A stretch of 64,000 nucleotides of DNA. It comes from Bacteroidales bacterium. GTDB taxonomy: Bacteria > Bacteroidota > Bacteroidia > Bacteroidales > UBA4181. Location: the NCBI GenBank assembly GCA_031275285.1, contig JAISOY010000082.1, positions 1 to 64,000 on the forward strand, written 5' to 3'. The translations under genes were made by a program, and so were the position numbers. Positions within the stretch are counted from its first letter, which is position 1. The number at the start of each line of letters is the position of its first letter. The notes beneath the pieces were generated by a model that was not told where the DNA came from, searched no databases, and worked only from the letters and a program-made list of their open reading frames with translations. Below, one piece after another: positions 1 through 64,000 of this stretch.

Positions 1-63
1 AAAGGAGATGAGTTCCTAAGCCTTTTGTTGTTATAAGTACAGTTCACTTTAATCTTTCCACAA

Positions 64-3000
64 ATGTCAGTTCATAAAACAGAAAGAATCAATTTTTCTT
101 CCATACAAAATCCCTTTGAATATCCGGATTTTTTGGAAATCCAATTAAAAGCATTTTACGATTTTTTCCAAATCGATACTACTCCGGAAAATCGAAAAAA
201 TGAAGGATTATATAAAGTTTTTCAGGAAAATTTTCCGATTACCGACACAAGAAACAACTTTGTGCTGGAATTCATCGACTATTTTGTAGATCCTCCGCGT
301 TATACTATTGATGAGTGTATTGAGCGGGGATTGACTTATAGCGTTCCGCTCAAAGCAAAACTAAAATTATATTGTACCGATCCTGAACATGAGGATTTTG
401 ATACGGTAATACAGGATGTATATTTGGGTACGGTTCCGTATATGACTCCTAAAGGATCATTTGTGATCAATGGAGCAGAACGTGTAGTCGTATCACAATT
501 GCACCGTTCTCCCGGAGTCTTTTTTGGACAAAGCCTACATGCTAACGGGACTAAGTTATATTCAGCACGTATCATACCTTTTAAAGGTTCATGGATCGAG
601 TTTGCTACTGACATTAATAGTGTCATGTATGCCTATATCGACCGTAAGAAAAAGTTGCCCGTAACCACTCTTTTACGTGCGATAGGTTACGAAAATGATA
701 AAGATATTCTCGCCATATTTGATTTGGCTGATGAACTGAAAGTTTCCAAAACATCTGTTAAGAAGGCTGTAGGACGGAAATTAGCTGCCCGTGTATTAAA
801 AACATGGGTAGAGGATTTTGTGGATGAGGATACCGGTGAAGTGGTTTCCATTGAACGTAATGAAGTAATTATTGACCGGGAAACCATTCTTGAGCCTGAT
901 CATGTAGATATGATTGTAAATTCGGGTGCTGAAACCATTCTTTTGCATAAAGAAGGTCAGAATATCACCGATTTCGCCATTATATATAATACATTGCAGA
1001 AAGATGCATGTAACTCTGAAAAAGAAGCCGTTTTGCATATTTACAGGCAGTTGCGTAGTTCAGAACCACCTGATGAAGCTACTGCCCGTGATGTAATTGA
1101 TAAACTCTTTTTCTCGGATAAGCGTTATGACCTCGGAGATGTCGGACGTTACCGGATCAATAAAAAATTAAATCTCAATACACCAGCAGATACAAAAGTA
1201 TTGACCCGTGAAGATATTATTGAGATTATAAAATATCTGATTCAGCTGATTAACTCTAAAGCCGATGTAGATGATATTGACCATTTGAGTAATCGTCGTG
1301 TACGTACGGTAGGAGAGCAGTTGGCAGGGCAGTTCAGTGTCGGTTTGGCACGTATGGCCCGTACTATCCGTGAGCGTATGAATGTTCGCGATAACGAGGT
1401 GTTTACTCCGATTGACCTGATCAATTCAAAAACTTTATCTTCGGTCATCAATTCGTTCTTTGGGACCAATCAGTTGTCACAGTTTATGGATCAGACCAAT
1501 CCGTTGGCGGAAATGACCCATAAACGTCGTTTATCTGCATTGGGCCCAGGAGGTTTGACCCGTGAACGTGCAGGTTTTGAGGTTCGTGACGTTCACTTCA
1601 CACATTACGGACGGTTATGTCCCATTGAAACACCTGAAGGACCCAATATCGGTTTGATCTCTTCACTTTGTGTATTTGCAAAGATCAATAATCTCGGTTT
1701 TATTGAAACACCATATCGTAAAGTTGAAGAATCTGTAGTGTCATTAAACGAAGATGGTGTCGTATACTTAAGTGCAGAAGAAGAAGAAGGAAAGATAATA
1801 GCACAGGCCGATGTGAAAGTCGACGCAAAAGGTCATTTTATGGAAGTCCGTGCAAAATCAAGGTTAGATGCAGACTATCCGGTGGTAGAACCTTCGGAAG
1901 TGAACATGATGGATGTGGCTCCGAACCAGATCGCATCAATTGCTGCATCCTTAATCCCGTTCCTCGAACATGACGATGCGAACCGTGCCTTGATGGGATC
2001 AAACATGATGCGTCAGGCGGTACCATTATTGAAACCTCAGGCTCCGGTTGTAGGTACTGGTATTGAACATACCGTAGCAAAGGATTCCCGTTTGCTCGTG
2101 CTTGCAGAAAAAGACGGTATAGTTGAATCGGTGGATGCACGTAAGATAGCTATCCGTTATGATTTGACAGAGGAGGAAAAATTCATGAGCTTTGATAATG
2201 ATTTGAAAGTTTATGATTTACCTAAATTTACCAAAACAAATCAAAGTACATGTATTAATATGCGACCGATCGTTAAAAAAGGCGATCGTGTAGTAAAAGG
2301 ACAAATCCTGACCGAAGGTTATTCTACCGATAATGGAGAACTGGCTTTAGGTAAAAACCTGAAGGTGGCATTCATGCCATGGAAAGGATACAACTTTGAA
2401 GATGCAATTGTCATCAGTGAAAGAGTGGTGAGCAATGATGTGTTCACATCACTTCATATTGATGAATATTTATTGGAAGTGCGCGATACGAAACGTGGGC
2501 TGGAAGAATTGACTTCGGATATTCCGAATGTGAGTGAAGAAGCCACCAGGAATCTGGATGAAAACGGATTGATCATGATCGGTGCACATGTTGAACCGGG
2601 AGATATCCTTATAGGTAAGATTACACCTAAAGGAGAATCAGACCCATCGCCTGAAGAAAAATTATTGAGGGCTATTTTCGGGGACAAAGCCGGTGATGTG
2701 AAAGATGCTTCATTAAAAGCACCCCCGTCATTGTATGGTGTGGTAGTGGATAAAAAACTCTTTTCACGTAGTGTGAAAGATAAAAAAGCCAAGACCAACG
2801 AAAAAGCTATTCTTCAAAAAATTGAAGATGAGTTCAATAAACTGGCGGATGAATTGAAAGGCCGTCTGGTAGAGAAATTAATGGTGATGCTGAATGGTAA
2901 GACTTCACAGGGTGTGAAAGATTACTATAATGTGGAAATTGTCCCTAAGGGATCCAAGTTTTCTGCCAAACAACTGATGGACATTGATTATACCAATGTA

Positions 3001-3873
3001 AATCCGGGTAAATGGACTTCTGATAAGGCTAAAAACGATTCTATCAAGGATATACTTCATAATTATATGGCCAAGTATAAGGAAATAGAGGCTGTATATA
3101 AACGTAAAAAATATAATGTGACCATTGGCGATGAACTGCCTGCTGGTATTATCCAATTAGCTAAGGTATACATTGCGAAGAAACGTAAAGTAAAAGTAGG
3201 AGATAAAATGGCAGGCCGCCACGGAAATAAAGGTATTGTTTCCAAGATTGCCCGTGCGGAAGATATGCCTTTCCTTGCAGACGGCACACCGGTTGATATC
3301 GTACTTAATCCGTTGGGGGTACCTTCGCGTATGAACCTTGGACAGATATACGAAACTGTGTTGGGTTGGGCTGGTGAGAAATTAGGTGTAAAATTTGCCA
3401 CTCCAATTTTTGATGGTGCTGAATTGGAAAATATCAATGATTGGACAGACAAAGCCGGTCTTCCGCGTTATGGACGTAGTTACCTCTATGACGGGGGAAC
3501 GGGAGAACGTTTCGACCAGCCTGCAACTGTAGGTATCATCTATATGTTGAAATTAGGACATATGGTAGATGACAAGATGCATGCCCGTTCTATTGGTCCG
3601 TATTCTCTTATTACCCAGCAACCGTTGGGAGGTAAGGCGCAATTCGGAGGTCAGCGTTTTGGAGAAATGGAGGTCTGGGCACTTGAAGCATTCGGTGCTG
3701 CTAATATCCTACAGGAAATCATTACAGTCAAATCTGACGATGTGGTAGGGCGTGCCAAAACATATGAAGCCATTGTTAAAGGCGAGCCTATGCCTACTCC
3801 TGGAGTTCCGGAATCATTCAATGTATTGTTGCATGAAATGAGAGGATTAGGATTAAGTATCAATCTTGTATAA
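64..3873 (+). CDS. rpoB: DNA-directed RNA polymerase subunit beta
   Basis: This is the beta subunit of RNA polymerase, which forms half of the catalytic cleft and carries the rifampicin-binding pocket. The 1269-residue protein is collinear with bacterial RpoB. The rifampicin region is visible around residues 470-530 ([18 protein letters not shown], then [13 protein letters not shown]), followed by the conserved [21 protein letters not shown] stretch. The C-terminus has the [20 protein letters not shown] segment that contacts beta-prime. rpoC follows 94 bases downstream, as expected for a cotranscribed pair. The 63 bases upstream hold no further gene start; the ribosomal protein genes usually found there lie outside the window. 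Identification is certain. Confidence 0.99.
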
Positions 3874-3874
3874 T

Positions 3875-3945
3875 AATTATGAATTATGATGATGGATAGT
3901 AGTTTTAATTTACGTTTCATCACTCGTAATTTATCGTTCATAATT
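3875..3945. repeat. Inverted repeat between rpoB and rpoC
   Basis: Perfect 9-base arms, AATTATGAA at 3875-3883 and TTCATAATT at 3937-3945, enclose about 53 bases that are themselves partly self-complementary (ATGATGA near 3887 and TCATCACTCGTAAT near 3918). A transcript could fold into a long, imperfect AT-rich stem between the two cistrons. A similar AT-rich inverted repeat lies between mutB and mutA. Its role (processing, modest termination, or none) cannot be told from sequence. Confidence 0.45.
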
Positions 3946-3967
3946 GGTTATTAAAAATCATCTTACG

Positions 3968-6900
3968 ATGTCATTTAGAAAAGATAATAAAGCAAAAAGC
4001 ACTTTTAAAAAGATAACAATCGGGTTAGCTTCTCCGGAAGAAATCCTTGAACGTTCAAGTGGTGAGGTGCTGAAACCGGAAACCATAAATTACCGTACTT
4101 ATAAGCCGGAGCGTGATGGTTTATTCTGTGAACGGATTTTTGGACCTATCAAAGATTACGAATGCCATTGCGGTAAATACAAACGTATTCGCTATAAAGG
4201 AATTGTGTGTGACCGCTGTGGTGTTGAAGTAACCGAAAAGAAAGTGCGCCGTGAAAGGACAGGGCATATCCAATTGACTGTTCCCGTAGCACATATATGG
4301 TATTTCCGTTCATTGCCCAATAAAATAGGGTATTTGCTCGGATTGCCTTCCAAAAAGCTGGATGCCATTATTTATTACGAACGTTATGTGGTGATCCAAC
4401 CTGGAATAAAAGCGATTGATGGTGTGAAAGCGATGGATTTCCTTACGGAAGAAGAGTATCTGGATATCATGGAATCTCTGCCGAAAGAAAATCAGATGCT
4501 GGAAGATGACGATCCTAACAAGTTTATTGCAGACATGGGGGCTGAGGCCCTTTGTAAGATATTAGGCCGGTTAAAGTTGGATGAGTTATCTTATGAATTA
4601 CGCCATAAAGCCAGTATTGAGACATCTCAGCAACGTAAAGCAGATGCCCTGAAACGTTTACAGGTAGTAGAAGCTTTTCGTGAATCAGTAGAAGTCAATA
4701 AGCCGGAATGGATGATCCTGAAGGTAATTCCGGTTATCCCACCTGAATTAAGACCATTGGTACCTTTAGATGGCGGACGTTTTGCCACTTCCGACCTGAA
4801 TGATTTGTATCGTCGTGTCATTATCCGTAATAATCGCTTAAAAAGATTGATGGAGATCAAAGCTCCCGAAGTAATTTTACGTAATGAAAAACGTATGTTA
4901 CAGGAGGCCGTTGACTCTCTGTTCGATAATTCACGTAAGGCCAATGCTGTTAAAACAGATGCTAACCGTCCGTTGAAATCATTAAGTGACAGCTTAAAAG
5001 GTAAACAAGGCCGTTTCCGTCAGAACCTGCTCGGTAAACGTGTGGATTATTCTGCACGTTCGGTAATCGTAGTAGGTCCTGAATTACAATTACATGAATG
5101 TGGCCTTCCGAAAGATATGGCGGCAGAACTATACAAGCCTTTTATCATCAGGAAATTGATAGAAAGAGGTATTGTTAAAACAGTGAAGTCGGCCAAGAAA
5201 ATAGTTGACCGTAAGGATCCTGTGGTTTGGGATATTCTTGAAAATGTTTTGAAAGGACATCCTGTATTACTGAACCGCGCTCCGACTTTGCACCGGTTAG
5301 GGATACAAGCTTTCCAGCCAAAATTGATCGAAGGAAAGGCAATTCAGTTGCACCCGTTAGTTTGTACAGCTTTCAACGCCGACTTTGACGGTGACCAGAT
5401 GGCGGTTCATGTGCCTCTTGGTAATGCAGCCATTCTGGAAGCCCAGTTGTTGATGCTTGCTTCCCATAATATTTTGAATCCTGCTAATGGTGCGCCGATT
5501 ACAGTACCGTCGCAAGACATGGTATTAGGGTTATATTATATGACTAAAGAGCGTAAGAGCACACCAGATAGGATTGTTAAAGGGGAAGGACTGGTCTTTT
5601 ATTCACCCGAAGAAGTGAACATCGCTTATAATGAAAAGCGTGCTGATCTTCATGCTAAAGTAAAAGTTCGTACACGAACCGTAGAGAATGGTCAGCCGGT
5701 CACCAAAATTATAGATACAACTGTCGGACGTATTATTTTCAACGAAGTAGTACCTGAAGAAGTTGGTTATCTCAATGAAGTGTTGACAAAAAAATCATTG
5801 CGCGATATTATCGGCAATGTCTTGAAAATGACAGGAACAGCTCGTACAGCAAAGTTCCTTGATGATATCAAAAATCTCGGTTATAGAATGGCTTTCCAGG
5901 GAGGATTGTCGTTTAATCTTGCCGATGTGATTGTTCCCGAAGAAAAAACCAGTCTGGTGAACGAAGGTTATGAACAAGTAGAAGAAGTAATGAATAACTA
6001 TAATATGGGATTCATCACCAACAACGAACGTTATAATCAGATTGTCGATATCTGGACACATACCAATGCCAAACTGACCAATATCGTGATGAATCAGTTG
6101 ACCAATGATAATCAGGGGTTCAATGCGGTATATATGATGCTTGATTCCGGAGCCCGTGGTTCGAAAGAACAGATACGTCAGCTTTCAGGAATGCGTGGTT
6201 TGATGGCTAAACCTAAGAAATCCGGTTCAGCTGGTCCTGAAATTATTGAAAACCCGATCCTTGCGAATTTTAAAGAAGGATTATCGGTTTTGGAATATTT
6301 TATTTCCACCCACGGTGCACGTAAAGGTTTGGCCGATACGGCTTTAAAAACAGCCGATGCAGGTTATCTAACCCGTCGTTTGGTAGACGTATCACAGGAC
6401 GTGATCATTACGGAATCCGATTGCGGAACACTTCGCGGATTATTGGCTACAGCCAATAAAAATAACGAAGAAGTGGTACAGTCATTATATGAAAAGATTT
6501 TGGGTCGTACAACGGTTCATGATATTTTCCACCCGCTTACAGGTGAATTGATCATTGCTTCCGGTGATGAGATTACAGAAGAGATCGCACAGGTTATTGA
6601 AGATTCTCCGATCGAGCAGGTAGAGATTCGTTCGATGTTGACCTGTGAGTCGAAGAAAGGAGTGTGTGCAAAATGCTATGGTCGTAGCTTGGCAACCGGC
6701 CGTATGGTTCAGATGGGAGAAGCGGTAGGAGTTATTGCAGCTCAGTCTATCGGGGAACCGGGAACACAGTTGACACTCCGTACATTCCACGTAGGGGGTG
6801 CCGTAGCCGGGGTAAGTAGTGAATCCAATTCTATTATAGCCAGATATGATGGTATTGCCGAGATTGATGAATTGCGTACTATTGAGCGCACCAACTCCGA

Positions 6901-8263
6901 AGGTAATCCTGAATCCGTTGTAATTGGCCGGGCAGCTGAATTGCGTATTATTGATAAAAATACAGGGATCACGCTGACCACTCAAAACATTCCTTATGGT
7001 TCATTGCTTTTCATCAAGAATGGCGAAGAGGTGGAAAAAGGTAAATTGATCTGTCGCTGGGATCCTTTCAGTGCAGTAATTATCTCTGAAGTATCCGGTA
7101 AAATATCTTTTGAAAACCTTACAGATGGTGTGACCTATCGTGAGGAGACGGACGATCAGACTGGATTTAGCGAAAAAGTAGTTATAGAGTCAAGAGATAA
7201 ACAGAAAAATCCGGCCATACGTATTGTTGGTGATGATAAATCTGTAATTTCCTCTTATAACCTACCAGTAGGAGCACATATCCAGGTAAAAGATAAGGAA
7301 AAAGTGGCTGCCGGTGATATTTTGGTAAAGATTCCCCGTGCTGTTGCCAAATCATCCGGTGACATTACCGGTGGTGGTGGTTTGCCGCGTGTAACCGAAT
7401 TGTTTGAAGCACGTAATCCATCGAATCCTGCTGTTGTTTCGGAAATTGATGGTGAAATCTCATTCGGTAAGGTAAAACGTGGTAATCGTGAGATTTTAGT
7501 GACCTCCAAATCCGGAGAAGTCAAAAAATATATGGTGCCGCTGAGTAAACAGATCCTGGTTCAGGAAAACGATTATGTGAAGGCAGGTTCTCCTCTTTCG
7601 GATGGAGCCATTACACCTTCGGATATTCTGGCAATCAAAGGACCCACGAAAGTACAGGAATACATTGTCAATGAAATTCAGGAAGTATACCGTATGCAGG
7701 GTGTGAAGATCAATGATAAGCACTTTGAAGTAATTGTCCGTCAGATGATGCGCAAGGTACAAATTGTTGATCCCGGTGATACACGTTTCCTTGAAGGACA
7801 AATTGTTGATAAATGGGAATTCATGAATGAAAACGACTATATCTATGGTAAAAAAGTAGTTGTTGATGCTGGAGACTCTTCTTTACGCCCCGGACAAATT
7901 ATCGCGGTTCGTAAACTTCGTGATGAGAATTCGGTGTTGAAACGTCGTGATGCAAAAGTCATTGAAGCCCGTGATGTGATTCCGGCAACATCGTTCCAGA
8001 TACTACAGGGTATTACCCGTGCAGCACTTCAGACACAAAGTTTCTTTTCAGCAGCGTCTTTCCAGGAGACGACCAAGGTGCTCAATGAGGCTGCCATTTA
8101 TGGAAAGGTAGATAACTTAGATGGTTTGAAAGAAAATGTGCTGGTAGGACATTTGATTCCAGCCGGAACAGGAGTCCGGGATTATTCGAAAATAGTCGTC
8201 GGTTCTATGGAAGATTATGACAAATTACATTCTGCCAAAGCTTATAGCATGGAAGATGAATAA
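3968..8263 (+). CDS. rpoC: DNA-directed RNA polymerase subunit beta-prime
   Basis: This is the beta-prime subunit, which carries the active-site magnesium. The start is placed at the ATG of MSFRKDNK (1431 residues); an upstream TTG in the same frame adds eight residues with no family support. Visible landmarks are the N-terminal zinc ribbon (CHCGKY..., then CDRCGVEV), the catalytic [12 protein letters not shown] motif near residue 470, the trigger-loop region ([20 protein letters not shown]), and the second zinc site ([14 protein letters not shown]). The gene follows rpoB on the same strand and is followed by a strong terminator at 8292. The sequence shows nothing unusual for the family. Confidence 0.99.
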
Positions 8264-8291
8264 GGATGTAAAAAGACACATATAAGAAAAT

Positions 8292-8328
8292 AAAGGCCCG
8301 GTATGTATTAAAATATACCGGGCCTTTT
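8292..8328 (+). terminator. Strong intrinsic terminator of the rpoBC operon
   Basis: A perfect 13-base stem (AAAGGCCCGGTAT at 8292-8304 with its complement at 8315-8327) has a GC-rich core and a 10-base loop, and ends in TTTT. It lies 28 bases after the rpoC stop and before the rimP promoter, so it separates the two operons. The flanking A and T runs would let it work on either strand. Confidence 0.9.
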
Positions 8329-8358
8329 GCTGGTATTACCTATGTAATTGATATATAT

Positions 8359-8389
8359 TTTGTATTTACGTGAAAATATATTACATTTG
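8359..8389 (+). promoter_or_regulatory. Bacteroidota-type promoter for rimP-nusA-infB
   Basis: TTTG at 8359-8362 and TACATTTG at 8382-8389 are separated by exactly 19 bases. This matches the TTTG / TAnnTTTG consensus of the Bacteroidota primary sigma factor. Transcription should begin near 8396, just before the leader hairpin, leaving a leader of about 50 bases ahead of rimP. Confidence 0.75.
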
Positions 8390-8411
8390 CACTGGTTTTT
8401 AAAAACGAAGT

Positions 8412-8428
8412 GGGGGACGCAATCCCCC
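8412..8428 (+). promoter_or_regulatory. GC-rich hairpin in the rimP leader
   Basis: GGGGGA (8412-8417) and TCCCCC (8423-8428) pair around a five-base CGCAA loop. It lies in the predicted 5' untranslated region, 19 bases before the rimP start, and stands out in an AT-rich surrounding. It has no following T-run, so it is not a typical terminator. It could shape translation or stability of the operon transcript, or bind a protein; this is inference. Confidence 0.5.
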
Positions 8429-8447
8429 TTCTTTATATGCCAAAAGC

Positions 8448-8912
8448 ATGATTTCGAAGGATATTGTAAAAAGCATTGTACAATCGTTCATTGAGGGGCA
8501 GACCATTTTCTTAGTGGATATCAGGGTAGATGATACTAACCGGATATTTGTAGAAGTGGATAAACCAGAAGGGATTACCATCGATGAATGTGTCAGCATC
8601 AGTCGTGCCATCGAAGCCAGTCTTGATCGGGAAATAGAAGATTATGAACTGGAAGTATCTTCTCCGGGATTAACAGAGCCATTTAAAGTAATAGGTCAAT
8701 ACCAAAAAAATTGCGGGAGAATGGTGGATGTAGTCATGAAAGAAGGGCAAAAGATCAAGGGACTGTTGCAATATGTAGATGATGAAGGGATAATGTTGGA
8801 GGTAGAGGCAAAAATCAGAGAGGAAGGGAAGAAGCGACCGAAAATCGTGAAACAATCCGTTCCGTTAAAATATAACGATATTAAAGCAACCAAGGTTACG
8901 ATCACTTTTTAG
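8448..8912 (+). CDS. rimP: Ribosome maturation factor RimP
   Basis: RimP assists assembly of the 30S ribosomal subunit. The 154-residue protein has the family's N-terminal domain with the conserved LEVSSPGLTEPF segment (near residue 70) and a C-terminal SH3-like region with LKYNDIKATKV. Length and position are typical: rimP-nusA-infB is a widely conserved operon, and nusA starts 12 bases after this stop. Expression probably comes from the canonical promoter at 8359-8389. The ATG start agrees with the family N-terminus. Confidence 0.95.
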   Translation: MISKDIVKSIVQSFIEGQTIFLVDIRVDDTNRIFVEVDKPEGITIDECVSISRAIEASLDREIEDYELEVSSPGLTEPFKVIGQYQKNCGRMVDVVMKEGQKIKGLLQYVDDEGIMLEVEAKIREEGKKRPKIVKQSVPLKYNDIKATKVTITF

Positions 8913-8924
8913 TCAATTCAGATA

Positions 8925-10163
8925 ATGGAAAATCTAAGATTATTGGATACTTTTTCGGAATTCAAGGAGTTAAAAAATATAGACCGCGCTACCATGATGA
9001 GCGTGCTTGAAGATGTATTTCGCAGTACCCTGGCAAAAAAATATGAAACGGATGAAAATTTCGATGTGATCATCAATATTGACAAAGGTGACTTTGAAAT
9101 ATGGAGGAACAGAGAAGTAGTCGCTGATGCGGATTTTACTGATCCTAATCTCCAGATTCCGTTATCCGAAGCAAAAAAGATCGATGATGATTATGAAGTA
9201 GGGGAGGAAGTAACCGATGAGGTGAAAATGGAAGATTTCGGTCGTCGTTCGATACTTGCTTTAAGGCAAAATCTATCGGCGCGTATCATGGAACTTGAAA
9301 AAGGAAATGTATATGCCAAATATAAAGACCGTATAGGAGAGATCATTACCGGCGAAGTGTATCAGGTTTGGAAACGTGAAATACTGATCATTGATGATGA
9401 TGGAAATGAATTGATTTTGCCTAAGAACGAACAGATCCCATCGGATCATTACCGTAAGGGTGATACTTTACGGGCTGTGGTGTTGCGTGTGGAGATGAAA
9501 AATAATAATCCTTTGATCATATTATCAAGAACATCTCCGGTTTTTCTGGAACGCTTGTTTGAACTGGAAGTACCTGAAATATTTGACGGTTTGATCACCA
9601 TAAAGAAAGTTGTTCGTATTCCGGGTGAAAAGGCAAAAGTGGCCGTAGAATCGTATGATGACCGTATCGATCCGGTAGGAGCTTGTGTAGGGATGAAAGG
9701 ATCACGTATTCATGGGATCGTGAGGGAGTTGCGTAATGAAAATATTGATGTTATAAATTATACTACCAATATCCAGTTATATATTACCCGTGCATTGAGC
9801 CCTGCAAAGGTGATATCCATCAAGGTGAACGAAGCAGACAAACATGTAGAAGTTTTCCTCAAAGCAAGTGAAGTGTCGCTGGCTATAGGAAAAGGCGGAT
9901 CGAATATCAAACTGGCCAGCCAGCTCACCGGTTATGAAATCGATGTGTACAGGGAAGCTGAAGAGGTTGAAGAAGAGGATGTTGATTTAGACGAATTCGG
10001 GGATGAGATAGAAGGATGGATTATTCAGGAATTGAAAAGTATCGGTTGTGATACCGCCAAAAGCGTGTTGGAATTGACGATAGAAGATTTGGTTAAGCGA
10101 ACAGATCTTGAAGAAGAGACAATTCGTGAAGTAACGCGCATATTAAAGGCTGAATTTGAATAA
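8925..10163 (+). CDS. nusA: Transcription termination/antitermination factor NusA
   Basis: NusA binds RNA polymerase and nascent RNA and modulates pausing, termination and antitermination. In the 412-residue protein one can see the N-terminal polymerase-binding domain (residues 1-130), an S1 domain (about 135-200, beginning GEIITGEVYQVWKREIL), and tandem KH domains (the VGACVGMKGSRIHGIVREL segment, then the SLAIGKGGSNIKLASQLTG segment). An acidic linker (EEVEEEDVDLDEFGDE) leads to one short helix-hairpin-helix-like tail. The long C-terminal repeats of enterobacterial NusA are absent, which is usual outside Proteobacteria. It lies between rimP and infB. Confidence 0.97.
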   Translation: MENLRLLDTFSEFKELKNIDRATMMSVLEDVFRSTLAKKYETDENFDVIINIDKGDFEIWRNREVVADADFTDPNLQIPLSEAKKIDDDYEVGEEVTDEVKMEDFGRRSILALRQNLSARIMELEKGNVYAKYKDRIGEIITGEVYQVWKREILIIDDDGNELILPKNEQIPSDHYRKGDTLRAVVLRVEMKNNNPLIILSRTSPVFLERLFELEVPEIFDGLITIKKVVRIPGEKAKVAVESYDDRIDPVGACVGMKGSRIHGIVRELRNENIDVINYTTNIQLYITRALSPAKVISIKVNEADKHVEVFLKASEVSLAIGKGGSNIKLASQLTGYEIDVYREAEEVEEEDVDLDEFGDEIEGWIIQELKSIGCDTAKSVLELTIEDLVKRTDLEEETIREVTRILKAEFE

Positions 10164-10281
10164 AAAGATCAAAGCCGAAAAGAATAAAAATTTATGTGTG
10201 ACCTTTAAATTACGGAGCAATGGATATTTCGTAAAATACAGTCAGCACTTCATAAGATAAATAGAAAAGTAGGTCGATATT

Positions 10282-13236
10282 ATGTCAGAAGTGAAAGCAA
10301 CCAGATTAAGTAAAGTAGCCAGCGAATTTAATGTAGGGATATCTACAATTGTGGATTTCTTAAAAAAGAAAGGACATGATGTTGATGCGAATCCTAATAC
10401 TAAGATAGCACACGACTTGTATATGCTCCTTTCGAAGGAGTTTAGTTCCGATGTCTCGGCGAAGAAAGAATCGGAAATGGTCAATTTGCGTAACTTCAGA
10501 GAAAAGAAAGAAACAGTTGAGCTTGTTGATCAACAACCATCAAGAAATATGGTGGAAGAAGAAGAAATTGAACCTCAGGTTTTAATAAAAGATAATACAC
10601 TGGGTAAAAAGACACCTTTATTCAGTACTCCGGCTAAGGAAGTAGAAATTAAAGTTGTCGGAAAAATAGATGTGGATAATTTATCAGGAAAACCTGAAGA
10701 AAAGCCTCAAAAAACAGCCTTGAAGCCGGAAGAACCTGCAGATATAAAAAAGGAAAACACTCCGCCTGTGGAAGATCTTAAGGAAGATGTCGCTTCCGAA
10801 GTCAAGGAATCCTCTGAAAAGAAAGATTTACCGGAAGAAGTGATACCTGAGGACCACAATGAGGTGGAACGTTTGGTTGAACAAGAAACCTCGATTGACT
10901 CAGAGATTAAAGTAGTTGGAAAAATCGACCTTTCTTCGATTAATCAGCGAACCAGACCTCAGAAGAAATCAAAACAAGAATTGGAGAGAGAACGGAAAGC
11001 CCGTACTCAGCAGCATAAAGCGACATTGTCTTCTAGATCTGACGAGGAAAATGTTGTTCAAAGTACAGGTAAGGAAGAACAGGCAACAGAAAATAGAACA
11101 GAACAACAAGTCGAGCATATTGCCCGTCCTGATATTAAGTTATCCGGCCCGACTGTTGTTGGAAAAATAGACTTGCCGCTTGAGAAAAAGTCCAATGCTG
11201 ATGATGAATCAAAGAAAAAAAGAAAACGTATCCGTAAGGATAAGGAAAAAATAGTTCTTAATGATAAGAATATCAGGAAGCCGGATTCTCCAGTTGGGAA
11301 AGTTAAGAAGAAAAAAGCCCTCCGTACGGAAGTAAATGAAGAGGATGTCCAGAGACAAATAAAAGAAACCCTTTCCCGTTTGACATCGAAAGGAGCTAAA
11401 TCAAAAAGTTCCAAGTATCGTCGTGATAAGCGTGATGCATTAAATCTAAAGATGCAGGAGGAAGTGGAACAAATGCAACTTCAGAAAAATGTTTTGAAGG
11501 TAACAGAATTTGTTTCTGTAAATGAATTAGCATCTTTGATGAATGTGCCTGTTACACAGGTTATTTCTACTTGTATGGCAATGGGACTGTTTGTTTCCAT
11601 CAATCAGCGGTTGGATGCAGAAACGATGGTATTGGTTGCGGATGAATTCAATTATAAGGTTGAGTTCATTAGTGCTGATTCCCAAGACATCCTTGTTGAA
11701 GAGGAAGATAAAGAAGAAGATATGGTTCCACGTCCGCCGATTGTCACAGTTATGGGGCATGTCGATCACGGGAAAACCAAGTTATTGGATTATGTTCGTA
11801 ACGCAAATGTGATTGCAGGCGAAGCTGGTGGGATCACGCAACATATCGGAGCCTATAGTGTGGGTCTTGAAGACGGCCGCCATATTACATTTTTGGATAC
11901 GCCTGGTCATGAGGCATTTACTGCAATGCGTGCACGTGGAGCTAAAATAACCGACGTAGCTATTATTGTAGTTGCTGCGGATGATGGTGTCAAACAACAG
12001 ACTGTTGAAGCGATCAACCATGCTTCTGCTGCAGGTGTGCCTATTGTATTTGCTATTAACAAGATAGATAAACCAGATGCTAATCCTGATAGAGTTAAGG
12101 AAGAATTAGCCCAAATGAATTATTTGGTAGAAGATTGGGGTGGAAAATATCAGTCCCAGGATATTTCTGCAAAAGCTGGGATAAACATAGACCTATTGTT
12201 GGAAAAAGTTCTCTTGGAAGCTGAATTGCTCGAATTAAAAGCCAATCCAAGCAAGAAAGCTACTGGTTCGGTGGTTGAATCTTCTCTGGATAAAGGACGC
12301 GGATATATCTCAACAGTATTAGTGCAAAATGGAACATTACGTACAGGCGATATTGTATTGGCCGGTAGTTATACGGGGCACGTAAAGGCCATGTACAATG
12401 AGCGGAACCAGAGAATAGAAGAGGCAGGTCCATCTACTCCGGCATTGATACTTGGTTTGGATGGAGCTCCACAGGCAGGTGATTTATTCAATGTATTGGA
12501 TGATTTCCGTGAAGCCCGTGATATTGCTTCTAAACGTAGCCAATTACAGCGTGAACAGGGGATGCGTACCAAAAAACATATTACTCTTGATGAAATTGGA
12601 CGCCGGATCGCAATTGGAAATTTCCAGGAACTGAATATTATCGTAAAAGGCGATGTGGATGGATCCATAGAAGCGCTTTCGGATTCACTGATAAAATTGT
12701 CAACTCCTGAAATTCAGGTAAACATTATACATAAAGCGGTAGGACAGATTTCAGAATCGGATGTTACTTTGGCAGTGGCATCTAATGCAATCATTGTCGG
12801 GTTTCAGGTACGTCCGTCTCAGGGAGCACGTCGATTAGCCGAACAGGAACAAATAGATGTCCGGATATATTCTATTATCTATGATGCTATTGAAGAAATC
12901 AAAGCCGCAATGGAAGGAATGCTTTCTCCTGAAATCAAGGAAGAAATTGTAGCCACACTCGAGGTACTTGAAGTATTTAAAATTACTAAAGTGGGAACGG
13001 TTGCCGGGTGTATCGTCCGTGAAGGAAAAATTACACGAACCACTAAGATACGGGTGATTAGGGATGGTATCGTTATCCATACCGGTGAACTGGGATCCTT
13101 AAAACGTTTCAAAGAAGATGTCAGGGAAGTAACTACCGGATATGAATGTGGATTAGATATTACCAATTTTAATGACATTCAGGTAAAAGACATTATTGAA
13201 GGTTATCAGGAAGTTGAAGTGAAGAAAAAGCTTTAA
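10282..13236 (+). CDS. infB: Translation initiation factor IF-2
   Basis: IF-2 is the GTPase that places initiator tRNA on the ribosome and promotes subunit joining. The 984-residue protein has a long, charged, lysine- and glutamate-rich N-terminal half and a conserved C-terminal half. The GTPase domain begins near residue 484 ([19 protein letters not shown]), with DTPGHEAF and NKID motifs. The N-terminal region contains three copies of VVGKID, near residues 125, 211 and 291, about 80-86 residues apart. The C-terminal domain runs to the end without truncation. The 118 bases between nusA and infB show no clear signal. Confidence 0.98.
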
Positions 13237-13286
13237 TAGCAGGATTTGACTTTCCGGGTTAGGTCTGTTAATAGAAAAAATGCAAT

Positions 13287-13308
13287 ATTTTCCCTATTCA
13301 GGGAAAAT
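13287..13308. terminator. Short hairpin between convergent infB and nadK
   Basis: ATTTTCCCT (13287-13295) pairs perfectly with AGGGAAAAT (13300-13308) around a four-base loop. It lies in the only gap between two convergent genes, where a bidirectional terminator is expected. There is no long T-run, so the call is moderate. Confidence 0.5.
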
Positions 13309-13321
13309 GTTCAAAACCGGA

Positions 13322-14194
13322 TCAGTTCCTTTTGTCTTCACCCCACATTAATTTGTTACGTAAGGTAGCATAAAAAGAAGAAGATTTAATTACTTTTACT
13401 TTAAAGTTAGCCCGTTGTAGTGTAATTTCAGTATTACAGGGGTATTCAAAGGATCGGGAATCGAGAGATACGATAAAATGATCGCTACGGCAAGATGTTT
13501 TAAGGCGTAAAACAGCATTATCCGGAATTATAAGCGGTCTGACCGTCAGGTTGTGTGGTGCGATAGGTGATATAATGAAATTTTCGGATTCCGGAGCGAC
13601 AATGGGTCCTCCAACACTCATCGAATAGGCAGAGGAACCTGTAGGAGTGGCAATAATTAATCCATCTGCCCAGTAAGAGTTCAGAAAATCGTCATTATAC
13701 CATGTATGAACAGTAATCAGACCGGTATTTTTCTTTTGGATAACCACATCATTTAATGCATAAGGAAAGTCATTGAATTTATTCTTTTCGGTATCCATCC
13801 TGAGTAAAGTACGTTCTTCAATAGGTAATGCTCCTGCCAATAATTTCTTGATGGAATCTTCAAGTTCAGGTTCGGCAATGGTCGCTAAAAACCCTAACCT
13901 TCCAATATTAATACCTACAATAGGAATTCCGCTGTTACGGATGATATTTACAGATTGAAGGAATGTTCCGTCTCCCCCAACAGTAATTAAAAAACGGACA
14001 TCATTATTCAGGTCATCGTGAGAAGTAAATGTTCTTAATCCGGAATTGATTTTTTGAGGCTGAGATAATAGAAACTCATACATAGGACGGAAAATCATCA
14101 TGTCCACACCAAGTTTATCCAACAATTTCAATAGGCTGCGGATAATTTCAGCACTTCTGTCATTGAATATTTTACTGTATACGGCAATAATCAT
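13322..14194 (-). CDS. nadK: NAD kinase
   Basis: This enzyme phosphorylates NAD to NADP in the cytoplasm. The 290-residue protein carries the diagnostic GGDGTFL motif (near residue 75) and the family segments NDVVIQ and DGLIIATPTGSSAYSMSVGGPIV. Length is normal. The start follows a -7-like box by about 20 bases. The gene converges on infB and is transcribed away from the M23 peptidase gene's 3' end, which lies 61 bases upstream. Nothing unusual is seen. Confidence 0.96.
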   Translation of the reverse strand: MIIAVYSKIFNDRSAEIIRSLLKLLDKLGVDMMIFRPMYEFLLSQPQKINSGLRTFTSHDDLNNDVRFLITVGGDGTFLQSVNIIRNSGIPIVGINIGRLGFLATIAEPELEDSIKKLLAGALPIEERTLLRMDTEKNKFNDFPYALNDVVIQKKNTGLITVHTWYNDDFLNSYWADGLIIATPTGSSAYSMSVGGPIVAPESENFIISPIAPHNLTVRPLIIPDNAVLRLKTSCRSDHFIVSLDSRSFEYPCNTEITLQRANFKVKVIKSSSFYATLRNKLMWGEDKRN

Positions 14195-14214
14195 ACGAAT
14201 CAGGGATTTCCCTG

Positions 14215-14222
14215 CAAATATA
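14215..14222 (-). promoter_or_regulatory. -7 box upstream of nadK
   Basis: On the minus strand this reads TATATTTG, an exact TAnnTTTG match 20 bases before the nadK start. No good -33 box lies 19 bases further up, so confidence is limited. Confidence 0.4.
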
Positions 14223-14255
14223 CAATAAGTAGTTCAGTAAGAAAAAAAATGCGGG

Positions 14256-15221
14256 TTAATCGTACATTTCTCCTGAATTGGCCAGATCAAGAATTAAAGC
14301 ATATTCCTCAGGAGAAAGATCTTCATAATAGTAATTAACGGGATTTACCGATCGGCCACTTTTGTGTACTTCATAATGCAGGTGTGGGCCGGTAGAATCT
14401 CCGGTATTTCCAACATAACCGATTACCTGGCCTCTTTTGACAACATCCCCTACTTTTACGGAGAATTTGCTCATATGGGCGTATACAGTTTCATAACCGA
14501 ATCCATGGTCGACGATCACCCTATTTCCAAGCCCTCCATTGTAGCCTACAGCAGTTACTCTTCCATCTCCTGTAGCATAAATATCAGTTCCTGTAGGAGC
14601 TGTAAAATCCATTCCATGGTGGAATCTTCGATCTTTATATATAGGATGTGTCCTCCAACCATATCCAGAAGCTGTTCTTTTAAGGTCTTTATTGTCGATT
14701 GGCTGAATTGCAGGCTTTGTAGCCAGTATTAATTCCCTGTTTTTTATCCTTTCAATTAATTCATCATATGATTTCGACTGCACATACATCTGCCTGGTGA
14801 TCTTATCAACTTTTGTACTCATGTCGATCATCAGCCCCGAATTTATATATCCTTCAAGAGCCTCGTAACGATTAACACCACCAATACCAGCCTGACGTAT
14901 TGACTGGGGAATAGGATCAAGTTCAAAAACAGTACGGTAAATATTATCGTCCCGTTGCTGCATATCACTAAGTGTCAAATCTATTTGGTCTACCCGTTGT
15001 TGCAGGATTTTATAATTGAAAGTAACCCGGTTCAATTCATGAGACAATGCTTTTTCCTTAGGTGTAGATAGGAAAGATGAAAGCCCGACAATGTAGGTGG
15101 CAACTATAACCAGCGAGATACCAATAAATGTTAATGCTTTTATTACCGTGCTTTTAACACTGGTTTTAACTTTATCATAACTTAATGATTCCGGATTATA
15201 CCTATATCTGATTTTTGCCAT
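14256..15221 (-). CDS. M23 family metallopeptidase, membrane anchored
   Basis: This is probably a peptidoglycan endopeptidase or an activator of one. The 321-residue protein has a short cytoplasmic N-terminus, one transmembrane segment (about residues 27-48), a periplasmic helical or coiled-coil region (about 60-170), and a C-terminal LytM/M23 domain (about 185-300). The zinc ligands are intact: HHGMD for the first His and Asp, and HLH near residue 280. The arrangement resembles DipM/MepM-like cell-separation factors, but the exact substrate cannot be assigned. A long hairpin 150 bases upstream terminates the preceding gene, so this one has its own promoter, which I could not place. Confidence 0.9.
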   Translation of the reverse strand: MAKIRYRYNPESLSYDKVKTSVKSTVIKALTFIGISLVIVATYIVGLSSFLSTPKEKALSHELNRVTFNYKILQQRVDQIDLTLSDMQQRDDNIYRTVFELDPIPQSIRQAGIGGVNRYEALEGYINSGLMIDMSTKVDKITRQMYVQSKSYDELIERIKNRELILATKPAIQPIDNKDLKRTASGYGWRTHPIYKDRRFHHGMDFTAPTGTDIYATGDGRVTAVGYNGGLGNRVIVDHGFGYETVYAHMSKFSVKVGDVVKRGQVIGYVGNTGDSTGPHLHYEVHKSGRSVNPVNYYYEDLSPEEYALILDLANSGEMYD

Positions 15222-15374
15222 AAAACAACTTATCTCAAGAACTGCACTAAATTGTGCCCGAAATTAATTAAAATTTGTAATATTTTACGCATGGTACCAC
15301 TAAAAGTTACGTTTTTATGCGTTTTTTTATATTTTTTAAGAGTAGGGATGATTTGAGGTTTCAAATTTTGAAAG

Positions 15375-15414
15375 AAGAAAGCCGTTTATAATGAGCATTA
15401 TAAACGGCTTTCTT
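15375..15414 (-). terminator. Long perfect hairpin after the Gfo/Idh gene
   Basis: Nineteen bases (15375-15393) are perfectly repeated in inverse orientation at 15396-15414, leaving a minimal loop. It sits 22 bases beyond the stop of the oxidoreductase gene on the minus strand and is followed by a T-rich run in that direction. The rest of the 215-base gap, up to the M23 start, is AT-rich with no gene. Confidence 0.8.
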
Positions 15415-15436
15415 ATGATATAAAGCGCTGTATTCC

Positions 15437-16879
15437 TTATACTTTGTAATATTGTTCCCATCCTTTGCGAGGGGGAGGACCTACAAGTAATTCATTGGCA
15501 ACTTTATTGTTGGTGATAATTTTCTTTTTACGGTTAAATTCAATTTTTTGATTGAGTTTTTGGGTGATTACCCCTAATGAAAATACCTGGCTCAAAGGAG
15601 CTGAAATTTCAAATGGAGAACGTGTTTTTTCCTCTCCCTTACATGCCAGCAAAAAGTTTTTGTAATGATTCGATGGACTTTTCGGAACTTCGGGAAGACT
15701 GGATGCCATTTCCTTCGCTTTTTCTTCCGGAATAATAGATAAAATACTACCATGGGATCCACCCTTAAAGGTAAGGTCTTTGCTATAAATGATCTTTCCG
15801 GGATTCAATTTTGCCTTGATCTCTCCTGTACTTGGCGGCGGAATATTGGGATCCAATCCGGATACACCATATCCTGCAGGGATAGGAGGAAGATTATCTA
15901 CACCATCGTACCAGGTAATTTCAACCGGAGGCATTTTTTTCCTTTTAGGAAATTTGAAAGAGATGGTGGATGACATCGGATAGAAGAAATCATTATGTCC
16001 GTCCAGTTTGATAGGATCTACTTCATAGGGTAATCCAAGATCAAGGAACTGATGAGCTGTGTCAATGATATGCGCCCCCCAGTCGCCTAATGCACCTAAT
16101 CCAAAATCGAACCAGCAACGCCATTGGCCGTTTACAAAATCATGGTTGTATTCATGGAATTGTGCCGCAGCCAACCATTTGTCCCAATCAAGAGTAGATG
16201 GAATGGGCTCTGCAGGCGGGAAATTCTTAATCTTCGGATCCCAACCATGCCAGCGACGGGCGGAATTCATGTGTGCGGTAATAGCATAGACATCCTTGAT
16301 AATCCCTGCGTCTACCCATGCTTTGAATTGAAAATAATTGCCTTCGGAGTGACCTTGGTTACCCATTTGGGTAACTACCTTTTTATATTTTTTGGCTGCT
16401 TTGATCAAAAGTTCATTTTCATGGAAAGAACGGGCTAAAGGTTTTTCTACATATACATGTTTACCCAATCCCATGGCCATCATGGTTGCAGGAAAATGAG
16501 AATGATCCGGCAAACCAATAGAAACAGCGTCTATTTCATTTCCCATCTTATCGAACATTTCCCTAAAATCCTGAAATCTACGGGCATTGGGAAATTGTTT
16601 CATCACCCTTTCCGTGTGTGGTGCACCCATGTCAACATCACATAATGCAACTACATTGGCCAAACCCGTTTTTTCAAATTCACGGATAATTTCTCCTCCT
16701 CGATTACCGATACCACAACAAGCGAGATTAACACGTTCATTAGGGTTAGCCTGTTTGATTTCAGCCGGTTTCCCGGATGATGTATTGGCAGTCAGGATGG
16801 TGGGGACAGCAGATGCTGCTGCCGAAAATACCGCTGCTTTTTTTAAAAACGAACGGCGGGATTCATCACTTTGTTTCAT
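15437..16879 (-). CDS. Exported Gfo/Idh/MocA-family oxidoreductase
   Basis: This is a nucleotide-dependent sugar or polyol oxidoreductase-like protein that is probably exported folded. The 480-residue sequence opens with a Tat signal (SRRSFLKKAAVFSAAASAVPTILTA). A Rossmann domain follows from about residue 45 (VNLACCGIGNRGGEIIREF), with the family's EKP motif (GKHVYVEKPLA) near residue 145. The C-terminal half is the substrate domain, ending in GWEQYYKV. Such Tat-exported members are abundant in Bacteroidota and Planctomycetota and often act on sugars or cyclitols, but the substrate is unknown here. It stands alone, with a terminator behind it. Confidence 0.88.
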   Translation of the reverse strand: MKQSDESRRSFLKKAAVFSAAASAVPTILTANTSSGKPAEIKQANPNERVNLACCGIGNRGGEIIREFEKTGLANVVALCDVDMGAPHTERVMKQFPNARRFQDFREMFDKMGNEIDAVSIGLPDHSHFPATMMAMGLGKHVYVEKPLARSFHENELLIKAAKKYKKVVTQMGNQGHSEGNYFQFKAWVDAGIIKDVYAITAHMNSARRWHGWDPKIKNFPPAEPIPSTLDWDKWLAAAQFHEYNHDFVNGQWRCWFDFGLGALGDWGAHIIDTAHQFLDLGLPYEVDPIKLDGHNDFFYPMSSTISFKFPKRKKMPPVEITWYDGVDNLPPIPAGYGVSGLDPNIPPPSTGEIKAKLNPGKIIYSKDLTFKGGSHGSILSIIPEEKAKEMASSLPEVPKSPSNHYKNFLLACKGEEKTRSPFEISAPLSQVFSLGVITQKLNQKIEFNRKKKIITNNKVANELLVGPPPRKGWEQYYKV

Positions 16880-16974
16880 TGGTTTACTGATATTTATATT
16901 TGGTTATTTTAGATTATCTTCTAATAAAAAACATGCCACTATATGTAGTGATAGGATATAAAGCCCAATGATTG

Positions 16975-16982
16975 CAAATATA
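16975..16982 (-). promoter_or_regulatory. -7 box upstream of the Gfo/Idh gene
   Basis: The minus strand reads TATATTTG, a consensus -7 box. It lies 95 bases before the start codon, implying a leader of roughly 85-90 bases. No convincing -33 box was found. Confidence 0.35.
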
Positions 16983-17037
16983 GCGAATAAGATGTTACAG
17001 TAATCGTGTATGAATGATAAAATATGTTAAAACAAGC

Positions 17038-17631
17038 CTATATAGATCCTTCTTCTATCTGTATAATGATCTGTTCGATGGTTTTATCTTCTCCTTCAGA
17101 AGGATCGTAGCGTGCTTTCAGGTTTGATCCGAAAATTTTTGCAACGGTCTGCCAGAAAAATGCAGAAAGCGATCCCCGGAAATCTTTTAATATTTCGTAG
17201 GTGGTGTTTCCGGTTTCCCTGTCTACCAGACGCAATAGGATGCGTCCCTGTGTAATGGTCAGTTTTCTCAATTCACCTTCAAATTCTGCCATTAACTCTT
17301 TTTCCACCTGTTTACTGTATTTTTTTTTCTCCTTTTCACTGTTGAGGGTCAGGTAATGCTCATTGAGTTGATGGAGTTTTTCTCCGGCTAATCTTGCATA
17401 AGGATATGTTTTTTTTACGTTATGTACCAGTCTCCAGAATTTACGTTCTTCGGCTTTACTTTTAAAAATACGTGGAGCACGGACGACTTGCTCATCCAGC
17501 ATAGTATGAAAAATGGTATCCCCATTAACGATATCAAATCCAAGGACAACCCCCTTTTCTTCCATTCTGATTTGGGAAAAAGATGGAAGAAATACCAGTA
17601 AAAGAAGTATAAAAATCAGCCAATAACGCAT
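17038..17631 (-). CDS. DUF4294 family exported protein
   Basis: This is a conserved Bacteroidota protein of unknown function. I place the start at MRYWLIFILL, giving 197 residues with a signal peptide (residues 1-19, ending SFSQ). A longer frame exists upstream, but a TAATTTTG -7 box at 17676-17683 lies inside it. The mature protein is mostly helical and charged (RKFWRLVHNVKKTYPYARLA, then a Lys/Glu-rich stretch), with the tail GRILLRLVDRETGNTTYEILKDFRGS typical of DUF4294. It is divergent from the FtsX-like permease gene. No function is proposed. Confidence 0.8.
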   Translation of the reverse strand: MRYWLIFILLLLVFLPSFSQIRMEEKGVVLGFDIVNGDTIFHTMLDEQVVRAPRIFKSKAEERKFWRLVHNVKKTYPYARLAGEKLHQLNEHYLTLNSEKEKKKYSKQVEKELMAEFEGELRKLTITQGRILLRLVDRETGNTTYEILKDFRGSLSAFFWQTVAKIFGSNLKARYDPSEGEDKTIEQIIIQIEEGSI

Positions 17632-17675
17632 GAATAAATTCAATATCTTCAACAAGCAAACTTCAATTATCGTTC

Positions 17676-17683
17676 CAAAATTA
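17676..17683 (-). promoter_or_regulatory. -7 box upstream of the DUF4294 gene
   Basis: The minus strand reads TAATTTTG, matching TAnnTTTG. It lies 45 bases before the chosen start and argues against the longer upstream frame. Confidence 0.4.
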
Positions 17684-17731
17684 ACATCTAATTCCGGATA
17701 CGGAAAAATAATAAAAGTCATGATATTTGAT

Positions 17732-17739
17732 TACTTTTG
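17732..17739 (+). promoter_or_regulatory. -7 box upstream of the FtsX-like permease gene
   Basis: TACTTTTG matches the Bacteroidota -7 box and lies 23 bases before the TTG start at 17763, giving a very short leader. No clear -33 box was seen. Confidence 0.4.
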
Positions 17740-17762
17740 CCTGCTAGCTAAAAATATAAATT

Positions 17763-19007
17763 TTGAATACCCAGTTATACATAGCACGACATCTTTTATA
17801 TGGTGGATCTCAGAAGAAATCAAACGGATTAATGGTATCCATCAGTATTTTCGGTATTGCTCTGAGCCTTTCCGTAATGATTATAGCCGTAGCTGTTACT
17901 ACCGGGTTTAAAAAGGAAATCGGTTTAAAAGCCACCGGGTTTGCGGCAGACATTCAGATTACCAATCTGGACAGTCATTATTCCATATATAACATGTCGC
18001 CAATATCCGTAGATCAGCCTTTTATGGATGATATACGCGCTCTTCCCGAAGTCCGGCATATACAGGAATATTGTATAAAACCGGGAGTCATGAAGAGTGC
18101 GGGGGAAACACAGGGAATAGTTTTAAAAGGAATATCGTCTGATTTCGAATGGGATTTCTTTTTAAATAATTTAGTGGAAGGATCTGTATTTCAACTGAAT
18201 GATTCGACAGCCTCGAACGAGATCATTTTATCCCGCCAGATCGCTAATTTATTACAGTTAAAGTTAGGTGACCAGTTGCTGATCTATTTTGTACAGGAAC
18301 GGATCCGTTATCGCCGGTTTACTATATCCGGGATTTATGAAACAGGATTAACGGAATTGGATAAAATGTTTGCTTTGGTTGATATGCGGCATTTGCAGCG
18401 GTTGAATGGATGGAAAGAGGGTGATGTCAGTGGCTTTGAGATATTTATTCACGATTTTGATCAACTGGAAGAGGTAACGGAACAGGTTTTTGATATAGCG
18501 GGCTTTCGTATTTCCGGAGATGGCTCGGCTTTAAAAGTGCAGAATATAAAGGAATTGTATTCTCAGTTGTTCGATTGGCTCAGTATCCAGGATACTACGG
18601 TGGCAATTGTCTTGTTGTTAATGGTCCTTGTTGCAGGATTTAATATGATTTCCGGCTTATTGATCATTATTCTTGAACAAACATCTACTATTGGCATATT
18701 GAAGTCACTTGGCGCGAATAACCGCTTCATTCGCCAGGTCTTTTTATACGAATCGGTATTCTTTATCGGGAAAGGATTGTTATGGGGAAATATTATCGCA
18801 TTGATTTTATGTTGGATACAATGGAAATTCGGCGTGATTGTGCTTGATCAGGACAACTATTTCCTTAGCAAGGTACCCATTTCCATTAACATGATCCAAT
18901 TATTGCTGATCAATGCAGGAGCTGCTCTTGCCATCTTGTTGATGCTGATCCTTCCTTCCTCGATAGTCAGTAAGATAAGTCCGGAGACTTCTATAAAATA
19001 CAGGTAA
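17763..19007 (+). CDS. FtsX-like ABC transporter permease (LolC/LolE type)
   Basis: This is the membrane subunit of an ABC system of the type that extracts lipoproteins or otherwise acts on the envelope. The 414-residue protein has one N-terminal membrane segment (about residues 22-48), a large periplasmic domain (about 49-270), and three C-terminal membrane segments in the FtsX-like domain (about 275-410, with LLMVLVAGFNMISGLLIIILEQ and the family motif IGILKSLGA). The start is a TTG, supported by the -7 box just upstream and by the match of MNTQLYIARHLL to the family. No ATPase gene lies next to it, so its LolD-like partner must be elsewhere. Confidence 0.88.
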   Translation: MNTQLYIARHLLYGGSQKKSNGLMVSISIFGIALSLSVMIIAVAVTTGFKKEIGLKATGFAADIQITNLDSHYSIYNMSPISVDQPFMDDIRALPEVRHIQEYCIKPGVMKSAGETQGIVLKGISSDFEWDFFLNNLVEGSVFQLNDSTASNEIILSRQIANLLQLKLGDQLLIYFVQERIRYRRFTISGIYETGLTELDKMFALVDMRHLQRLNGWKEGDVSGFEIFIHDFDQLEEVTEQVFDIAGFRISGDGSALKVQNIKELYSQLFDWLSIQDTTVAIVLLLMVLVAGFNMISGLLIIILEQTSTIGILKSLGANNRFIRQVFLYESVFFIGKGLLWGNIIALILCWIQWKFGVIVLDQDNYFLSKVPISINMIQLLLINAGAALAILLMLILPSSIVSKISPETSIKYR

Positions 19008-19011
19008 ACTT

Positions 19012-19428
19012 CTATTCCCCAATGATCTTTACCAAAACCCGCTTTCGGCGCTTCCCGTCAAATTCACCGTAAAAGATCTGTTCCCAGGGGCCGAAATCCA
19101 ATTCTCCTTTGGTTACGGCGACTACTACTTCCCGTCCCATGACAGACCTTTTCAGATGAGCATCCGCATTATCCTCGTAGGTATTGTGCCTATATTGGTT
19201 GTGAGGTTTTTCAGGCGCCAGTTTTTCCAGCCATGCCTCCATGTCATGATGTAGCCCGCTTTCATCGTCGTTGATAAAAACACTTGCAGTAATATGCATG
19301 GCATTCACCAATATGAGCCCTTCTTTTATACCACTTTCCATGAGGCATGCCCTGACTTCCTGGGTGATATTGATAAACTCCCTTCTGGATGTAGCATTGA
19401 ACCATAATTCCTTCCTGTAGCTTTTCAT
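19012..19428 (-). CDS. yjbQ: YjbQ family protein (UPF0047)
   Basis: This is a small conserved protein of the UPF0047 family. Some members are annotated as secondary thiamine-phosphate synthase, though the physiological role is unsettled. The 138-residue sequence carries the family's metal-site residues: H46 ([12 protein letters not shown]), H60 (SGLHHDME) and the [17 protein letters not shown] segment. It follows pyrH by 12 bases on the same strand, so it is probably cotranscribed. It converges on the FtsX-like gene with only four bases between them. Confidence 0.88.
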
Positions 19429-19440
19429 GGCCGTTGATCT

Positions 19441-20151
19441 TTATAGTTTTACCAGTGTTCCTACATGTTCGCCTTGCAGTACGCGGGTTAATTCACCCTC
19501 TTTGTTCATGTCGAAAACAATGATAGGCATATTATTTTCCTTACACATGGTGAATGAAGTCATATCCATTACTTTAAGATTAAGTCGGTATGCTTCGTCG
19601 AATGTAATTGTTTCATATTTGGTCGCTGTTGGGTCTTTTTCCGGATCGGCAGTATATACCCCATCTACCCGTGTACCCTTGAGTAGTACATCAGCTTCCA
19701 TTTCGACCGCTCTGAGTGCAGATGCCGTATCTGTTGTAAAATAGGGATTACCGGTTCCGCCGCTAAAAATGACCACCTCTCCCCGGTCAAGTGCTTCCAT
19801 CACTTTCGGTTTGCTGTATCCTTCGCCAATGGGTTCCATACGGATGGATGTAAACAACCGGGCTTTAACACCCATACTTTCTAATGCGGAATGAATAGCC
19901 AGGCCATTGATCACTGTTGCCAGCATACCCATATAATCACCTTTTACACGATCGAAGCCTTTATCAACCCCTTTTAGCCCACGGAATATATTTCCGCCAC
20001 CGAATACAATCCCGATCCTGACACCCATTTCGGCACCTTCTTTAATTCTTTGGGCATATTCGATTAACCGGTCGGTATCAATGCCTGCGGGTTGGTTGGC
20101 CATTAAGGCTTCTCCGCTTAATTTTAATAAGACACTTCTGTATTTCAACAT
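19441..20151 (-). CDS. pyrH: UMP kinase
   Basis: UMP kinase makes UDP from UMP in pyrimidine synthesis. The 236-residue protein shows the family segments KLSGEAL (residues 10-16), FGGGNIFRG (50-58), the TGNPYFTTDTASALRA region, and DPEKDPTATKYE. Length is typical. It is preceded by one of the two best promoters in the window and followed by yjbQ. Confidence 0.97.
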   Translation of the reverse strand: MLKYRSVLLKLSGEALMANQPAGIDTDRLIEYAQRIKEGAEMGVRIGIVFGGGNIFRGLKGVDKGFDRVKGDYMGMLATVINGLAIHSALESMGVKARLFTSIRMEPIGEGYSKPKVMEALDRGEVVIFSGGTGNPYFTTDTASALRAVEMEADVLLKGTRVDGVYTADPEKDPTATKYETITFDEAYRLNLKVMDMTSFTMCKENNMPIIVFDMNKEGELTRVLQGEHVGTLVKL

Positions 20152-20181
20152 CTTTTTATGACTGAATATTTATTGGATCTT

Positions 20182-20212
20182 CAAATTTACTACGAATATT
20201 TATGTCTTCAAA
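20182..20212 (-). promoter_or_regulatory. Bacteroidota-type promoter for pyrH
   Basis: On the minus strand, TTTG (20212-20209) and TAAATTTG (20189-20182) are separated by exactly 19 bases, a full match to the primary sigma consensus. The predicted start of transcription, near 20175, lies about 25 bases before the pyrH ATG. Confidence 0.72.
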
Positions 20213-20246
20213 ATCCCGGATCATTCGGGATGTAGTATAAAAATGA

Positions 20247-20279
20247 AAGAGGATAAACCATGAACTGATCTATCCTCTT
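20247..20279 (-). terminator. Terminator of the mutA-mutB operon
   Basis: AAGAGGATA (20247-20255) pairs with TATCCTCTT (20271-20279) across a 15-base loop. Read on the minus strand the hairpin lies 22 bases after the mutB stop and is followed by a T-rich run (CATTTTTATAC). Confidence 0.7.
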
Positions 20280-20300
20280 ATCTTTGGGTATTTATGATAC

Positions 20301-22427
20301 TTATACAGTTTGTATGAGGATCTCAAGGATTTTTTTACCGGCTGCGGAAACAGAAGTACCGGGTCCGAAAATAGCGACCACCCCTGCATCATACAAATAC
20401 TGATAATCCTGAGCGGGAATTACTCCACCGGCAATGACCATGATATCTTCACGGCCCAGTTTCTTCAATTCTTCAATTACCTGGGGAACCAATGTTTTAT
20501 GTCCGGCTGCCAATGATGAGACACCCAATACATGCACATCGTTTTCAACAGCCTGTTTGGCTGCTTCGGCAGGAGTCTGGAACAGAGGTCCCATATCCAC
20601 GTCGAATCCGAGGTCGGCATAACCGGTAGCAACTACTTTTGCACCACGGTCGTGTCCGTCCTGTCCCATTTTGGCAACCATAATACGGGGTTGACGGCCT
20701 GCTTTTTTAGCAAATTGTTCTGCCAGTGCTTTGGCTTCTTTGAAATCGGGATCTTCCTGGCTTTCGGTGGAATATACCCCTGAAATAGTACGTATCACAG
20801 CTTTATATCTTCCTGAAACATTTTCAATAGCATCTGAAATCTCGCCTAATGAAGCTCGTTTTGCTGCAGCTTCAACACTCAATGCAAGCAAATTACCTTT
20901 ACCCGAACGAGCCGATTCAGTAATAGCTTCTAATGCTGCTTTTACTTCATCATTGTTACGGTTGGCTTTTAAAGCCTGTAAGCGTTCGATCTGTTGACGG
21001 CGTACTGATGTGTTATCCACTTCAAGGATTTCGAGTGCATCTTCTTTTTCCAGACGGTATTTATTGACGCCGACAATAGTATCTTTTCCCGAGTCGATGC
21101 GTGCCTGTTTACGGGCTGCAGCCTCTTCGATCCTCATTTTGGGAATACCGCTTTCAATTGCTTTAGCCATTCCACCGAGGTTTTCCACTTCCTCAATCAA
21201 AGCCCAGCCTTTCTGAGCCAGTTCATGAGTGAGTGATTCCACATAGTATGAACCTGCCCATGGGTCTACTTCGCGACAGATATCTGTTTCTTCCTGAATG
21301 TATATCTGTGTGTTACGTGCAATACGTGCGGAGAAATCCGTAGGAAGAGCAATGGCTTCATCCAGAGCGTTGGTATGTAATGATTGTGTGTGCCCCAATG
21401 CTGCCGCCATCGCTTCAACACAGGTACGTGCCACATTGTTGAACGGATCCTGTTCGGTAAGACTCCAGCCTGAGGTCTGTGAGTGTGTACGCAGAGCCAG
21501 CGATTTTGGATTTTTAGGATTGAATGTCTTTACGATTTTTGCCCATAACATACGTGCTGCACGCATCTTGGCGATTTCCATGAAATGATTCATCCCGATA
21601 GCCCAGAAGAATGAAAGGCGTGGAGCAAAAGCGTCGATATTCATGCCTGCGTTAACTCCTGTACGAAGGTACTCCAATCCGTCGGCCAGGGTGTATGCCA
21701 TTTCGATGTCGCAGGTAGCACCGGCTTCCTGCATGTGGTAACCGGAAATGGATATTGAATTGAATTTCGGCATGTTTTGCGAAGTATAGGCAAAAATATC
21801 ACCAATAATTCGCATGCTCATTTCCGGCGGATAAATATATGTATTACGTACCATGAATTCTTTCAGGATATCATTCTGGATGGTACCTGCCAGTTCCTCA
21901 AGTTTGGCGCCCTGCTCCAGGGCTGCTACAATATAAAAAGCCATTATAGGAAGAACAGCACCGTTCATGGTCATGGAAACAGACATTTTGTTGAGTGGGA
22001 TCTGGTCGAACAGGATTTTCATGTCCTCGACGCTACAGATAGATACCCCTGCTTTCCCGACGTCTCCTACCACACGTTCGTGGTCTGCGTCATATCCGCG
22101 GTGTGTGGCCAGGTCAAAAGCTACGGAAAGTCCTTTTTGTCCTGCTGCCAGATTACGGCGGTAAAAAGCATTCGATTCTTCTGCTGTGGAAAATCCGGCA
22201 TATTGACGGATGGTCCACGGGCGCATCACATACATGGTTGAGTAAGGTCCACGTAGATAAGGAGTGATGCCGGCTGCATAATTCAGGTGCTCCATACCTT
22301 CAAGATCGGCGGCAGTATATACCGGTTTTACAGGGATCTGTTCTGGTGTTTGCCACAACGATCCGGGCTTGATAGTACCGGATGACGGAGCAGTTTTATA
22401 ATTGATGGATTTAAAATTTGGTTTCAT
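20301..22427 (-). CDS. mutB: Methylmalonyl-CoA mutase large (catalytic) subunit
   Basis: This adenosylcobalamin enzyme interconverts succinyl-CoA and (R)-methylmalonyl-CoA, the key step of the propionate-forming succinate pathway in Bacteroidota. The 708-residue protein has the N-terminal TIM barrel (with [18 protein letters not shown] near residue 75) and a C-terminal cobalamin domain. The cobalt-ligating motif DGHDRG is intact, with the histidine at residue 592. It follows mutA on the same strand. The 94-base spacer contains an AT-rich inverted repeat. No epimerase or MeaB chaperone gene lies nearby. Confidence 0.97.
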
Positions 22428-22446
22428 TTTTATCTTTTATTTTTGA

Positions 22447-22503
22447 TTGATAATTGAATATTTCAGACTTGTTCAAATCGTAAAAGACATTTTCAATTAT
22501 CAA
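22447..22503. repeat. AT-rich inverted repeat between mutA and mutB
   Basis: TTGATAATTGAA (22447-22458) and TTCAATTATCAA (22492-22503) are perfect 12-base inverse copies around 33 bases. The type (AATT-centred, near-palindromic arms) resembles the element between rpoB and rpoC. It may fold in the mutA-mutB transcript. No coding content is seen. Confidence 0.5.
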
Positions 22504-22521
22504 TTATCCATTTTCCATTGA

Positions 22522-24357
22522 TTAAATTCCTAACATTTTTTGGTAATCGGTCAAAGCTTCCAACACATTTTGTCCGGCGAAAATAAAGTTCTCAATGCCA
22601 GCGGCTTTCAGATCATCAACAATGGCTTTCGGATAACCGGCCAGTACGAGGATACCTTTTCCTTTAGCTGTTTTTACTGCTTGTGGTGCCAGTTCCGGAT
22701 ATTCATCGTCGCTGCTGCATAAGACAATGATATCGGCTTTTGCTTTTACAGCTGCATCAACACCTTCATCTACTGTTTTGAATCCATTGTTGTCGATTAT
22801 TTCAAAGCCTGCAACGGAAAAGAAGTTGCTGGCAAAGCTTGCACGTGCTTTACGCATAGCCAGGTTTCCGATAGTCAGCATAAATACTTTCGGGCGGCGG
22901 CCACTTTGTTCGGTACGTAACCGTAAAGCTTCGAATTCTTCACCCAGGCGGAGCATTTTGATAGGTTCTGCTACCTTTTCACAGTCACAGGAATGACCGC
23001 CACAAGTACATCCTTCCACCTGATCTTTCATGAATTCGGTGGTATTAGCAAATTGGTTGGTACCCAGTAATGTTTCTTTACGAGAGGCCACTGCTGAACG
23101 GCGTTTGTCTGCACTTGCCTTTATCTGGGCCTGGATCAACCCTTCTTTCATGGCTGCGATATAGCCACCTTTATCTTCGATATCCAGGAATAATTTCCAG
23201 GCATTTTCGGCAATTGAAGCAGTGAGGTTTTCAATATAATAAGAACCGGCTGAAGGATCCACGATTTTGTTCATGTAGGATTCTTCCCTTAAGATGATTT
23301 GCTGGTTGCGGGCAATGCGTTCAGAGAATGTGTCGGCCTTACGGTAAGCGCTGTCGAACGGTTGTACGGAAAGTGAGTCAACACCGGCAATAGCTGCCGA
23401 CATGGCTTCCGTAGTCGTTCTTAACATATTCACATACGGATCGTAAACAGTCATGTTCCAGTCGGCTGTTTCGCCATGGATATACATGTAAGCCGCTTCT
23501 TCTTCGGAGGGAGCATAGGCTTTTATGATATTAGCCCATAGCAGGCGCGCAGCACGCATCTTAGCAATTTCCATGAAATAGTTCGAACCGACTGCAAATT
23601 TAAATTGCATACGTTTCGCCACTTCCCCGGCTTTTTCCCCTGCATCGGTCATTAGTGAAAGATATTCGCTCCCCATACTCAATGCATAGGCCAATTCCTG
23701 TACGATAGATGCCCCGGCATTCTGGAATTGGGACGCATCTACACCGATTACCCTGAAATCCTCCAAACCTTTGGATAATTCCAGTAATTTTTTGACTGTG
23801 TCAGTCGGAAATTCGGTTTTTTTGTAAAAACAACCGCAGGCAGCCAATCGTCCCAACGGATCAAAGAATACAGAACCACGTGACCCCTTAACCTTAGTAA
23901 AAGCTTCCAGCACAGAGACCGAATTTACCCCGACATCAAAATGGATGGGGTAGGTTTCACTGGAGATACCTTTCAGCAAGGCAGCTACATCTATTTCCTT
24001 TTCCTTTCCTTTTCCACAAAAGTCGAAACCAATGGAGTCGGCTCCTTTTTTCAGGGCATCCAAAGCTTTAGTATTGGCTTCGGTAATATCCTTGACATGT
24101 ATGTCCTGGCGTATCGACCAATTGTTGGATTCTTTTTTGTTTCCCCGCACATAAGGGAATTGACCGGGCAATGCATTCAGGTATTGCAGGTCGTTAAGAT
24201 TTTCACTACGGTAGTACGGACGAACAGAAAAACCTTCATTGGTTCGCCATACTAACTTTTTTTCATAGTCGGCACCTTTCAGGTCAATGGCAATCTGTTC
24301 TTCCCATTGTTCTGTGGTTACCGGCGGAAATTCTGAAAACAGCTTTTTGTCCGACAT
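22522..24357 (-). CDS. mutA: Methylmalonyl-CoA mutase small subunit
   Basis: This is the non-catalytic subunit of the heterodimeric mutase. I start it at MSDKKLFSEFPPV (611 residues); a longer frame adds 22 residues, but a -7 box (24397-24404) overlaps that extension. It has the degenerate barrel and a C-terminal flavodoxin-like domain that lacks the cobalamin-binding histidine motif, as expected for MutA. An odd Cys/His-rich loop (CTCGGHSCDC, near residue 450) joins the two domains and could bind a metal. mutB follows 94 bases downstream. Confidence 0.95.
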   Translation of the reverse strand: MSDKKLFSEFPPVTTEQWEEQIAIDLKGADYEKKLVWRTNEGFSVRPYYRSENLNDLQYLNALPGQFPYVRGNKKESNNWSIRQDIHVKDITEANTKALDALKKGADSIGFDFCGKGKEKEIDVAALLKGISSETYPIHFDVGVNSVSVLEAFTKVKGSRGSVFFDPLGRLAACGCFYKKTEFPTDTVKKLLELSKGLEDFRVIGVDASQFQNAGASIVQELAYALSMGSEYLSLMTDAGEKAGEVAKRMQFKFAVGSNYFMEIAKMRAARLLWANIIKAYAPSEEEAAYMYIHGETADWNMTVYDPYVNMLRTTTEAMSAAIAGVDSLSVQPFDSAYRKADTFSERIARNQQIILREESYMNKIVDPSAGSYYIENLTASIAENAWKLFLDIEDKGGYIAAMKEGLIQAQIKASADKRRSAVASRKETLLGTNQFANTTEFMKDQVEGCTCGGHSCDCEKVAEPIKMLRLGEEFEALRLRTEQSGRRPKVFMLTIGNLAMRKARASFASNFFSVAGFEIIDNNGFKTVDEGVDAAVKAKADIIVLCSSDDEYPELAPQAVKTAKGKGILVLAGYPKAIVDDLKAAGIENFIFAGQNVLEALTDYQKMLGI

Positions 24358-24396
24358 TATTTTATGTTTAATTGATGATGATTTCAAATTTAGTCG

Positions 24397-24404
24397 CAAA
24401 AGTA
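24397..24404 (-). promoter_or_regulatory. -7 box upstream of mutA
   Basis: The minus strand reads TACTTTTG, about 40 bases before the chosen mutA start. The 259 bases between here and aroE contain no gene; they are AT-rich and must hold the divergent aroE promoter, which I could not place. Confidence 0.45.
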
Positions 24405-24663
24405 AGAAATTATTAACAATCATCTGTGGATAAAAATCAGGTATTTTGGTAAAATATTCTTAAAAACAGGTTTTATCATTCTATAGGGAACTTGTTTTCT
24501 ATTTTTATATCAGGCTTAATCAATTTTGAATATATATATCATAAGTATTCCCTATATATTATATTGGTATAAGAAATAATTCATAATTTTACCAGTTATA
24601 ATCAGGATCTATTCGTGAAATTACGAATGAAATAGACAGGTTTTAAGAAAAAAGATAAAGTAT

Positions 24664-25434
24664 ATGCAACAATACATGTACGGGTTAATCGGATATCCGT
24701 TAACACATTCGTTTTCCCAACGTTATTTCTCGGAAAAATTTGAAAAAGAAGGATATGCCGATCATTCATATATCAATTTCCCTATCAGGAGCATCGATGA
24801 GTTGGAGCAGGTGCTGGTCCGGAACCCGGAATTAAGGGGTTTTAATGTAACCATTCCCTATAAGGAACAGGTTATTCCTTTTCTTGATGAGATCGATGAG
24901 GAAGCATTCCGGATCGGAGCGGTGAATACGGTACATATTTCAGATAAAGGGGGTCGACCGTTTTTAAAAGGATTTAATACGGATATATATGGTTTCCGCA
25001 AATCGCTCGGGGATTGGCTGGTTTCCTGTAATGTGACGCTGCCGAAAAAGGCTTTGGTATTGGGTACGGGAGGAGCGTCTAAAGCGGTGGTGTTTGCATT
25101 GAATCAGTTAAATATCATACCTCATTCCGTGTCACGGAACAAAGGCGACAAGGTATACAAAACCTATGATGAACTTGACGCTTCGGATATGGCGTCTCAT
25201 TTACTCATTATTAATACATCACCTTTGGGAATGTTTCCTGATACCGCTACATTTCCGGACATTCCATACCAATTCCTTTCTAAGGACCATTTGTTGTATG
25301 ATCTGGTTTATAACCCCGTTCAAACTTCATTCATGAGAAAAGGAGAAGAAAAGGGTGCAAAGGGACATAACGGGGAACGGATGCTCTATTTTCAGGCTGA
25401 GAAAGCATGGGAGATATGGCAGGACCAACAATGA
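24664..25434 (+). CDS. aroE: Shikimate dehydrogenase
   Basis: AroE reduces 3-dehydroshikimate to shikimate with NADPH in aromatic amino acid synthesis. The 256-residue protein shows the substrate motif GYPLTHSFSQRYF (residues 10-22), the catalytic lysine in VTIPYKEQ (K67), GFNTDIYGF (the catalytic Asp), and the dinucleotide-binding segment VLGTGGASKAVVFAL. It converges on yidD with eight bases between the stops. The ATG at 24664 or the one four codons later are both possible starts. Confidence 0.96.
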   Translation: MQQYMYGLIGYPLTHSFSQRYFSEKFEKEGYADHSYINFPIRSIDELEQVLVRNPELRGFNVTIPYKEQVIPFLDEIDEEAFRIGAVNTVHISDKGGRPFLKGFNTDIYGFRKSLGDWLVSCNVTLPKKALVLGTGGASKAVVFALNQLNIIPHSVSRNKGDKVYKTYDELDASDMASHLLIINTSPLGMFPDTATFPDIPYQFLSKDHLLYDLVYNPVQTSFMRKGEEKGAKGHNGERMLYFQAEKAWEIWQDQQ

Positions 25435-25442
25435 ATGATCTT

Positions 25443-25676
25443 TCATGGAACCGGATCGTATCCGTGTCCGCCCCACGGGTGGCAACGTAAAATACGTTTC
25501 AGGGCCAGCCAGGTGCCTTTGATAACACCATATTTTTGCAGCGCTTCAATGGCGTACTGGGAGCAGGTCGGGGTATAACGGCAAGAGGCCGGGGTTAGCG
25601 GAGATATGCTGGACTGGTAAAATCTGACCAATCCGATCATCAAATATTTAATGGGATTCCGCATTTTTCCGGACAA
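25443..25676 (-). CDS. yidD: Membrane protein insertion efficiency factor YidD
   Basis: YidD is a small membrane-associated protein that aids insertion by YidC. The 77-residue sequence carries the family pattern IRFYQ-like [28 protein letters not shown] and ends in the typical [13 protein letters not shown]. It overlaps the 3' end of rnpA by 29 bases if the first ATG is used. The ATG at 25664, starting MRNPIKYL, would shorten the overlap and fits the family equally well. The rnpA-yidD pairing is widely conserved. Confidence 0.95.
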
Positions 25677-26052
25677 TATATTGGACGATTTTTTTCATTG
25701 AAGCATCCAGTTCCGTATACGGCAACGACTGATCAGAGGTATAAACCACCATCAGATGTATCTGTTTTCCTTCCGGGATCGATTCGCTCAATAACTGTTT
25801 GTTGGTCCGGAATGCTTCCCGCGTGCGTCTTTTGATCAGGTTACGGGCCACTGCCCGTTTAAATTTGCGTTTGGGAACAGCCACTGCAAATTTCACAGGA
25901 AAAGAAGCATCATCGATTGTAGATACTTTTGTCCAAAAAATCTTGTACGGGTTCAGGAAAAAAGATTTTCCATCACAGAACAATTCTGAGATAATCCGTT
26001 TTCCACATAAACGTTCACTTTTGGAAAAAGTATGGATTTTTGTGGCAGACAT
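25648..26052 (-). CDS. rnpA: Ribonuclease P protein component
   Basis: This is the protein subunit of RNase P, which matures the 5' end of tRNAs. I start it at [15 protein letters not shown] (134 residues), dropping six residues from the longest frame. The RNA-binding RNR motif is clear ([18 protein letters not shown], residues 62-79), preceded by [10 protein letters not shown]. Its 3' end overlaps yidD, and hemD lies upstream, the usual Bacteroidota order. Confidence 0.93.
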
Positions 26053-26089
26053 TATTTCAGGTAAAAACAACCGTAAAGCCGGCTATAGA

Positions 26090-26857
26090 TCAGGCAGACT
26101 TTGTGGGCTTTCCGTTTTTGGACAATTCTTTGATGTAATGTTCAAGGGCCATGGTCATAGATGGAAACTGGGGGGTCGGGGCCTGAACATCGATACGCAG
26201 CTTGGCATCCTTTGCCGCTTTGGTGGTAGTAGGTCCGAAACAGGCAATCAGTGTTTCCGATTGTTCAAATCCGGAAAAATTCTGGAACAAGGATTTTATT
26301 TCAGTAGGACTATAAAAAACCAAAGCGTTATAATCAGTAATATCGATATCCGATAGATCACTGCTTACTGTCCGGTAGAGGATTACTTTCGTGTATTTAA
26401 ATTTTCTCTTATCCAGCAATTTAGGTATTTCCGGTTTGTGCGGATCCGAAAGCGGTAAAAATATCTTTTCATCTTTATGTTTCTGCATCATATCCAGCAG
26501 ATCGTCCACCTTCGGTGCAAAGAAGATCTTTCGTTTGCGGTAAACGATGTACTTTTGCAAATAATTAGCAATTGATTCGGAGGTACAGAAATACTTCATG
26601 GTATCCGGAACAGTGATACGCATTTCTTCACAGATCCGGAAATAATGATCCACTGCGGTTTTGCTGGTGAGGAAAACCGCTCCGTGTGCTAAAATATCTA
26701 CTCTGTATTGACGGAACTCCTTAGCACTGACCCCTTCTATTTGAATAAAGGGTTTAAAATCAACTTTTAAATGGTACTTATCAGCCAGTTCTGTGAAAGG
26801 TGATTTTTGTGCTTCGCCAGGTTGCGGCTGCGATACTAAAATTCTCTTAATCTTCAA
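26090..26857 (-). CDS. hemD: Uroporphyrinogen-III synthase family protein
   Basis: HemD closes and inverts hydroxymethylbilane to uroporphyrinogen III. The 255-residue protein has the two-lobed pattern of the family: the opening KRILVSQPQPGE, HGAVFLTSKTAVDHYF near residue 80, and the second-lobe segments VFYSPTEIKSLF and ACFGPTTTKAAKD. The family is poorly conserved in sequence. No other haem genes lie nearby, so substrate use is inferred from fold only. It sits between the DUF4271 gene and rnpA on the same strand. Confidence 0.85.
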   Translation of the reverse strand: MKIKRILVSQPQPGEAQKSPFTELADKYHLKVDFKPFIQIEGVSAKEFRQYRVDILAHGAVFLTSKTAVDHYFRICEEMRITVPDTMKYFCTSESIANYLQKYIVYRKRKIFFAPKVDDLLDMMQKHKDEKIFLPLSDPHKPEIPKLLDKRKFKYTKVILYRTVSSDLSDIDITDYNALVFYSPTEIKSLFQNFSGFEQSETLIACFGPTTTKAAKDAKLRIDVQAPTPQFPSMTMALEHYIKELSKNGKPTKSA

Positions 26858-26944
26858 GACTTGATAATTTTTAGGACAAAATGTAAATTTGATCTTGTTT
26901 TCGATAAAAAAGTCTGCTTTTTGTAAAAAACAAATATCAAATAA

Positions 26945-28108
26945 TTAAAAATCAATCAGCATTTTACATGTTTTTGCAAATATCAAAAACGGTAAAATTT
27001 CGAGGGTGCAAAGATACAAAATGAAATAGAAAAACGATGCATTTTTTGAACGAATAATTTGAAAAAACCTAAAAACCCTCAACAAATAAACTAAACAAAT
27101 AATCGCTATGATGGTATAAATCAGAGGGTGAAGTACAACATACGGAACGAACGGCATGATGGCCACCAGGGGAAAAATAAATATTCCGGTATTCCGGTTA
27201 TACAGGTATAGCGTATAAATATATTCCATAGAAACAGGTTGAATGAGGAATATCGTTCCGAAAATCTTCCAGATGATCGCATTGATGGCGTACAATAGCG
27301 CAATGGCAACCGAAAAAAACAGGATAGGCACTGTATAGCCCTCCCACGGCAATGAAAATCCCAGCTTAGGAAACACCAATGATATAAAAATGCCTGTAAT
27401 GACATAAGAGAAAATGTTGGTATAAAGGGCAGCCTGTTTGTCAGATTCTTTTCTTTCTTCAAATGTTCTCCTGGCTTGTTGGAAACTGAAAAAGGACAAT
27501 ACCATTTGTTTCAGGTTCCTTCCAAAATTGTATTTTATCCATGTAAAAAAGACCAGTGTGCCTAAAAGAAAAAGTACGATGGCATTCGGGTAGCTGTTCA
27601 TGCGAGGGTTTACCGGCAGGAAATGATTGGCCGGAGCAGGAAGAATGGCAGATGGTTCAGCATAAGAGACAATGCTGTCAGGTAACGTTTCTTCAAAATA
27701 ACCTTCAGTAATAAGTATATCCTGGGGAAGAATGATTTTTGGGATCGGTTGAAAATATTGTTCAAGGACGGTTAATGGGAGGGTATCCGGAAAGTTGATG
27801 GGTGGGTTGCATCCGATATGAAGATATTTCATCATCAGGGGATCCACCTCAATGGAAGGTTTTCGGATCCTCTCAATCCGGGGCCGGACAATGACAGATT
27901 GTTGGGCTAGGATTTCCTGTTCTCTTTCTTCGGCCCTTTCCATGATCTCCTGCATGCGATCCAGGTCTATTCTCGATCTGGATGAAGGAATATCCAGTTG
28001 AACCGGTTGATTTACCGGTTTAGGAAGTACGATCAGTGTATCCTGTTGTATTCCGGGAATATTTTCCCGGGAATAAGTCAGGTCAGCAACAGGAAAAAAC
28101 ACAGGCAT
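26945..28108 (-). CDS. DUF4271 multi-pass membrane protein
   Basis: This is a Bacteroidota membrane protein of unknown function. In its 387 residues, the first 170 are soluble, rich in proline and charge (including a Glu/Arg-rich helix near residues 50-70). After that come about six to seven membrane segments, starting at NAIVLFLLGTLVFFTWI near residue 175. The membrane half matches DUF4271. It lies 14 bases after the PBP1A stop and 87 bases before hemD, all on one strand. The gene order hints at an envelope role, but no function can be assigned. Confidence 0.8.
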   Translation of the reverse strand: MPVFFPVADLTYSRENIPGIQQDTLIVLPKPVNQPVQLDIPSSRSRIDLDRMQEIMERAEEREQEILAQQSVIVRPRIERIRKPSIEVDPLMMKYLHIGCNPPINFPDTLPLTVLEQYFQPIPKIILPQDILITEGYFEETLPDSIVSYAEPSAILPAPANHFLPVNPRMNSYPNAIVLFLLGTLVFFTWIKYNFGRNLKQMVLSFFSFQQARRTFEERKESDKQAALYTNIFSYVITGIFISLVFPKLGFSLPWEGYTVPILFFSVAIALLYAINAIIWKIFGTIFLIQPVSMEYIYTLYLYNRNTGIFIFPLVAIMPFVPYVVLHPLIYTIIAIICLVYLLRVFRFFQIIRSKNASFFYFILYLCTLEILPFLIFAKTCKMLIDF

Positions 28109-28122
28109 GTCAATTTATGTTA

Positions 28123-30489
28123 TTATAGCATTGATTCGTCATAATCAATGTTTCCACCAAACTCTTTGTCTACATCGCAATTCAGGTCTACATTGAAACC
28201 GTCCGGTCTTTCAAAGGGTTCCTGTGTCAGTCCGATACTTTTATCCGCATATACTTTTTGCATGAACAGGCCATATATGGGGAGTGCTGTGTTTGCTCCC
28301 TGTCCTATTTTCATATTATCAAAACGGATACCACGGTCTTCACCGCCCACCCATACACCGGCGACCAGATCCGGAGTAATACCTATATACCATCCGTCGG
28401 AATGTCTCTGGGAGGTTCCGGTTTTGCCACCCATGTCCATGGTTCTTAGGTTATATGTATAACGTAGCCTGCTGGCTGTACCTCCTTTAACCACTCCTTC
28501 CAGCAGGTTTACCATCAGGTATGCGGTATGTTCGCTGATCGCTTCTTCCTTATAGGAGTTAAAGCGCTGCAGTACATTTCCGTTTTTATCTTCAATCCTG
28601 GTAACATAAATAGGTTCGGAATATACCCCTTTATTAGGATATACGGAAAATGCCCCTACCATTTCAGCCAGTGATAATTCCGGGGTTCCCAGCACAATGG
28701 AAGGAACCGGGTCAATTTTGTTTTTTACGCCCATTTTCCTGGCCATTTCAGCTACAGCTTCGGCTGAGACCTGTTTCAATAGCCATGCAGTGATATTATT
28801 TTCAGAGGTGGCCAACGCCCATTTTAGTGTTACCGGCTGGTAAAGAAATTCTTTTCTGCCGGAACTTCTGGGTTGCCATGTAGTATCTCCGTCAATGAAT
28901 GATTGGGGAACATTCAGGACCCGATAGCAAGGAGTTAATTCCTTTTTATCCTGCATGGCCAGAGTATATAAAAACGGCTTGAAGGTGGAGCCGACCTGCC
29001 TTTTCTGAACCGTTACCCCATCCCATTTAAAATGCCGGTAATCTATCCCGCCGACATATGCTTTTACTTCTCCCGTATGGGGATTCATGGCCATCATACT
29101 TGCGCGGAGGAAACTTTTGTGCCAGCGGATGGAATCCCAGGGACTCATAATGGTGTCGATCTCACCGTCCCAGGAGAATATGGTCATCTCACAGGGAGTT
29201 TTGAAGTTTTTGATGATATCATTCCAGGAAAGTTCCTGTTTCCGGAGAGTAATGTACCGAGCGGTTCCGCGTATCGCATTGGACATGATGGTTTCGATCT
29301 GTTCGTTTGTCACGTCTTCTGAAAATGGCGCTTTTCTCCTGTTTTTCTTTTCCCTGAAGAATTCCGCCTGTATCGTTTCTTTCATATATTGTTTCATCGA
29401 CTCTTCGGCATATTTTTGCATCCGGGAATCAATGGTCGTATATATCTTCAGTCCGTCTGTGTATAGGCTATATGGGGTATGGTCCGGCTTGAGATTTTTG
29501 CTGCACCATCCGAACAAAGGATTTTCGGCCCACTGTATGGAGTCTTCCTGATAGGAAAGAGGATTTCCATACCGTTCTTTTTCCGGTTTTTTCTTATCCA
29601 TGGTCTTTCTCAGATATTCCCTGAAATAAGGTGCGATACCGGCTACATGATCGAGCCGTTCAAAATCCAACTGAATGGGTAATTGTTTCAGGGAGTCGGC
29701 CATCCTTTCATTCAGGAAGTTATTTTCTTCCATTTTGGACAATACCCCATTGCGTCGCACCAGGGCCCTTTCTGGATGCCTTACCGGATTGTATCTGGAA
29801 GGGGCTTTAAGCATACCTACCAGTAAAGCAGCATCTTCGATCCTTAACGAATCCACACTTTGTTTAAAATAAGTACGTGCTGCCGATTTGATGCCATAAG
29901 CATCGTACCCGAAAGGAACAATGTTCAGATACATGGTGATGATTTCCTGTTTGGTATATTGTTTTTCAAGACGCACGGCAATCACCCATTCCCTGAATTT
30001 GATGGTAGCCATGTGCGCTTTCCGGACAAGACCCCATCTGTATTGGGTGGTATCTCTTTCAAAAAGTTGTTTGGCCAATTGTTGGGTAATGGTACTTCCG
30101 CCGCCTTCGCCCCTGCGTCCTAATAGTACTGTCTTTACAGCAACACGGATCAACCCGATGCCATCGATTCCTGAGTGATCCACAAAGCGGTGATCTTCAC
30201 GTGCAATTAATGCATTGACCAGATATGGGGGCAGGTCTTTATAGGTGACCGGATTCCGGTTCTCATTCAGGAAAAAAGTAGTCAATAATTCTCCGTCAGA
30301 GGAATATACTTCTGTGGCGATACTGGTTTTTGGATTTTCCAGGTACTCAAACGTGGGCATGAATCCGAATTTTCCATTGACAATCAATACAAAAAGGAGG
30401 AAGACGAGAAGGAATAATCCGGTAACCGTGCCCCAGAATATAACCAAAACCTTCTTTTTCTTTGTGTTCTTTTTTTTCGCTTCAGGCAT
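28123..30489 (-). CDS. Class A penicillin-binding protein (PBP1A type)
   Basis: This bifunctional enzyme polymerises glycan strands and cross-links peptidoglycan. I start it at MPEAKKKN (788 residues); the longer frame adds 30 residues but includes a consensus -7 box. After a lysine-rich cytoplasmic tail comes one membrane segment (about residues 17-40). The glycosyltransferase domain has EDHRFVDHSGID and GGSTITQQLAKQLF (near residue 130). The transpeptidase domain has the serine motif STFK, the SEN triad and KTGT (near residue 660). All catalytic motifs are intact. DUF4271, hemD, rnpA and yidD follow. Confidence 0.95.
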   Translation of the reverse strand: MPEAKKKNTKKKKVLVIFWGTVTGLFLLVFLLFVLIVNGKFGFMPTFEYLENPKTSIATEVYSSDGELLTTFFLNENRNPVTYKDLPPYLVNALIAREDHRFVDHSGIDGIGLIRVAVKTVLLGRRGEGGGSTITQQLAKQLFERDTTQYRWGLVRKAHMATIKFREWVIAVRLEKQYTKQEIITMYLNIVPFGYDAYGIKSAARTYFKQSVDSLRIEDAALLVGMLKAPSRYNPVRHPERALVRRNGVLSKMEENNFLNERMADSLKQLPIQLDFERLDHVAGIAPYFREYLRKTMDKKKPEKERYGNPLSYQEDSIQWAENPLFGWCSKNLKPDHTPYSLYTDGLKIYTTIDSRMQKYAEESMKQYMKETIQAEFFREKKNRRKAPFSEDVTNEQIETIMSNAIRGTARYITLRKQELSWNDIIKNFKTPCEMTIFSWDGEIDTIMSPWDSIRWHKSFLRASMMAMNPHTGEVKAYVGGIDYRHFKWDGVTVQKRQVGSTFKPFLYTLAMQDKKELTPCYRVLNVPQSFIDGDTTWQPRSSGRKEFLYQPVTLKWALATSENNITAWLLKQVSAEAVAEMARKMGVKNKIDPVPSIVLGTPELSLAEMVGAFSVYPNKGVYSEPIYVTRIEDKNGNVLQRFNSYKEEAISEHTAYLMVNLLEGVVKGGTASRLRYTYNLRTMDMGGKTGTSQRHSDGWYIGITPDLVAGVWVGGEDRGIRFDNMKIGQGANTALPIYGLFMQKVYADKSIGLTQEPFERPDGFNVDLNCDVDKEFGGNIDYDESML

Positions 30490-30513
30490 ATTATATATAT
30501 GTATAAGAAACGA

Positions 30514-30521
30514 CAAAAATA
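30514..30521 (-). promoter_or_regulatory. -7 box upstream of the PBP1A gene
   Basis: The minus strand reads TATTTTTG, 25 bases before the chosen start. It supports the shorter PBP1A start. topA diverges from the same 117-base region. Confidence 0.42.
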
Positions 30522-30606
30522 CGAAATAATTATCGTAAAATTTTGAACATACGATTCTATTTGTTTTTCTTTGCATCATTTTTCAGATACTATTTGTAAT
30601 ACCTAA

Positions 30607-32934
30607 ATGGAACAAAACTTAGTAATAGTTGAGTCACCAGCAAAAGCCAAGACTATTGAAAAATTTCTTGGAAAAGATTATCTTGTAAAATCGAGTTTCG
30701 GGCATATCCGGGATTTAGAGAAAAAGAACCTGGGGATTGACATAGAACATAATTACCAGCCGCAATATATTGTCTCGGATGATAAAGGAGCAGTAGTCTC
30801 GGAGTTAAAAAAACTGGCCAAGCAGGCAAAAGTAGTGTGGCTTGCATCCGATGAAGACCGCGAAGGAGAGGCGATTGCCTGGCATCTGGCGGAAGTGTTG
30901 GATTTGAAAAAAAACAATACGAAGCGGATTGTTTTCAATGAGATCACCAAGGAAGCGATTATCAAGGCGGTAAAGAATCCACGGGAGATTAATAAGGACC
31001 TGGTGGATGCACAACAGGCCCGCCGGGTACTGGACCGCCTGGTCGGTTTTGAAATATCCCCGATACTCTGGAAAAAAGTAAAGCCGTCATTGTCTGCGGG
31101 ACGTGTCCAGTCGGTGGCTGTCCGGCTATTGGTGGAACGCGAACGCGAAGTACGGGACTTTAAAACCAGGTCATCCTTTAAGGTGACGGGAAAATTCCTG
31201 CTTCCCGGAGATAAAAAAGCAGTGTTGAATGCCGAATTGAACGAACGTTTTGATACATCTCAAAAAACGCTTGACTTCTTAAACCGGTGTAAAGCTGCAA
31301 AATATCAGGTAGAAGAAGTAGTCACCAAGCCGGGAAAGAAGTCACCGGCTCCTCCGTTTACCACCTCTACGTTACAACAGGAAGCCAGCAGAAAATTAGG
31401 ATTTTCTGTTGCACAGACCATGTCGATAGCCCAGAAATTATATGAGGCGGGGAAGATTACTTATATGCGTACGGATTCCGTCAATCTTTCAGATATGGCC
31501 ATCGGTATGGCAAAAAAGGTGATTTCGGAGCAATTCGGACCTGAATATGCCTACTCCCGCCAATATAAGACCAAAAGTAAGGGAGCGCAGGAAGCCCATG
31601 AGGCGATCCGGCCTACTTATCTGGATAAATCGGAGGTGAGTGGCTCAACGGCAGAGAAACGTTTATATGAGTTGATATGGAAACGTACGGTCGCTTCGCA
31701 GATGAGTGACGCTCAACTGGAAAAAACAACGGTAACCATCAATATTTCCACAACTTCCGAGAAGTTTGTGGCTACCGGTGAGGTCATCAAATTCGACGGA
31801 TTTCTTAAATTATATATTGAATCGGTAGACGATGACAATGAAGAGGAAAAAGGAACCATATTGCCTCCGATCAGTAAGGGGCAGAACCTTGATCCGGAGG
31901 ACATTGTTGCCATGCAGCGATTTACACATCATCCGCCCCGTTATACCGAGGCCAGTCTGGTGAAAAAACTCGAAGAACTGGGTATCGGGCGTCCGTCTAC
32001 TTACGCACCTACCATATCTACAATACAACAACGCGGGTATGTAGTGAAAGAAGATAAGGAAGGCGTAGAGCGGGAATATGCAGTTTATACCTTAAAAGGA
32101 ACCCAGATCAAGGAAGCAGTCAAAACCGAAATCACAGGTGCAGAAAAATCAAAGCTATTCCCAAGTGATATAGGTATGATTGTGAATGACTTTTTGGTTG
32201 ACCATTTCGACGATATCCTGGATTATAATTTTACAGCTTCTGTTGAAAAAGAGTTTGACGAAATTGCTGAAGGGAAGTTGAACTGGACAAAAATGATCGA
32301 TAAGTTTTACCGTCCTTTTCATGAAAAAGTGGATATTACTACCAAGACATCGGAAAGGGCAGTAGGTGAGCGTCATTTGGGAATTGATCCTGATTCAGGG
32401 AAACCGGTGATTGTAAAAATCGGAAAATACGGTCCCCTGGTCCAGATAGGAGAGGTCTCGGATACCGATAAACCCCGTTTTGCAGGATTGTTAAAAGGGC
32501 AACATATTGATACCATCACGTTGGAAGAGGCACTGGAGTTGTTTAAACTTCCCCGGAAGGTCGGTCAGTATGAAGGAAAGGATATTACAGCTGCTGTAGG
32601 ACGTTTTGGCCCATATCTATTGCATCATTCCAAATTTTATTCATTACGTCCGGCAACAGATAATCCTTTATCCGTAACCCAGGAAAGGGCGATCGAAATT
32701 ATAGAAGCCAAACGGGAAGCTGACCGCAACAAGATCATCAAGACTTTTGAACAAGATCCTGAATTACAGGTTTTGAACGGACGTTGGGGGCCATACATTT
32801 CCTATAAAAAGGAAAATTATAAAATTTCCAAAAAACAGGATCCTGCGGCCCTTACTTTTGACGATTGTATGAAGATCATCAAAGAAGGAGCGGATAAACC
32901 GAAAAAGAACACACGAAAAAAAGCAAAAAAATGA
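30607..32934 (+). CDS. topA: DNA topoisomerase I
   Basis: This type IA topoisomerase relaxes negative supercoils. The 775-residue protein begins with the Toprim domain (LVIVESPAKAKTIEKFLG; SDEDREGEAIAWHL), and the catalytic tyrosine is Y286 in GKITYMRTDS. After the core (to about residue 570), the C-terminus has no Cys4 zinc ribbons but two topoisomerase C-terminal repeats (GIDPDSGKPVIVKIGKYGPLVQIG, then KDITAAVGRFGPYLLH) and a lysine-rich tail. Its stop overlaps the next gene's ATG by four bases, so the two are translationally coupled. Confidence 0.97.
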   Translation: MEQNLVIVESPAKAKTIEKFLGKDYLVKSSFGHIRDLEKKNLGIDIEHNYQPQYIVSDDKGAVVSELKKLAKQAKVVWLASDEDREGEAIAWHLAEVLDLKKNNTKRIVFNEITKEAIIKAVKNPREINKDLVDAQQARRVLDRLVGFEISPILWKKVKPSLSAGRVQSVAVRLLVEREREVRDFKTRSSFKVTGKFLLPGDKKAVLNAELNERFDTSQKTLDFLNRCKAAKYQVEEVVTKPGKKSPAPPFTTSTLQQEASRKLGFSVAQTMSIAQKLYEAGKITYMRTDSVNLSDMAIGMAKKVISEQFGPEYAYSRQYKTKSKGAQEAHEAIRPTYLDKSEVSGSTAEKRLYELIWKRTVASQMSDAQLEKTTVTINISTTSEKFVATGEVIKFDGFLKLYIESVDDDNEEEKGTILPPISKGQNLDPEDIVAMQRFTHHPPRYTEASLVKKLEELGIGRPSTYAPTISTIQQRGYVVKEDKEGVEREYAVYTLKGTQIKEAVKTEITGAEKSKLFPSDIGMIVNDFLVDHFDDILDYNFTASVEKEFDEIAEGKLNWTKMIDKFYRPFHEKVDITTKTSERAVGERHLGIDPDSGKPVIVKIGKYGPLVQIGEVSDTDKPRFAGLLKGQHIDTITLEEALELFKLPRKVGQYEGKDITAAVGRFGPYLLHHSKFYSLRPATDNPLSVTQERAIEIIEAKREADRNKIIKTFEQDPELQVLNGRWGPYISYKKENYKISKKQDPAALTFDDCMKIIKEGADKPKKNTRKKAKK

Positions 32935-34064
32935 ATTTTGCAGATTACCTGATACCTGTAAGTTCTGATTTAAAGTTATCCGCTGGAGGGGGTAGTTTCG
33001 GCGATTCTATTATGATATATGACGGAGAGCCCGGATTCCGCGTGCCGGAATCCGTGAAGATTGCCATTTTGGGAGTTCCGGAAGACCGTTTTTCAAATAA
33101 TGCCGGAGAGATCAAAGCCCCGGAACATATCAGGAAGCAACTGTATGCATTATCATCCGGATCACCGGGAACAATAGTTGATTTGGGTAATCTCCGGACT
33201 GGTAAAACTTTATTTGATACATATTTCGGATTACAGCATCTTTTTGAAGAACTCTATTCTCAAGGAATTGTTACGCTGGTTATCGGTGGCACCATAGATG
33301 TAGGTTACGGTAATTATTTGGCATTTAACGGGGAAAAGATAAACCTGACAAGTATAGCTCCTCATCTCAGGCTCCCGGTTTACGGGATAGGAGAACAACC
33401 ATTGAATTCGCTCATTTTTGATGAGGCCCATCTACCGGTTCGTTGTTGTAACATAGGTTATCAGTCTTATTATGTAATGCAATCGGACCTGGATTTTTTA
33501 AAGGGTAAATATGCCGAGATATACAGGTTGGGAGAAGTAAGGATGAATATAAGGGAAAGCGAACCTGTGATACGGGATTCAGACTTGCTGATGTTGAGTA
33601 TGAATGCGGTCAAATATTCCGATGCGCCCGCAGCTTCTATTTCTTCTCCTAATGGATTCTCCGGGGAAGATGTGTGTCAGCTGGCCCATTATGCAGGCTT
33701 GGGTTATCGGTGTAAATCTATGGGAATATTTGATATCGTCCCGCAGGATGATTACCGGAATATTACCTCTAAACTGGCAGCACAAATCGGATGGTATTTT
33801 ATTGAAGGTGTGAAACGGCGTAATATGGATAACCCTAAAGATACCATTCAGAATTTTAAAAAATACATGATTTATTTCGACCAGCTGCATCATAATCTCT
33901 GTTTCTATAAGAATATCAAGACTGAACGTTGGTGGATGGAGGTGCCTTCTTTAAAAGAAGACCAGCCCGGAGAAATTATTTCCTGTACCCAGGAAGATTA
34001 CACAAGAGCAGCAGAACAGGAGATACCCGATCGTTGGTGGAAAATGTACCAGAGAATTAATTGA
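32931..34064 (+). CDS. Arginase/formimidoylglutamase-fold protein, metal site lost
   Basis: The 377-residue protein has the arginase/ureohydrolase fold pattern but probably no ureohydrolase activity. In active members, the metal ligands are in GG(D/G)H, DxHxD and SxDxDxxDP. Here they read GGTID (residues 119-123, His replaced by Ile), LTSIAPH (139-145, no Asp pair), and SMNAVKYSDAP (223-233, with Asn and Val in place of the two Asp). The C-terminal NGFSGEDVCQLAHYAGLG and GIFDIVPQDD keep the fold's helices. It overlaps topA by ATGA and precedes the type IX secretion locus by 242 bases. Many Bacteroidota homologues are simply annotated formimidoylglutamase; that name is not supported by the residues. 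Confidence 0.8.
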   Translation: MNFADYLIPVSSDLKLSAGGGSFGDSIMIYDGEPGFRVPESVKIAILGVPEDRFSNNAGEIKAPEHIRKQLYALSSGSPGTIVDLGNLRTGKTLFDTYFGLQHLFEELYSQGIVTLVIGGTIDVGYGNYLAFNGEKINLTSIAPHLRLPVYGIGEQPLNSLIFDEAHLPVRCCNIGYQSYYVMQSDLDFLKGKYAEIYRLGEVRMNIRESEPVIRDSDLLMLSMNAVKYSDAPAASISSPNGFSGEDVCQLAHYAGLGYRCKSMGIFDIVPQDDYRNITSKLAAQIGWYFIEGVKRRNMDNPKDTIQNFKKYMIYFDQLHHNLCFYKNIKTERWWMEVPSLKEDQPGEIISCTQEDYTRAAEQEIPDRWWKMYQRIN

Positions 34065-34224
34065 GAACATTTTTCAAGCAATTTCTGAATCTTTACACGG
34101 CTATATATCAACGAAATACAAAGCTTATGCTGTGAAGAGGTTAAAAACTTTAACAAAAAATGTAACATTTTTTATCGAATGAAGTATAATGTATTGTTAA
34201 AGTGCAAACAAAATAGGCATTGTT

Positions 34225-34232
34225 TATTTTTG
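34225..34232 (+). promoter_or_regulatory. Candidate -7 box upstream of porP
   Basis: TATTTTTG lies 74 bases before the porP start, in an AT-rich 242-base gap with no gene. There is no clear -33 box, so this is a weak call. The remaining sequence to the start is very T-rich. Confidence 0.3.
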
Positions 34233-34306
34233 TTCGTAAACAATATTTTTTGTTATTTTACGTTTTTTTGTAAATGTCAACATTCTATAAGAATTACGAT
34301 ATAGGA

Positions 34307-35248
34307 ATGAAACGATTGCTGATATTTTTTTTGTTCGGCTTTACATTGCTCTTTGATAGTGTTGTTGCCCAGCAAGATCCGCAGTATAGTCAGTATATGT
34401 TTAATCAGTTAGCGATCAATCCGGGTTATGCGGGAAGTCGCGATGCCATTTGTGCATCGGCTTTGCATCGGCAGCAGTGGGTAGGAATGGACGGGGCTCC
34501 CGTCACTTCTATTTTTTCTGCAAATATGCCGTTCCGGCTTTTCGGTCAGAATCACGGTGTCGGGTTTATGTTGATGAATGATGAACTAGGATTTGATCAG
34601 AACATCAGTATAGGTCTGGATTATACTTATCGGTTAAATGTCGGTCCCGGGAAACTAGGGATTGGGATTAGCGGGATATTGTTGAACAAAGCATTGGCCG
34701 CTTCATGGTATATTCCGAATGGCACTCCCGAAAGTGACCCGTCTATACCTAAGGCTGATGAAAGTGTTATGGGATTTGATATGGGGCTCGGATTGTTTTA
34801 TAATGCTGAACGGGTGTATTTAGGATTGTCAACTACCCATCTTCTTCAACCAAAGATGAAGTATGAGAATCCATCTACTGATTTTACCTTAAGAAGGCAT
34901 TATTATCTGACAGCAGGTTGCTCAATCCCCCTAAGGAACCCTGTTTGGGAGTTAAATCCTTCGATGATGGCTTATTCGGATGGAATCTCTTCCCAGCTTT
35001 CAATGAATGTAAATGTGATGTACAATAAAAAAATATGGGGAGGAATCGGTTACCGTTTAAATGATGCTATTGTCGCCATGATAGGTATAGATTTATTCAG
35101 CGGATTGAAACTGGGGTATTCTTACGATTATTCATATACCAATATAAGGCGTTACTCAAGTGGTTCGCATGAAATTGTTCTTAGTTATTGCTTTAGTTTG
35201 GTAAAGGAGAAGGTCGTGAAAAAATATAAAAGTGTAAGATTTTTATAA
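34307..35248 (+). CDS. PorP/SprF family type IX secretion membrane protein
   Basis: This is an outer-membrane beta-barrel protein of the PorP/SprF family, which anchors type IX secretion components or cargo at the outer membrane. I start it at MKRLLIFFLF (313 residues), which gives a clean signal peptide ending VVAQ. The mature protein opens with the hallmark QDPQYSQYMFNQLAINPGYAGSR and continues as alternating strands rich in Gly and aromatic residues to the C-terminus. Thirty bases separate it from gldK, matching the porPKLMN order of Porphyromonas. Confidence 0.93.
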   Translation: MKRLLIFFLFGFTLLFDSVVAQQDPQYSQYMFNQLAINPGYAGSRDAICASALHRQQWVGMDGAPVTSIFSANMPFRLFGQNHGVGFMLMNDELGFDQNISIGLDYTYRLNVGPGKLGIGISGILLNKALAASWYIPNGTPESDPSIPKADESVMGFDMGLGLFYNAERVYLGLSTTHLLQPKMKYENPSTDFTLRRHYYLTAGCSIPLRNPVWELNPSMMAYSDGISSQLSMNVNVMYNKKIWGGIGYRLNDAIVAMIGIDLFSGLKLGYSYDYSYTNIRRYSSGSHEIVLSYCFSLVKEKVVKKYKSVRFL

Positions 35249-35256
35249 TATTTTTG
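35249..35256 (+). promoter_or_regulatory. Candidate -7 box between porP and gldK
   Basis: TATTTTTG overlaps the first bases after the porP stop and lies 23 bases before the gldK ATG. It could give gldKLMN their own promoter, but there is no matching -33 box, and read-through from porP is equally likely. Confidence 0.3.
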
Positions 35257-35278
35257 CAAAGCATTAAATCATAATATA

Positions 35279-36619
35279 ATGAAGAGGTTAATACCAATAT
35301 GTATTTCTATTTTGTTTCTTTATAGTTGTGGAAGTACTTCTAGTGGAGAATTGACGGGTGTAGAAGGGAGAGGAAAATATTTCGAACCGCAGCCTTTTGG
35401 GATGGTTTTTGTCCCTTCCGGAGCTTTTACAGTCGGTCCGAGTGATCAGGATATTGCATGGGCCCAGAATTCCCTATCTAAAATGGTGACCATAGATGCA
35501 TTTTACATGGATGAAACGGAAATTACCAATAATGAATACCGTCAGTTTGTTGCATGGGTGAGAGATTCCACTGCCCGTCGCAATTTGGCGAAAGAGGGAA
35601 TAGAAGGTTTCCTCAGGGAAGGAGAAGATTTTGAAATGATGGATGATGACAAGCGTCCATTGAACTGGGAGACAAAAATAGATGCTGCAAAGAACCAGGA
35701 TCAGAAGGAAGCTTTGGAACAAATGTATCTTCCCGAAAATGAGCGGTTTTTTGGAAGAAAAGAAATAGATACCCGTAAATTGATCTATGAATATTACTGG
35801 GTAGACATGAAACAGGCCGCTCATCCGAGGAATAGGTATAATTTTGAGAAAAAGCAATATGAAGGTTTTGCTTTCAATGCATTGGGTGAACAGATAGAGG
35901 TTAAAGACCGTTCGGCGTTCGTATTACACGATCAGGTTCCCGTATATCCTGATACCCTTTGTTGGATCAGCGAATTGACTTACTCTTATAATGAGCCTTT
36001 TGCAACCATGTATTTCTGGCATGTTGCCTATGATAACCATCCGGTAGTCGGGGTCAACTGGAAACAAGCCACAGCTTTTTGTATCTGGCGGACAGAATTG
36101 TTGAACAATGCATTGGCGAAAAATAAAGATCCTTTTGTACATCATTATCGTTTGCCTACCGAATATGAATGGGAATATGCTGCCCGTGGCGGTCTGGATA
36201 ATTCAAAATATCCGTGGGGAGGTCCTTATACCCGGAATAACCAGGGATGTTTCTTAGCCAATTTTAAACCATTGCGTGGTGATTATGCTGCCGACGGTGG
36301 CGTTCGTACCGTACGTGTGGGAACTTATGAACCAAATGAATGGGGTTTATACGATATGGCCGGTAATGTAGCCGAATGGACGAGAAGTGCATATGATGAA
36401 TCCGCATACCGTTTTACACATGATTTGAATCCGGATTATCAATATAATGCCCGTCCGGACGAACCCGCTGTGATGAAAAGAAAAGTGATCCGCGGAGGTT
36501 CATGGAAAGATATAGAATATTATTTACAAGTTAGTACAAGAGCTTACGAATATCAGGATACAGCTTCTTCATACATTGGTTTCAGATGTATTCGCGACTA
36601 TCTGGGTAATTCGCAATAA
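35279..36619 (+). CDS. gldK: Type IX secretion lipoprotein GldK/PorK
   Basis: GldK is an outer-membrane lipoprotein that, with GldN, forms the periplasmic ring of the type IX secretion system. The 446-residue protein has a lipoprotein signal with the lipid-accepting cysteine at residue 17 (LYSCGS). It has a formylglycine-generating-enzyme (sulfatase-modifying factor) fold: MVFVPSGAFTVGPSDQD near residue 45, MDETEITNNEYRQFV near 80, and the C-terminal WGLYDMAGNVAEWTRSAY, IRGGSWKD and GFRCIRD. The catalytic use of that fold is not expected in GldK. gldL follows after 56 bases. Confidence 0.96.
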   Translation: MKRLIPICISILFLYSCGSTSSGELTGVEGRGKYFEPQPFGMVFVPSGAFTVGPSDQDIAWAQNSLSKMVTIDAFYMDETEITNNEYRQFVAWVRDSTARRNLAKEGIEGFLREGEDFEMMDDDKRPLNWETKIDAAKNQDQKEALEQMYLPENERFFGRKEIDTRKLIYEYYWVDMKQAAHPRNRYNFEKKQYEGFAFNALGEQIEVKDRSAFVLHDQVPVYPDTLCWISELTYSYNEPFATMYFWHVAYDNHPVVGVNWKQATAFCIWRTELLNNALAKNKDPFVHHYRLPTEYEWEYAARGGLDNSKYPWGGPYTRNNQGCFLANFKPLRGDYAADGGVRTVRVGTYEPNEWGLYDMAGNVAEWTRSAYDESAYRFTHDLNPDYQYNARPDEPAVMKRKVIRGGSWKDIEYYLQVSTRAYEYQDTASSYIGFRCIRDYLGNSQ

Positions 36620-36675
36620 TAAATGAGAGATTAAAACTAAATAAAGAATAAAAATAACGTTAAAAATAAATTATT

Positions 36676-37521
36676 ATGGGTCTTGCAGAGTTAACACAAA
36701 GTTCCGGTTGGAAAAAATTTATGGCCAAATTATATGGTATTGGTGCAGCAGTTGTTATCGTCGGTGCACTGTTTAAAATTCAACACTGGCCGGGAGCAGG
36801 TATCATGCTTTCTGTCGGGCTTTTAACCGAAGCAATCATTTTCTTTTTCTCGGCATTTGAACCTATGCACGAGGAATTAGACTGGACGCTGGTTTATCCT
36901 GAATTAGCCGGGATGACTGATCCTGATGAATTGGAAGGAGTGAAGGAAGTATCAAGGAATTCTGAAGCCATCGAGAGATTTGATGATTTAATGGGTGGTT
37001 TAGGTGGAGTAGATCCTGCTCTTATTAAGAGTTTGAGTTCTTCTTTTGAAAAGTTGAATTCAACGGCATCTACGATTTCTGATATATCCCAGGCTACCGT
37101 TGCTACGGATAAATATGTAAAAAATGTGGGTGCAGCAGCAGAATCAGTGGGTGCCATCAGTTCTGCTTTCCAACAATCCGCAGCCGGATTACAGCAAACA
37201 GCTTCTAATCTGAATGCTTCTTCTGCAGCCCTTGCCAGCATTGGTGAAAATGGAAAGAATTATGCCACACAATTGGAAGGGATGAATAAAAACCTATCTG
37301 CCCTGAATGCTGTGTATGAGTTACAATTGCGTGATACCAACGAACATATGCAACAATCAAAGGCAGTCTATGGTAATATGGGACAAATGCTGGAAGATAT
37401 GAAGTCTTCAGTAGAAGAAACCCACCGTTACCGTGAAGAAATGTCCAATCTCAATAAAAATTTAGCATCATTGAATACTATTTACGGCAACATGTTGTCC
37501 GCAATGAGTACAAGAGGTTAA
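36676..37521 (+). CDS. gldL: Type IX secretion motor protein GldL/PorL
   Basis: GldL is the inner-membrane partner of GldM in the proton-driven motor that powers type IX secretion (and gliding where present). The 281-residue protein begins cytoplasmic, then has two membrane segments (about residues 19-36 and 42-60). Between them is the short KIQHWPGAG turn, and the second segment contains the conserved Glu (LLTEAIIFFFSAFEP). The rest is a long cytoplasmic helical region rich in Ser, Ala, Gln and Asn, likely coiled coil. gldM follows 34 bases later. Confidence 0.96.
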   Translation: MGLAELTQSSGWKKFMAKLYGIGAAVVIVGALFKIQHWPGAGIMLSVGLLTEAIIFFFSAFEPMHEELDWTLVYPELAGMTDPDELEGVKEVSRNSEAIERFDDLMGGLGGVDPALIKSLSSSFEKLNSTASTISDISQATVATDKYVKNVGAAAESVGAISSAFQQSAAGLQQTASNLNASSAALASIGENGKNYATQLEGMNKNLSALNAVYELQLRDTNEHMQQSKAVYGNMGQMLEDMKSSVEETHRYREEMSNLNKNLASLNTIYGNMLSAMSTRG

Positions 37522-37555
37522 TTATTAATAACTAATAACTTAACATTGTAATAAT

Positions 37556-39226
37556 ATGGGTCACGGTAAAGAAACCCCGAGGCAGAAGATGATCGGTATG
37601 ATGTATTTGGTGTTGACAGCAATGTTGGCGCTGAATGTATCGAAAGACATATTGGATGCTTTTGTCCTTGTAGACGAGGGACTGTTTAAAACAACCACCA
37701 ATTTTGCTGTTAAAAACGAAGGATTATATAATGAATTCGAGAAACAAAGAGCAAATAACGGTGAAAAAGTAGCCCCTTGGCAAGATAAGGCGCTGACTAT
37801 AAGAGCTCAATCGGATCGGTTGGTAGAAGATATGCAGCAATTAAAAGTTAAAATAGTTAAACTTTGTGATGGGGAAGAAGCGCTGGCTTTGATCCCTACC
37901 CAGAGGAAACTATGGGACAAGAGTGCCAATAAAATGGTAGAAGTAGAAAGTTATGATATCAATGATGCTGATCTTTCTGCTAAAGACAATATGGATAAAC
38001 CGGCTCAGATCCTGATTCTGGAAGGGAATGGAAAGGAGTTGAAAAGCAAAATAGAAGAATTCAGGAATTATGCCACATCATTGGTATCAGAAAAGCATCC
38101 TGAAATTAAAGAATCTATTTTAAAGTCATTGGATACTTCAGATCCTCCTCCTACTAAGGATGGAATCAATAGGACATGGGAGGCAAATTATTTTGAAAAT
38201 ATTCCGATGATTGCTGTAATCACCATGCTTACTAAGTTGCAGAGTGATGTTCGTAATGCCGAAGCGGAAATTGTACAGCACTTATTGACGGAAATTGATG
38301 CAGGTGCATTAAAGGTGAATACTGTAGAGGCTATTGTACTCGCTCCTTCCAATTATATTCTGGCCGGAGGTGAATATCAGGCTCGTGTTATCCTGGCAGC
38401 TTACGACAGTATGCAAACCCCGGAAGTATTGGTAGGTAAAGTTGTTTCAAAGAAATTACCTGATGGTACCCTTGATTATGATATTGAAGGAACTCCCGAG
38501 AAAATCAGTTATGATGCATCCGGAAGGGCTATTTATCGTCGTTCGGCTAGCAATCCGGGAACCTATAAATGGGAAGGTATTCTTCGGTTGATGAATCCTG
38601 ACGGATCATTCACGAAAAGACCATTCTCGGCTGAATATCAGGTGGGTAAGGCAGATGCGGTAATTTCAGCAACCAAAATGAATGTATTCTATATTGGGGT
38701 AGATAATCCGGTCAGTATTTCTGTATCAGGTGTTCCGGCCAGCGCGATCAGTGCAAGTATGACCAACGGACAATTGGTGCGTTCAGGATCTAACTGGATT
38801 GCTAAACCTTCAAAAGCCGGTACTCCCGCTGTTATAACTGTAACTGCTAATATCGGCGGACAGAATAAGGTGATGGGTAAAATGGATTATCGTGTTAAAA
38901 CAGTTCCGAACCCTGTAGCTAAGGTAGCCGGAAAGATTGGCGGGAAAATTGATAAGGCAACGTTAGCTGCTCAAGTAGCGGTGATTGCCGATATGGAAAA
39001 TTTTGACTTCGACCTGAAATTCCGTGTTACAGAATTTACGGTTTCGGCTAATGTCAGGAATTTCCAGCGGAGTGAAACTTCAAAATCTCCGACCATTACT
39101 GCCAAACAAAAAGAATTGATCAATAGTTTAAGTAAAGGATCTAAGGTTTATTTTGAAGATATCAAGGTAGTAGGACCTGATGGAAGTACCAGGGAACTCC
39201 CGGCCATATCCTTCTCCATTAATTAA
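37556..39226 (+). CDS. gldM: Type IX secretion motor protein GldM/PorM
   Basis: GldM spans the periplasm and couples the GldL motor to the GldK-GldN ring. The 556-residue protein has a short cytoplasmic start (MGHGKETPRQKM), one membrane helix (about residues 12-32, MIGMMYLVLTAMLALNVSKDIL), and a long periplasmic part. That part has a helical domain (about 35-230) followed by Ig-like beta domains (about 240-556). Length and domain order match the family. The start of gldN follows 16 bases after the stop. Confidence 0.97.
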   Translation: MGHGKETPRQKMIGMMYLVLTAMLALNVSKDILDAFVLVDEGLFKTTTNFAVKNEGLYNEFEKQRANNGEKVAPWQDKALTIRAQSDRLVEDMQQLKVKIVKLCDGEEALALIPTQRKLWDKSANKMVEVESYDINDADLSAKDNMDKPAQILILEGNGKELKSKIEEFRNYATSLVSEKHPEIKESILKSLDTSDPPPTKDGINRTWEANYFENIPMIAVITMLTKLQSDVRNAEAEIVQHLLTEIDAGALKVNTVEAIVLAPSNYILAGGEYQARVILAAYDSMQTPEVLVGKVVSKKLPDGTLDYDIEGTPEKISYDASGRAIYRRSASNPGTYKWEGILRLMNPDGSFTKRPFSAEYQVGKADAVISATKMNVFYIGVDNPVSISVSGVPASAISASMTNGQLVRSGSNWIAKPSKAGTPAVITVTANIGGQNKVMGKMDYRVKTVPNPVAKVAGKIGGKIDKATLAAQVAVIADMENFDFDLKFRVTEFTVSANVRNFQRSETSKSPTITAKQKELINSLSKGSKVYFEDIKVVGPDGSTRELPAISFSIN

Positions 39227-39242
39227 TATTATATCGATAGAA

Positions 39243-40130
39243 ATGAAACGCATAAGTAGTGTATTTTTAGGATTAGGTTTATTGATGATGGCCCCTGTGC
39301 TGATAGCCCAGGAAGCCACTGTCGACACTTCAAATACAGTTCTCGACTATAAGAAAGAAGTGTATGAGAAGGTGAATATACCATTCAAGAAGCCGATCCC
39401 TTATGCATATGTCAGGGAAGCGGATGTCACTTTTGACAGGACTGTCTGGAGGATGGTAGATCTCCGTGAAAAACGTAACCTGCAATTGTATTATCCGACA
39501 GCCAATATCGGAAGTCGTGTAAATCTGGTTAATCTCTTGTTAAAGGCAGTAGATAGTGGGGAGATTACCGCCTATGATACCGGTGACCCGAACAATGAAT
39601 TTGTTCGCGGGATGACCAAGGAAGAACTGGACCAGAGTTTTGGTTCCCGGCAGGATACCATTATGGTACAGGATGCCGACGGTAACATGATTGCACAGTC
39701 ACGGAACCTTGAACGCCAGGTAGATCAGGTAAAACGTCTTTTGATAAAAGAAAAGATCTATTTTGACAAAAGGCGTTCGGTATTAGACCGTGAAGTGATC
39801 GGTATTTGTCCTATCCGCGTATATTCAAGGGATGATGGCGGAGAAGAAGGAGGTGATATAATTATGGTACAAACCATGTGGATACTGATGGCTGAAGCAA
39901 GACCCATTCTGGCACGCCACCCGGTATTCAATACACATAATGATGCACAAAATATTTCTTTTGACGATTTCTTTATGATGCATCGCTATGATGGCCATAT
40001 CTATCAGATATCCAACGTGTATAACAACCGTTCGATCAGCGAATATGCATCAGGAGTTGAAGCCTTGTATGAAGCCCAGAGGATTGAAAACGAAATATTT
40101 GACTGGGAACAAGATTTGTGGGAATATTAA
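39243..40130 (+). CDS. gldN: Type IX secretion protein GldN/PorN
   Basis: GldN is a periplasmic protein that pairs with the lipoprotein GldK. I start it at MKRISSVFLGLGLLMMAPVLIAQE (295 residues with a signal peptide cut after about residue 23). The longer frame runs back into gldM and lacks family support. The mature protein shows the family segments READVTFDRTVWRMVDLREKRNLQLYYPT and WILMAEARPILARHPVFNTHND. A strong terminator begins 18 bases after the stop, ending the locus. Confidence 0.95.
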   Translation: MKRISSVFLGLGLLMMAPVLIAQEATVDTSNTVLDYKKEVYEKVNIPFKKPIPYAYVREADVTFDRTVWRMVDLREKRNLQLYYPTANIGSRVNLVNLLLKAVDSGEITAYDTGDPNNEFVRGMTKEELDQSFGSRQDTIMVQDADGNMIAQSRNLERQVDQVKRLLIKEKIYFDKRRSVLDREVIGICPIRVYSRDDGGEEGGDIIMVQTMWILMAEARPILARHPVFNTHNDAQNISFDDFFMMHRYDGHIYQISNVYNNRSISEYASGVEALYEAQRIENEIFDWEQDLWEY

Positions 40131-40148
40131 TCTGACAATCATGATATT

Positions 40149-40184
40149 AAAAAAGTGTGGCTTCTGTCACACTTTTTTGTTTTT
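40149..40184 (+). terminator. Terminator of the type IX secretion operon
   Basis: AAAAAAGTGTG (40149-40159) pairs with CACACTTTTTT (40168-40178) around an eight-base loop and is followed by GTTTTT. It has the classic hairpin plus T-run, placed directly after gldN. Confidence 0.88.
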
Positions 40185-40195
40185 ACGAAAATCTG

Positions 40196-40630
40196 ATGAA
40201 ATACGCCGTGATAACCTATAAAAGTCCCGATTACGGGGAAATGCTGGATCTGCGTAAAAGCGTTTTACGTGATCCTTTAGGGTTGGTGTTTTCCCCTGAA
40301 GAGTTGCGTCTTGAATCTGAGGATTGCTTTCTGATATGCCGGGACCATGGACGCATAATAGGATGCTGTATTCTTACCCGGATATCATCCGGGCAGGTAA
40401 AATTGAGACAAATGGCTGTCCATCCCTCTTTTCAGGGAAAATCCGTGGGTGCCGGTTTATTGTTATATGCCGAACAATGTGCCGGAAAAGCAGGATATTC
40501 ATCAATCATTCTTCATGCCCGGGAAACAGCCATCGGTTTTTATGAGAAATATCACTACCGGATCACTGGGACACCTTTCATTGAGGTCGGGATACCGCAT
40601 GTGGCCATGCAAAAGCATATACCGGCATAG
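40196..40630 (+). CDS. GNAT family N-acetyltransferase
   Basis: This is a small acetyl-CoA-dependent acetyltransferase of unknown substrate. I start it at MKYAVITYKSPDYGEM (144 residues), because a longer frame would begin inside the gldN terminator. The acetyl-CoA binding region is visible at residues 76-100 (LRQMAVHPSFQGKSVGAGLLLYAE), followed by the ARETAIGFYEKYHYRITG segment typical of the ElaA-like GNATs. It is separated from the next gene by a short gap with a promoter box, so it may be a single-gene unit. Confidence 0.86.
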   Translation: MKYAVITYKSPDYGEMLDLRKSVLRDPLGLVFSPEELRLESEDCFLICRDHGRIIGCCILTRISSGQVKLRQMAVHPSFQGKSVGAGLLLYAEQCAGKAGYSSIILHARETAIGFYEKYHYRITGTPFIEVGIPHVAMQKHIPA

Positions 40631-40671
40631 TTCTTCCGGATGACAGATAAGGGAATATGCCTCACTTTTTG

Positions 40672-40679
40672 TACCTTTG
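40672..40679 (+). promoter_or_regulatory. -7 box upstream of hisC
   Basis: TACCTTTG is an exact TAnnTTTG match, 20 bases before the hisC start. No clear -33 box is present. Confidence 0.45.
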
Positions 40680-40699
40680 TATCACAAAAATAATATACC

Positions 40700-41728
40700 A
40701 TGAATTTAGAGCAATGGGTTCGTCCCAATATATGGAATCTGAAACCATATTCGACTGCAAGAAATGAATTTGTAGGAGAAGCATCCGTATATCTGGATGC
40801 CAACGAAAATCCTTATAGTGAAACATTGAATCGTTATCCGGATCCTCTGCAATGGAAAGTGAAGGAAATGATCGCACAGATAAAAGGTGTCCATAAGGAA
40901 CAAATATTTCTGGGAAATGGAAGTGATGAGCCGATAGACTTAGTATACAGGGTATTTTGCGAACCGGCAATAGACAATGTAGTCGCCATTGATCCTACCT
41001 ATGGGATGTATCAGGTGGCTGCCGGGATCAATAATGTAGCCTACCGGAAGGTGCTTCTTGATGACCATTTCAATTTTACGGCCGAAAGTTTATTAAAAGC
41101 GGCCGACAAACATACCAAACTGATCTTTTTATGTTCTCCGAATAATCCTACAGGTAATGATCTGAACCGGGATGAGATTGTTAAGCTGATCCGCTCTTTT
41201 GAAGGGGTCGTAGTGCTGGATGAGGCATATATTGATTTTTCTTTGCAACCGTCTTTTCTTGCCGAATTATCGCTTTTCCCTAACCTGATCGTTTTACAGA
41301 CCTTTTCAAAAGCATGGGGGAGCGCCGCAGCAAGGTTGGGGATGGCATTTGCAGATCCGGAAATTATCCGCATCATGAATAAGGTAAAATATCCGTATAA
41401 CATCAACCAGCTGACCCAGGATTATGCTTTGGACATGTTGTCGAAAGCCACTCGTGTGGAAAACTGGGTAAAAGCATTGACGCAGGAGCGTTCGCGCCTT
41501 CAGGAACAATTATTGATGTTGCCCTGTATTGAAAAATTGTATCCGACCAATGCCAATTTTATTCTTGCGAAAGTACCTGATGCCAATGCATTGTACCGGA
41601 GTTTAGTCGAGAAAGGCATTATTGTACGGAACCGTAACACCATTTCTCTTTGTGCCAATTGTTTGCGGATTACGGTAGGAACTTCCACCGAAAATGAAGC
41701 ATTGATCGAAGCCCTGAAACAACTCTGA
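40700..41728 (+). CDS. hisC: Histidinol-phosphate aminotransferase family protein
   Basis: This is a pyridoxal-phosphate aminotransferase of the HisC branch, which converts imidazole-acetol phosphate to histidinol phosphate. The 342-residue protein shows DANENPYSE (residues 32-40), the [12 protein letters not shown] phosphate-binding segment, SPNNPTG, DEAYIDF, the lysine K204 in [14 protein letters not shown], and a C-terminal LRITVGT with the substrate arginine. No other his genes are in the window, so hisC is separated from any his operon and could also serve another aromatic or phosphate substrate. A thioesterase gene follows 7 bases later. Confidence 0.9.
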
Positions 41729-41735
41729 GAATCTT

Positions 41736-42149
41736 ATGTATACATTTGAAACACAAATACGGGTGCGTTACGGAGAGACAGACCAGATGGGGTATGTTTA
41801 TTATGGAAATTATCCATTGTATTATGAGGTTGCCCGGACCGAAATGCTTCGTTCGCTGGGCCTGAGTTATAGGGAGATGGAACAGGAAGGGATTATTTTG
41901 CCTGTGAGATCCTTAAATGTACGTTATATAGAACCGGCCCATTATGATGATTTGCTGACTTTAAAGGTAATATTAAAGGAGGTACCGACTGTACGCATTC
42001 ATTTTTTTTATGAATTGTATAATGAGCAGCAGGTATTATTGAATACGGGAGAGACAGTACTGGTATTTGTTGATGCGCAAACCCGTAAGCCAAGGAAGGC
42101 ACCGGATTCATTATTGGCGGAACTGGAAAAATATTTTGAACATTCGTGA
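41736..42149 (+). CDS. YbgC/FadM-type acyl-CoA thioesterase
   Basis: This is a hot-dog-fold thioesterase of the 4-hydroxybenzoyl-CoA type, of unknown acyl substrate. The 137-residue protein opens with the family motif VRYGETDQMGYVYYGNYPLYYEVAR, which holds the catalytic acidic residue in the ETDQMG turn. It continues with RSLNVRYIEPAHYDDLL. It starts 7 bases after the hisC stop, so the two are probably cotranscribed, although no shared pathway is evident. Confidence 0.9.
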   Translation: MYTFETQIRVRYGETDQMGYVYYGNYPLYYEVARTEMLRSLGLSYREMEQEGIILPVRSLNVRYIEPAHYDDLLTLKVILKEVPTVRIHFFYELYNEQQVLLNTGETVLVFVDAQTRKPRKAPDSLLAELEKYFEHS

Positions 42150-42196
42150 TTTCATTAGTAGGAGGAACCACACTATTCCTCTTTTCTCTTTTTGAT

Positions 42197-42204
42197 TATT
42201 TTTG
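42197..42204 (+). promoter_or_regulatory. -7 box upstream of prfA
   Basis: TATTTTTG matches the Bacteroidota -7 box and lies 48 bases before the prfA start, in the only gap between the thioesterase gene and prfA. Confidence 0.4.
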
Positions 42205-42252
42205 CATCAAATTTGCGGGATGCGCAATGAAGAATAAACATAGATAAATAAT

Positions 42253-43338
42253 ATGGCAAACAGCGTAATTCTTGGAAAGCTGGAGGGGATAAAAGTTCGT
42301 TTTGAAGAGATCGGTCAACAGATCACTGATCCGGACGTGATGGGTGATATGAAACGGTTCGTAAAACTGAACAAGGAGTACCGTGATCTGGAGCCGCTTA
42401 TTGCTGCTTATGGGGAATACAAAGTTGTTTTGAGTAATCTGGATGAAGCAAAAGAAATGCTGCAGCATGAAAAAGACGAGGAACTCCGTGAGATGGCCAA
42501 GGATGAGGTTGAGCAATTAACCGGGCGCGTAGAGCCGCTTGAGGAACAGATAAAGTTATTGCTTCTTCCGTCTGACCCTGAAGATGATAAGAATGCAGTA
42601 ATGGAGATTCGTGCCGGAACAGGAGGTGATGAGGCCAGTATCTTTGCCGGTGATCTTTACCGGATGTATACCCGTTTTTGTGAAAATAAAGGCTGGAAAG
42701 TGGAGGTCACCAGTATGTCACCGGGAACATCGGGAGGCTTTAAGGAAATTGTCATGAATATCAGCGGGAATAAAGTGTATGGTACGCTTAAATATGAGTC
42801 CGGTGTTCACCGGGTTCAGCGGGTTCCGAAAACAGAAACCCAGGGACGCGTACATACTTCTGCGGCAACCGTTGCGGTATTGCCTGAGGCCGGAGAATTT
42901 GATATCGAACTGAACATGAATGATATCCGTAAGGATACCTTTTGTTCATCCGGTCCCGGCGGACAATCGGTCAATACTACCTATTCGGCGATTCGTCTGA
43001 CACATATCCCTACGGGGATCGTGGTCCAGTGCCAGGATGAAAAATCCCAGATAAAAAACTTCGATAAAGCGCTTGCCGAGTTACGAACCCGGATATATAA
43101 CCTTGAATACCAGAAATACCTGGATGAGGTGTCTTCCAAAAGGAAAACCATGGTTTCAACAGGAGACCGTTCGGCCAAAGTCCGTACTTATAATTATCCA
43201 CAAAGCCGTATTACCGATCACAGGATCAATCTTACCCTATATAATCTTCCGACAGTAGTTGATGGGGACATTCAGGAACTGATCGATAAACTACAGATGG
43301 AAGAAAATGCAGAACGGTTAAAGGACAGTGGATTATAA
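42253..43338 (+). CDS. prfA: Peptide chain release factor 1
   Basis: RF1 ends translation at UAA and UAG. The 361-residue protein has the helical N-terminal domain, the decoding domain with GTGGDEASIFAGDLYRMY near residue 123, and the peptidyl-transfer GGQ motif at residues 236-238 (SGPGGQSVNTT). The segment HTSAATVAVLPE near residue 201 and overall length place it with RF1 rather than RF2. No frameshift is present, consistent with RF1. dnaG begins 68 bases after the stop. Confidence 0.96.
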   Translation: MANSVILGKLEGIKVRFEEIGQQITDPDVMGDMKRFVKLNKEYRDLEPLIAAYGEYKVVLSNLDEAKEMLQHEKDEELREMAKDEVEQLTGRVEPLEEQIKLLLLPSDPEDDKNAVMEIRAGTGGDEASIFAGDLYRMYTRFCENKGWKVEVTSMSPGTSGGFKEIVMNISGNKVYGTLKYESGVHRVQRVPKTETQGRVHTSAATVAVLPEAGEFDIELNMNDIRKDTFCSSGPGGQSVNTTYSAIRLTHIPTGIVVQCQDEKSQIKNFDKALAELRTRIYNLEYQKYLDEVSSKRKTMVSTGDRSAKVRTYNYPQSRITDHRINLTLYNLPTVVDGDIQELIDKLQMEENAERLKDSGL

Positions 43339-43406
43339 TGAATAAAATCCGCTTTTTTGATGCCGGATTTGATGTTACTTTTTATCAGAGATGTACTTCA
43401 TCATAA

Positions 43407-45389
43407 ATGATTGATAGAAATACCATAGACCGGATTTTTGAAGCCTCACGTATTGTTGATGTGGTGGAAGAGTTTGTCTCCCTGAAACGCAGGGGGGTGA
43501 ATTATATTGGTTGTTGTCCGTTTCATAATGAACGGACGCCATCGTTTGTCGTATCTCCGGCTAAAAATATTTATAAATGTTTCGGATGTGGGAAAGCCGG
43601 TAATCCGGTGAATTTCATCATGGAACATGAGCATCTCAGTTATCCGGATGCACTGCGTTATCTGGCCAAGAAGTTTCATATCGAAATTGTAGAAAAGGAA
43701 CAAACCCCGGAAGAACAACAAATTGCTGACCGGAGGGAAAGCCTGATGATCGTATCGGCTTATGCATCCCGGGTTTTTCAGGAAAATCTTTTCGATACCC
43801 GTGAAGGGAAGGCTATTGGGTTGAGTTATTTTAAAGAGCGGGGCTTCCGTGAAGATATCATTAAAAATTTTGAACTGGGTTATAGTCTTGAAGCGCGGGA
43901 TGCGTTTACGAAGAAGGCTATAAAAGAGGGTTATAAAGAAGAATTCCTGATTGAAACCGGCTTAAGTATCAAAGGAGAGAATGCGGTTTTCGACCGTTTC
44001 TCCGCACGGGTGATGTTTCCTATCCATAGTCTTGCCGGGAAAGTGATCGCCTTTGGTGGTCGGGTGCTGAAAGCAGATAAGAAGCAGGCCAAATACCTGA
44101 ACTCTCCCGAATCTGACATATATCATAAAAGTAAAGTACTTTATGGTATTTTCCAGGCCAGAAGTAGTATTGTAAAAAACCAGAAGTGTTATCTGGTAGA
44201 AGGATATACCGATGTTATTTCCATGCATCAGGCCGGGATTGAAAATGTAGTGGCCTCATCGGGCACCGCATTAACCGTGGAACAAATACAACTGATCAAG
44301 CGGTTTACGGAGAATGTAACTGTCTTATACGATGGAGATCCGGCAGGTATCAAAGCGTCTTTACGGGGAATAGACCTGATCCTTCAGGAAGGAATGAATG
44401 TAAAGGTATTGTTGTTACCGGACGGTGAAGATCCTGATTCCTTTTCGAGGAAGCATAGTGTCACGGAGTTAGAAGAATACATCGGGAATCATGAAACGGA
44501 CTTTATCAATTTTAAAGCGCAATTACTGCTGGATGATGCACAGGGTGATCCGGTAAAGCGTGCCCGTTTGATCACGGAGGTTGTACAGTCTATTTCTCTT
44601 ATCCCGAATGCTATACAGCGATCGGTTTACCTGAAGGAGTCGGCCCGTATGTTCGATATGGATGAACAGATGCTGGCCGAAACGGCAGATACCATGCGTA
44701 AAAAAAAGATCAGTGACGAACGGAAACGGGAAATCCGGAAATCGGAAACAGATAGCCCACACCTTCCTTCTGACCTGGTGCCGGAAAATAATGCATCAAC
44801 GCTTTCTATTGACCCGGAACAGGTGCAACATCATAAAGATATTGAATTGGCTGAAGAGGAGATTATTCGTTTACTGGTAAGCTATGGGAATAATATATTA
44901 CCGGGTTGTGGTGAGTCGACCGGTGGGACGGGGTCTACTGTTGCTCATTACCTGATCCAGGAATTACGTTCCGATGACCTTGAAATCCAGGAACCGTTAT
45001 TGCGCAGGATATTTAATGAATACGAACAATTACTGGAAGAAAAAGAAAGTATTGATGATAAATATTTCATTTATCATGCTGACCCTGAGATATCCCGTAT
45101 GGTGGCTGGCTTGATGGCCAACAAATATGTATTGAGCAATATCCATAAAAAAAGCGGGGTGATTGTGAAAACCGAAGAAGATCACCTTGAAGAAGTTGTT
45201 CCTGTCAGTGTGCTGGCTTATAAAAACAGAAGAGTGATCATGTTGCTTAAAGATCTTTCTCTGGAAATGCAGAAGGCGGAAAAAGAGAACGATACGGAGC
45301 TTCTGGATGAATTATACGCCCGGTATATTTCACTGAATGAGATAAAGAAACAATTGGCCAAAATATTGGGAAAACGGATTGTCTATTAA
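43407..45389 (+). CDS. dnaG: DNA primase
   Basis: DnaG makes RNA primers for replication. The 660-residue protein begins with the zinc-binding domain (CPFHNERTPSFVVSPAKN then CFGCGKAG, residues 38-64), then the catalytic core with the Toprim acidic motifs (VEGYTDVISMHQAG near residue 267; LYDGDPAGIKAS near 311). A variable C-terminal helicase-binding region follows. The first copy of the 92-94 bp repeat begins 12 bases after the stop, its hairpin placed as a terminator would be. Confidence 0.97.
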   Translation: MIDRNTIDRIFEASRIVDVVEEFVSLKRRGVNYIGCCPFHNERTPSFVVSPAKNIYKCFGCGKAGNPVNFIMEHEHLSYPDALRYLAKKFHIEIVEKEQTPEEQQIADRRESLMIVSAYASRVFQENLFDTREGKAIGLSYFKERGFREDIIKNFELGYSLEARDAFTKKAIKEGYKEEFLIETGLSIKGENAVFDRFSARVMFPIHSLAGKVIAFGGRVLKADKKQAKYLNSPESDIYHKSKVLYGIFQARSSIVKNQKCYLVEGYTDVISMHQAGIENVVASSGTALTVEQIQLIKRFTENVTVLYDGDPAGIKASLRGIDLILQEGMNVKVLLLPDGEDPDSFSRKHSVTELEEYIGNHETDFINFKAQLLLDDAQGDPVKRARLITEVVQSISLIPNAIQRSVYLKESARMFDMDEQMLAETADTMRKKKISDERKREIRKSETDSPHLPSDLVPENNASTLSIDPEQVQHHKDIELAEEEIIRLLVSYGNNILPGCGESTGGTGSTVAHYLIQELRSDDLEIQEPLLRRIFNEYEQLLEEKESIDDKYFIYHADPEISRMVAGLMANKYVLSNIHKKSGVIVKTEEDHLEEVVPVSVLAYKNRRVIMLLKDLSLEMQKAEKENDTELLDELYARYISLNEIKKQLAKILGKRIVY

Positions 45390-45400
45390 TCATATCATAT

Positions 45401-45493
45401 TAAGCACTCAGTGCTATTTATTGTTTTCTTAAGTCACATGGATCAAATGGATTACGTTCAGAAAATATGATATTAATTGTTTTATATTACTTA
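45401..45493 (+). repeat. Intergenic repeat, copy 1 (93 bp)
   Basis: This is the first of three same-direction copies of one sequence in a 5 kb stretch. It begins TAAGCACTCAGTGCT, whose AGCAC/GTGCT arms form a small hairpin followed by T-rich sequence. It then shares with the other copies CTTAAGTC, GATCAA, TGGATTACGTTC and a final TTTTATATTACTTA. It starts 12 bases after the dnaG stop and ends 7 bases before the start of the GldB-like gene. The shared core does not stay in one reading frame between copies, so it is not coding. Confidence 0.88.
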
Positions 45494-45500
45494 TTTTAAA

Positions 45501-46478
45501 ATGAAGCATATAATTATTGCAGTTTTTTTTCTTCTTTTCTTTTTTTCCGGGTGTCGGCAGAAACAAGAAGTACAGATTAAGATAGGCCGGTTTGAACAGG
45601 CTTTGTTTTCCGTACCGATTGATTCGGTGGGGGAATATGTACCCAGACTGGAGAAACAGTATGGGGAGTTGTTCGATATGTATAACCAGGGGGTGATTTC
45701 GATCGGCCCTTCGAATGATCCGGATTACCCGGAACATTTGATGAATTTTCTGACCGATTCATACATGAATGCGGCTTATCGTCAGGTGACGAAAACCTAT
45801 CCGGATATGTCCGGTATAGAGGAGGGACTGAGTAAAGGTTTTTCAAAATACCATCAGTATTTTCCGGAAAAGGTGATCCCATCGGTGTATACATTGATTT
45901 CCGGATTCAATCAGACCATTATAATCAGTGATACTATACTGGCTATTGCACTGGATAAATACCTGGGGAAAGATGAAGAAATGTATATTCGTTTGGGTCT
46001 GGCCAGTTACCAACGGCAGTTGATGGACAAGAAATATATTGTTTCCGATTGCATGAAAGCCTGGGGATATACCGAATTCCCCAAAAGTGACTCTACCGAT
46101 AATGTTTTATCGAATATCCTGTATGAAGGAAAAATTGCTTATTATGTCAGCCAGGTGCTTCCGCAAACTTCCGATAGCATTATCTTTGGCTATAAACCTG
46201 AACAACTGAATTGGTGTATCAATAATACCCAACAGATGTGGACATATCTGGTGGAGAAAAAAATGTTGTATGCTACCGATTATCTGATCATCAATAAACT
46301 GGTGGGTCCCGGACCATTTACGACATTATTTACCCGAGAGTCTCCGGGAAGAGCTGCGGTATGGCTGGGATATAAAATCATACAATCATATATGAAACAC
46401 AATAAAGTTTCGCTGGAGGAATTGTTGTTGAATAATGATTACCAGGGTATCCTGGCAAAAGCGAAATTCAGGCCGTAA
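45501..46478 (+). CDS. GldB-like lipoprotein
   Basis: This resembles the gliding-motility lipoprotein GldB, a conserved Bacteroidota protein needed for GldK/type IX function in gliding species. I start it at MKHIIIAVFF (325 residues), giving a lipoprotein signal with cysteine 18 (FFFSGC). The longer frame begins inside the repeat. The mature part has the family pattern: an IGRFEQALFSV opening, a conserved LDKYLG segment near residue 155, and the C-terminal GPFTTLFTRESPGRAAVWLGYKIIQSYM. It is 5.4 kb from the secretion operon and converges on the SGNH hydrolase gene with three bases between stops. Confidence 0.82.
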   Translation: MKHIIIAVFFLLFFFSGCRQKQEVQIKIGRFEQALFSVPIDSVGEYVPRLEKQYGELFDMYNQGVISIGPSNDPDYPEHLMNFLTDSYMNAAYRQVTKTYPDMSGIEEGLSKGFSKYHQYFPEKVIPSVYTLISGFNQTIIISDTILAIALDKYLGKDEEMYIRLGLASYQRQLMDKKYIVSDCMKAWGYTEFPKSDSTDNVLSNILYEGKIAYYVSQVLPQTSDSIIFGYKPEQLNWCINNTQQMWTYLVEKKMLYATDYLIINKLVGPGPFTTLFTRESPGRAAVWLGYKIIQSYMKHNKVSLEELLLNNDYQGILAKAKFRP

Positions 46479-46481
46479 AGA

Positions 46482-47579
46482 TCAATAACTTACTTTTTTG
46501 TCTTTCAGATAAGGATACATGCCTTCCGCATAACGAAGGAATCCAAGATCCGTGAAATGCACCCCATCAACGGTTGCTTCCCCGTCATTTCCGATCATTC
46601 CTTTTCCGCGGACATACCTGATATTTTTATATCCTTCTTTCCGCAGTTTCTCATAAAGCATTTTCCATTCCCCGTCTTCTTCCTGTAATTCGGGTAAGAT
46701 TTTCGTATTGAACCCGGCAAAAGGGAATTCCGGATTTTCTATCATCAATATACGTATACCCGGATGTGCATCGGCAATATGCCGGATGAAAAGATAGGCA
46801 CTGTCCCGGACAATCTGTGCAGTGGTATTGGGAAGACAGTCCATGACCACTGCTTCCGCATCGATCATGCTGATAGCCCTTGCCATGGAGAGATCCAGTT
46901 TACCGTTGCCCGAAAAACCAAGATTGATGATTTCCCGGTTCAGCATCCTTCCCAGTATCGATGGGTAAGCCATTCCGGGACGGGAAGCACATCCTCCCTG
47001 TGTGATACTGGTCCCGTAAAAAACAATAGGTTTTACATCGCTCCTCTTTGTGAGGTTGCTTTTTTGGGGTTTTGTGATGATTGCCTCTTTATCCACCCCG
47101 ATTTCCAATAATTCCACTCCGTCATAAAGCGGTAAATAGGCGATATATTCCCTGGTTTCTCCGGACAGGTTCTTTATGAAAAAGTAAGCAGAGGTTTTCT
47201 CTGTGTGCCTGGCCGTACCTGTATGACACCATCGATTTCCGTCAAGTACGTACAGATCGAGGCCTTTGCTTCCGGTTGCGGGCATATGGTCCATATATAC
47301 GTTTGCGATGACCGTCCATCTGGCAGCAATGGCCGTGCTGTTAGTAGAGAAACGTACGGCTATACCGGAGGTGTTTTTTCCCAGGGAGATCAGTTCTTTC
47401 CGGAATTCTTTTTCCATGGAGGCCGGTAGCCGCCCATATTTGACATGGGCATTTTCAAACCCTTTCCCAATCAGCATCAGGTCATCCGCATTTACGTATT
47501 TCAGGTCTTCCAGTTGCTGGGCATTCAAAGCAGATGATAACAAAGTCAACAAAAGAATATAGATGATGAATCTAATCAT
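46482..47579 (-). CDS. Secreted SGNH/GDSL hydrolase
   Basis: This is probably an exported carbohydrate esterase. The 365-residue protein has a signal peptide (residues 1-20, ending ALNAQ), a beta-rich N-terminal domain (about 25-175), and a C-terminal SGNH hydrolase domain. The catalytic blocks are visible: the serine in FYGTSITQGGCA (near residue 193), the GFSGNG glycine block, the asparagine in DCLPNTTA, and the Asp-His pair in VDGVHFTDLG near the C-terminus. Enzymes with this arrangement in Bacteroidota often remove acetyl groups from polysaccharides, but the substrate is unknown. The 249 bases before recQ contain no gene. Confidence 0.87.
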   Translation of the reverse strand: MIRFIIYILLLTLLSSALNAQQLEDLKYVNADDLMLIGKGFENAHVKYGRLPASMEKEFRKELISLGKNTSGIAVRFSTNSTAIAARWTVIANVYMDHMPATGSKGLDLYVLDGNRWCHTGTARHTEKTSAYFFIKNLSGETREYIAYLPLYDGVELLEIGVDKEAIITKPQKSNLTKRSDVKPIVFYGTSITQGGCASRPGMAYPSILGRMLNREIINLGFSGNGKLDLSMARAISMIDAEAVVMDCLPNTTAQIVRDSAYLFIRHIADAHPGIRILMIENPEFPFAGFNTKILPELQEEDGEWKMLYEKLRKEGYKNIRYVRGKGMIGNDGEATVDGVHFTDLGFLRYAEGMYPYLKDKKVSY

Positions 47580-47828
47580 GAGATGGATAATAAAAGATGA
47601 TCCAACAAATATAACGAATTCTTTATATGTATAGTCAGTGTTTCTATAGAAAGATTTATTCGTAAAACCACGAATAGTCCTTCAATAAAAATCATAAATT
47701 TAAAAATCTCATAATTGATTTATTTTCAGAAAATTATTTATTTAAGTAAATATAGGAGAGAAATTAATTTTAGATGTCAGGACATTTTATTTATATTTAC
47801 ATAAAGAATAAGTCCTGAGGTAGGAAAA

Positions 47829-49691
47829 ATGCAAGAGATTCATTCGGTTTTAAAACATTATTGGGGGTATGCTTCTTTTCGTCCCATGCAGGAGGAGATC
47901 ATCCTTTCTGTACTGGAGAAAAAAGATACGTTGGCCCTGATGCCTACAGGCGGCGGCAAATCAATTACTTTCCAGGTGCCGGCTATGGCGCAGGAAGGGT
48001 TGTGTATTGTGGTTACTCCCCTGATCGCTTTGATGAAGGATCAGGTGGAAAACCTAAGGAAACGCCAGATAAAAGCTGTGGCGGTATATTCGGGATTGAC
48101 ACAGAATGAAATAGATGTAGCATTCAATAATTGCATTTTTGGCGGATATAAATTCCTATATGTATCTCCTGAAAGACTGCATACGGAGATTTTCCAGACC
48201 CGTGTCGCTCAGATGAATGTAAACCTGATCGCTGTTGATGAGGCACATTGTATTTCCCAATGGGGCTATGATTTTCGGCCGGCTTACCTTGAAATATCCA
48301 ATCTGCGTGAATTGTTGCCCGGGGTTCCGGTACTGGCTGTTACGGCAACGGCAACGCCTCCGGTGGTAGAGGATATCCAGAAACAACTCAGGTTCCGGGT
48401 TCCCCATGTGATACAAACCAGTTTCGAACGCAATAACCTGGTGTACCTTGTCCGTCATGTCGAGGACAAACAACGATATTTGCTGAAGACCATCGGAAGA
48501 TTTCCCGGAAGTGGGATTGTATATGTACGTAACCGGAAAAAAACGAGGGAAACGGCGCAATTCCTGCAACGTAATGGAATCGAGGCCGATTATTATCATG
48601 CGGGTTTAAGTAATGAGGTGCGCTCAGAGAAACAGGATCGGTGGAAGGAAGGGCTCTGCCGTGTCATCGTTGCCACCAATGCTTTCGGGATGGGGATCGA
48701 TAAGGCTGATGTCCGGTTTGTGGTTCATCTGGATGCTCCGGATACATTGGAAGCTTATTTCCAGGAAGCAGGCAGGGCCGGCCGGGACCTGAAAAGATCT
48801 TATGCCGTATTGCTCTATGAGACAGCCGATGAAAATAAACTCAGGCAGCGGTTGCGTGTCAGTTTTCCCGAACCGGACATGATCCGGAAAGTGTACCATG
48901 CATTGGGAAATTTCCTTCAGGTTCCCTTAGGCGGTGGGCGGGATATTCCCCTTGATTTTTCACTGGAGCGTTTTGCTGCTGTCTACCAGTTGGAATTGCT
49001 GACTGCCCATCATGCACTGAAGTTGATCGAGCAGGAGGGATACATCCAGTATGATGAAGATCCCAGATCGGCCGCCAAGGTTTTCTTTACCGTTTCCCGG
49101 GAAGACCTATACAAATTCCAGGTTTCCAATGAATCATTTGATCAGTTTATCAAACTGCTTTTACGTTCATACTCCGGTTTTTTTTCAGGATATGTCAGTA
49201 TTGATGAGGCAATTCTGGCCAGGAATGCGAAGGTGAGCCAGGATGTGATCTATGAATATCTGAAACGGTTGGACAAGATGAAGATCATTGATTATATCCC
49301 CCGGAGGAAGCAATCGGTCATTACCTATATCCGTGAACGGATCGATGAAAAATACCTGGCTATTTCTACCGGGAATTATAAGATCCGTAAGAAAAATATG
49401 CAGGAGAACATTGGGGCGGTGATCCGTTATGCCGGGAATCATGATCAATGCCGGAGTGTCATGTTACTGGAATACTTCGGGGAAAAGAACGCACTGCCGT
49501 GCGGGCGATGTGATTATTGTGTCCGGCAAAAAGAGAAAGAGATATCAGCCAATGAACGCGCGTCGATTATCAAGGCTATCCGGAACGAACCTCTTGCTGA
49601 TATCGATACCCTCAGCAAAAACCTGGGTATTAAAGAACATAAGATCATCGAGATACTGCGTCAGATGAAAGATGATGGGGAGATCAAATAA
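47829..49691 (+). CDS. recQ: ATP-dependent DNA helicase RecQ
   Basis: RecQ unwinds DNA in recombinational repair. The 620-residue protein has the Walker A motif PTGGGKS (K44), the DEAH box at residues 137-140, and the family motif VRFVVHLDAPDTLEAYFQEAGRAGRD. The zinc-binding cysteines (CRSVML...; CGRCDYC) are near the end. The C-terminal region is a short winged-helix-like tail with no clear HRDC domain, so it belongs to the shorter RecQ type. Copy 2 of the intergenic repeat begins 68 bases after its stop; a TACTTTTG box sits at 49740-49747 between them. Confidence 0.95.
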   Translation: MQEIHSVLKHYWGYASFRPMQEEIILSVLEKKDTLALMPTGGGKSITFQVPAMAQEGLCIVVTPLIALMKDQVENLRKRQIKAVAVYSGLTQNEIDVAFNNCIFGGYKFLYVSPERLHTEIFQTRVAQMNVNLIAVDEAHCISQWGYDFRPAYLEISNLRELLPGVPVLAVTATATPPVVEDIQKQLRFRVPHVIQTSFERNNLVYLVRHVEDKQRYLLKTIGRFPGSGIVYVRNRKKTRETAQFLQRNGIEADYYHAGLSNEVRSEKQDRWKEGLCRVIVATNAFGMGIDKADVRFVVHLDAPDTLEAYFQEAGRAGRDLKRSYAVLLYETADENKLRQRLRVSFPEPDMIRKVYHALGNFLQVPLGGGRDIPLDFSLERFAAVYQLELLTAHHALKLIEQEGYIQYDEDPRSAAKVFFTVSREDLYKFQVSNESFDQFIKLLLRSYSGFFSGYVSIDEAILARNAKVSQDVIYEYLKRLDKMKIIDYIPRRKQSVITYIRERIDEKYLAISTGNYKIRKKNMQENIGAVIRYAGNHDQCRSVMLLEYFGEKNALPCGRCDYCVRQKEKEISANERASIIKAIRNEPLADIDTLSKNLGIKEHKIIEILRQMKDDGEIK

Positions 49692-49739
49692 AATGAGCCG
49701 TAACAGCCTCTATTGTATGACAAAGTAAAAAAGAAAGAT

Positions 49740-49747
49740 TACTTTTG
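49740..49747 (+). promoter_or_regulatory. -7 box just before repeat copy 2
   Basis: TACTTTTG matches the Bacteroidota -7 box. A transcript starting near 49754 would begin almost exactly at repeat copy 2, making the repeat the leader of the PqqD-like gene. No -33 box was found. Confidence 0.35.
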
Positions 49748-49759
49748 TCAAAATTACTT

Positions 49760-49853
49760 TAAGCACTCAGTGCTTTTTATTGTTTTCTTAAGTCACATTG
49801 ATCAACGTGGATTACGTTCGGCAAATATGACATTGATTTTTTTATATTACTTA
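49760..49853 (+). repeat. Intergenic repeat, copy 2 (94 bp)
   Basis: This copy has the best hairpin of the three, AAGCAC-TCA-GTGCTT followed by TTTATTGTTTT, which reads like an intrinsic terminator. The rest matches copies 1 and 3, with one extra base next to the TTGATCAA palindrome. It ends 11 bases before the start of the PqqD-like gene. Confidence 0.9.
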
Positions 49854-49864
49854 ATTTCATTGAT

Positions 49865-50152
49865 TTGAGTCAGAAATCAGCATTCGGAGACCAATTAATA
49901 CAGCGTCAGCCTGAAATGGTATTTAGCCGTATTGATGAGGAAGTCGTCATGATGAGTATTGAAACCGGAGAATATTATGGTTTGAACCCTGTCGCTACCC
50001 GTATCTGGGAATTATTGGAAAATCCGTTGACTTTTGATACATTGATCGATGCTCTTTTACAGGAATTTGATATTGACCGCGATACATGTTGCGAAGAGGT
50101 GGAGAGTTTTCTGAAAAAATTACAGGAAAAACGCCTGATCATTGTTATTTAA
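49865..50152 (+). CDS. Solitary PqqD-like protein (RiPP recognition fold)
   Basis: This 95-residue protein resembles PqqD-family chaperones, which bind the leader of ribosomally made peptides and present them to modifying enzymes. Visible features are the pattern FSRIDEEVVMMSIETGEYYGLNPVATRIWELLENPLT (the strands and first helix of the winged-helix fold) and a helical C-terminus with EVESFLKKLQEKRLI. The start is taken as TTG at 49865; an ATG at 49919 would remove the first strand. No radical-SAM enzyme, protease, transporter or precursor peptide lies nearby, so the partner is unknown. Repeat copies sit on both sides, and the TAA stop is the first three bases of copy 3. Confidence 0.82.
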   Translation: MSQKSAFGDQLIQRQPEMVFSRIDEEVVMMSIETGEYYGLNPVATRIWELLENPLTFDTLIDALLQEFDIDRDTCCEEVESFLKKLQEKRLIIVI

Positions 50153-50241
50153 GCACTCAGTACTATTTGTTTTTTCTTAAGTCGCATTGATCAAGTGGAT
50201 TACGTTCAGAAAATTTGACATTAATTGTTTTATATTACTTA
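50150..50241 (+). repeat. Intergenic repeat, copy 3 (92 bp)
   Basis: The most diverged copy: its hairpin arm has one change (GTACT instead of GTGCT), and the T-rich run is one base shorter. The CTTAAGTC, TGATCAA, TGGATTACGTTC and TTTTATATTACTTA blocks are kept. It begins at the stop codon of the PqqD-like gene. No gene starts after it on the + strand; lgt arrives from the other side. Confidence 0.88.
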
Positions 50242-50304
50242 ATACTGTAAAGCATCTTTTTCAATTATCGATACACAGAAAGACGAAAGGCAAGGCAATA
50301 AAAA

Positions 50305-50332
50305 CCTGTTGTGAAACAAAGTCCACAACAGG
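50305..50332 (-). terminator. Terminator of lgt
   Basis: CCTGTTGTG (50305-50313) and CACAACAGG (50324-50332) form a perfect 9-base stem with a 10-base loop. On the minus strand it follows the lgt stop by 23 bases and is followed by TTTTATTG. Confidence 0.85.
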
Positions 50333-50355
50333 AATAGTAAGTTTACCCTTCTTAC

Positions 50356-51264
50356 TTAACGCTTCTTTTTCTTTGGTTTAATGCCGCTTTTTTCCTGTAC
50401 GGAAGGGGTATTGGTTGCCCTGCTGACATGTGTTAATGGTGTTGGCTGTTTGGGTCCGGGTTTCCCTTCGATGGGTCCGGGTTTTTCTTTCCGGCTACTG
50501 ATAATCAGTGAAGCAATTCCCATGAGGACGAACGGAACACTCAGCCATTGTCCCATGTTGAACAACATGGCCTTTTCAAATTCTTCCTGAGGATTTTTGA
50601 TGAATTCGATAAAGAAACGAAAAGCAAATATCATGATCAGGAACAATCCGAATATCAGGAATGGTCTCGGCCTGTTGTCACATTTGCGGTATACAAGTCT
50701 TAAAACAAAATAAGTGAACAGGTAATACAACGCTTCGTAAATCTGCGTCGGATGTTTGGGTACTGTCTCTCCTTCCCGTTCAAAAATAAATCCCCATGGC
50801 AATGATGTCTGGATACCATAAATTTCGGAATTCATCAGGTTACCCATCCTGATAAAGAACCCGGCAACACCGATTACGATCACTACCCTGTCCAGTGTCC
50901 AGATATAGGGTTTCTTTATTTTTCTTGAAAAAAGGAACAATGAGATAAGGATGCCACAGGCTCCTCCATGGCTGGACAAGCCACCTTTCCAGATGAAAAG
51001 GATTTCCAGCGGATTTTGCAGGTAATATTTCGGATGATAGAAAAAGCAATCGCCGAGACGTGCTCCGATGACTGTACCTAAAATCATGTATACCAGAAGC
51101 CTGTCGACTGTTTCTGCATCCATTTCTTTTTTTACCAGTTCTTTGAAAGCATAGAAACTGGCAATAAAGGCCATCCCGTATAATATACCATACCAACGAA
51201 CTGTCAGACTGCCTATACTGAATGCTTCGGGAGAAACATTCCAGTGAATGAATAAATCAAGCAT
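50356..51264 (-). CDS. lgt: Prolipoprotein diacylglyceryl transferase
   Basis: Lgt attaches diacylglycerol to the lipobox cysteine of prolipoproteins in the inner membrane. The 302-residue protein has about seven membrane segments, the essential GGLSSHGG motif (near residue 97) and the signature GFFIRMGNLMNSEIYG (near residue 135). The C-terminus carries an extra basic, proline-rich tail of about 40 residues (KPGPIEGKPGPKQPTP..., ending KPKKKKR), which the core enzyme does not need. The window encodes likely substrates, such as GldK and the GldB-like protein. Confidence 0.96.
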   Translation of the reverse strand: MLDLFIHWNVSPEAFSIGSLTVRWYGILYGMAFIASFYAFKELVKKEMDAETVDRLLVYMILGTVIGARLGDCFFYHPKYYLQNPLEILFIWKGGLSSHGGACGILISLFLFSRKIKKPYIWTLDRVVIVIGVAGFFIRMGNLMNSEIYGIQTSLPWGFIFEREGETVPKHPTQIYEALYYLFTYFVLRLVYRKCDNRPRPFLIFGLFLIMIFAFRFFIEFIKNPQEEFEKAMLFNMGQWLSVPFVLMGIASLIISSRKEKPGPIEGKPGPKQPTPLTHVSRATNTPSVQEKSGIKPKKKKR

Positions 51265-51287
51265 GGGTTATCTTTGTTTATATATTA

Positions 51288-51806
51288 CTAAAATAATTCT
51301 AACTGAATGGATTGATGAATAGTCAATCCTAATTTCCGGGAAATCCTTGCTTCATGGTCAAGCAACCATTTTTTGCGTTCGATTCCTCCGGCATATCCTG
51401 TCAGGGAACCATCCGAACCGATGATCCGGTGACAAGGGACTACCAGCCAAAGCTGGTTTTTTCCATTGGTGGTTCCTACCGCACGGACTGCTTTCGAATT
51501 TCCGATTTTCTGCGCAATATCGGCATAAGTCGCGGTATTACCAAACGGGATATCTAAAAGGGCATTCCATACCTTTTGCTGAAATTCGGTTCCTTCCTGA
51601 TAGAGAGGTAGATCAAATATTATCCTTTCGCCTTTGAAATATTCGTCCAACTGGGAGATACACTTTTTCAACAATTCCGACCCGATCTGATCATCATTAT
51701 GGGAATCGTTACAAAAAAATAATGCAGTAATCTTATTATCAGAGGAATGGATTTCTACAAGCCCGATAGGGGACATGTAATGAGCGATGGCTATTTTATC
51801 TGACAT
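51288..51806 (-). CDS. ogt: Methylated-DNA-[protein]-cysteine methyltransferase
   Basis: This repair protein moves the methyl group from O6-methylguanine to its own cysteine. The 172-residue protein has the acceptor motif PCHRIIG (C125) and the helix-turn-helix segment ending AVRAVGTTNGKNQL, with TEFQQKVWNALLDIPFGNTATYADIA before it. Length is typical of the Ogt type without an AdaA domain. It lies 23 bases upstream of lgt on the same strand and may be cotranscribed. Confidence 0.93.
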   Translation of the reverse strand: MSDKIAIAHYMSPIGLVEIHSSDNKITALFFCNDSHNDDQIGSELLKKCISQLDEYFKGERIIFDLPLYQEGTEFQQKVWNALLDIPFGNTATYADIAQKIGNSKAVRAVGTTNGKNQLWLVVPCHRIIGSDGSLTGYAGGIERKKWLLDHEARISRKLGLTIHQSIQLELF

Positions 51807-51900
51807 AGCTATAAATCAATACTTTCAAAATTCTTTATTTTCAGGCAAGATATAAAAAAATTCGTATATGGGAAAGATTATTTGTAGACAATAAGATAGA

Positions 51901-52104
51901 TCATTCTTTATATTCCAGAATGTCACATGGTTGACAATCAAGCACTTTGCATATTGCTTCCAGCGTGGAAAACCGGATTGCTTTTGCCTTGTTATTTTTC
52001 AGGATCGATAAATTGGCCATCGTGATATCTATTTTCTCTGACAGTTCAGACAATGACATTTTCCGCCTGGCCATCATCACATCAAGGTTTACTATTATTG
52101 CCAT
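51901..52104 (-). CDS. Small XRE-family transcriptional regulator
   Basis: This 67-residue protein is almost entirely one helix-turn-helix domain (MSLSELSEKIDITMANLSILKNNKAKAIRFSTLEAICKVLDCQPCDILEY), of the YozG type. Such regulators are commonly paired with DUF2975 membrane proteins, and here the DUF2975 gene ends two bases upstream of this start. The pair probably acts together, with the small protein controlling the shared promoter; this is inference. Confidence 0.9.
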   Translation of the reverse strand: MAIIVNLDVMMARRKMSLSELSEKIDITMANLSILKNNKAKAIRFSTLEAICKVLDCQPCDILEYKE

Positions 52105-52106
52105 GA

Positions 52107-52730
52107 TTATATCGTTAATTCGTTTTCAGTCCTCAACTGTTCTCCTTCCTTGAAGACAAAACTAGTTAAAAAAGCAATTAGTATCAGGCAGATATCCAGA
52201 ATAAACCTACCTAAGGTAATATTATAATGATGCGTCCAGTATTCACCATCCAGCCAAATCATGGATATTTCCGAACCTAATATTGAGTTCAACAAATCGA
52301 AAACCAATAATACAGTGAAACAATAAGCTATTTTAGTGAAATAGGCTGAGCTTTTTATAAAAAATGTAGAGAGATTTTTTACACTTCTGAAAAATTTCAC
52401 CAGATACTTAAGTAACAATAAACAGATCAAGAAAGGTATCATGATCCGGAATAAGGTAAGAAGCTTGCTCTTAACAGATAACCTGTTTAAATAATAATAT
52501 TTGTTTCCGGACTCTTTCCATTCGGTATATGTCTCCGGCGAATCCGGAATACTTGACAAATACGAAATCATTGAATAATTTTCGCCGGTTACTACTACTT
52601 TATCATAAAATTCCGGATGTATTGATGAGTGGATGAAGATAAAAATAAAAGCCGTCAATAGTGTGATAATGAAACCGATTACTATTTTAAAAACTAGATC
52701 AGCAAATTTTAATACCTGGGTTGTTTTCAT
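52107..52730 (-). CDS. DUF2975 family membrane protein
   Basis: This 207-residue protein (start at MKTTQVLKFADLV, supported by a -7 box at 52764) has four predicted membrane segments: about residues 7-33, 92-112, 132-155 and 172-192. The first extracytoplasmic loop is about 60 residues. It matches the DUF2975 family, whose function is unknown but which is regularly encoded next to a small XRE regulator, as here. Confidence 0.85.
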   Translation of the reverse strand: MKTTQVLKFADLVFKIVIGFIITLLTAFIFIFIHSSIHPEFYDKVVVTGENYSMISYLSSIPDSPETYTEWKESGNKYYYLNRLSVKSKLLTLFRIMIPFLICLLLLKYLVKFFRSVKNLSTFFIKSSAYFTKIAYCFTVLLVFDLLNSILGSEISMIWLDGEYWTHHYNITLGRFILDICLILIAFLTSFVFKEGEQLRTENELTI

Positions 52731-52763
52731 ATTTTTAGGATTTTTTATATTTGAACAATGATG

Positions 52764-52771
52764 CAAAGGTA
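52764..52771 (-). promoter_or_regulatory. -7 box of the DUF2975-XRE operon
   Basis: The minus strand reads TACCTTTG, 34 bases before the DUF2975 start. A TTG at 52792-52790 lies 18 bases further upstream, a passable -33 element. Confidence 0.5.
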
Positions 52772-52851
52772 ATTCTATTTATCGAATAACAATAAAAAAT
52801 TATCATTTATCAATATATTTTTATTGAAAAATGATTTATTCTAATGTAAAT

Positions 52852-54367
52852 ATGAAAGTATTATCCATCTTTTTATTTTCTTTCTTCTTTTCTCTGACAG
52901 TATTTTCCGGAAACCAGGATGAAAAACCCGAATTGAAACAAAAGGAAACGGCTTTTATTGCCGGAGAATTAGCGAAAATCACAGATAATGTAACAGGAGA
53001 ACAGGTGGCCTGGCATTTAAATTATTACCTGGGACCCATACTTCGCAATTGCGAAAAAGATCCGGATAATTGGATAGCTCCAACAGAAAGGGTACTTAAT
53101 CTGCTTGCCGATAAAATGGCCACAGGTCCGGATGGATATAAGGGATTCATCGGGCCGTATATTTATAATGAAACACAACATTGGTGCGATGTTCATGTTG
53201 GCGATGCGATCCTGGTCACCCACATGTTACGTTTTTCCCTGATTGTCTATGGGAACCATGATATGAAAGAAAAATACGGTAAGAGTGCTTTACGATTCAT
53301 TAATATCGGTAAAAAAGACCTGATTGAAAAATGGGAAAAGCGGGGAACTTATATCGTCGACGGGCCGTTTGCCGGTTATGATGAATGGAATCAATTCTGC
53401 AAACCGGGAAATATGAATGAATGGTATATTGATGACCATCCACGCGGACAAAATTCGTCTTCGCCTGCTCTGCCTTTTAATAAAGCAATGGATATGGGAC
53501 ATTGTATGTTACAGATTTATGCACTTACCGGAGAAGCAGACTATAAAAAAAAAAGCGGAAAGGATTTTTAATCGCGTTAAGGCAGGAATGAATCCCTATA
53601 TGAACGCTTACACCTGGAACTATTGGGAACCTGTTTCTCCAAAGGATATCAATATACATTCTACCCGTAACGAACGTATTTTATCGCATTGGGTAGGTAC
53701 TCACCCTTACCGTAATTATCAGGATGGCGAAGTGGCAAAAATAGTCTATGCCTATGATATGGGAGTGACATTTACGGAAAAGGATATCCGGCGGTTGATC
53801 AATACAAATCTGGGATTGATGTGGAATGGTAACAGGCAACACCCTGAGTGGGCGAACTCCGATTCCGGATTACCGGGATATACAAAAGCAGCACCTTCTG
53901 AGGCATATCCGACTACCGCAGGAATATACTGGAGTGCGCTTTCCCGGTTCGACACGACGATCTGTTACCTGGTCAATAAAGCGAGAAGTAAAAATGTGCA
54001 GATATGTTCGGTTGATTTTGTCCGTGCTTATGCACCGGATGTTGTTGTTGAAGAACCTGTCTGGATGAAGGGGATTAAAGAAAGTGCCGGACAAACAGAA
54101 GCCATAGTTATCCCGTCGGTGGTACCGCCGGGGGAGAATACGGTCATCCTCTCGAAAGCGCTGGCGCCGATGTCTCCGGTAGAAATATCTGTCCGTCTGC
54201 TGGAAGGCGAAGATACTATACCTATTGTAACCCAACAGATGGGCAACGGCATCCAGCTGTTCTATGTCTGGGACGGAAAGATCAATGGACGACGTACTCC
54301 CGGGCAATATGTCATTATCTGGAAATATATGGGAGGAGAGCGGGCTTATCCTGTAACATTGATGTAA
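52852..54367 (+). pseudogene. Secreted protein interrupted by a frameshift at an A10 tract
   Basis: Two overlapping frames together make one protein of about 500 residues. The first runs from MKVLSIFLFSFFFSLTVFSG (signal peptide) to a stop at 53571; the second continues to 54367. They join cleanly if one base is removed from the ten-A run at 53545-53554: the first frame reads ADYKKKSGKDF-stop, the second YKKKAERIFNRVKAGMN. The helical N-terminal two thirds (QHWCDVHVGDAILVTHMLRF, GHCMLQIYALTGEADY) suggests an alpha/alpha-barrel like that of polysaccharide-active enzymes, and the C-terminal 120 residues look beta-rich. I do not recognise the family. It could be a pseudogene, a slippage-controlled gene or an assembly error. 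Confidence 0.75.
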
Positions 54368-54519
54368 CAATTAAAATTTTATGTTGGAAACCAGCCTCCT
54401 ATTCCTGTAAAAGATCTGTCTCTGGAAAACTTGGTGTTTTCATATATATATCTTAATATTGCACAATGAGTTATTGTATACACTGGTAAAATATATTGTT
54501 GATTTTTAATGATATATTA

Positions 54520-54548
54520 TTTGTTAAATCACACATCCGAATACTTTG
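54520..54548 (+). promoter_or_regulatory. Candidate promoter of the aldo-keto reductase gene
   Basis: TTTG (54520-54523) and TACTTTG (54542-54548, one base short of the consensus) lie 18 bases apart, 33 bases before the start codon. The spacing is near ideal but the -7 box is imperfect. Confidence 0.35.
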
Positions 54549-54581
54549 TTCATTTATCATCTACCATAAACAGAAGAACCA

Positions 54582-55751
54582 ATGAGTAACCATTCAGTCA
54601 ACCGCAGGAATTTTATTAAATTATCTGCTGCCGCGAGTGCAGCGTTAGCTTTGAACCATGCAACAATACAGGCTAAGCCTGCTATCCGGGAAAATAAAAT
54701 ACCGGAACGTACCCTTGGAAGGACCAATATTCAGCTTCCAATACTAAGTATGGGGGTAATGCGGGCGGATAATCCATCTGTTGTGCGTGCAGCATATAAT
54801 TCCGGGATCATTCATTTTGATACGGCCAACGGATACCAGAACGGGAAGAATGAAGAGATGCTGGGAACTTTCTTTTCCGGTAAACCCAGGGATTCGTATA
54901 TTCTTGCCACTAAAGTAAAGCAGAATTTGGGTGACGATGCTGTTGAAAAGTTCCTGGAACAATTTGAGACCAGCATGAAACGATTGAAGATGGATCATGT
55001 GGATATTCTCTATTTTCATGCTTTGAGCAAGCCGGAAGAAGTCAATTATGCACCCATCGTTGAAGCAATGGTTAAACTAAAGAAAGATGGCCGGACAAAA
55101 TATATCGGATTATCTACACACAGCAATGAGCCTGCAGTAATTAATGCGGCCGTGGATAACGGGAATTACGATGTAATTCTGACATCCTATAATTTTAATC
55201 AAAAACACCTGTCGGAATTGAATCCGGCTATTGAGCGTGCTGTAAAAGCAAATCTGGGTATTGTAGCCATGAAAACGATGGCCGGTGGATACCTGGATCG
55301 TGAACGGACTCAAAAGGTAAATACTAAGGCCGCATTAAAATGGGCTTTACAGAATCCGAATATACATACAGCCATTCCAGGATTCACTTCTTTTGAAGAA
55401 TTGGAGGAATGTCTGGATTCAGCTGCTAATCTGGAAATGGATCAGGAAGAAAAGAATTTCCTTTCAGTTACAGCCAATCAGACTCTTTTGTACTGTCAGG
55501 GCTGCAGGAATTGTATCGACCAGTGTTCAAAGAATCTGCCTATTCCGGATATGATGCGTGCATATATGTACAATTATGGGTACAAAAGCCCGCAACTTGC
55601 CCAGGAAGTAATTACCGGACTACAACTGGCAGAAAATCCCTGTGGGGATTGTGCTGCCTGTACTGTAAGATGTACCGGCGGATTTCAGGTTGCTGAAAAA
55701 ATAAAGGATATTAACCGTCTCCGGAATGTATCCAAAGATTTCCTTGTGTAA
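54582..55751 (+). CDS. Tat-exported aldo-keto reductase with Fe-S domain
   Basis: This is an oxidoreductase of the aldo-keto reductase superfamily fused to a ferredoxin-like tail. The 389-residue protein has a Tat signal (NRRNFIKLSAAASAALAL), a TIM barrel with FDTANGYQNGKNEEMLG and the HVDILYFHALS segment, and a C-terminal pair of CX2CX2CX3C motifs (CQGCRNCIDQC near residue 306, CGDCAACTVRC near 350). The two clusters could pass electrons to or from the barrel outside the cytoplasm; the substrate is unknown. A DUF6599 gene follows after 19 bases. Confidence 0.9.
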   Translation: MSNHSVNRRNFIKLSAAASAALALNHATIQAKPAIRENKIPERTLGRTNIQLPILSMGVMRADNPSVVRAAYNSGIIHFDTANGYQNGKNEEMLGTFFSGKPRDSYILATKVKQNLGDDAVEKFLEQFETSMKRLKMDHVDILYFHALSKPEEVNYAPIVEAMVKLKKDGRTKYIGLSTHSNEPAVINAAVDNGNYDVILTSYNFNQKHLSELNPAIERAVKANLGIVAMKTMAGGYLDRERTQKVNTKAALKWALQNPNIHTAIPGFTSFEELEECLDSAANLEMDQEEKNFLSVTANQTLLYCQGCRNCIDQCSKNLPIPDMMRAYMYNYGYKSPQLAQEVITGLQLAENPCGDCAACTVRCTGGFQVAEKIKDINRLRNVSKDFLV

Positions 55752-55770
55752 GATTACATATTATAATGAT

Positions 55771-56643
55771 ATGATGAGAACTTTCCTTTTATTGATAGTA
55801 CTGGCTGCAGCGCAATATAGTTTTGCACAGACTGCTTCCGAATTGAAATCCAAATTACCCGAAATATCCGGATGGGATATTGATCCGAATGTTGAGACGT
55901 TTGATCAGAATACATTGTTCGAGCGCATTAATGGTGCTGCGGGAGGGTACCTGTTGTATGATTTTGAGGAACTGATATCTTTTGTGTACAATCAGGTCGA
56001 AGAGGGTGAAAATGTACCTTATATTACCATTCAGGTATATCGCCATGCCACACCGGCCGATGCTTTCGGTATTTATGCAGCTGAAAGGCCATCCCAGGCA
56101 AATTTTCTACAAATCGGTGCGGAAGGATACCAGGAAGGGCCTATGCTCAACTTTTTTGTAGACCGGTTGTATGTGAAGATGGAAAGTCCTTCTTCATCCG
56201 ATCATGTGATAAAGACAGTGGAAGAAATTGCCCGTAAATTCGGAAAGAGTATCCGCTCCAAGCCGAAAATGCCGGAAATCCTTCAGGCTTTTCCAACAGA
56301 AAATAAGATGGCGCACAGTGAAATGTATGTCCCGAAAAGTTTTTTGGGTCATGAGTTTTTATCCAAAGCATTTACTGCAGTTTATGAGTTATCCGGTAAG
56401 TCTTACCAGGTATTTATTATCAATGCGGAAAACTCCGGAAAAGCGAAGGAAATGCTGGAAAAATATTATGGGTTTACCAAACAGGCTGATAGTGTAAAAG
56501 AAGGGCGTCTCACCATTAAAGACCGTTATAACGGTGATCTGGAATGTATCTGGAAAGGGCAGTATATCTGGGGAATTCTGAATGACAACCAGATTCCTTT
56601 AAAAACGGATGAGATTTTAAAGGAAGTAGGAAAACGCCTGTAA
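55771..56643 (+). CDS. DUF6599 family exported protein
   Basis: I start it at MMRTFLLLIVLAAAQYSFAQ, giving 290 residues with a signal peptide of about 20 residues. A longer frame overlaps the aldo-keto reductase gene. The mature protein has the family features LFERINGAAGGYLLYDFEEL (residues 46-65) and RHATPADAFGIYAAERP, then a second similar domain. Its function is unknown. Placement right behind the Fe-S reductase suggests cotranscription and perhaps a shared extracytoplasmic task. Confidence 0.78.
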   Translation: MMRTFLLLIVLAAAQYSFAQTASELKSKLPEISGWDIDPNVETFDQNTLFERINGAAGGYLLYDFEELISFVYNQVEEGENVPYITIQVYRHATPADAFGIYAAERPSQANFLQIGAEGYQEGPMLNFFVDRLYVKMESPSSSDHVIKTVEEIARKFGKSIRSKPKMPEILQAFPTENKMAHSEMYVPKSFLGHEFLSKAFTAVYELSGKSYQVFIINAENSGKAKEMLEKYYGFTKQADSVKEGRLTIKDRYNGDLECIWKGQYIWGILNDNQIPLKTDEILKEVGKRL

Positions 56644-56659
56644 TCAGGAGAAGATGTGA

Positions 56660-57127
56660 TTAAATGATGGTATTTCTGACCAGGGTCTGGTAGTCAGGTA
56701 TTTCGCGGAGAAAACAGGCCGGTTTTTCTCCTGCCTGGGAAGACAGGCAATAGTGTTGCAGTCCATTGGTCACCATCAGGTAAGGCGCATGAATGGTCAG
56801 GTTGTATATGGTTATCTGTTCGAACACTTTTTGTGTAATATTTACTTCTGGAGCCTTGCATTCAGCCAGTAACAGAGGTTGTCCGTTGCGCCCATATACA
56901 ATTACATCGCTGCGTTTATTCATTTGGACGTATTTCAAAGGTGTTTCTACCGAAATGAGCGAGATCGGGCATTTTTTTTCTGTAACCAGATAATTGATCA
57001 GATGTTGACGTACCCATTCTTCCGGAGTCAGCGCAACATATTTCCTGCGTACGGAATCAAAGATGGACATTTTATTGCTGATAACTTTTGTCCGGACCTG
57101 ATAAGCAGGAAAATTTAATGGATCCAA
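56660..57127 (-). CDS. Solitary HsdR N-terminal-like protein (PD-(D/E)XK fold)
   Basis: This 155-residue protein matches the N-terminal domain of type I restriction enzyme R subunits. The nuclease-fold core is visible as KRSDVIVYGRNGQPLLLAECKAPE (Asp and Glu-X-Lys, residues 73-96), followed by VFEQITIYN and PYLMVTNGLQHYC. There are no helicase domains and no hsdM or hsdS nearby, so it is not a restriction system. Stand-alone versions are common in Bacteroidota; their role is unknown. It converges on the DUF6599 gene. Confidence 0.82.
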   Translation of the reverse strand: MDPLNFPAYQVRTKVISNKMSIFDSVRRKYVALTPEEWVRQHLINYLVTEKKCPISLISVETPLKYVQMNKRSDVIVYGRNGQPLLLAECKAPEVNITQKVFEQITIYNLTIHAPYLMVTNGLQHYCLSSQAGEKPACFLREIPDYQTLVRNTII

Positions 57128-57582
57128 GGTAAAAAAGTATTAGAAATAGAATTCAAATTTACATAATCTTATTGTATGGACAATGTGACAGGAAAAATCC
57201 TCTGGAATGATTTCATTGAAAATGATGAGAATTGGTACCATTACAGAAGCAGTATTATTTCATGAATGTAAAAAAGACCGGCATATAAAGTGGCTATAGA
57301 TTTTGGACTATGTGGGATTCGAAAGGGTTTGCTCCAGATAACGTAAATTACATACAGCAAATGAGACTGTCGGGAAGCATGTGATCACGATTATGATTTT
57401 CCCCGTAAGTAGATTGTTTAAATGATAGTTAAGATTCTGATATTTAGAATTTTATATCGATGAAAAATGATATTGTCCTCTTAACAACTGAAAGAAAAAC
57501 CGGTAACGGATTAAGAACAGGATAGAATTTTTATTACCATTGCAGGATATTTTAAAAGCATTACACGTTAAATAACACTAAT
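57128..57582. other. 455-base region without a supported gene
   Basis: Between the HsdR-N-like gene and the AI-2E family gene there is no supported gene. The region is AT-rich with stops in all frames. A 30-codon frame at 57176-57268 (KILWNDFIENDENWYHY) faintly recalls the start of ECF sigma factors, and could be a decayed remnant, but the match is too short to call. No repeat or terminator was seen. Confidence 0.5.
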
Positions 57583-58635
57583 ATGAAATTTGTATCTACC
57601 CATAATAATGATGTTATCCGTCAGGTTTTATTTATCATTGCATTGATTGCTTTGGGCGTTGTTATATTCAAGGAGTTACGTTTTTTTCTGGGGGGTGCTT
57701 TGGGGGCACTTACGTTTTACGTGATACTGCGTAATCCGTTTTTATTCCTGGTCGAGAAGCGTAAATGGAATAAAAGTATCGCCTCATTAGCGCTTATTTT
57801 ATTACTGGTGATTTTTTTAATGCTGTTCGGTGCCGGAGCCATTGATATGGTCATGTCCAGAATTTCAGAATTTGATAATAAGCGGGTGATGGATGGCATT
57901 AATGTGATCAATGATAAGATCAAGCAGGCAACCGGATTTGATATTTATTCCAGCAAATTCTTTGAGCAAACAAAAGATACATTATTGCGCATTACCTCGG
58001 AAGTATTGAATTCAGCGTATGGTTTTGCAGCAAATATGGTGATGATGATATTCATTTTGTATTTCATGTTGGTGAACAATACAAAAATGGAAACCAATGC
58101 AGTCAAGATTATTCCGTTCCGGGGAAAAGCGTTGTCTCAGGTACTTCAGGAAGTAAAAGGCATGATAATTTCCAATGCAGTAGGGATCCCGTCCATTATG
58201 ATCATACAAGGAATGATTGCGACATTAGGGTACTGGATTTTTGGTATTAAGGATCCATGGTTTTGGGGTGTGATTACTGGATTCTTCAGCATCATACCAA
58301 TCGTCGGAACAGTTGCCGTATGGGGACTACTGTGTATCTATTTACTGGGTTCCGGACAAATATGGCAAGGTATCGGGCTTTTGCTTTATTGTGCCGTTCT
58401 TGTATCATCTATGGATAATATCGTCCGCATTGTGTTGGGTAAATATATGGTCAATACGCATCCCCTGATCACGATCCTGGGAGTAATTATGGGAATAAGC
58501 CTGTTCGGGTTTTGGGGTATTATCTTCGGACCTATATTGATAGATCTGTTTTTACTTCTGTTTAAAATATACCGTACAGAATATATGCATGAAAACGAAC
58601 GGCCTTCTGATTCCTCAAAAGCGGTTGTTTCCTGA
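57583..58635 (+). CDS. AI-2E family transporter-like membrane protein
   Basis: This belongs to the large AI-2E/YdiK/PerM family of exporters and ion transporters. The 350-residue protein has about seven to eight membrane segments, two near the start (residues 13-50), one at 60-85, then a soluble region, then a block from 145 on. The C-terminal family signature GFFSIIPIVGTVAVWG and the LITILGVIMGISLFGFWGIIFGPI segment are clear. The solute is not predictable. It converges on the histidine kinase gene with three bases between stops. Confidence 0.9.
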   Translation: MKFVSTHNNDVIRQVLFIIALIALGVVIFKELRFFLGGALGALTFYVILRNPFLFLVEKRKWNKSIASLALILLLVIFLMLFGAGAIDMVMSRISEFDNKRVMDGINVINDKIKQATGFDIYSSKFFEQTKDTLLRITSEVLNSAYGFAANMVMMIFILYFMLVNNTKMETNAVKIIPFRGKALSQVLQEVKGMIISNAVGIPSIMIIQGMIATLGYWIFGIKDPWFWGVITGFFSIIPIVGTVAVWGLLCIYLLGSGQIWQGIGLLLYCAVLVSSMDNIVRIVLGKYMVNTHPLITILGVIMGISLFGFWGIIFGPILIDLFLLLFKIYRTEYMHENERPSDSSKAVVS

Positions 58636-58638
58636 TGT

Positions 58639-61344
58639 TCATCGATCCTCCTGAGTATCCAGATGCTTTTTTACAGTAAAGAAAAAAGTACTTCCTTCAC
58701 CGAGTTTGGACTCTACCCATATACGTCCTCCCATTTGTCCGATCAGTCCTTTTGAGATAGATAGTCCCAGGCCGGTACCTCCATATTTAGGTTTAAGTTC
58801 AATTTCTGTTCCCTGCCGGAAATATTCAAAGATAACTTCTTGTTGATCTTCCGGAATACCAATGCCGGTATCTTCCACAAAAAATAATAATTCGGAAGGA
58901 TCATCCGTCTCTTTGTAACCAAACCGGATATAGCCTTTTTCAGTGTATTTAATAGCGTTTTCTACAAGATTATATAAAACTTGCCGTATTCGTGTACGAT
59001 CATTTTTGACGGTATCATCTTTCAGGAAATGGCGATCATCGAGATGAAAGAAGAGGGCCGTATTCTCTCCCAGCTGGAGTATGAACAGGTTTTCGATCTC
59101 TTTCATCAGTTCATTTAGTTCAAATTCGGCAGGAAAGATTTTGATTTGCTGGATTTCCAGTTTGGAGATATCGATGATGTTTTCAACCAGTTGTAATAAT
59201 TGGGAAACACTATTGTGGATGGTTGAAATATATATTTTACGTTTATCCGGGGAAAGCCTTTCATTTTCGACAAAACCAATGAATCCCATGATCGCATTCA
59301 TGGGTGTACGGATCTCGTGAGACATATTTGCCAAAAATACTGATTTTAAACGATCGGCCTCTTCGGCTTTTTCTTTGGCTATATTTAAGGATTGTTCCAC
59401 TTCTTTTTGTTTGGTAATATCAATCACTAATCCATCCCAGACAACATTCTTTTTGTCATCGATATGCGGAAATTCATGATTGTATAACCATATTGACTTA
59501 CCATTTTGTGTAAGATGGAATTCATGCCTGAAGGGTTGTAACTTGATGGCATATTCCCGTTCTTTTTTCTTGATAGCTTCGGATCCTCCTTCATCTAAGT
59601 ACGAAAACAGGTCACGATGACCATTCATAAGAAGTTCAGGAGAAATGCCGAATAATTTTTCTACATTACTACTGATATAAGACAGGTGCTCTTTTCCATC
59701 CTCACTGATGATCTTTCTGTATATGAATCCTCCGGAGAGATTATTGCTCATGCTGTACAGCTGCATGTCCTTTTCGGCCTGTTCAGCTGTTTTCTTCTGG
59801 ACCATATCTTCAAGATAATCCTTGTACATGTTCAACTCATTGTTGGACAGGCGTAACTGTTCCTGTATCTGTAACATTTCTTCATGGCTTTCCTGTAGTA
59901 ATGAATTTTTTTTCTTGATTTGCCGATAGTTGGCAATTAATTTGGTCAACAAAATAGCCATCAATGCCAAAGCTATCAGGGAAAGGACAATGATTTTACG
60001 ACGACGGATAATACTTTGATTCTGCTGCTCAGCCTGCATTTGCCATTCCAACTCCTTTTGTTCCTGAATTTCTTTTAGCTCATATTGTATCTGTAATATG
60101 TCTAAACGTCTTTTACTTTCGACGGAGACCAATGAATCATGTAGGTGAACCGATAATCGTTTTACTTTGAATGCTTTTTCAGGATTTCCTTTTTTCAGGT
60201 ATATATCGCTTAATTTGTTTAATATCTGGACCTCTACAGATGCGGTGCCGGTTTCACGGTTGTATTTCTGGGCTGTCAGGAAAGATCGTTCTGCTTTATC
60301 CAGTTGTCCTGATTCCAGGGCATCTGTTCCTACCCACATATATATATGGGCTATGGTAGAAGGAAGTTCAGAGGATAAAGCTTTTTGCAGGGCCTTGTTT
60401 TGGTAATAAACAGTACTGTCCTTCTTTCCGGATCTCTTGTATATATCGCTGATTCCCTGATACGTATAAGCCAAGGCGAAATTATTGGGGTTGATCTGCT
60501 CATATAATGAACTAGCTTCAGATAATAGCTCCAACGTTTTTTGGGGATCTGTTTTTGCAGTAATATTAAAAGCATAATCGCGGAGAACGGTTGCTTCCAT
60601 TTGGTAATTATCTATCCGTTGGAAGTATTCTATAGCCGTCTCATAAAGTTGTATGCTGGTAGCCGTATCATTCAGGGCCAGATAAGGGGCAGCCAGGTTA
60701 TAACTGATAGATGCTGCAGACAAAGTATCTCCGATGCTCCAGGCTATATCCAATGCATCTTTCCCGTATTCAATCGAGAGCTCATTTTCTGAAATGTCCT
60801 TATAGATCTGAGACATCAATCTTTTGATGTCCAACATCCATTCCTGGTCATCTACCTGAAACAATGATGAGGCAATGTTCAGGTATTCCAATGCTTGTAT
60901 ATATTTTTCCTGGGCCCGGTAGGTATAACCGATATTATACATGGCTGCAGCTTTTTCATAGGCAGAGCCAAGCTGTGACGCTTTTTCATAAGATTCCTCA
61001 AAATAATGAATGGCTTCATCATGTCTTCCGGCATAGTAATAAATAGCTCCCATGGTCCGGGTTATTTCAATTTCCCCTTTCAGGAAATCAATGTTCTGGG
61101 AAAGAACCAATCCGCTGTCTGCATAATAATATGCCGTATCATAATATTGTTGTTCTCCCTGGTAAACATTCACATATGCAGAAGTCGAGATTTCACGGGC
61201 AATTTTATTGTAAAGCATGATACGTCCCGTATCAGTTTTTTCTTTATGCAACATCACCCGCAGACTATCTATTTTTGATGTCTGAGCGATAGAAGTCATA
61301 ACTAAGCAGAAGCACGCAATAAAAATGCACCAGGATCTATTCAT
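58639..61344 (-). CDS. TPR-PAS sensor histidine kinase
   Basis: This is a large membrane histidine kinase. The 901-residue protein has a signal peptide (residues 1-20), a periplasmic region of about seven TPR repeats (about 70-400), one membrane segment (about 450-472, IIVLSLIALALMAILLTKLI), and a coiled coil. A PAS domain follows (about 535-650), then the phospho-acceptor helix ANMSHEIRTPMNAIMGF (His near 676) and the ATPase domain (GTGLGLSISKGLIGQMGG near 870). There is no receiver domain and no response regulator gene nearby, so its partner is elsewhere. The signal is unknown. Confidence 0.94.
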   Translation of the reverse strand: MNRSWCIFIACFCLVMTSIAQTSKIDSLRVMLHKEKTDTGRIMLYNKIAREISTSAYVNVYQGEQQYYDTAYYYADSGLVLSQNIDFLKGEIEITRTMGAIYYYAGRHDEAIHYFEESYEKASQLGSAYEKAAAMYNIGYTYRAQEKYIQALEYLNIASSLFQVDDQEWMLDIKRLMSQIYKDISENELSIEYGKDALDIAWSIGDTLSAASISYNLAAPYLALNDTATSIQLYETAIEYFQRIDNYQMEATVLRDYAFNITAKTDPQKTLELLSEASSLYEQINPNNFALAYTYQGISDIYKRSGKKDSTVYYQNKALQKALSSELPSTIAHIYMWVGTDALESGQLDKAERSFLTAQKYNRETGTASVEVQILNKLSDIYLKKGNPEKAFKVKRLSVHLHDSLVSVESKRRLDILQIQYELKEIQEQKELEWQMQAEQQNQSIIRRRKIIVLSLIALALMAILLTKLIANYRQIKKKNSLLQESHEEMLQIQEQLRLSNNELNMYKDYLEDMVQKKTAEQAEKDMQLYSMSNNLSGGFIYRKIISEDGKEHLSYISSNVEKLFGISPELLMNGHRDLFSYLDEGGSEAIKKKEREYAIKLQPFRHEFHLTQNGKSIWLYNHEFPHIDDKKNVVWDGLVIDITKQKEVEQSLNIAKEKAEEADRLKSVFLANMSHEIRTPMNAIMGFIGFVENERLSPDKRKIYISTIHNSVSQLLQLVENIIDISKLEIQQIKIFPAEFELNELMKEIENLFILQLGENTALFFHLDDRHFLKDDTVKNDRTRIRQVLYNLVENAIKYTEKGYIRFGYKETDDPSELLFFVEDTGIGIPEDQQEVIFEYFRQGTEIELKPKYGGTGLGLSISKGLIGQMGGRIWVESKLGEGSTFFFTVKKHLDTQEDR

Positions 61345-61448
61345 GCATGATAGCTATTCGTATTTAACAAGCCCTGTAACCAAATTAAATACAGTATTGG
61401 AAATATCTTGATATGAAACATACTCATCTGTCACGATAATCATGGCTT

Positions 61449-62834
61449 TTAAATTTCCGCTATTTCCTTCATGATTTTTTGAGCCAGTACATCTGCCCGT
61501 TCCTTAGTTTTACTTTCTGTATAGATACGGATGATCGGTTCAGTATTCGACTTGCGCAAATGTACCCATTCATCTGCAAAATCAATCTTCACTCCGTCAA
61601 TGTCGTTTATCTGTTCATTGGCGTAATGTTTTTTTATTTGTGCCAGTATGGCATCTACGTCTACAGATGGGTTTAACTCAATTTTATTTTTCGACATGTA
61701 ATATTCGGGATATTGGGCCCGTAATTCGGAAGTTTTTTTATTGGATTTGGCCAATTGTGTCAGGAATAAAGCAATTCCTACCAGGGCATCCCGACCGTAA
61801 TGCAGTGCAGGATAAATGATTCCTCCGTTTCCTTCACCTCCAATGATCGCCTGGTTAGCTTTCATGGCAGTGACTACATTTACTTCCCCGACAGCAGCAG
61901 CCACATATTTTCCACCCTGTGCCAAAGTCACGTCCCTTAAAGCTCTTGATGAAGAGAGATTAGATGACGTGTTCCCTCCTCCCGGTGTATTCTGAAGCAC
62001 ATAATCGGCTACAGATACCAGCGTATACTCTTCTCCGAACATGCTTCCGTCTTCGTTGATAATAGCCAGCCTGTCTACGTCAGGATCCACGACAAAACCT
62101 ATATCTGCACCTTGTTCTTTGGTGATTTTGGATATTTCTGTAAGGTGTTCGGGTAAAGGCTCCGGATTGTGTGGGAACTGGCCATTGGGCTCACAATATA
62201 ACTCAACAATATCATTCACACCAAGAGCCTTTAATAATTGTGGAATGATGATGCCTCCCACTGAATTGACACAATCGATAGATACTTTAAAATTTTTAGC
62301 CTTTATCTCTTTCTTATCTACTAAAGGCAAAGCAAGGACCTGATCAATGTGGTATTGCGTATAGTCCTTACGAGTTACTTTTCCCAGGTCGTCTACCTGT
62401 GCGAAAGAAAAATCTTCTTTATCTGCAATAGCCAGCACCGCTTTTCCATCAGCATCGCTTAGGAATTCGCCTTTATCATTCAGTAATTTCAAAGCATTCC
62501 ATTGTTTCGGATTATGGCTGGCTGTTAAAATCAATCCACCTTGAGCTTTTTCAGCAGTTACTGCCATTTCAACCGTAGGCGTTGTGGCCAGGTCGATATC
62601 CACTACATCGGCACCCATTCCGACTAAAGTTCCGATAACGATTTGTTTGACCATCGGACCGGATATGCGGGCATCACGGCCCAGCACTATTTTTATTTTT
62701 CCTGTATTTGCCTGCTTTTTTGCCCAGACAGTATACGCCGCTGTAAATTTTACTACATCCAACGGTGTTAGACCATCACCCGGTTGTCCACCGATAGTTC
62801 CCCTGATACCGGAAATTGATTTGATCAGTGTCAT
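61449..62834 (-). CDS. glmM: Phosphoglucosamine mutase-type phosphohexomutase
   Basis: This enzyme of the alpha-D-phosphohexomutase family probably makes glucosamine-1-phosphate for peptidoglycan and LPS. The 461-residue protein has the phosphoserine motif TASHNP (S106), the metal loop DPDVDR (near residue 245), the sugar-binding loop GGEGNGG (near 335), and the phosphate loop RKSNTEPIIRIYTE near the end. The sugar loop reads GEGNGG rather than the GEQSGH of proteobacterial GlmM. Sugar choice (glucosamine, glucose or mannose phosphate) is therefore not certain. Confidence 0.9.
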   Translation of the reverse strand: MTLIKSISGIRGTIGGQPGDGLTPLDVVKFTAAYTVWAKKQANTGKIKIVLGRDARISGPMVKQIVIGTLVGMGADVVDIDLATTPTVEMAVTAEKAQGGLILTASHNPKQWNALKLLNDKGEFLSDADGKAVLAIADKEDFSFAQVDDLGKVTRKDYTQYHIDQVLALPLVDKKEIKAKNFKVSIDCVNSVGGIIIPQLLKALGVNDIVELYCEPNGQFPHNPEPLPEHLTEISKITKEQGADIGFVVDPDVDRLAIINEDGSMFGEEYTLVSVADYVLQNTPGGGNTSSNLSSSRALRDVTLAQGGKYVAAAVGEVNVVTAMKANQAIIGGEGNGGIIYPALHYGRDALVGIALFLTQLAKSNKKTSELRAQYPEYYMSKNKIELNPSVDVDAILAQIKKHYANEQINDIDGVKIDFADEWVHLRKSNTEPIIRIYTESKTKERADVLAQKIMKEIAEI

Positions 62835-62862
62835 GTTGATTGTTTATTCTAAGATTAATTTA

Positions 62863-62870
62863 CAAAAATA
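62863..62870 (-). promoter_or_regulatory. -7 box upstream of glmM
   Basis: The minus strand reads TATTTTTG, 28 bases before the glmM start. It lies next to the divergent box at 62874-62881. Confidence 0.45.
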
Positions 62871-62873
62871 ACA

Positions 62874-62881
62874 TAAATTTG
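62874..62881 (+). promoter_or_regulatory. -7 box upstream of the AlbA_2 gene
   Basis: TAAATTTG is an exact match to the Bacteroidota -7 box. It lies downstream of the first ATG of the AlbA_2 frame (62840) and upstream of the GTG at 62909, which decides that start. Confidence 0.5.
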
Positions 62882-62908
62882 TCATTTATTCTTTTTCTTT
62901 TGACGGCT

Positions 62909-63553
62909 GTGGCACATTACATTCAAACACTGATTGTGCAAGGAGAACATCAACACCTTGATTTTAAGTTCGAGATCAATGATGCCCGGAAAATAGCCAG
63001 GTCATTTGTTGCATTTGCCAATTCAGAGGGCGGGAAGCTACTTATTGGAGTGAAAGATAATGGAAGTGTTGCCGGTGTCCGTACCGAAGAAGAACATTAC
63101 ATGATTGAAGCGGCGGCTTCCTATTATTGTCTTCCACCGGTTCCTTACAGTGTCCGGAAATGGGAACTGGAGGGGAAAACCGTGCTGGAAGTGGATATTC
63201 CTGAAGGCAAAGACAAACCCTATCTGGTCAAGTTGAAAGAGGAGACACCTAAAGCCTATGTCCGTATTGCTGATGAAAACATCAGGGCATCCCATATACA
63301 GGTCATGGCATGGAAAAAACAAAAATATCCTTCAGGTCTTTTAATCGACGATGCAGAAAACCAAAGCAGGTTGCTGCATTATATGGAGACCCTTCAGCCT
63401 GTTTCCCTTAATATGGTTTGTAAAACATTAATGTTGACCCGGAAAAAAGCTGAACATCTTTTGGCGGATATGGTATACCTGAATGTATTGGATATCTTAT
63501 ATCAGGATGATAAAGTTTTGTTCCGGATCAAAAATAAACCGGATGTTTTTTGA
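62909..63553 (+). CDS. AlbA_2 (Schlafen-like) ATP-binding domain protein
   Basis: This is a putative nucleic-acid- or ATP-binding protein. I start it at the GTG of 62909 (214 residues), because a consensus -7 box lies after the upstream ATG at 62840 and the family begins near this point. The AlbA_2 domain is clear: EHQHLDFKFEINDARKIARSFVAFANSEGGKLLIGVKDNG (residues 13-52), then KPYLVKLKEETPKAYVRIADENI. The C-terminal 70 residues look like a winged helix. Function is unknown. Confidence 0.82.
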   Translation: MAHYIQTLIVQGEHQHLDFKFEINDARKIARSFVAFANSEGGKLLIGVKDNGSVAGVRTEEEHYMIEAAASYYCLPPVPYSVRKWELEGKTVLEVDIPEGKDKPYLVKLKEETPKAYVRIADENIRASHIQVMAWKKQKYPSGLLIDDAENQSRLLHYMETLQPVSLNMVCKTLMLTRKKAEHLLADMVYLNVLDILYQDDKVLFRIKNKPDVF

Positions 63554-63578
63554 ACAGTTTAAAAATATATAAAGGCTC

Positions 63579-64000
63579 ATGATGGATCAGATAGTAAAAG
63601 ATGTTCGTAAATCATTGAAAGAAAGTGCCGATGATAAGACGCTTTCTACCGGTCAGCGTTTTTTCAAAGAACAGATCCAATTCTATGGGGTAAGGATACC
63701 GTTGGTAAACCAGATCAGCAAACAGTTTTTCGATACGATAAAGCAACGTGAAAAAAGTGAGATTTTTGCCTTATGTGAAGAATTGTGGAAGTCCGGATAC
63801 AGTGAAGAGTCATATGTTGCCTGTAACTGGTCATATTATATCCATGAACGGTATACCCCGGAAGATTTCAGTGTTTTTGACAGGTGGGTTGATCTATATG
63901 TCAGTAATTGGGCTTCCTGCGATACATTATGTAATCATTCCGTAGGGACATTTGTTGAAATGTATCCGGAATATGTAAACAGGTTGAAGGAGTGGGCAAA
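63579..64000 (+). CDS. DNA alkylation repair (AlkD-like) protein, partial
   Basis: The reading frame opens at 63579 (ATG ATG GAT CAG) and is still open at the window edge, so only the first 140 residues are present. The all-helical sequence (MDQIVKDVRKSLKESADDK, then QFYGVRIPLVNQI and CNWSYYIHERYTPEDFSVFDRWVDLY) resembles the HEAT-repeat DNA alkylation repair family. AlkD members remove positively charged alkylated bases. The expected catalytic Trp and Asp pair lies beyond the visible part, apart from a possible Trp in the NWASCDTLCNHSVG segment. It lies 25 bases after the AlbA_2 stop. Confidence 0.85.
   Translation, partial: MMDQIVKDVRKSLKESADDKTLSTGQRFFKEQIQFYGVRIPLVNQISKQFFDTIKQREKSEIFALCEELWKSGYSEESYVACNWSYYIHERYTPEDFSVFDRWVDLYVSNWASCDTLCNHSVGTFVEMYPEYVNRLKEWA

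Follow-up and report, generated by a model that had tools for sequence, protein, structure and literature searches.

The closest described counterparts of the gene examined here are the lasso B1 proteins, such as TbiB1 and TfuB1 (model NF033536). A W/Y/LxxP recognition motif has been reported for lasso RREs (PMC12710340). For the repeats on both sides of the gene the nearest described system is RUP of Streptococcus pneumoniae, a 107-bp element of ~108 copies that uses a TA target and is attributed to IS630-Spn1 (PMC2229807). Integron cassettes with their attC sites offer a further comparison.

We analysed a window of 64,000 nucleotides from a Bacteroidales bacterium (assembly GCA_031275285.1, contig JAISOY010000082.1, positions 1 to 64,000), in which a PqqD-family gene is framed by two copies of a short repeat. 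The gene is like the lasso B1 proteins in size, in RRE fold, in a sequence score above the family cut-off and in having relatives that adjoin B2, whereas here it is solitary, its B2 lies on another contig and its locus holds neither a cyclase nor a precursor. The repeat resembles RUP in length, copy number, AT-rich intergenic sites, a TA at both ends and presumed mobilisation in trans. However, RUP has 9-bp inverted repeats, and the element here has none but carries a small hairpin at its left end; a strong preference for stop codons further sets it apart from RUP. Integron cassettes share the direct-orientation repeats at gene ends, but the present repeat lacks attC core sites (by inspection) and a full-length palindrome, and it is dispersed in both orientations. 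Both the lasso B1-type RRE and the high-copy MITE-like element are of known kinds. We consider it likely that a lasso-type B1 gene split from its B2 and an independent family of TA-bounded MITE-like repeats are brought together at this locus by coincidence.

A predicted lasso B1-type protein

The first-pass annotation placed three ~94-bp repeat copies and a 95-codon PqqD-family gene in the window, all on the forward strand, and we located them at the same places. Copy 1 (45401-45493) starts ~10 bp past the end of dnaG (43407-45389) and precedes an ORF starting at 45501. Copy 2 (49760-49853), TA-bounded and MITE-like, lies upstream of the PqqD-family gene (49865..50152), and copy 3 (50150-50241) follows it; as annotated, the stop codon of the gene is the TAA with which copy 3 opens at its left end (50150-50152). 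Copies 2 and 3 share ~90% identity across ~94 bp, and the core pattern of the repeat matches the window three times against 0.12 expected. The most likely start codon is TTG at 49865, 11 nt after the end of copy 2, with ATT at 49859 as an alternative; the first in-frame ATG (49916) would remove the N-terminal strand of the protein.

The 95-residue product gives the single PF05402 match in the genome (E 1.5e-22); no other PqqD was detected there. It scores 84.0 bits against the lasso_PqqD_Bac model NF033536 (cut-off 80), to be compared with 82.4 for the protein of the congener G005 and 100.1 for that of G017. With the PQQ-type PqqD model TIGR03859 it reaches 25 bits against a cut-off of 46, and it also stays below the cut-offs of the radical-SAM-type PqqD models. 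A profile search of the PDB returned the solved lasso PqqD chaperone 9x90_B (1.9e-23) and TbiB1 (5.2e-21) far ahead of PQQ PqqD (1e-3). Fold modelling, which the annotation had proposed as a check, gave an AF2 model (pLDDT 81) whose best match is 5v1v, the lasso leader-binding protein TbiB1 with bound leader (E 1.5e-6, TM 0.76, 35% identity). Judged by these sequence and structure matches, the gene encodes a lasso B1-type RRE and not a radical-SAM-type PqqD. The view of the gene as a solitary peptide-binding module is thereby borne out, while the radical-SAM enzyme that had been named as a possible partner gives way to a lasso B1/B2 system. It seems unlikely that the protein works with a RiPP enzyme elsewhere, of radical-SAM type or other, rather than with a B2 peptidase: PqqD-fold proteins do serve many RiPP classes, but the radical-SAM-type and PQQ models are missed and the close relatives in G017, G398, G054, G339 and G090 adjoin B2.

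The protein ends in EKRLIIVI, where relatives have EKKLVVVF, EKKLIVKV and similar ends; that of G005 extends a few residues further. The product studied here is thus of normal length. Copy 3 therefore lies at the natural stop or no more than one or two codons from it, and has not visibly shortened the gene. The gene is under purifying selection relative to its G005 counterpart (dN 0.32, dS saturated).

A candidate B2 partner on another contig

The only PF13471 (Transglut_core3) match in the genome (44502-44801) lies on a contig other than that of the PqqD-family gene, within a lasso B2 leader peptidase gene (G000:C65:44487-44918, reverse strand). Its product scores 88.6 bits against the lasso B2 model NF033537 (cut-off 33), and the alignment shows the invariant Cys82 and His117. 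As we read the translations, the gene is flanked by one of RND type and one resembling TonB-dependent receptors, and neither a PqqD nor a cyclase or precursor stands beside it. It is therefore a plausible candidate for what the annotation had anticipated, a partner elsewhere in the genome without a PqqD of its own.

The PqqD-family gene belongs to the lasso B1 family, an intact B2 is present in the same genome, and most likely the two form a split B1/B2 pair, with the PqqD-family gene as its B1 member. We infer leader binding, the B1-B2 partnership and the substrate: the B1 protein, through its RRE, would bind the leader of a precursor and present it to B2, and the cysteine peptidase B2 would remove the leader. 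With the two genes on different contigs, their products would act in trans. Neither a lasso cyclase nor a precursor turned up in the vicinity of either gene or in 1.73 of the 5.54 Mb of the genome, a sample biased towards repeats, and precursor searches with the YxxP motif and with the KW..P motif of complete clusters gave nothing near B1 or B2. The pair is likewise split in G005, with B2 at a place common to G003 and B1 before DUF1573- and yajC-like genes. Divergence from G005 is equal for the two genes (dN 0.32 for B1 and 0.31 for B2, dS saturated).

We surveyed 393 Bacteroidales genomes, 41 of which have a B2 at E<1e-10, and tallied the distances by hand. PqqD and B2 lie within 1 kb of each other in 29 of the 41 and 2-5 kb apart in 3. 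They are on separate contigs in 7 (G000, the genome studied here, G044, G048, G058, G064, G157 and G263), although the split in G058 may be a contig-edge effect, and in the remaining 2 PqqD was undetected. Among the loci examined closely (L301-L320, L061 and L062), an Asn-synthase-type cyclase is nearby only in L062, L315, L318 and L320; B1-B2 more commonly has sulfotransferase and HPr-kinase-like genes next to it. Three of the four cyclase loci additionally carry an ORF that looks like a precursor, its leader being of the KWxxPxVExISI type, and these candidate lasso precursors of complete clusters (L315:7421-7576, L318:9426-9539 and L320:4511-4636) share the leader KWxxPx(L/V)E(V/I)xSI. Leaders of this type fit the W/Y/LxxP motif of lasso RREs (PMC12710340). 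In G017 (L061:5064-7983) a YidD-like gene and two related ORFs precede the PqqD-B2 pair.

A TA-bounded, MITE-like repeat family

The genome comprises 5.54 Mb in 225 contigs. A first look gave ~190 repeat candidates, and the 19-bp core of the repeat has at least 142 matches genome-wide against 1 for a reversed control. Our sample of the family holds 130 copies in 1.73 Mb taken around listed copies, and is accordingly biased to repeat-bearing contigs. Genes predicted with a home-made codon-usage filter leave 129 of the 130 copies outside and 1 inside a gene. From left TA to right TA the repeat reads TA-AGCACTCAGTGCTATTTATTGTTTTCTTAAGTCRCATTGATCAAATGGATTACGTTCAGAAAATATGACATTAATTGTTTTATATTACT-TA, with the left T and A conserved at 94 and 96%, the right T and A at 97 and 94%, and a W-T-TA-W target.

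The repeat thus shows several features of a MITE, being ~94 bp long, intergenic, high in copy number and devoid of a transposase. It has no terminal inverted repeats (score 8, equalled by 341 of 1000 shuffles), which is why we say that it works like a MITE rather than file it as one. A search through paralogous flanks for an empty site, which would show a TA duplication at the target, yielded no clean one; the sole candidate stops at the element and has no homology to the right flank. Transposition of the repeat is for this reason something that we infer, and we read the repeat as a RUP/ERIC-like MITE that would be mobilised in trans. Such a non-autonomous, TA-bounded element would have been amplified in this species by inserting in AT-rich gaps, often at or directly past stop codons.

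The repeat was undetected in eight congeners. It was also absent from viral contigs searched with the related 5'-end pattern and from plasmids searched with copy 2. Related elements in five other Bacteroidales/Bacteroidetes MAGs share the left end TAAGCACTnAGTGCTATTTAwTGTT with the repeat and resemble it at the right end but differ from it in between. These TA-bounded elements (L185-L258), many copies in each genome, come from Bacteroidetes bacterium 4572_117 and four GMC Bacteroidales MAGs. Possible kin of the repeat with other hairpin letters are seen in G030, G143 and G171.

The genome has a single IS630-type transposase gene (L099:12227-13306, reverse strand), apparently frameshifted and flanked by imperfect inverted repeats (19/25) next to TA. 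In the comparison with RUP, only the right end of the element weakly resembles that of this IS630-type element (16/25, p ~0.002 in one test), the left ends agreeing at just 11-12 of 25 positions. As the resemblance is confined to the right end, we rejected the IS630-type element as a proven autonomous partner. REP/RAYT identity was also rejected: Y1_Tnp genes are present, but their flanks are other palindromes. Each of these RAYT-like genes (L080-L083) occurs once, and the palindromic repeats around three of them bear no relation to the element.

Framing of the gene by two repeat copies

The left neighbour of the framed gene is recQ (47829..49691, forward strand), a name given in the annotation and consistent with the translation. 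The right neighbour is the convergent lgt ORF (50356..51264, reverse strand), whose congener orthologues share 67-78% identity. Only one of eight congeners, G005, has the PqqD-family gene, and there it lies at a different locus. Seven lgt loci in six congeners, covering ~1.3 to 6 kb of the 3' side, contain neither recQ nor pqqD. The gene is therefore not fixed between recQ and lgt, and a gene conserved at this position without the repeats, the observation that the annotation had set to overturn its proposal, was not found in the congeners. As the recQ-lgt adjacency is not conserved, pqqD has not been in this gap for long; there is no sign that the repeats carried it there.

The proposal was that repeat, gene and repeat form a cassette inserted or duplicated as a unit. 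Stated as a mechanism, copy 2, pqqD and copy 3 would be a composite mobile cassette of ~480 bp with TA-bounded outer ends, moved by a transposase acting in trans. We regard this as very unlikely. The outer ends are intact (TA-AGCAC ... TTACT-TA), the gene is known within the genus only here and at the other locus in G005, and recQ and lgt were not seen adjacent in the congeners. Nevertheless, a search for the same unit at other loci, as the annotation had suggested, found this one occurrence in the genome, and the repeats are dispersed and high in copy number. Pairs of copies less than 500 bp apart number 5, against 9-13 expected for random placement at intergenic TA (the range depends on the density assumed), and elsewhere repeat copies frame several unrelated genes, each once. 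Copies 2 and 3 rank only 26-30 of ~129 in each other's similarity lists, and G005 has the gene yet the repeat is undetected in its genome. With no excess of close pairs, and with copies 2 and 3 each closer to other copies than to one another, the frame is not a unit, and it is a coincidence of repeat density, not a cassette. One copy would have landed at the stop of the PqqD-family gene and another just upstream of its start. It is highly improbable that a pair of TA-bounded MITEs from a stop-codon-targeting family moves the RRE gene and so spreads the leader-binding proteins of lasso systems separately from their peptidases.

Repeat copies at stop codons

The left end of the repeat coincides with the stop codon of the incoming gene in 14 of 129 sampled copies (L064-L165) against 1.7 expected, and at most 20 nt downstream of a stop in 32 of 129 against 4.9 expected. 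Under the null, sites are spread evenly across intergenic TA; allowing for insertions that shorten a gene by a few codons might, as a rough estimate, about double the expectation, and the excess remains. In the related family of the other species (L185-L258), 9 of 31 left ends also supply the stop of a gene. A stop codon supplied by the repeat, as by copy 3, is characteristic of the family.

Such positions could also arise if the repeat were a functional regulatory element, a terminator or 3' UTR, kept at gene ends by selection, with copy 3 terminating pqqD. Besides the enrichment past stops here and the like pattern in other species, the left-end hairpin AGCAC-TCA-GTGCT followed by a U-rich stretch is in keeping with this role. 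We nonetheless find it doubtful: between same-direction genes the two orientations are even (40 vs 38), folding is no better than that of shuffled sequences (z -0.9), and changes in the stem broke pairing in 32 cases and were compensatory in 2. The element is moreover undetected in congeners and has no Rfam match. Insertion by a MITE-like element remains our preferred account of the repeats at gene ends.

Discussion

The locus as first framed is ordinary, and its value lies in the split pair and in the stop-codon preference of the repeat. The lasso pair, split and lacking a visible cyclase, is one part worth following: with B1 and B2 apart, and mostly without an adjacent cyclase, the pair would be missed by cluster-based genome mining. 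The other is a TA-bounded repeat family, present in several Bacteroidales, whose insertion at or after stop codons is far above chance. When the TAA of the repeat itself is used as the stop codon, insertion would be nearly harmless to the host gene.
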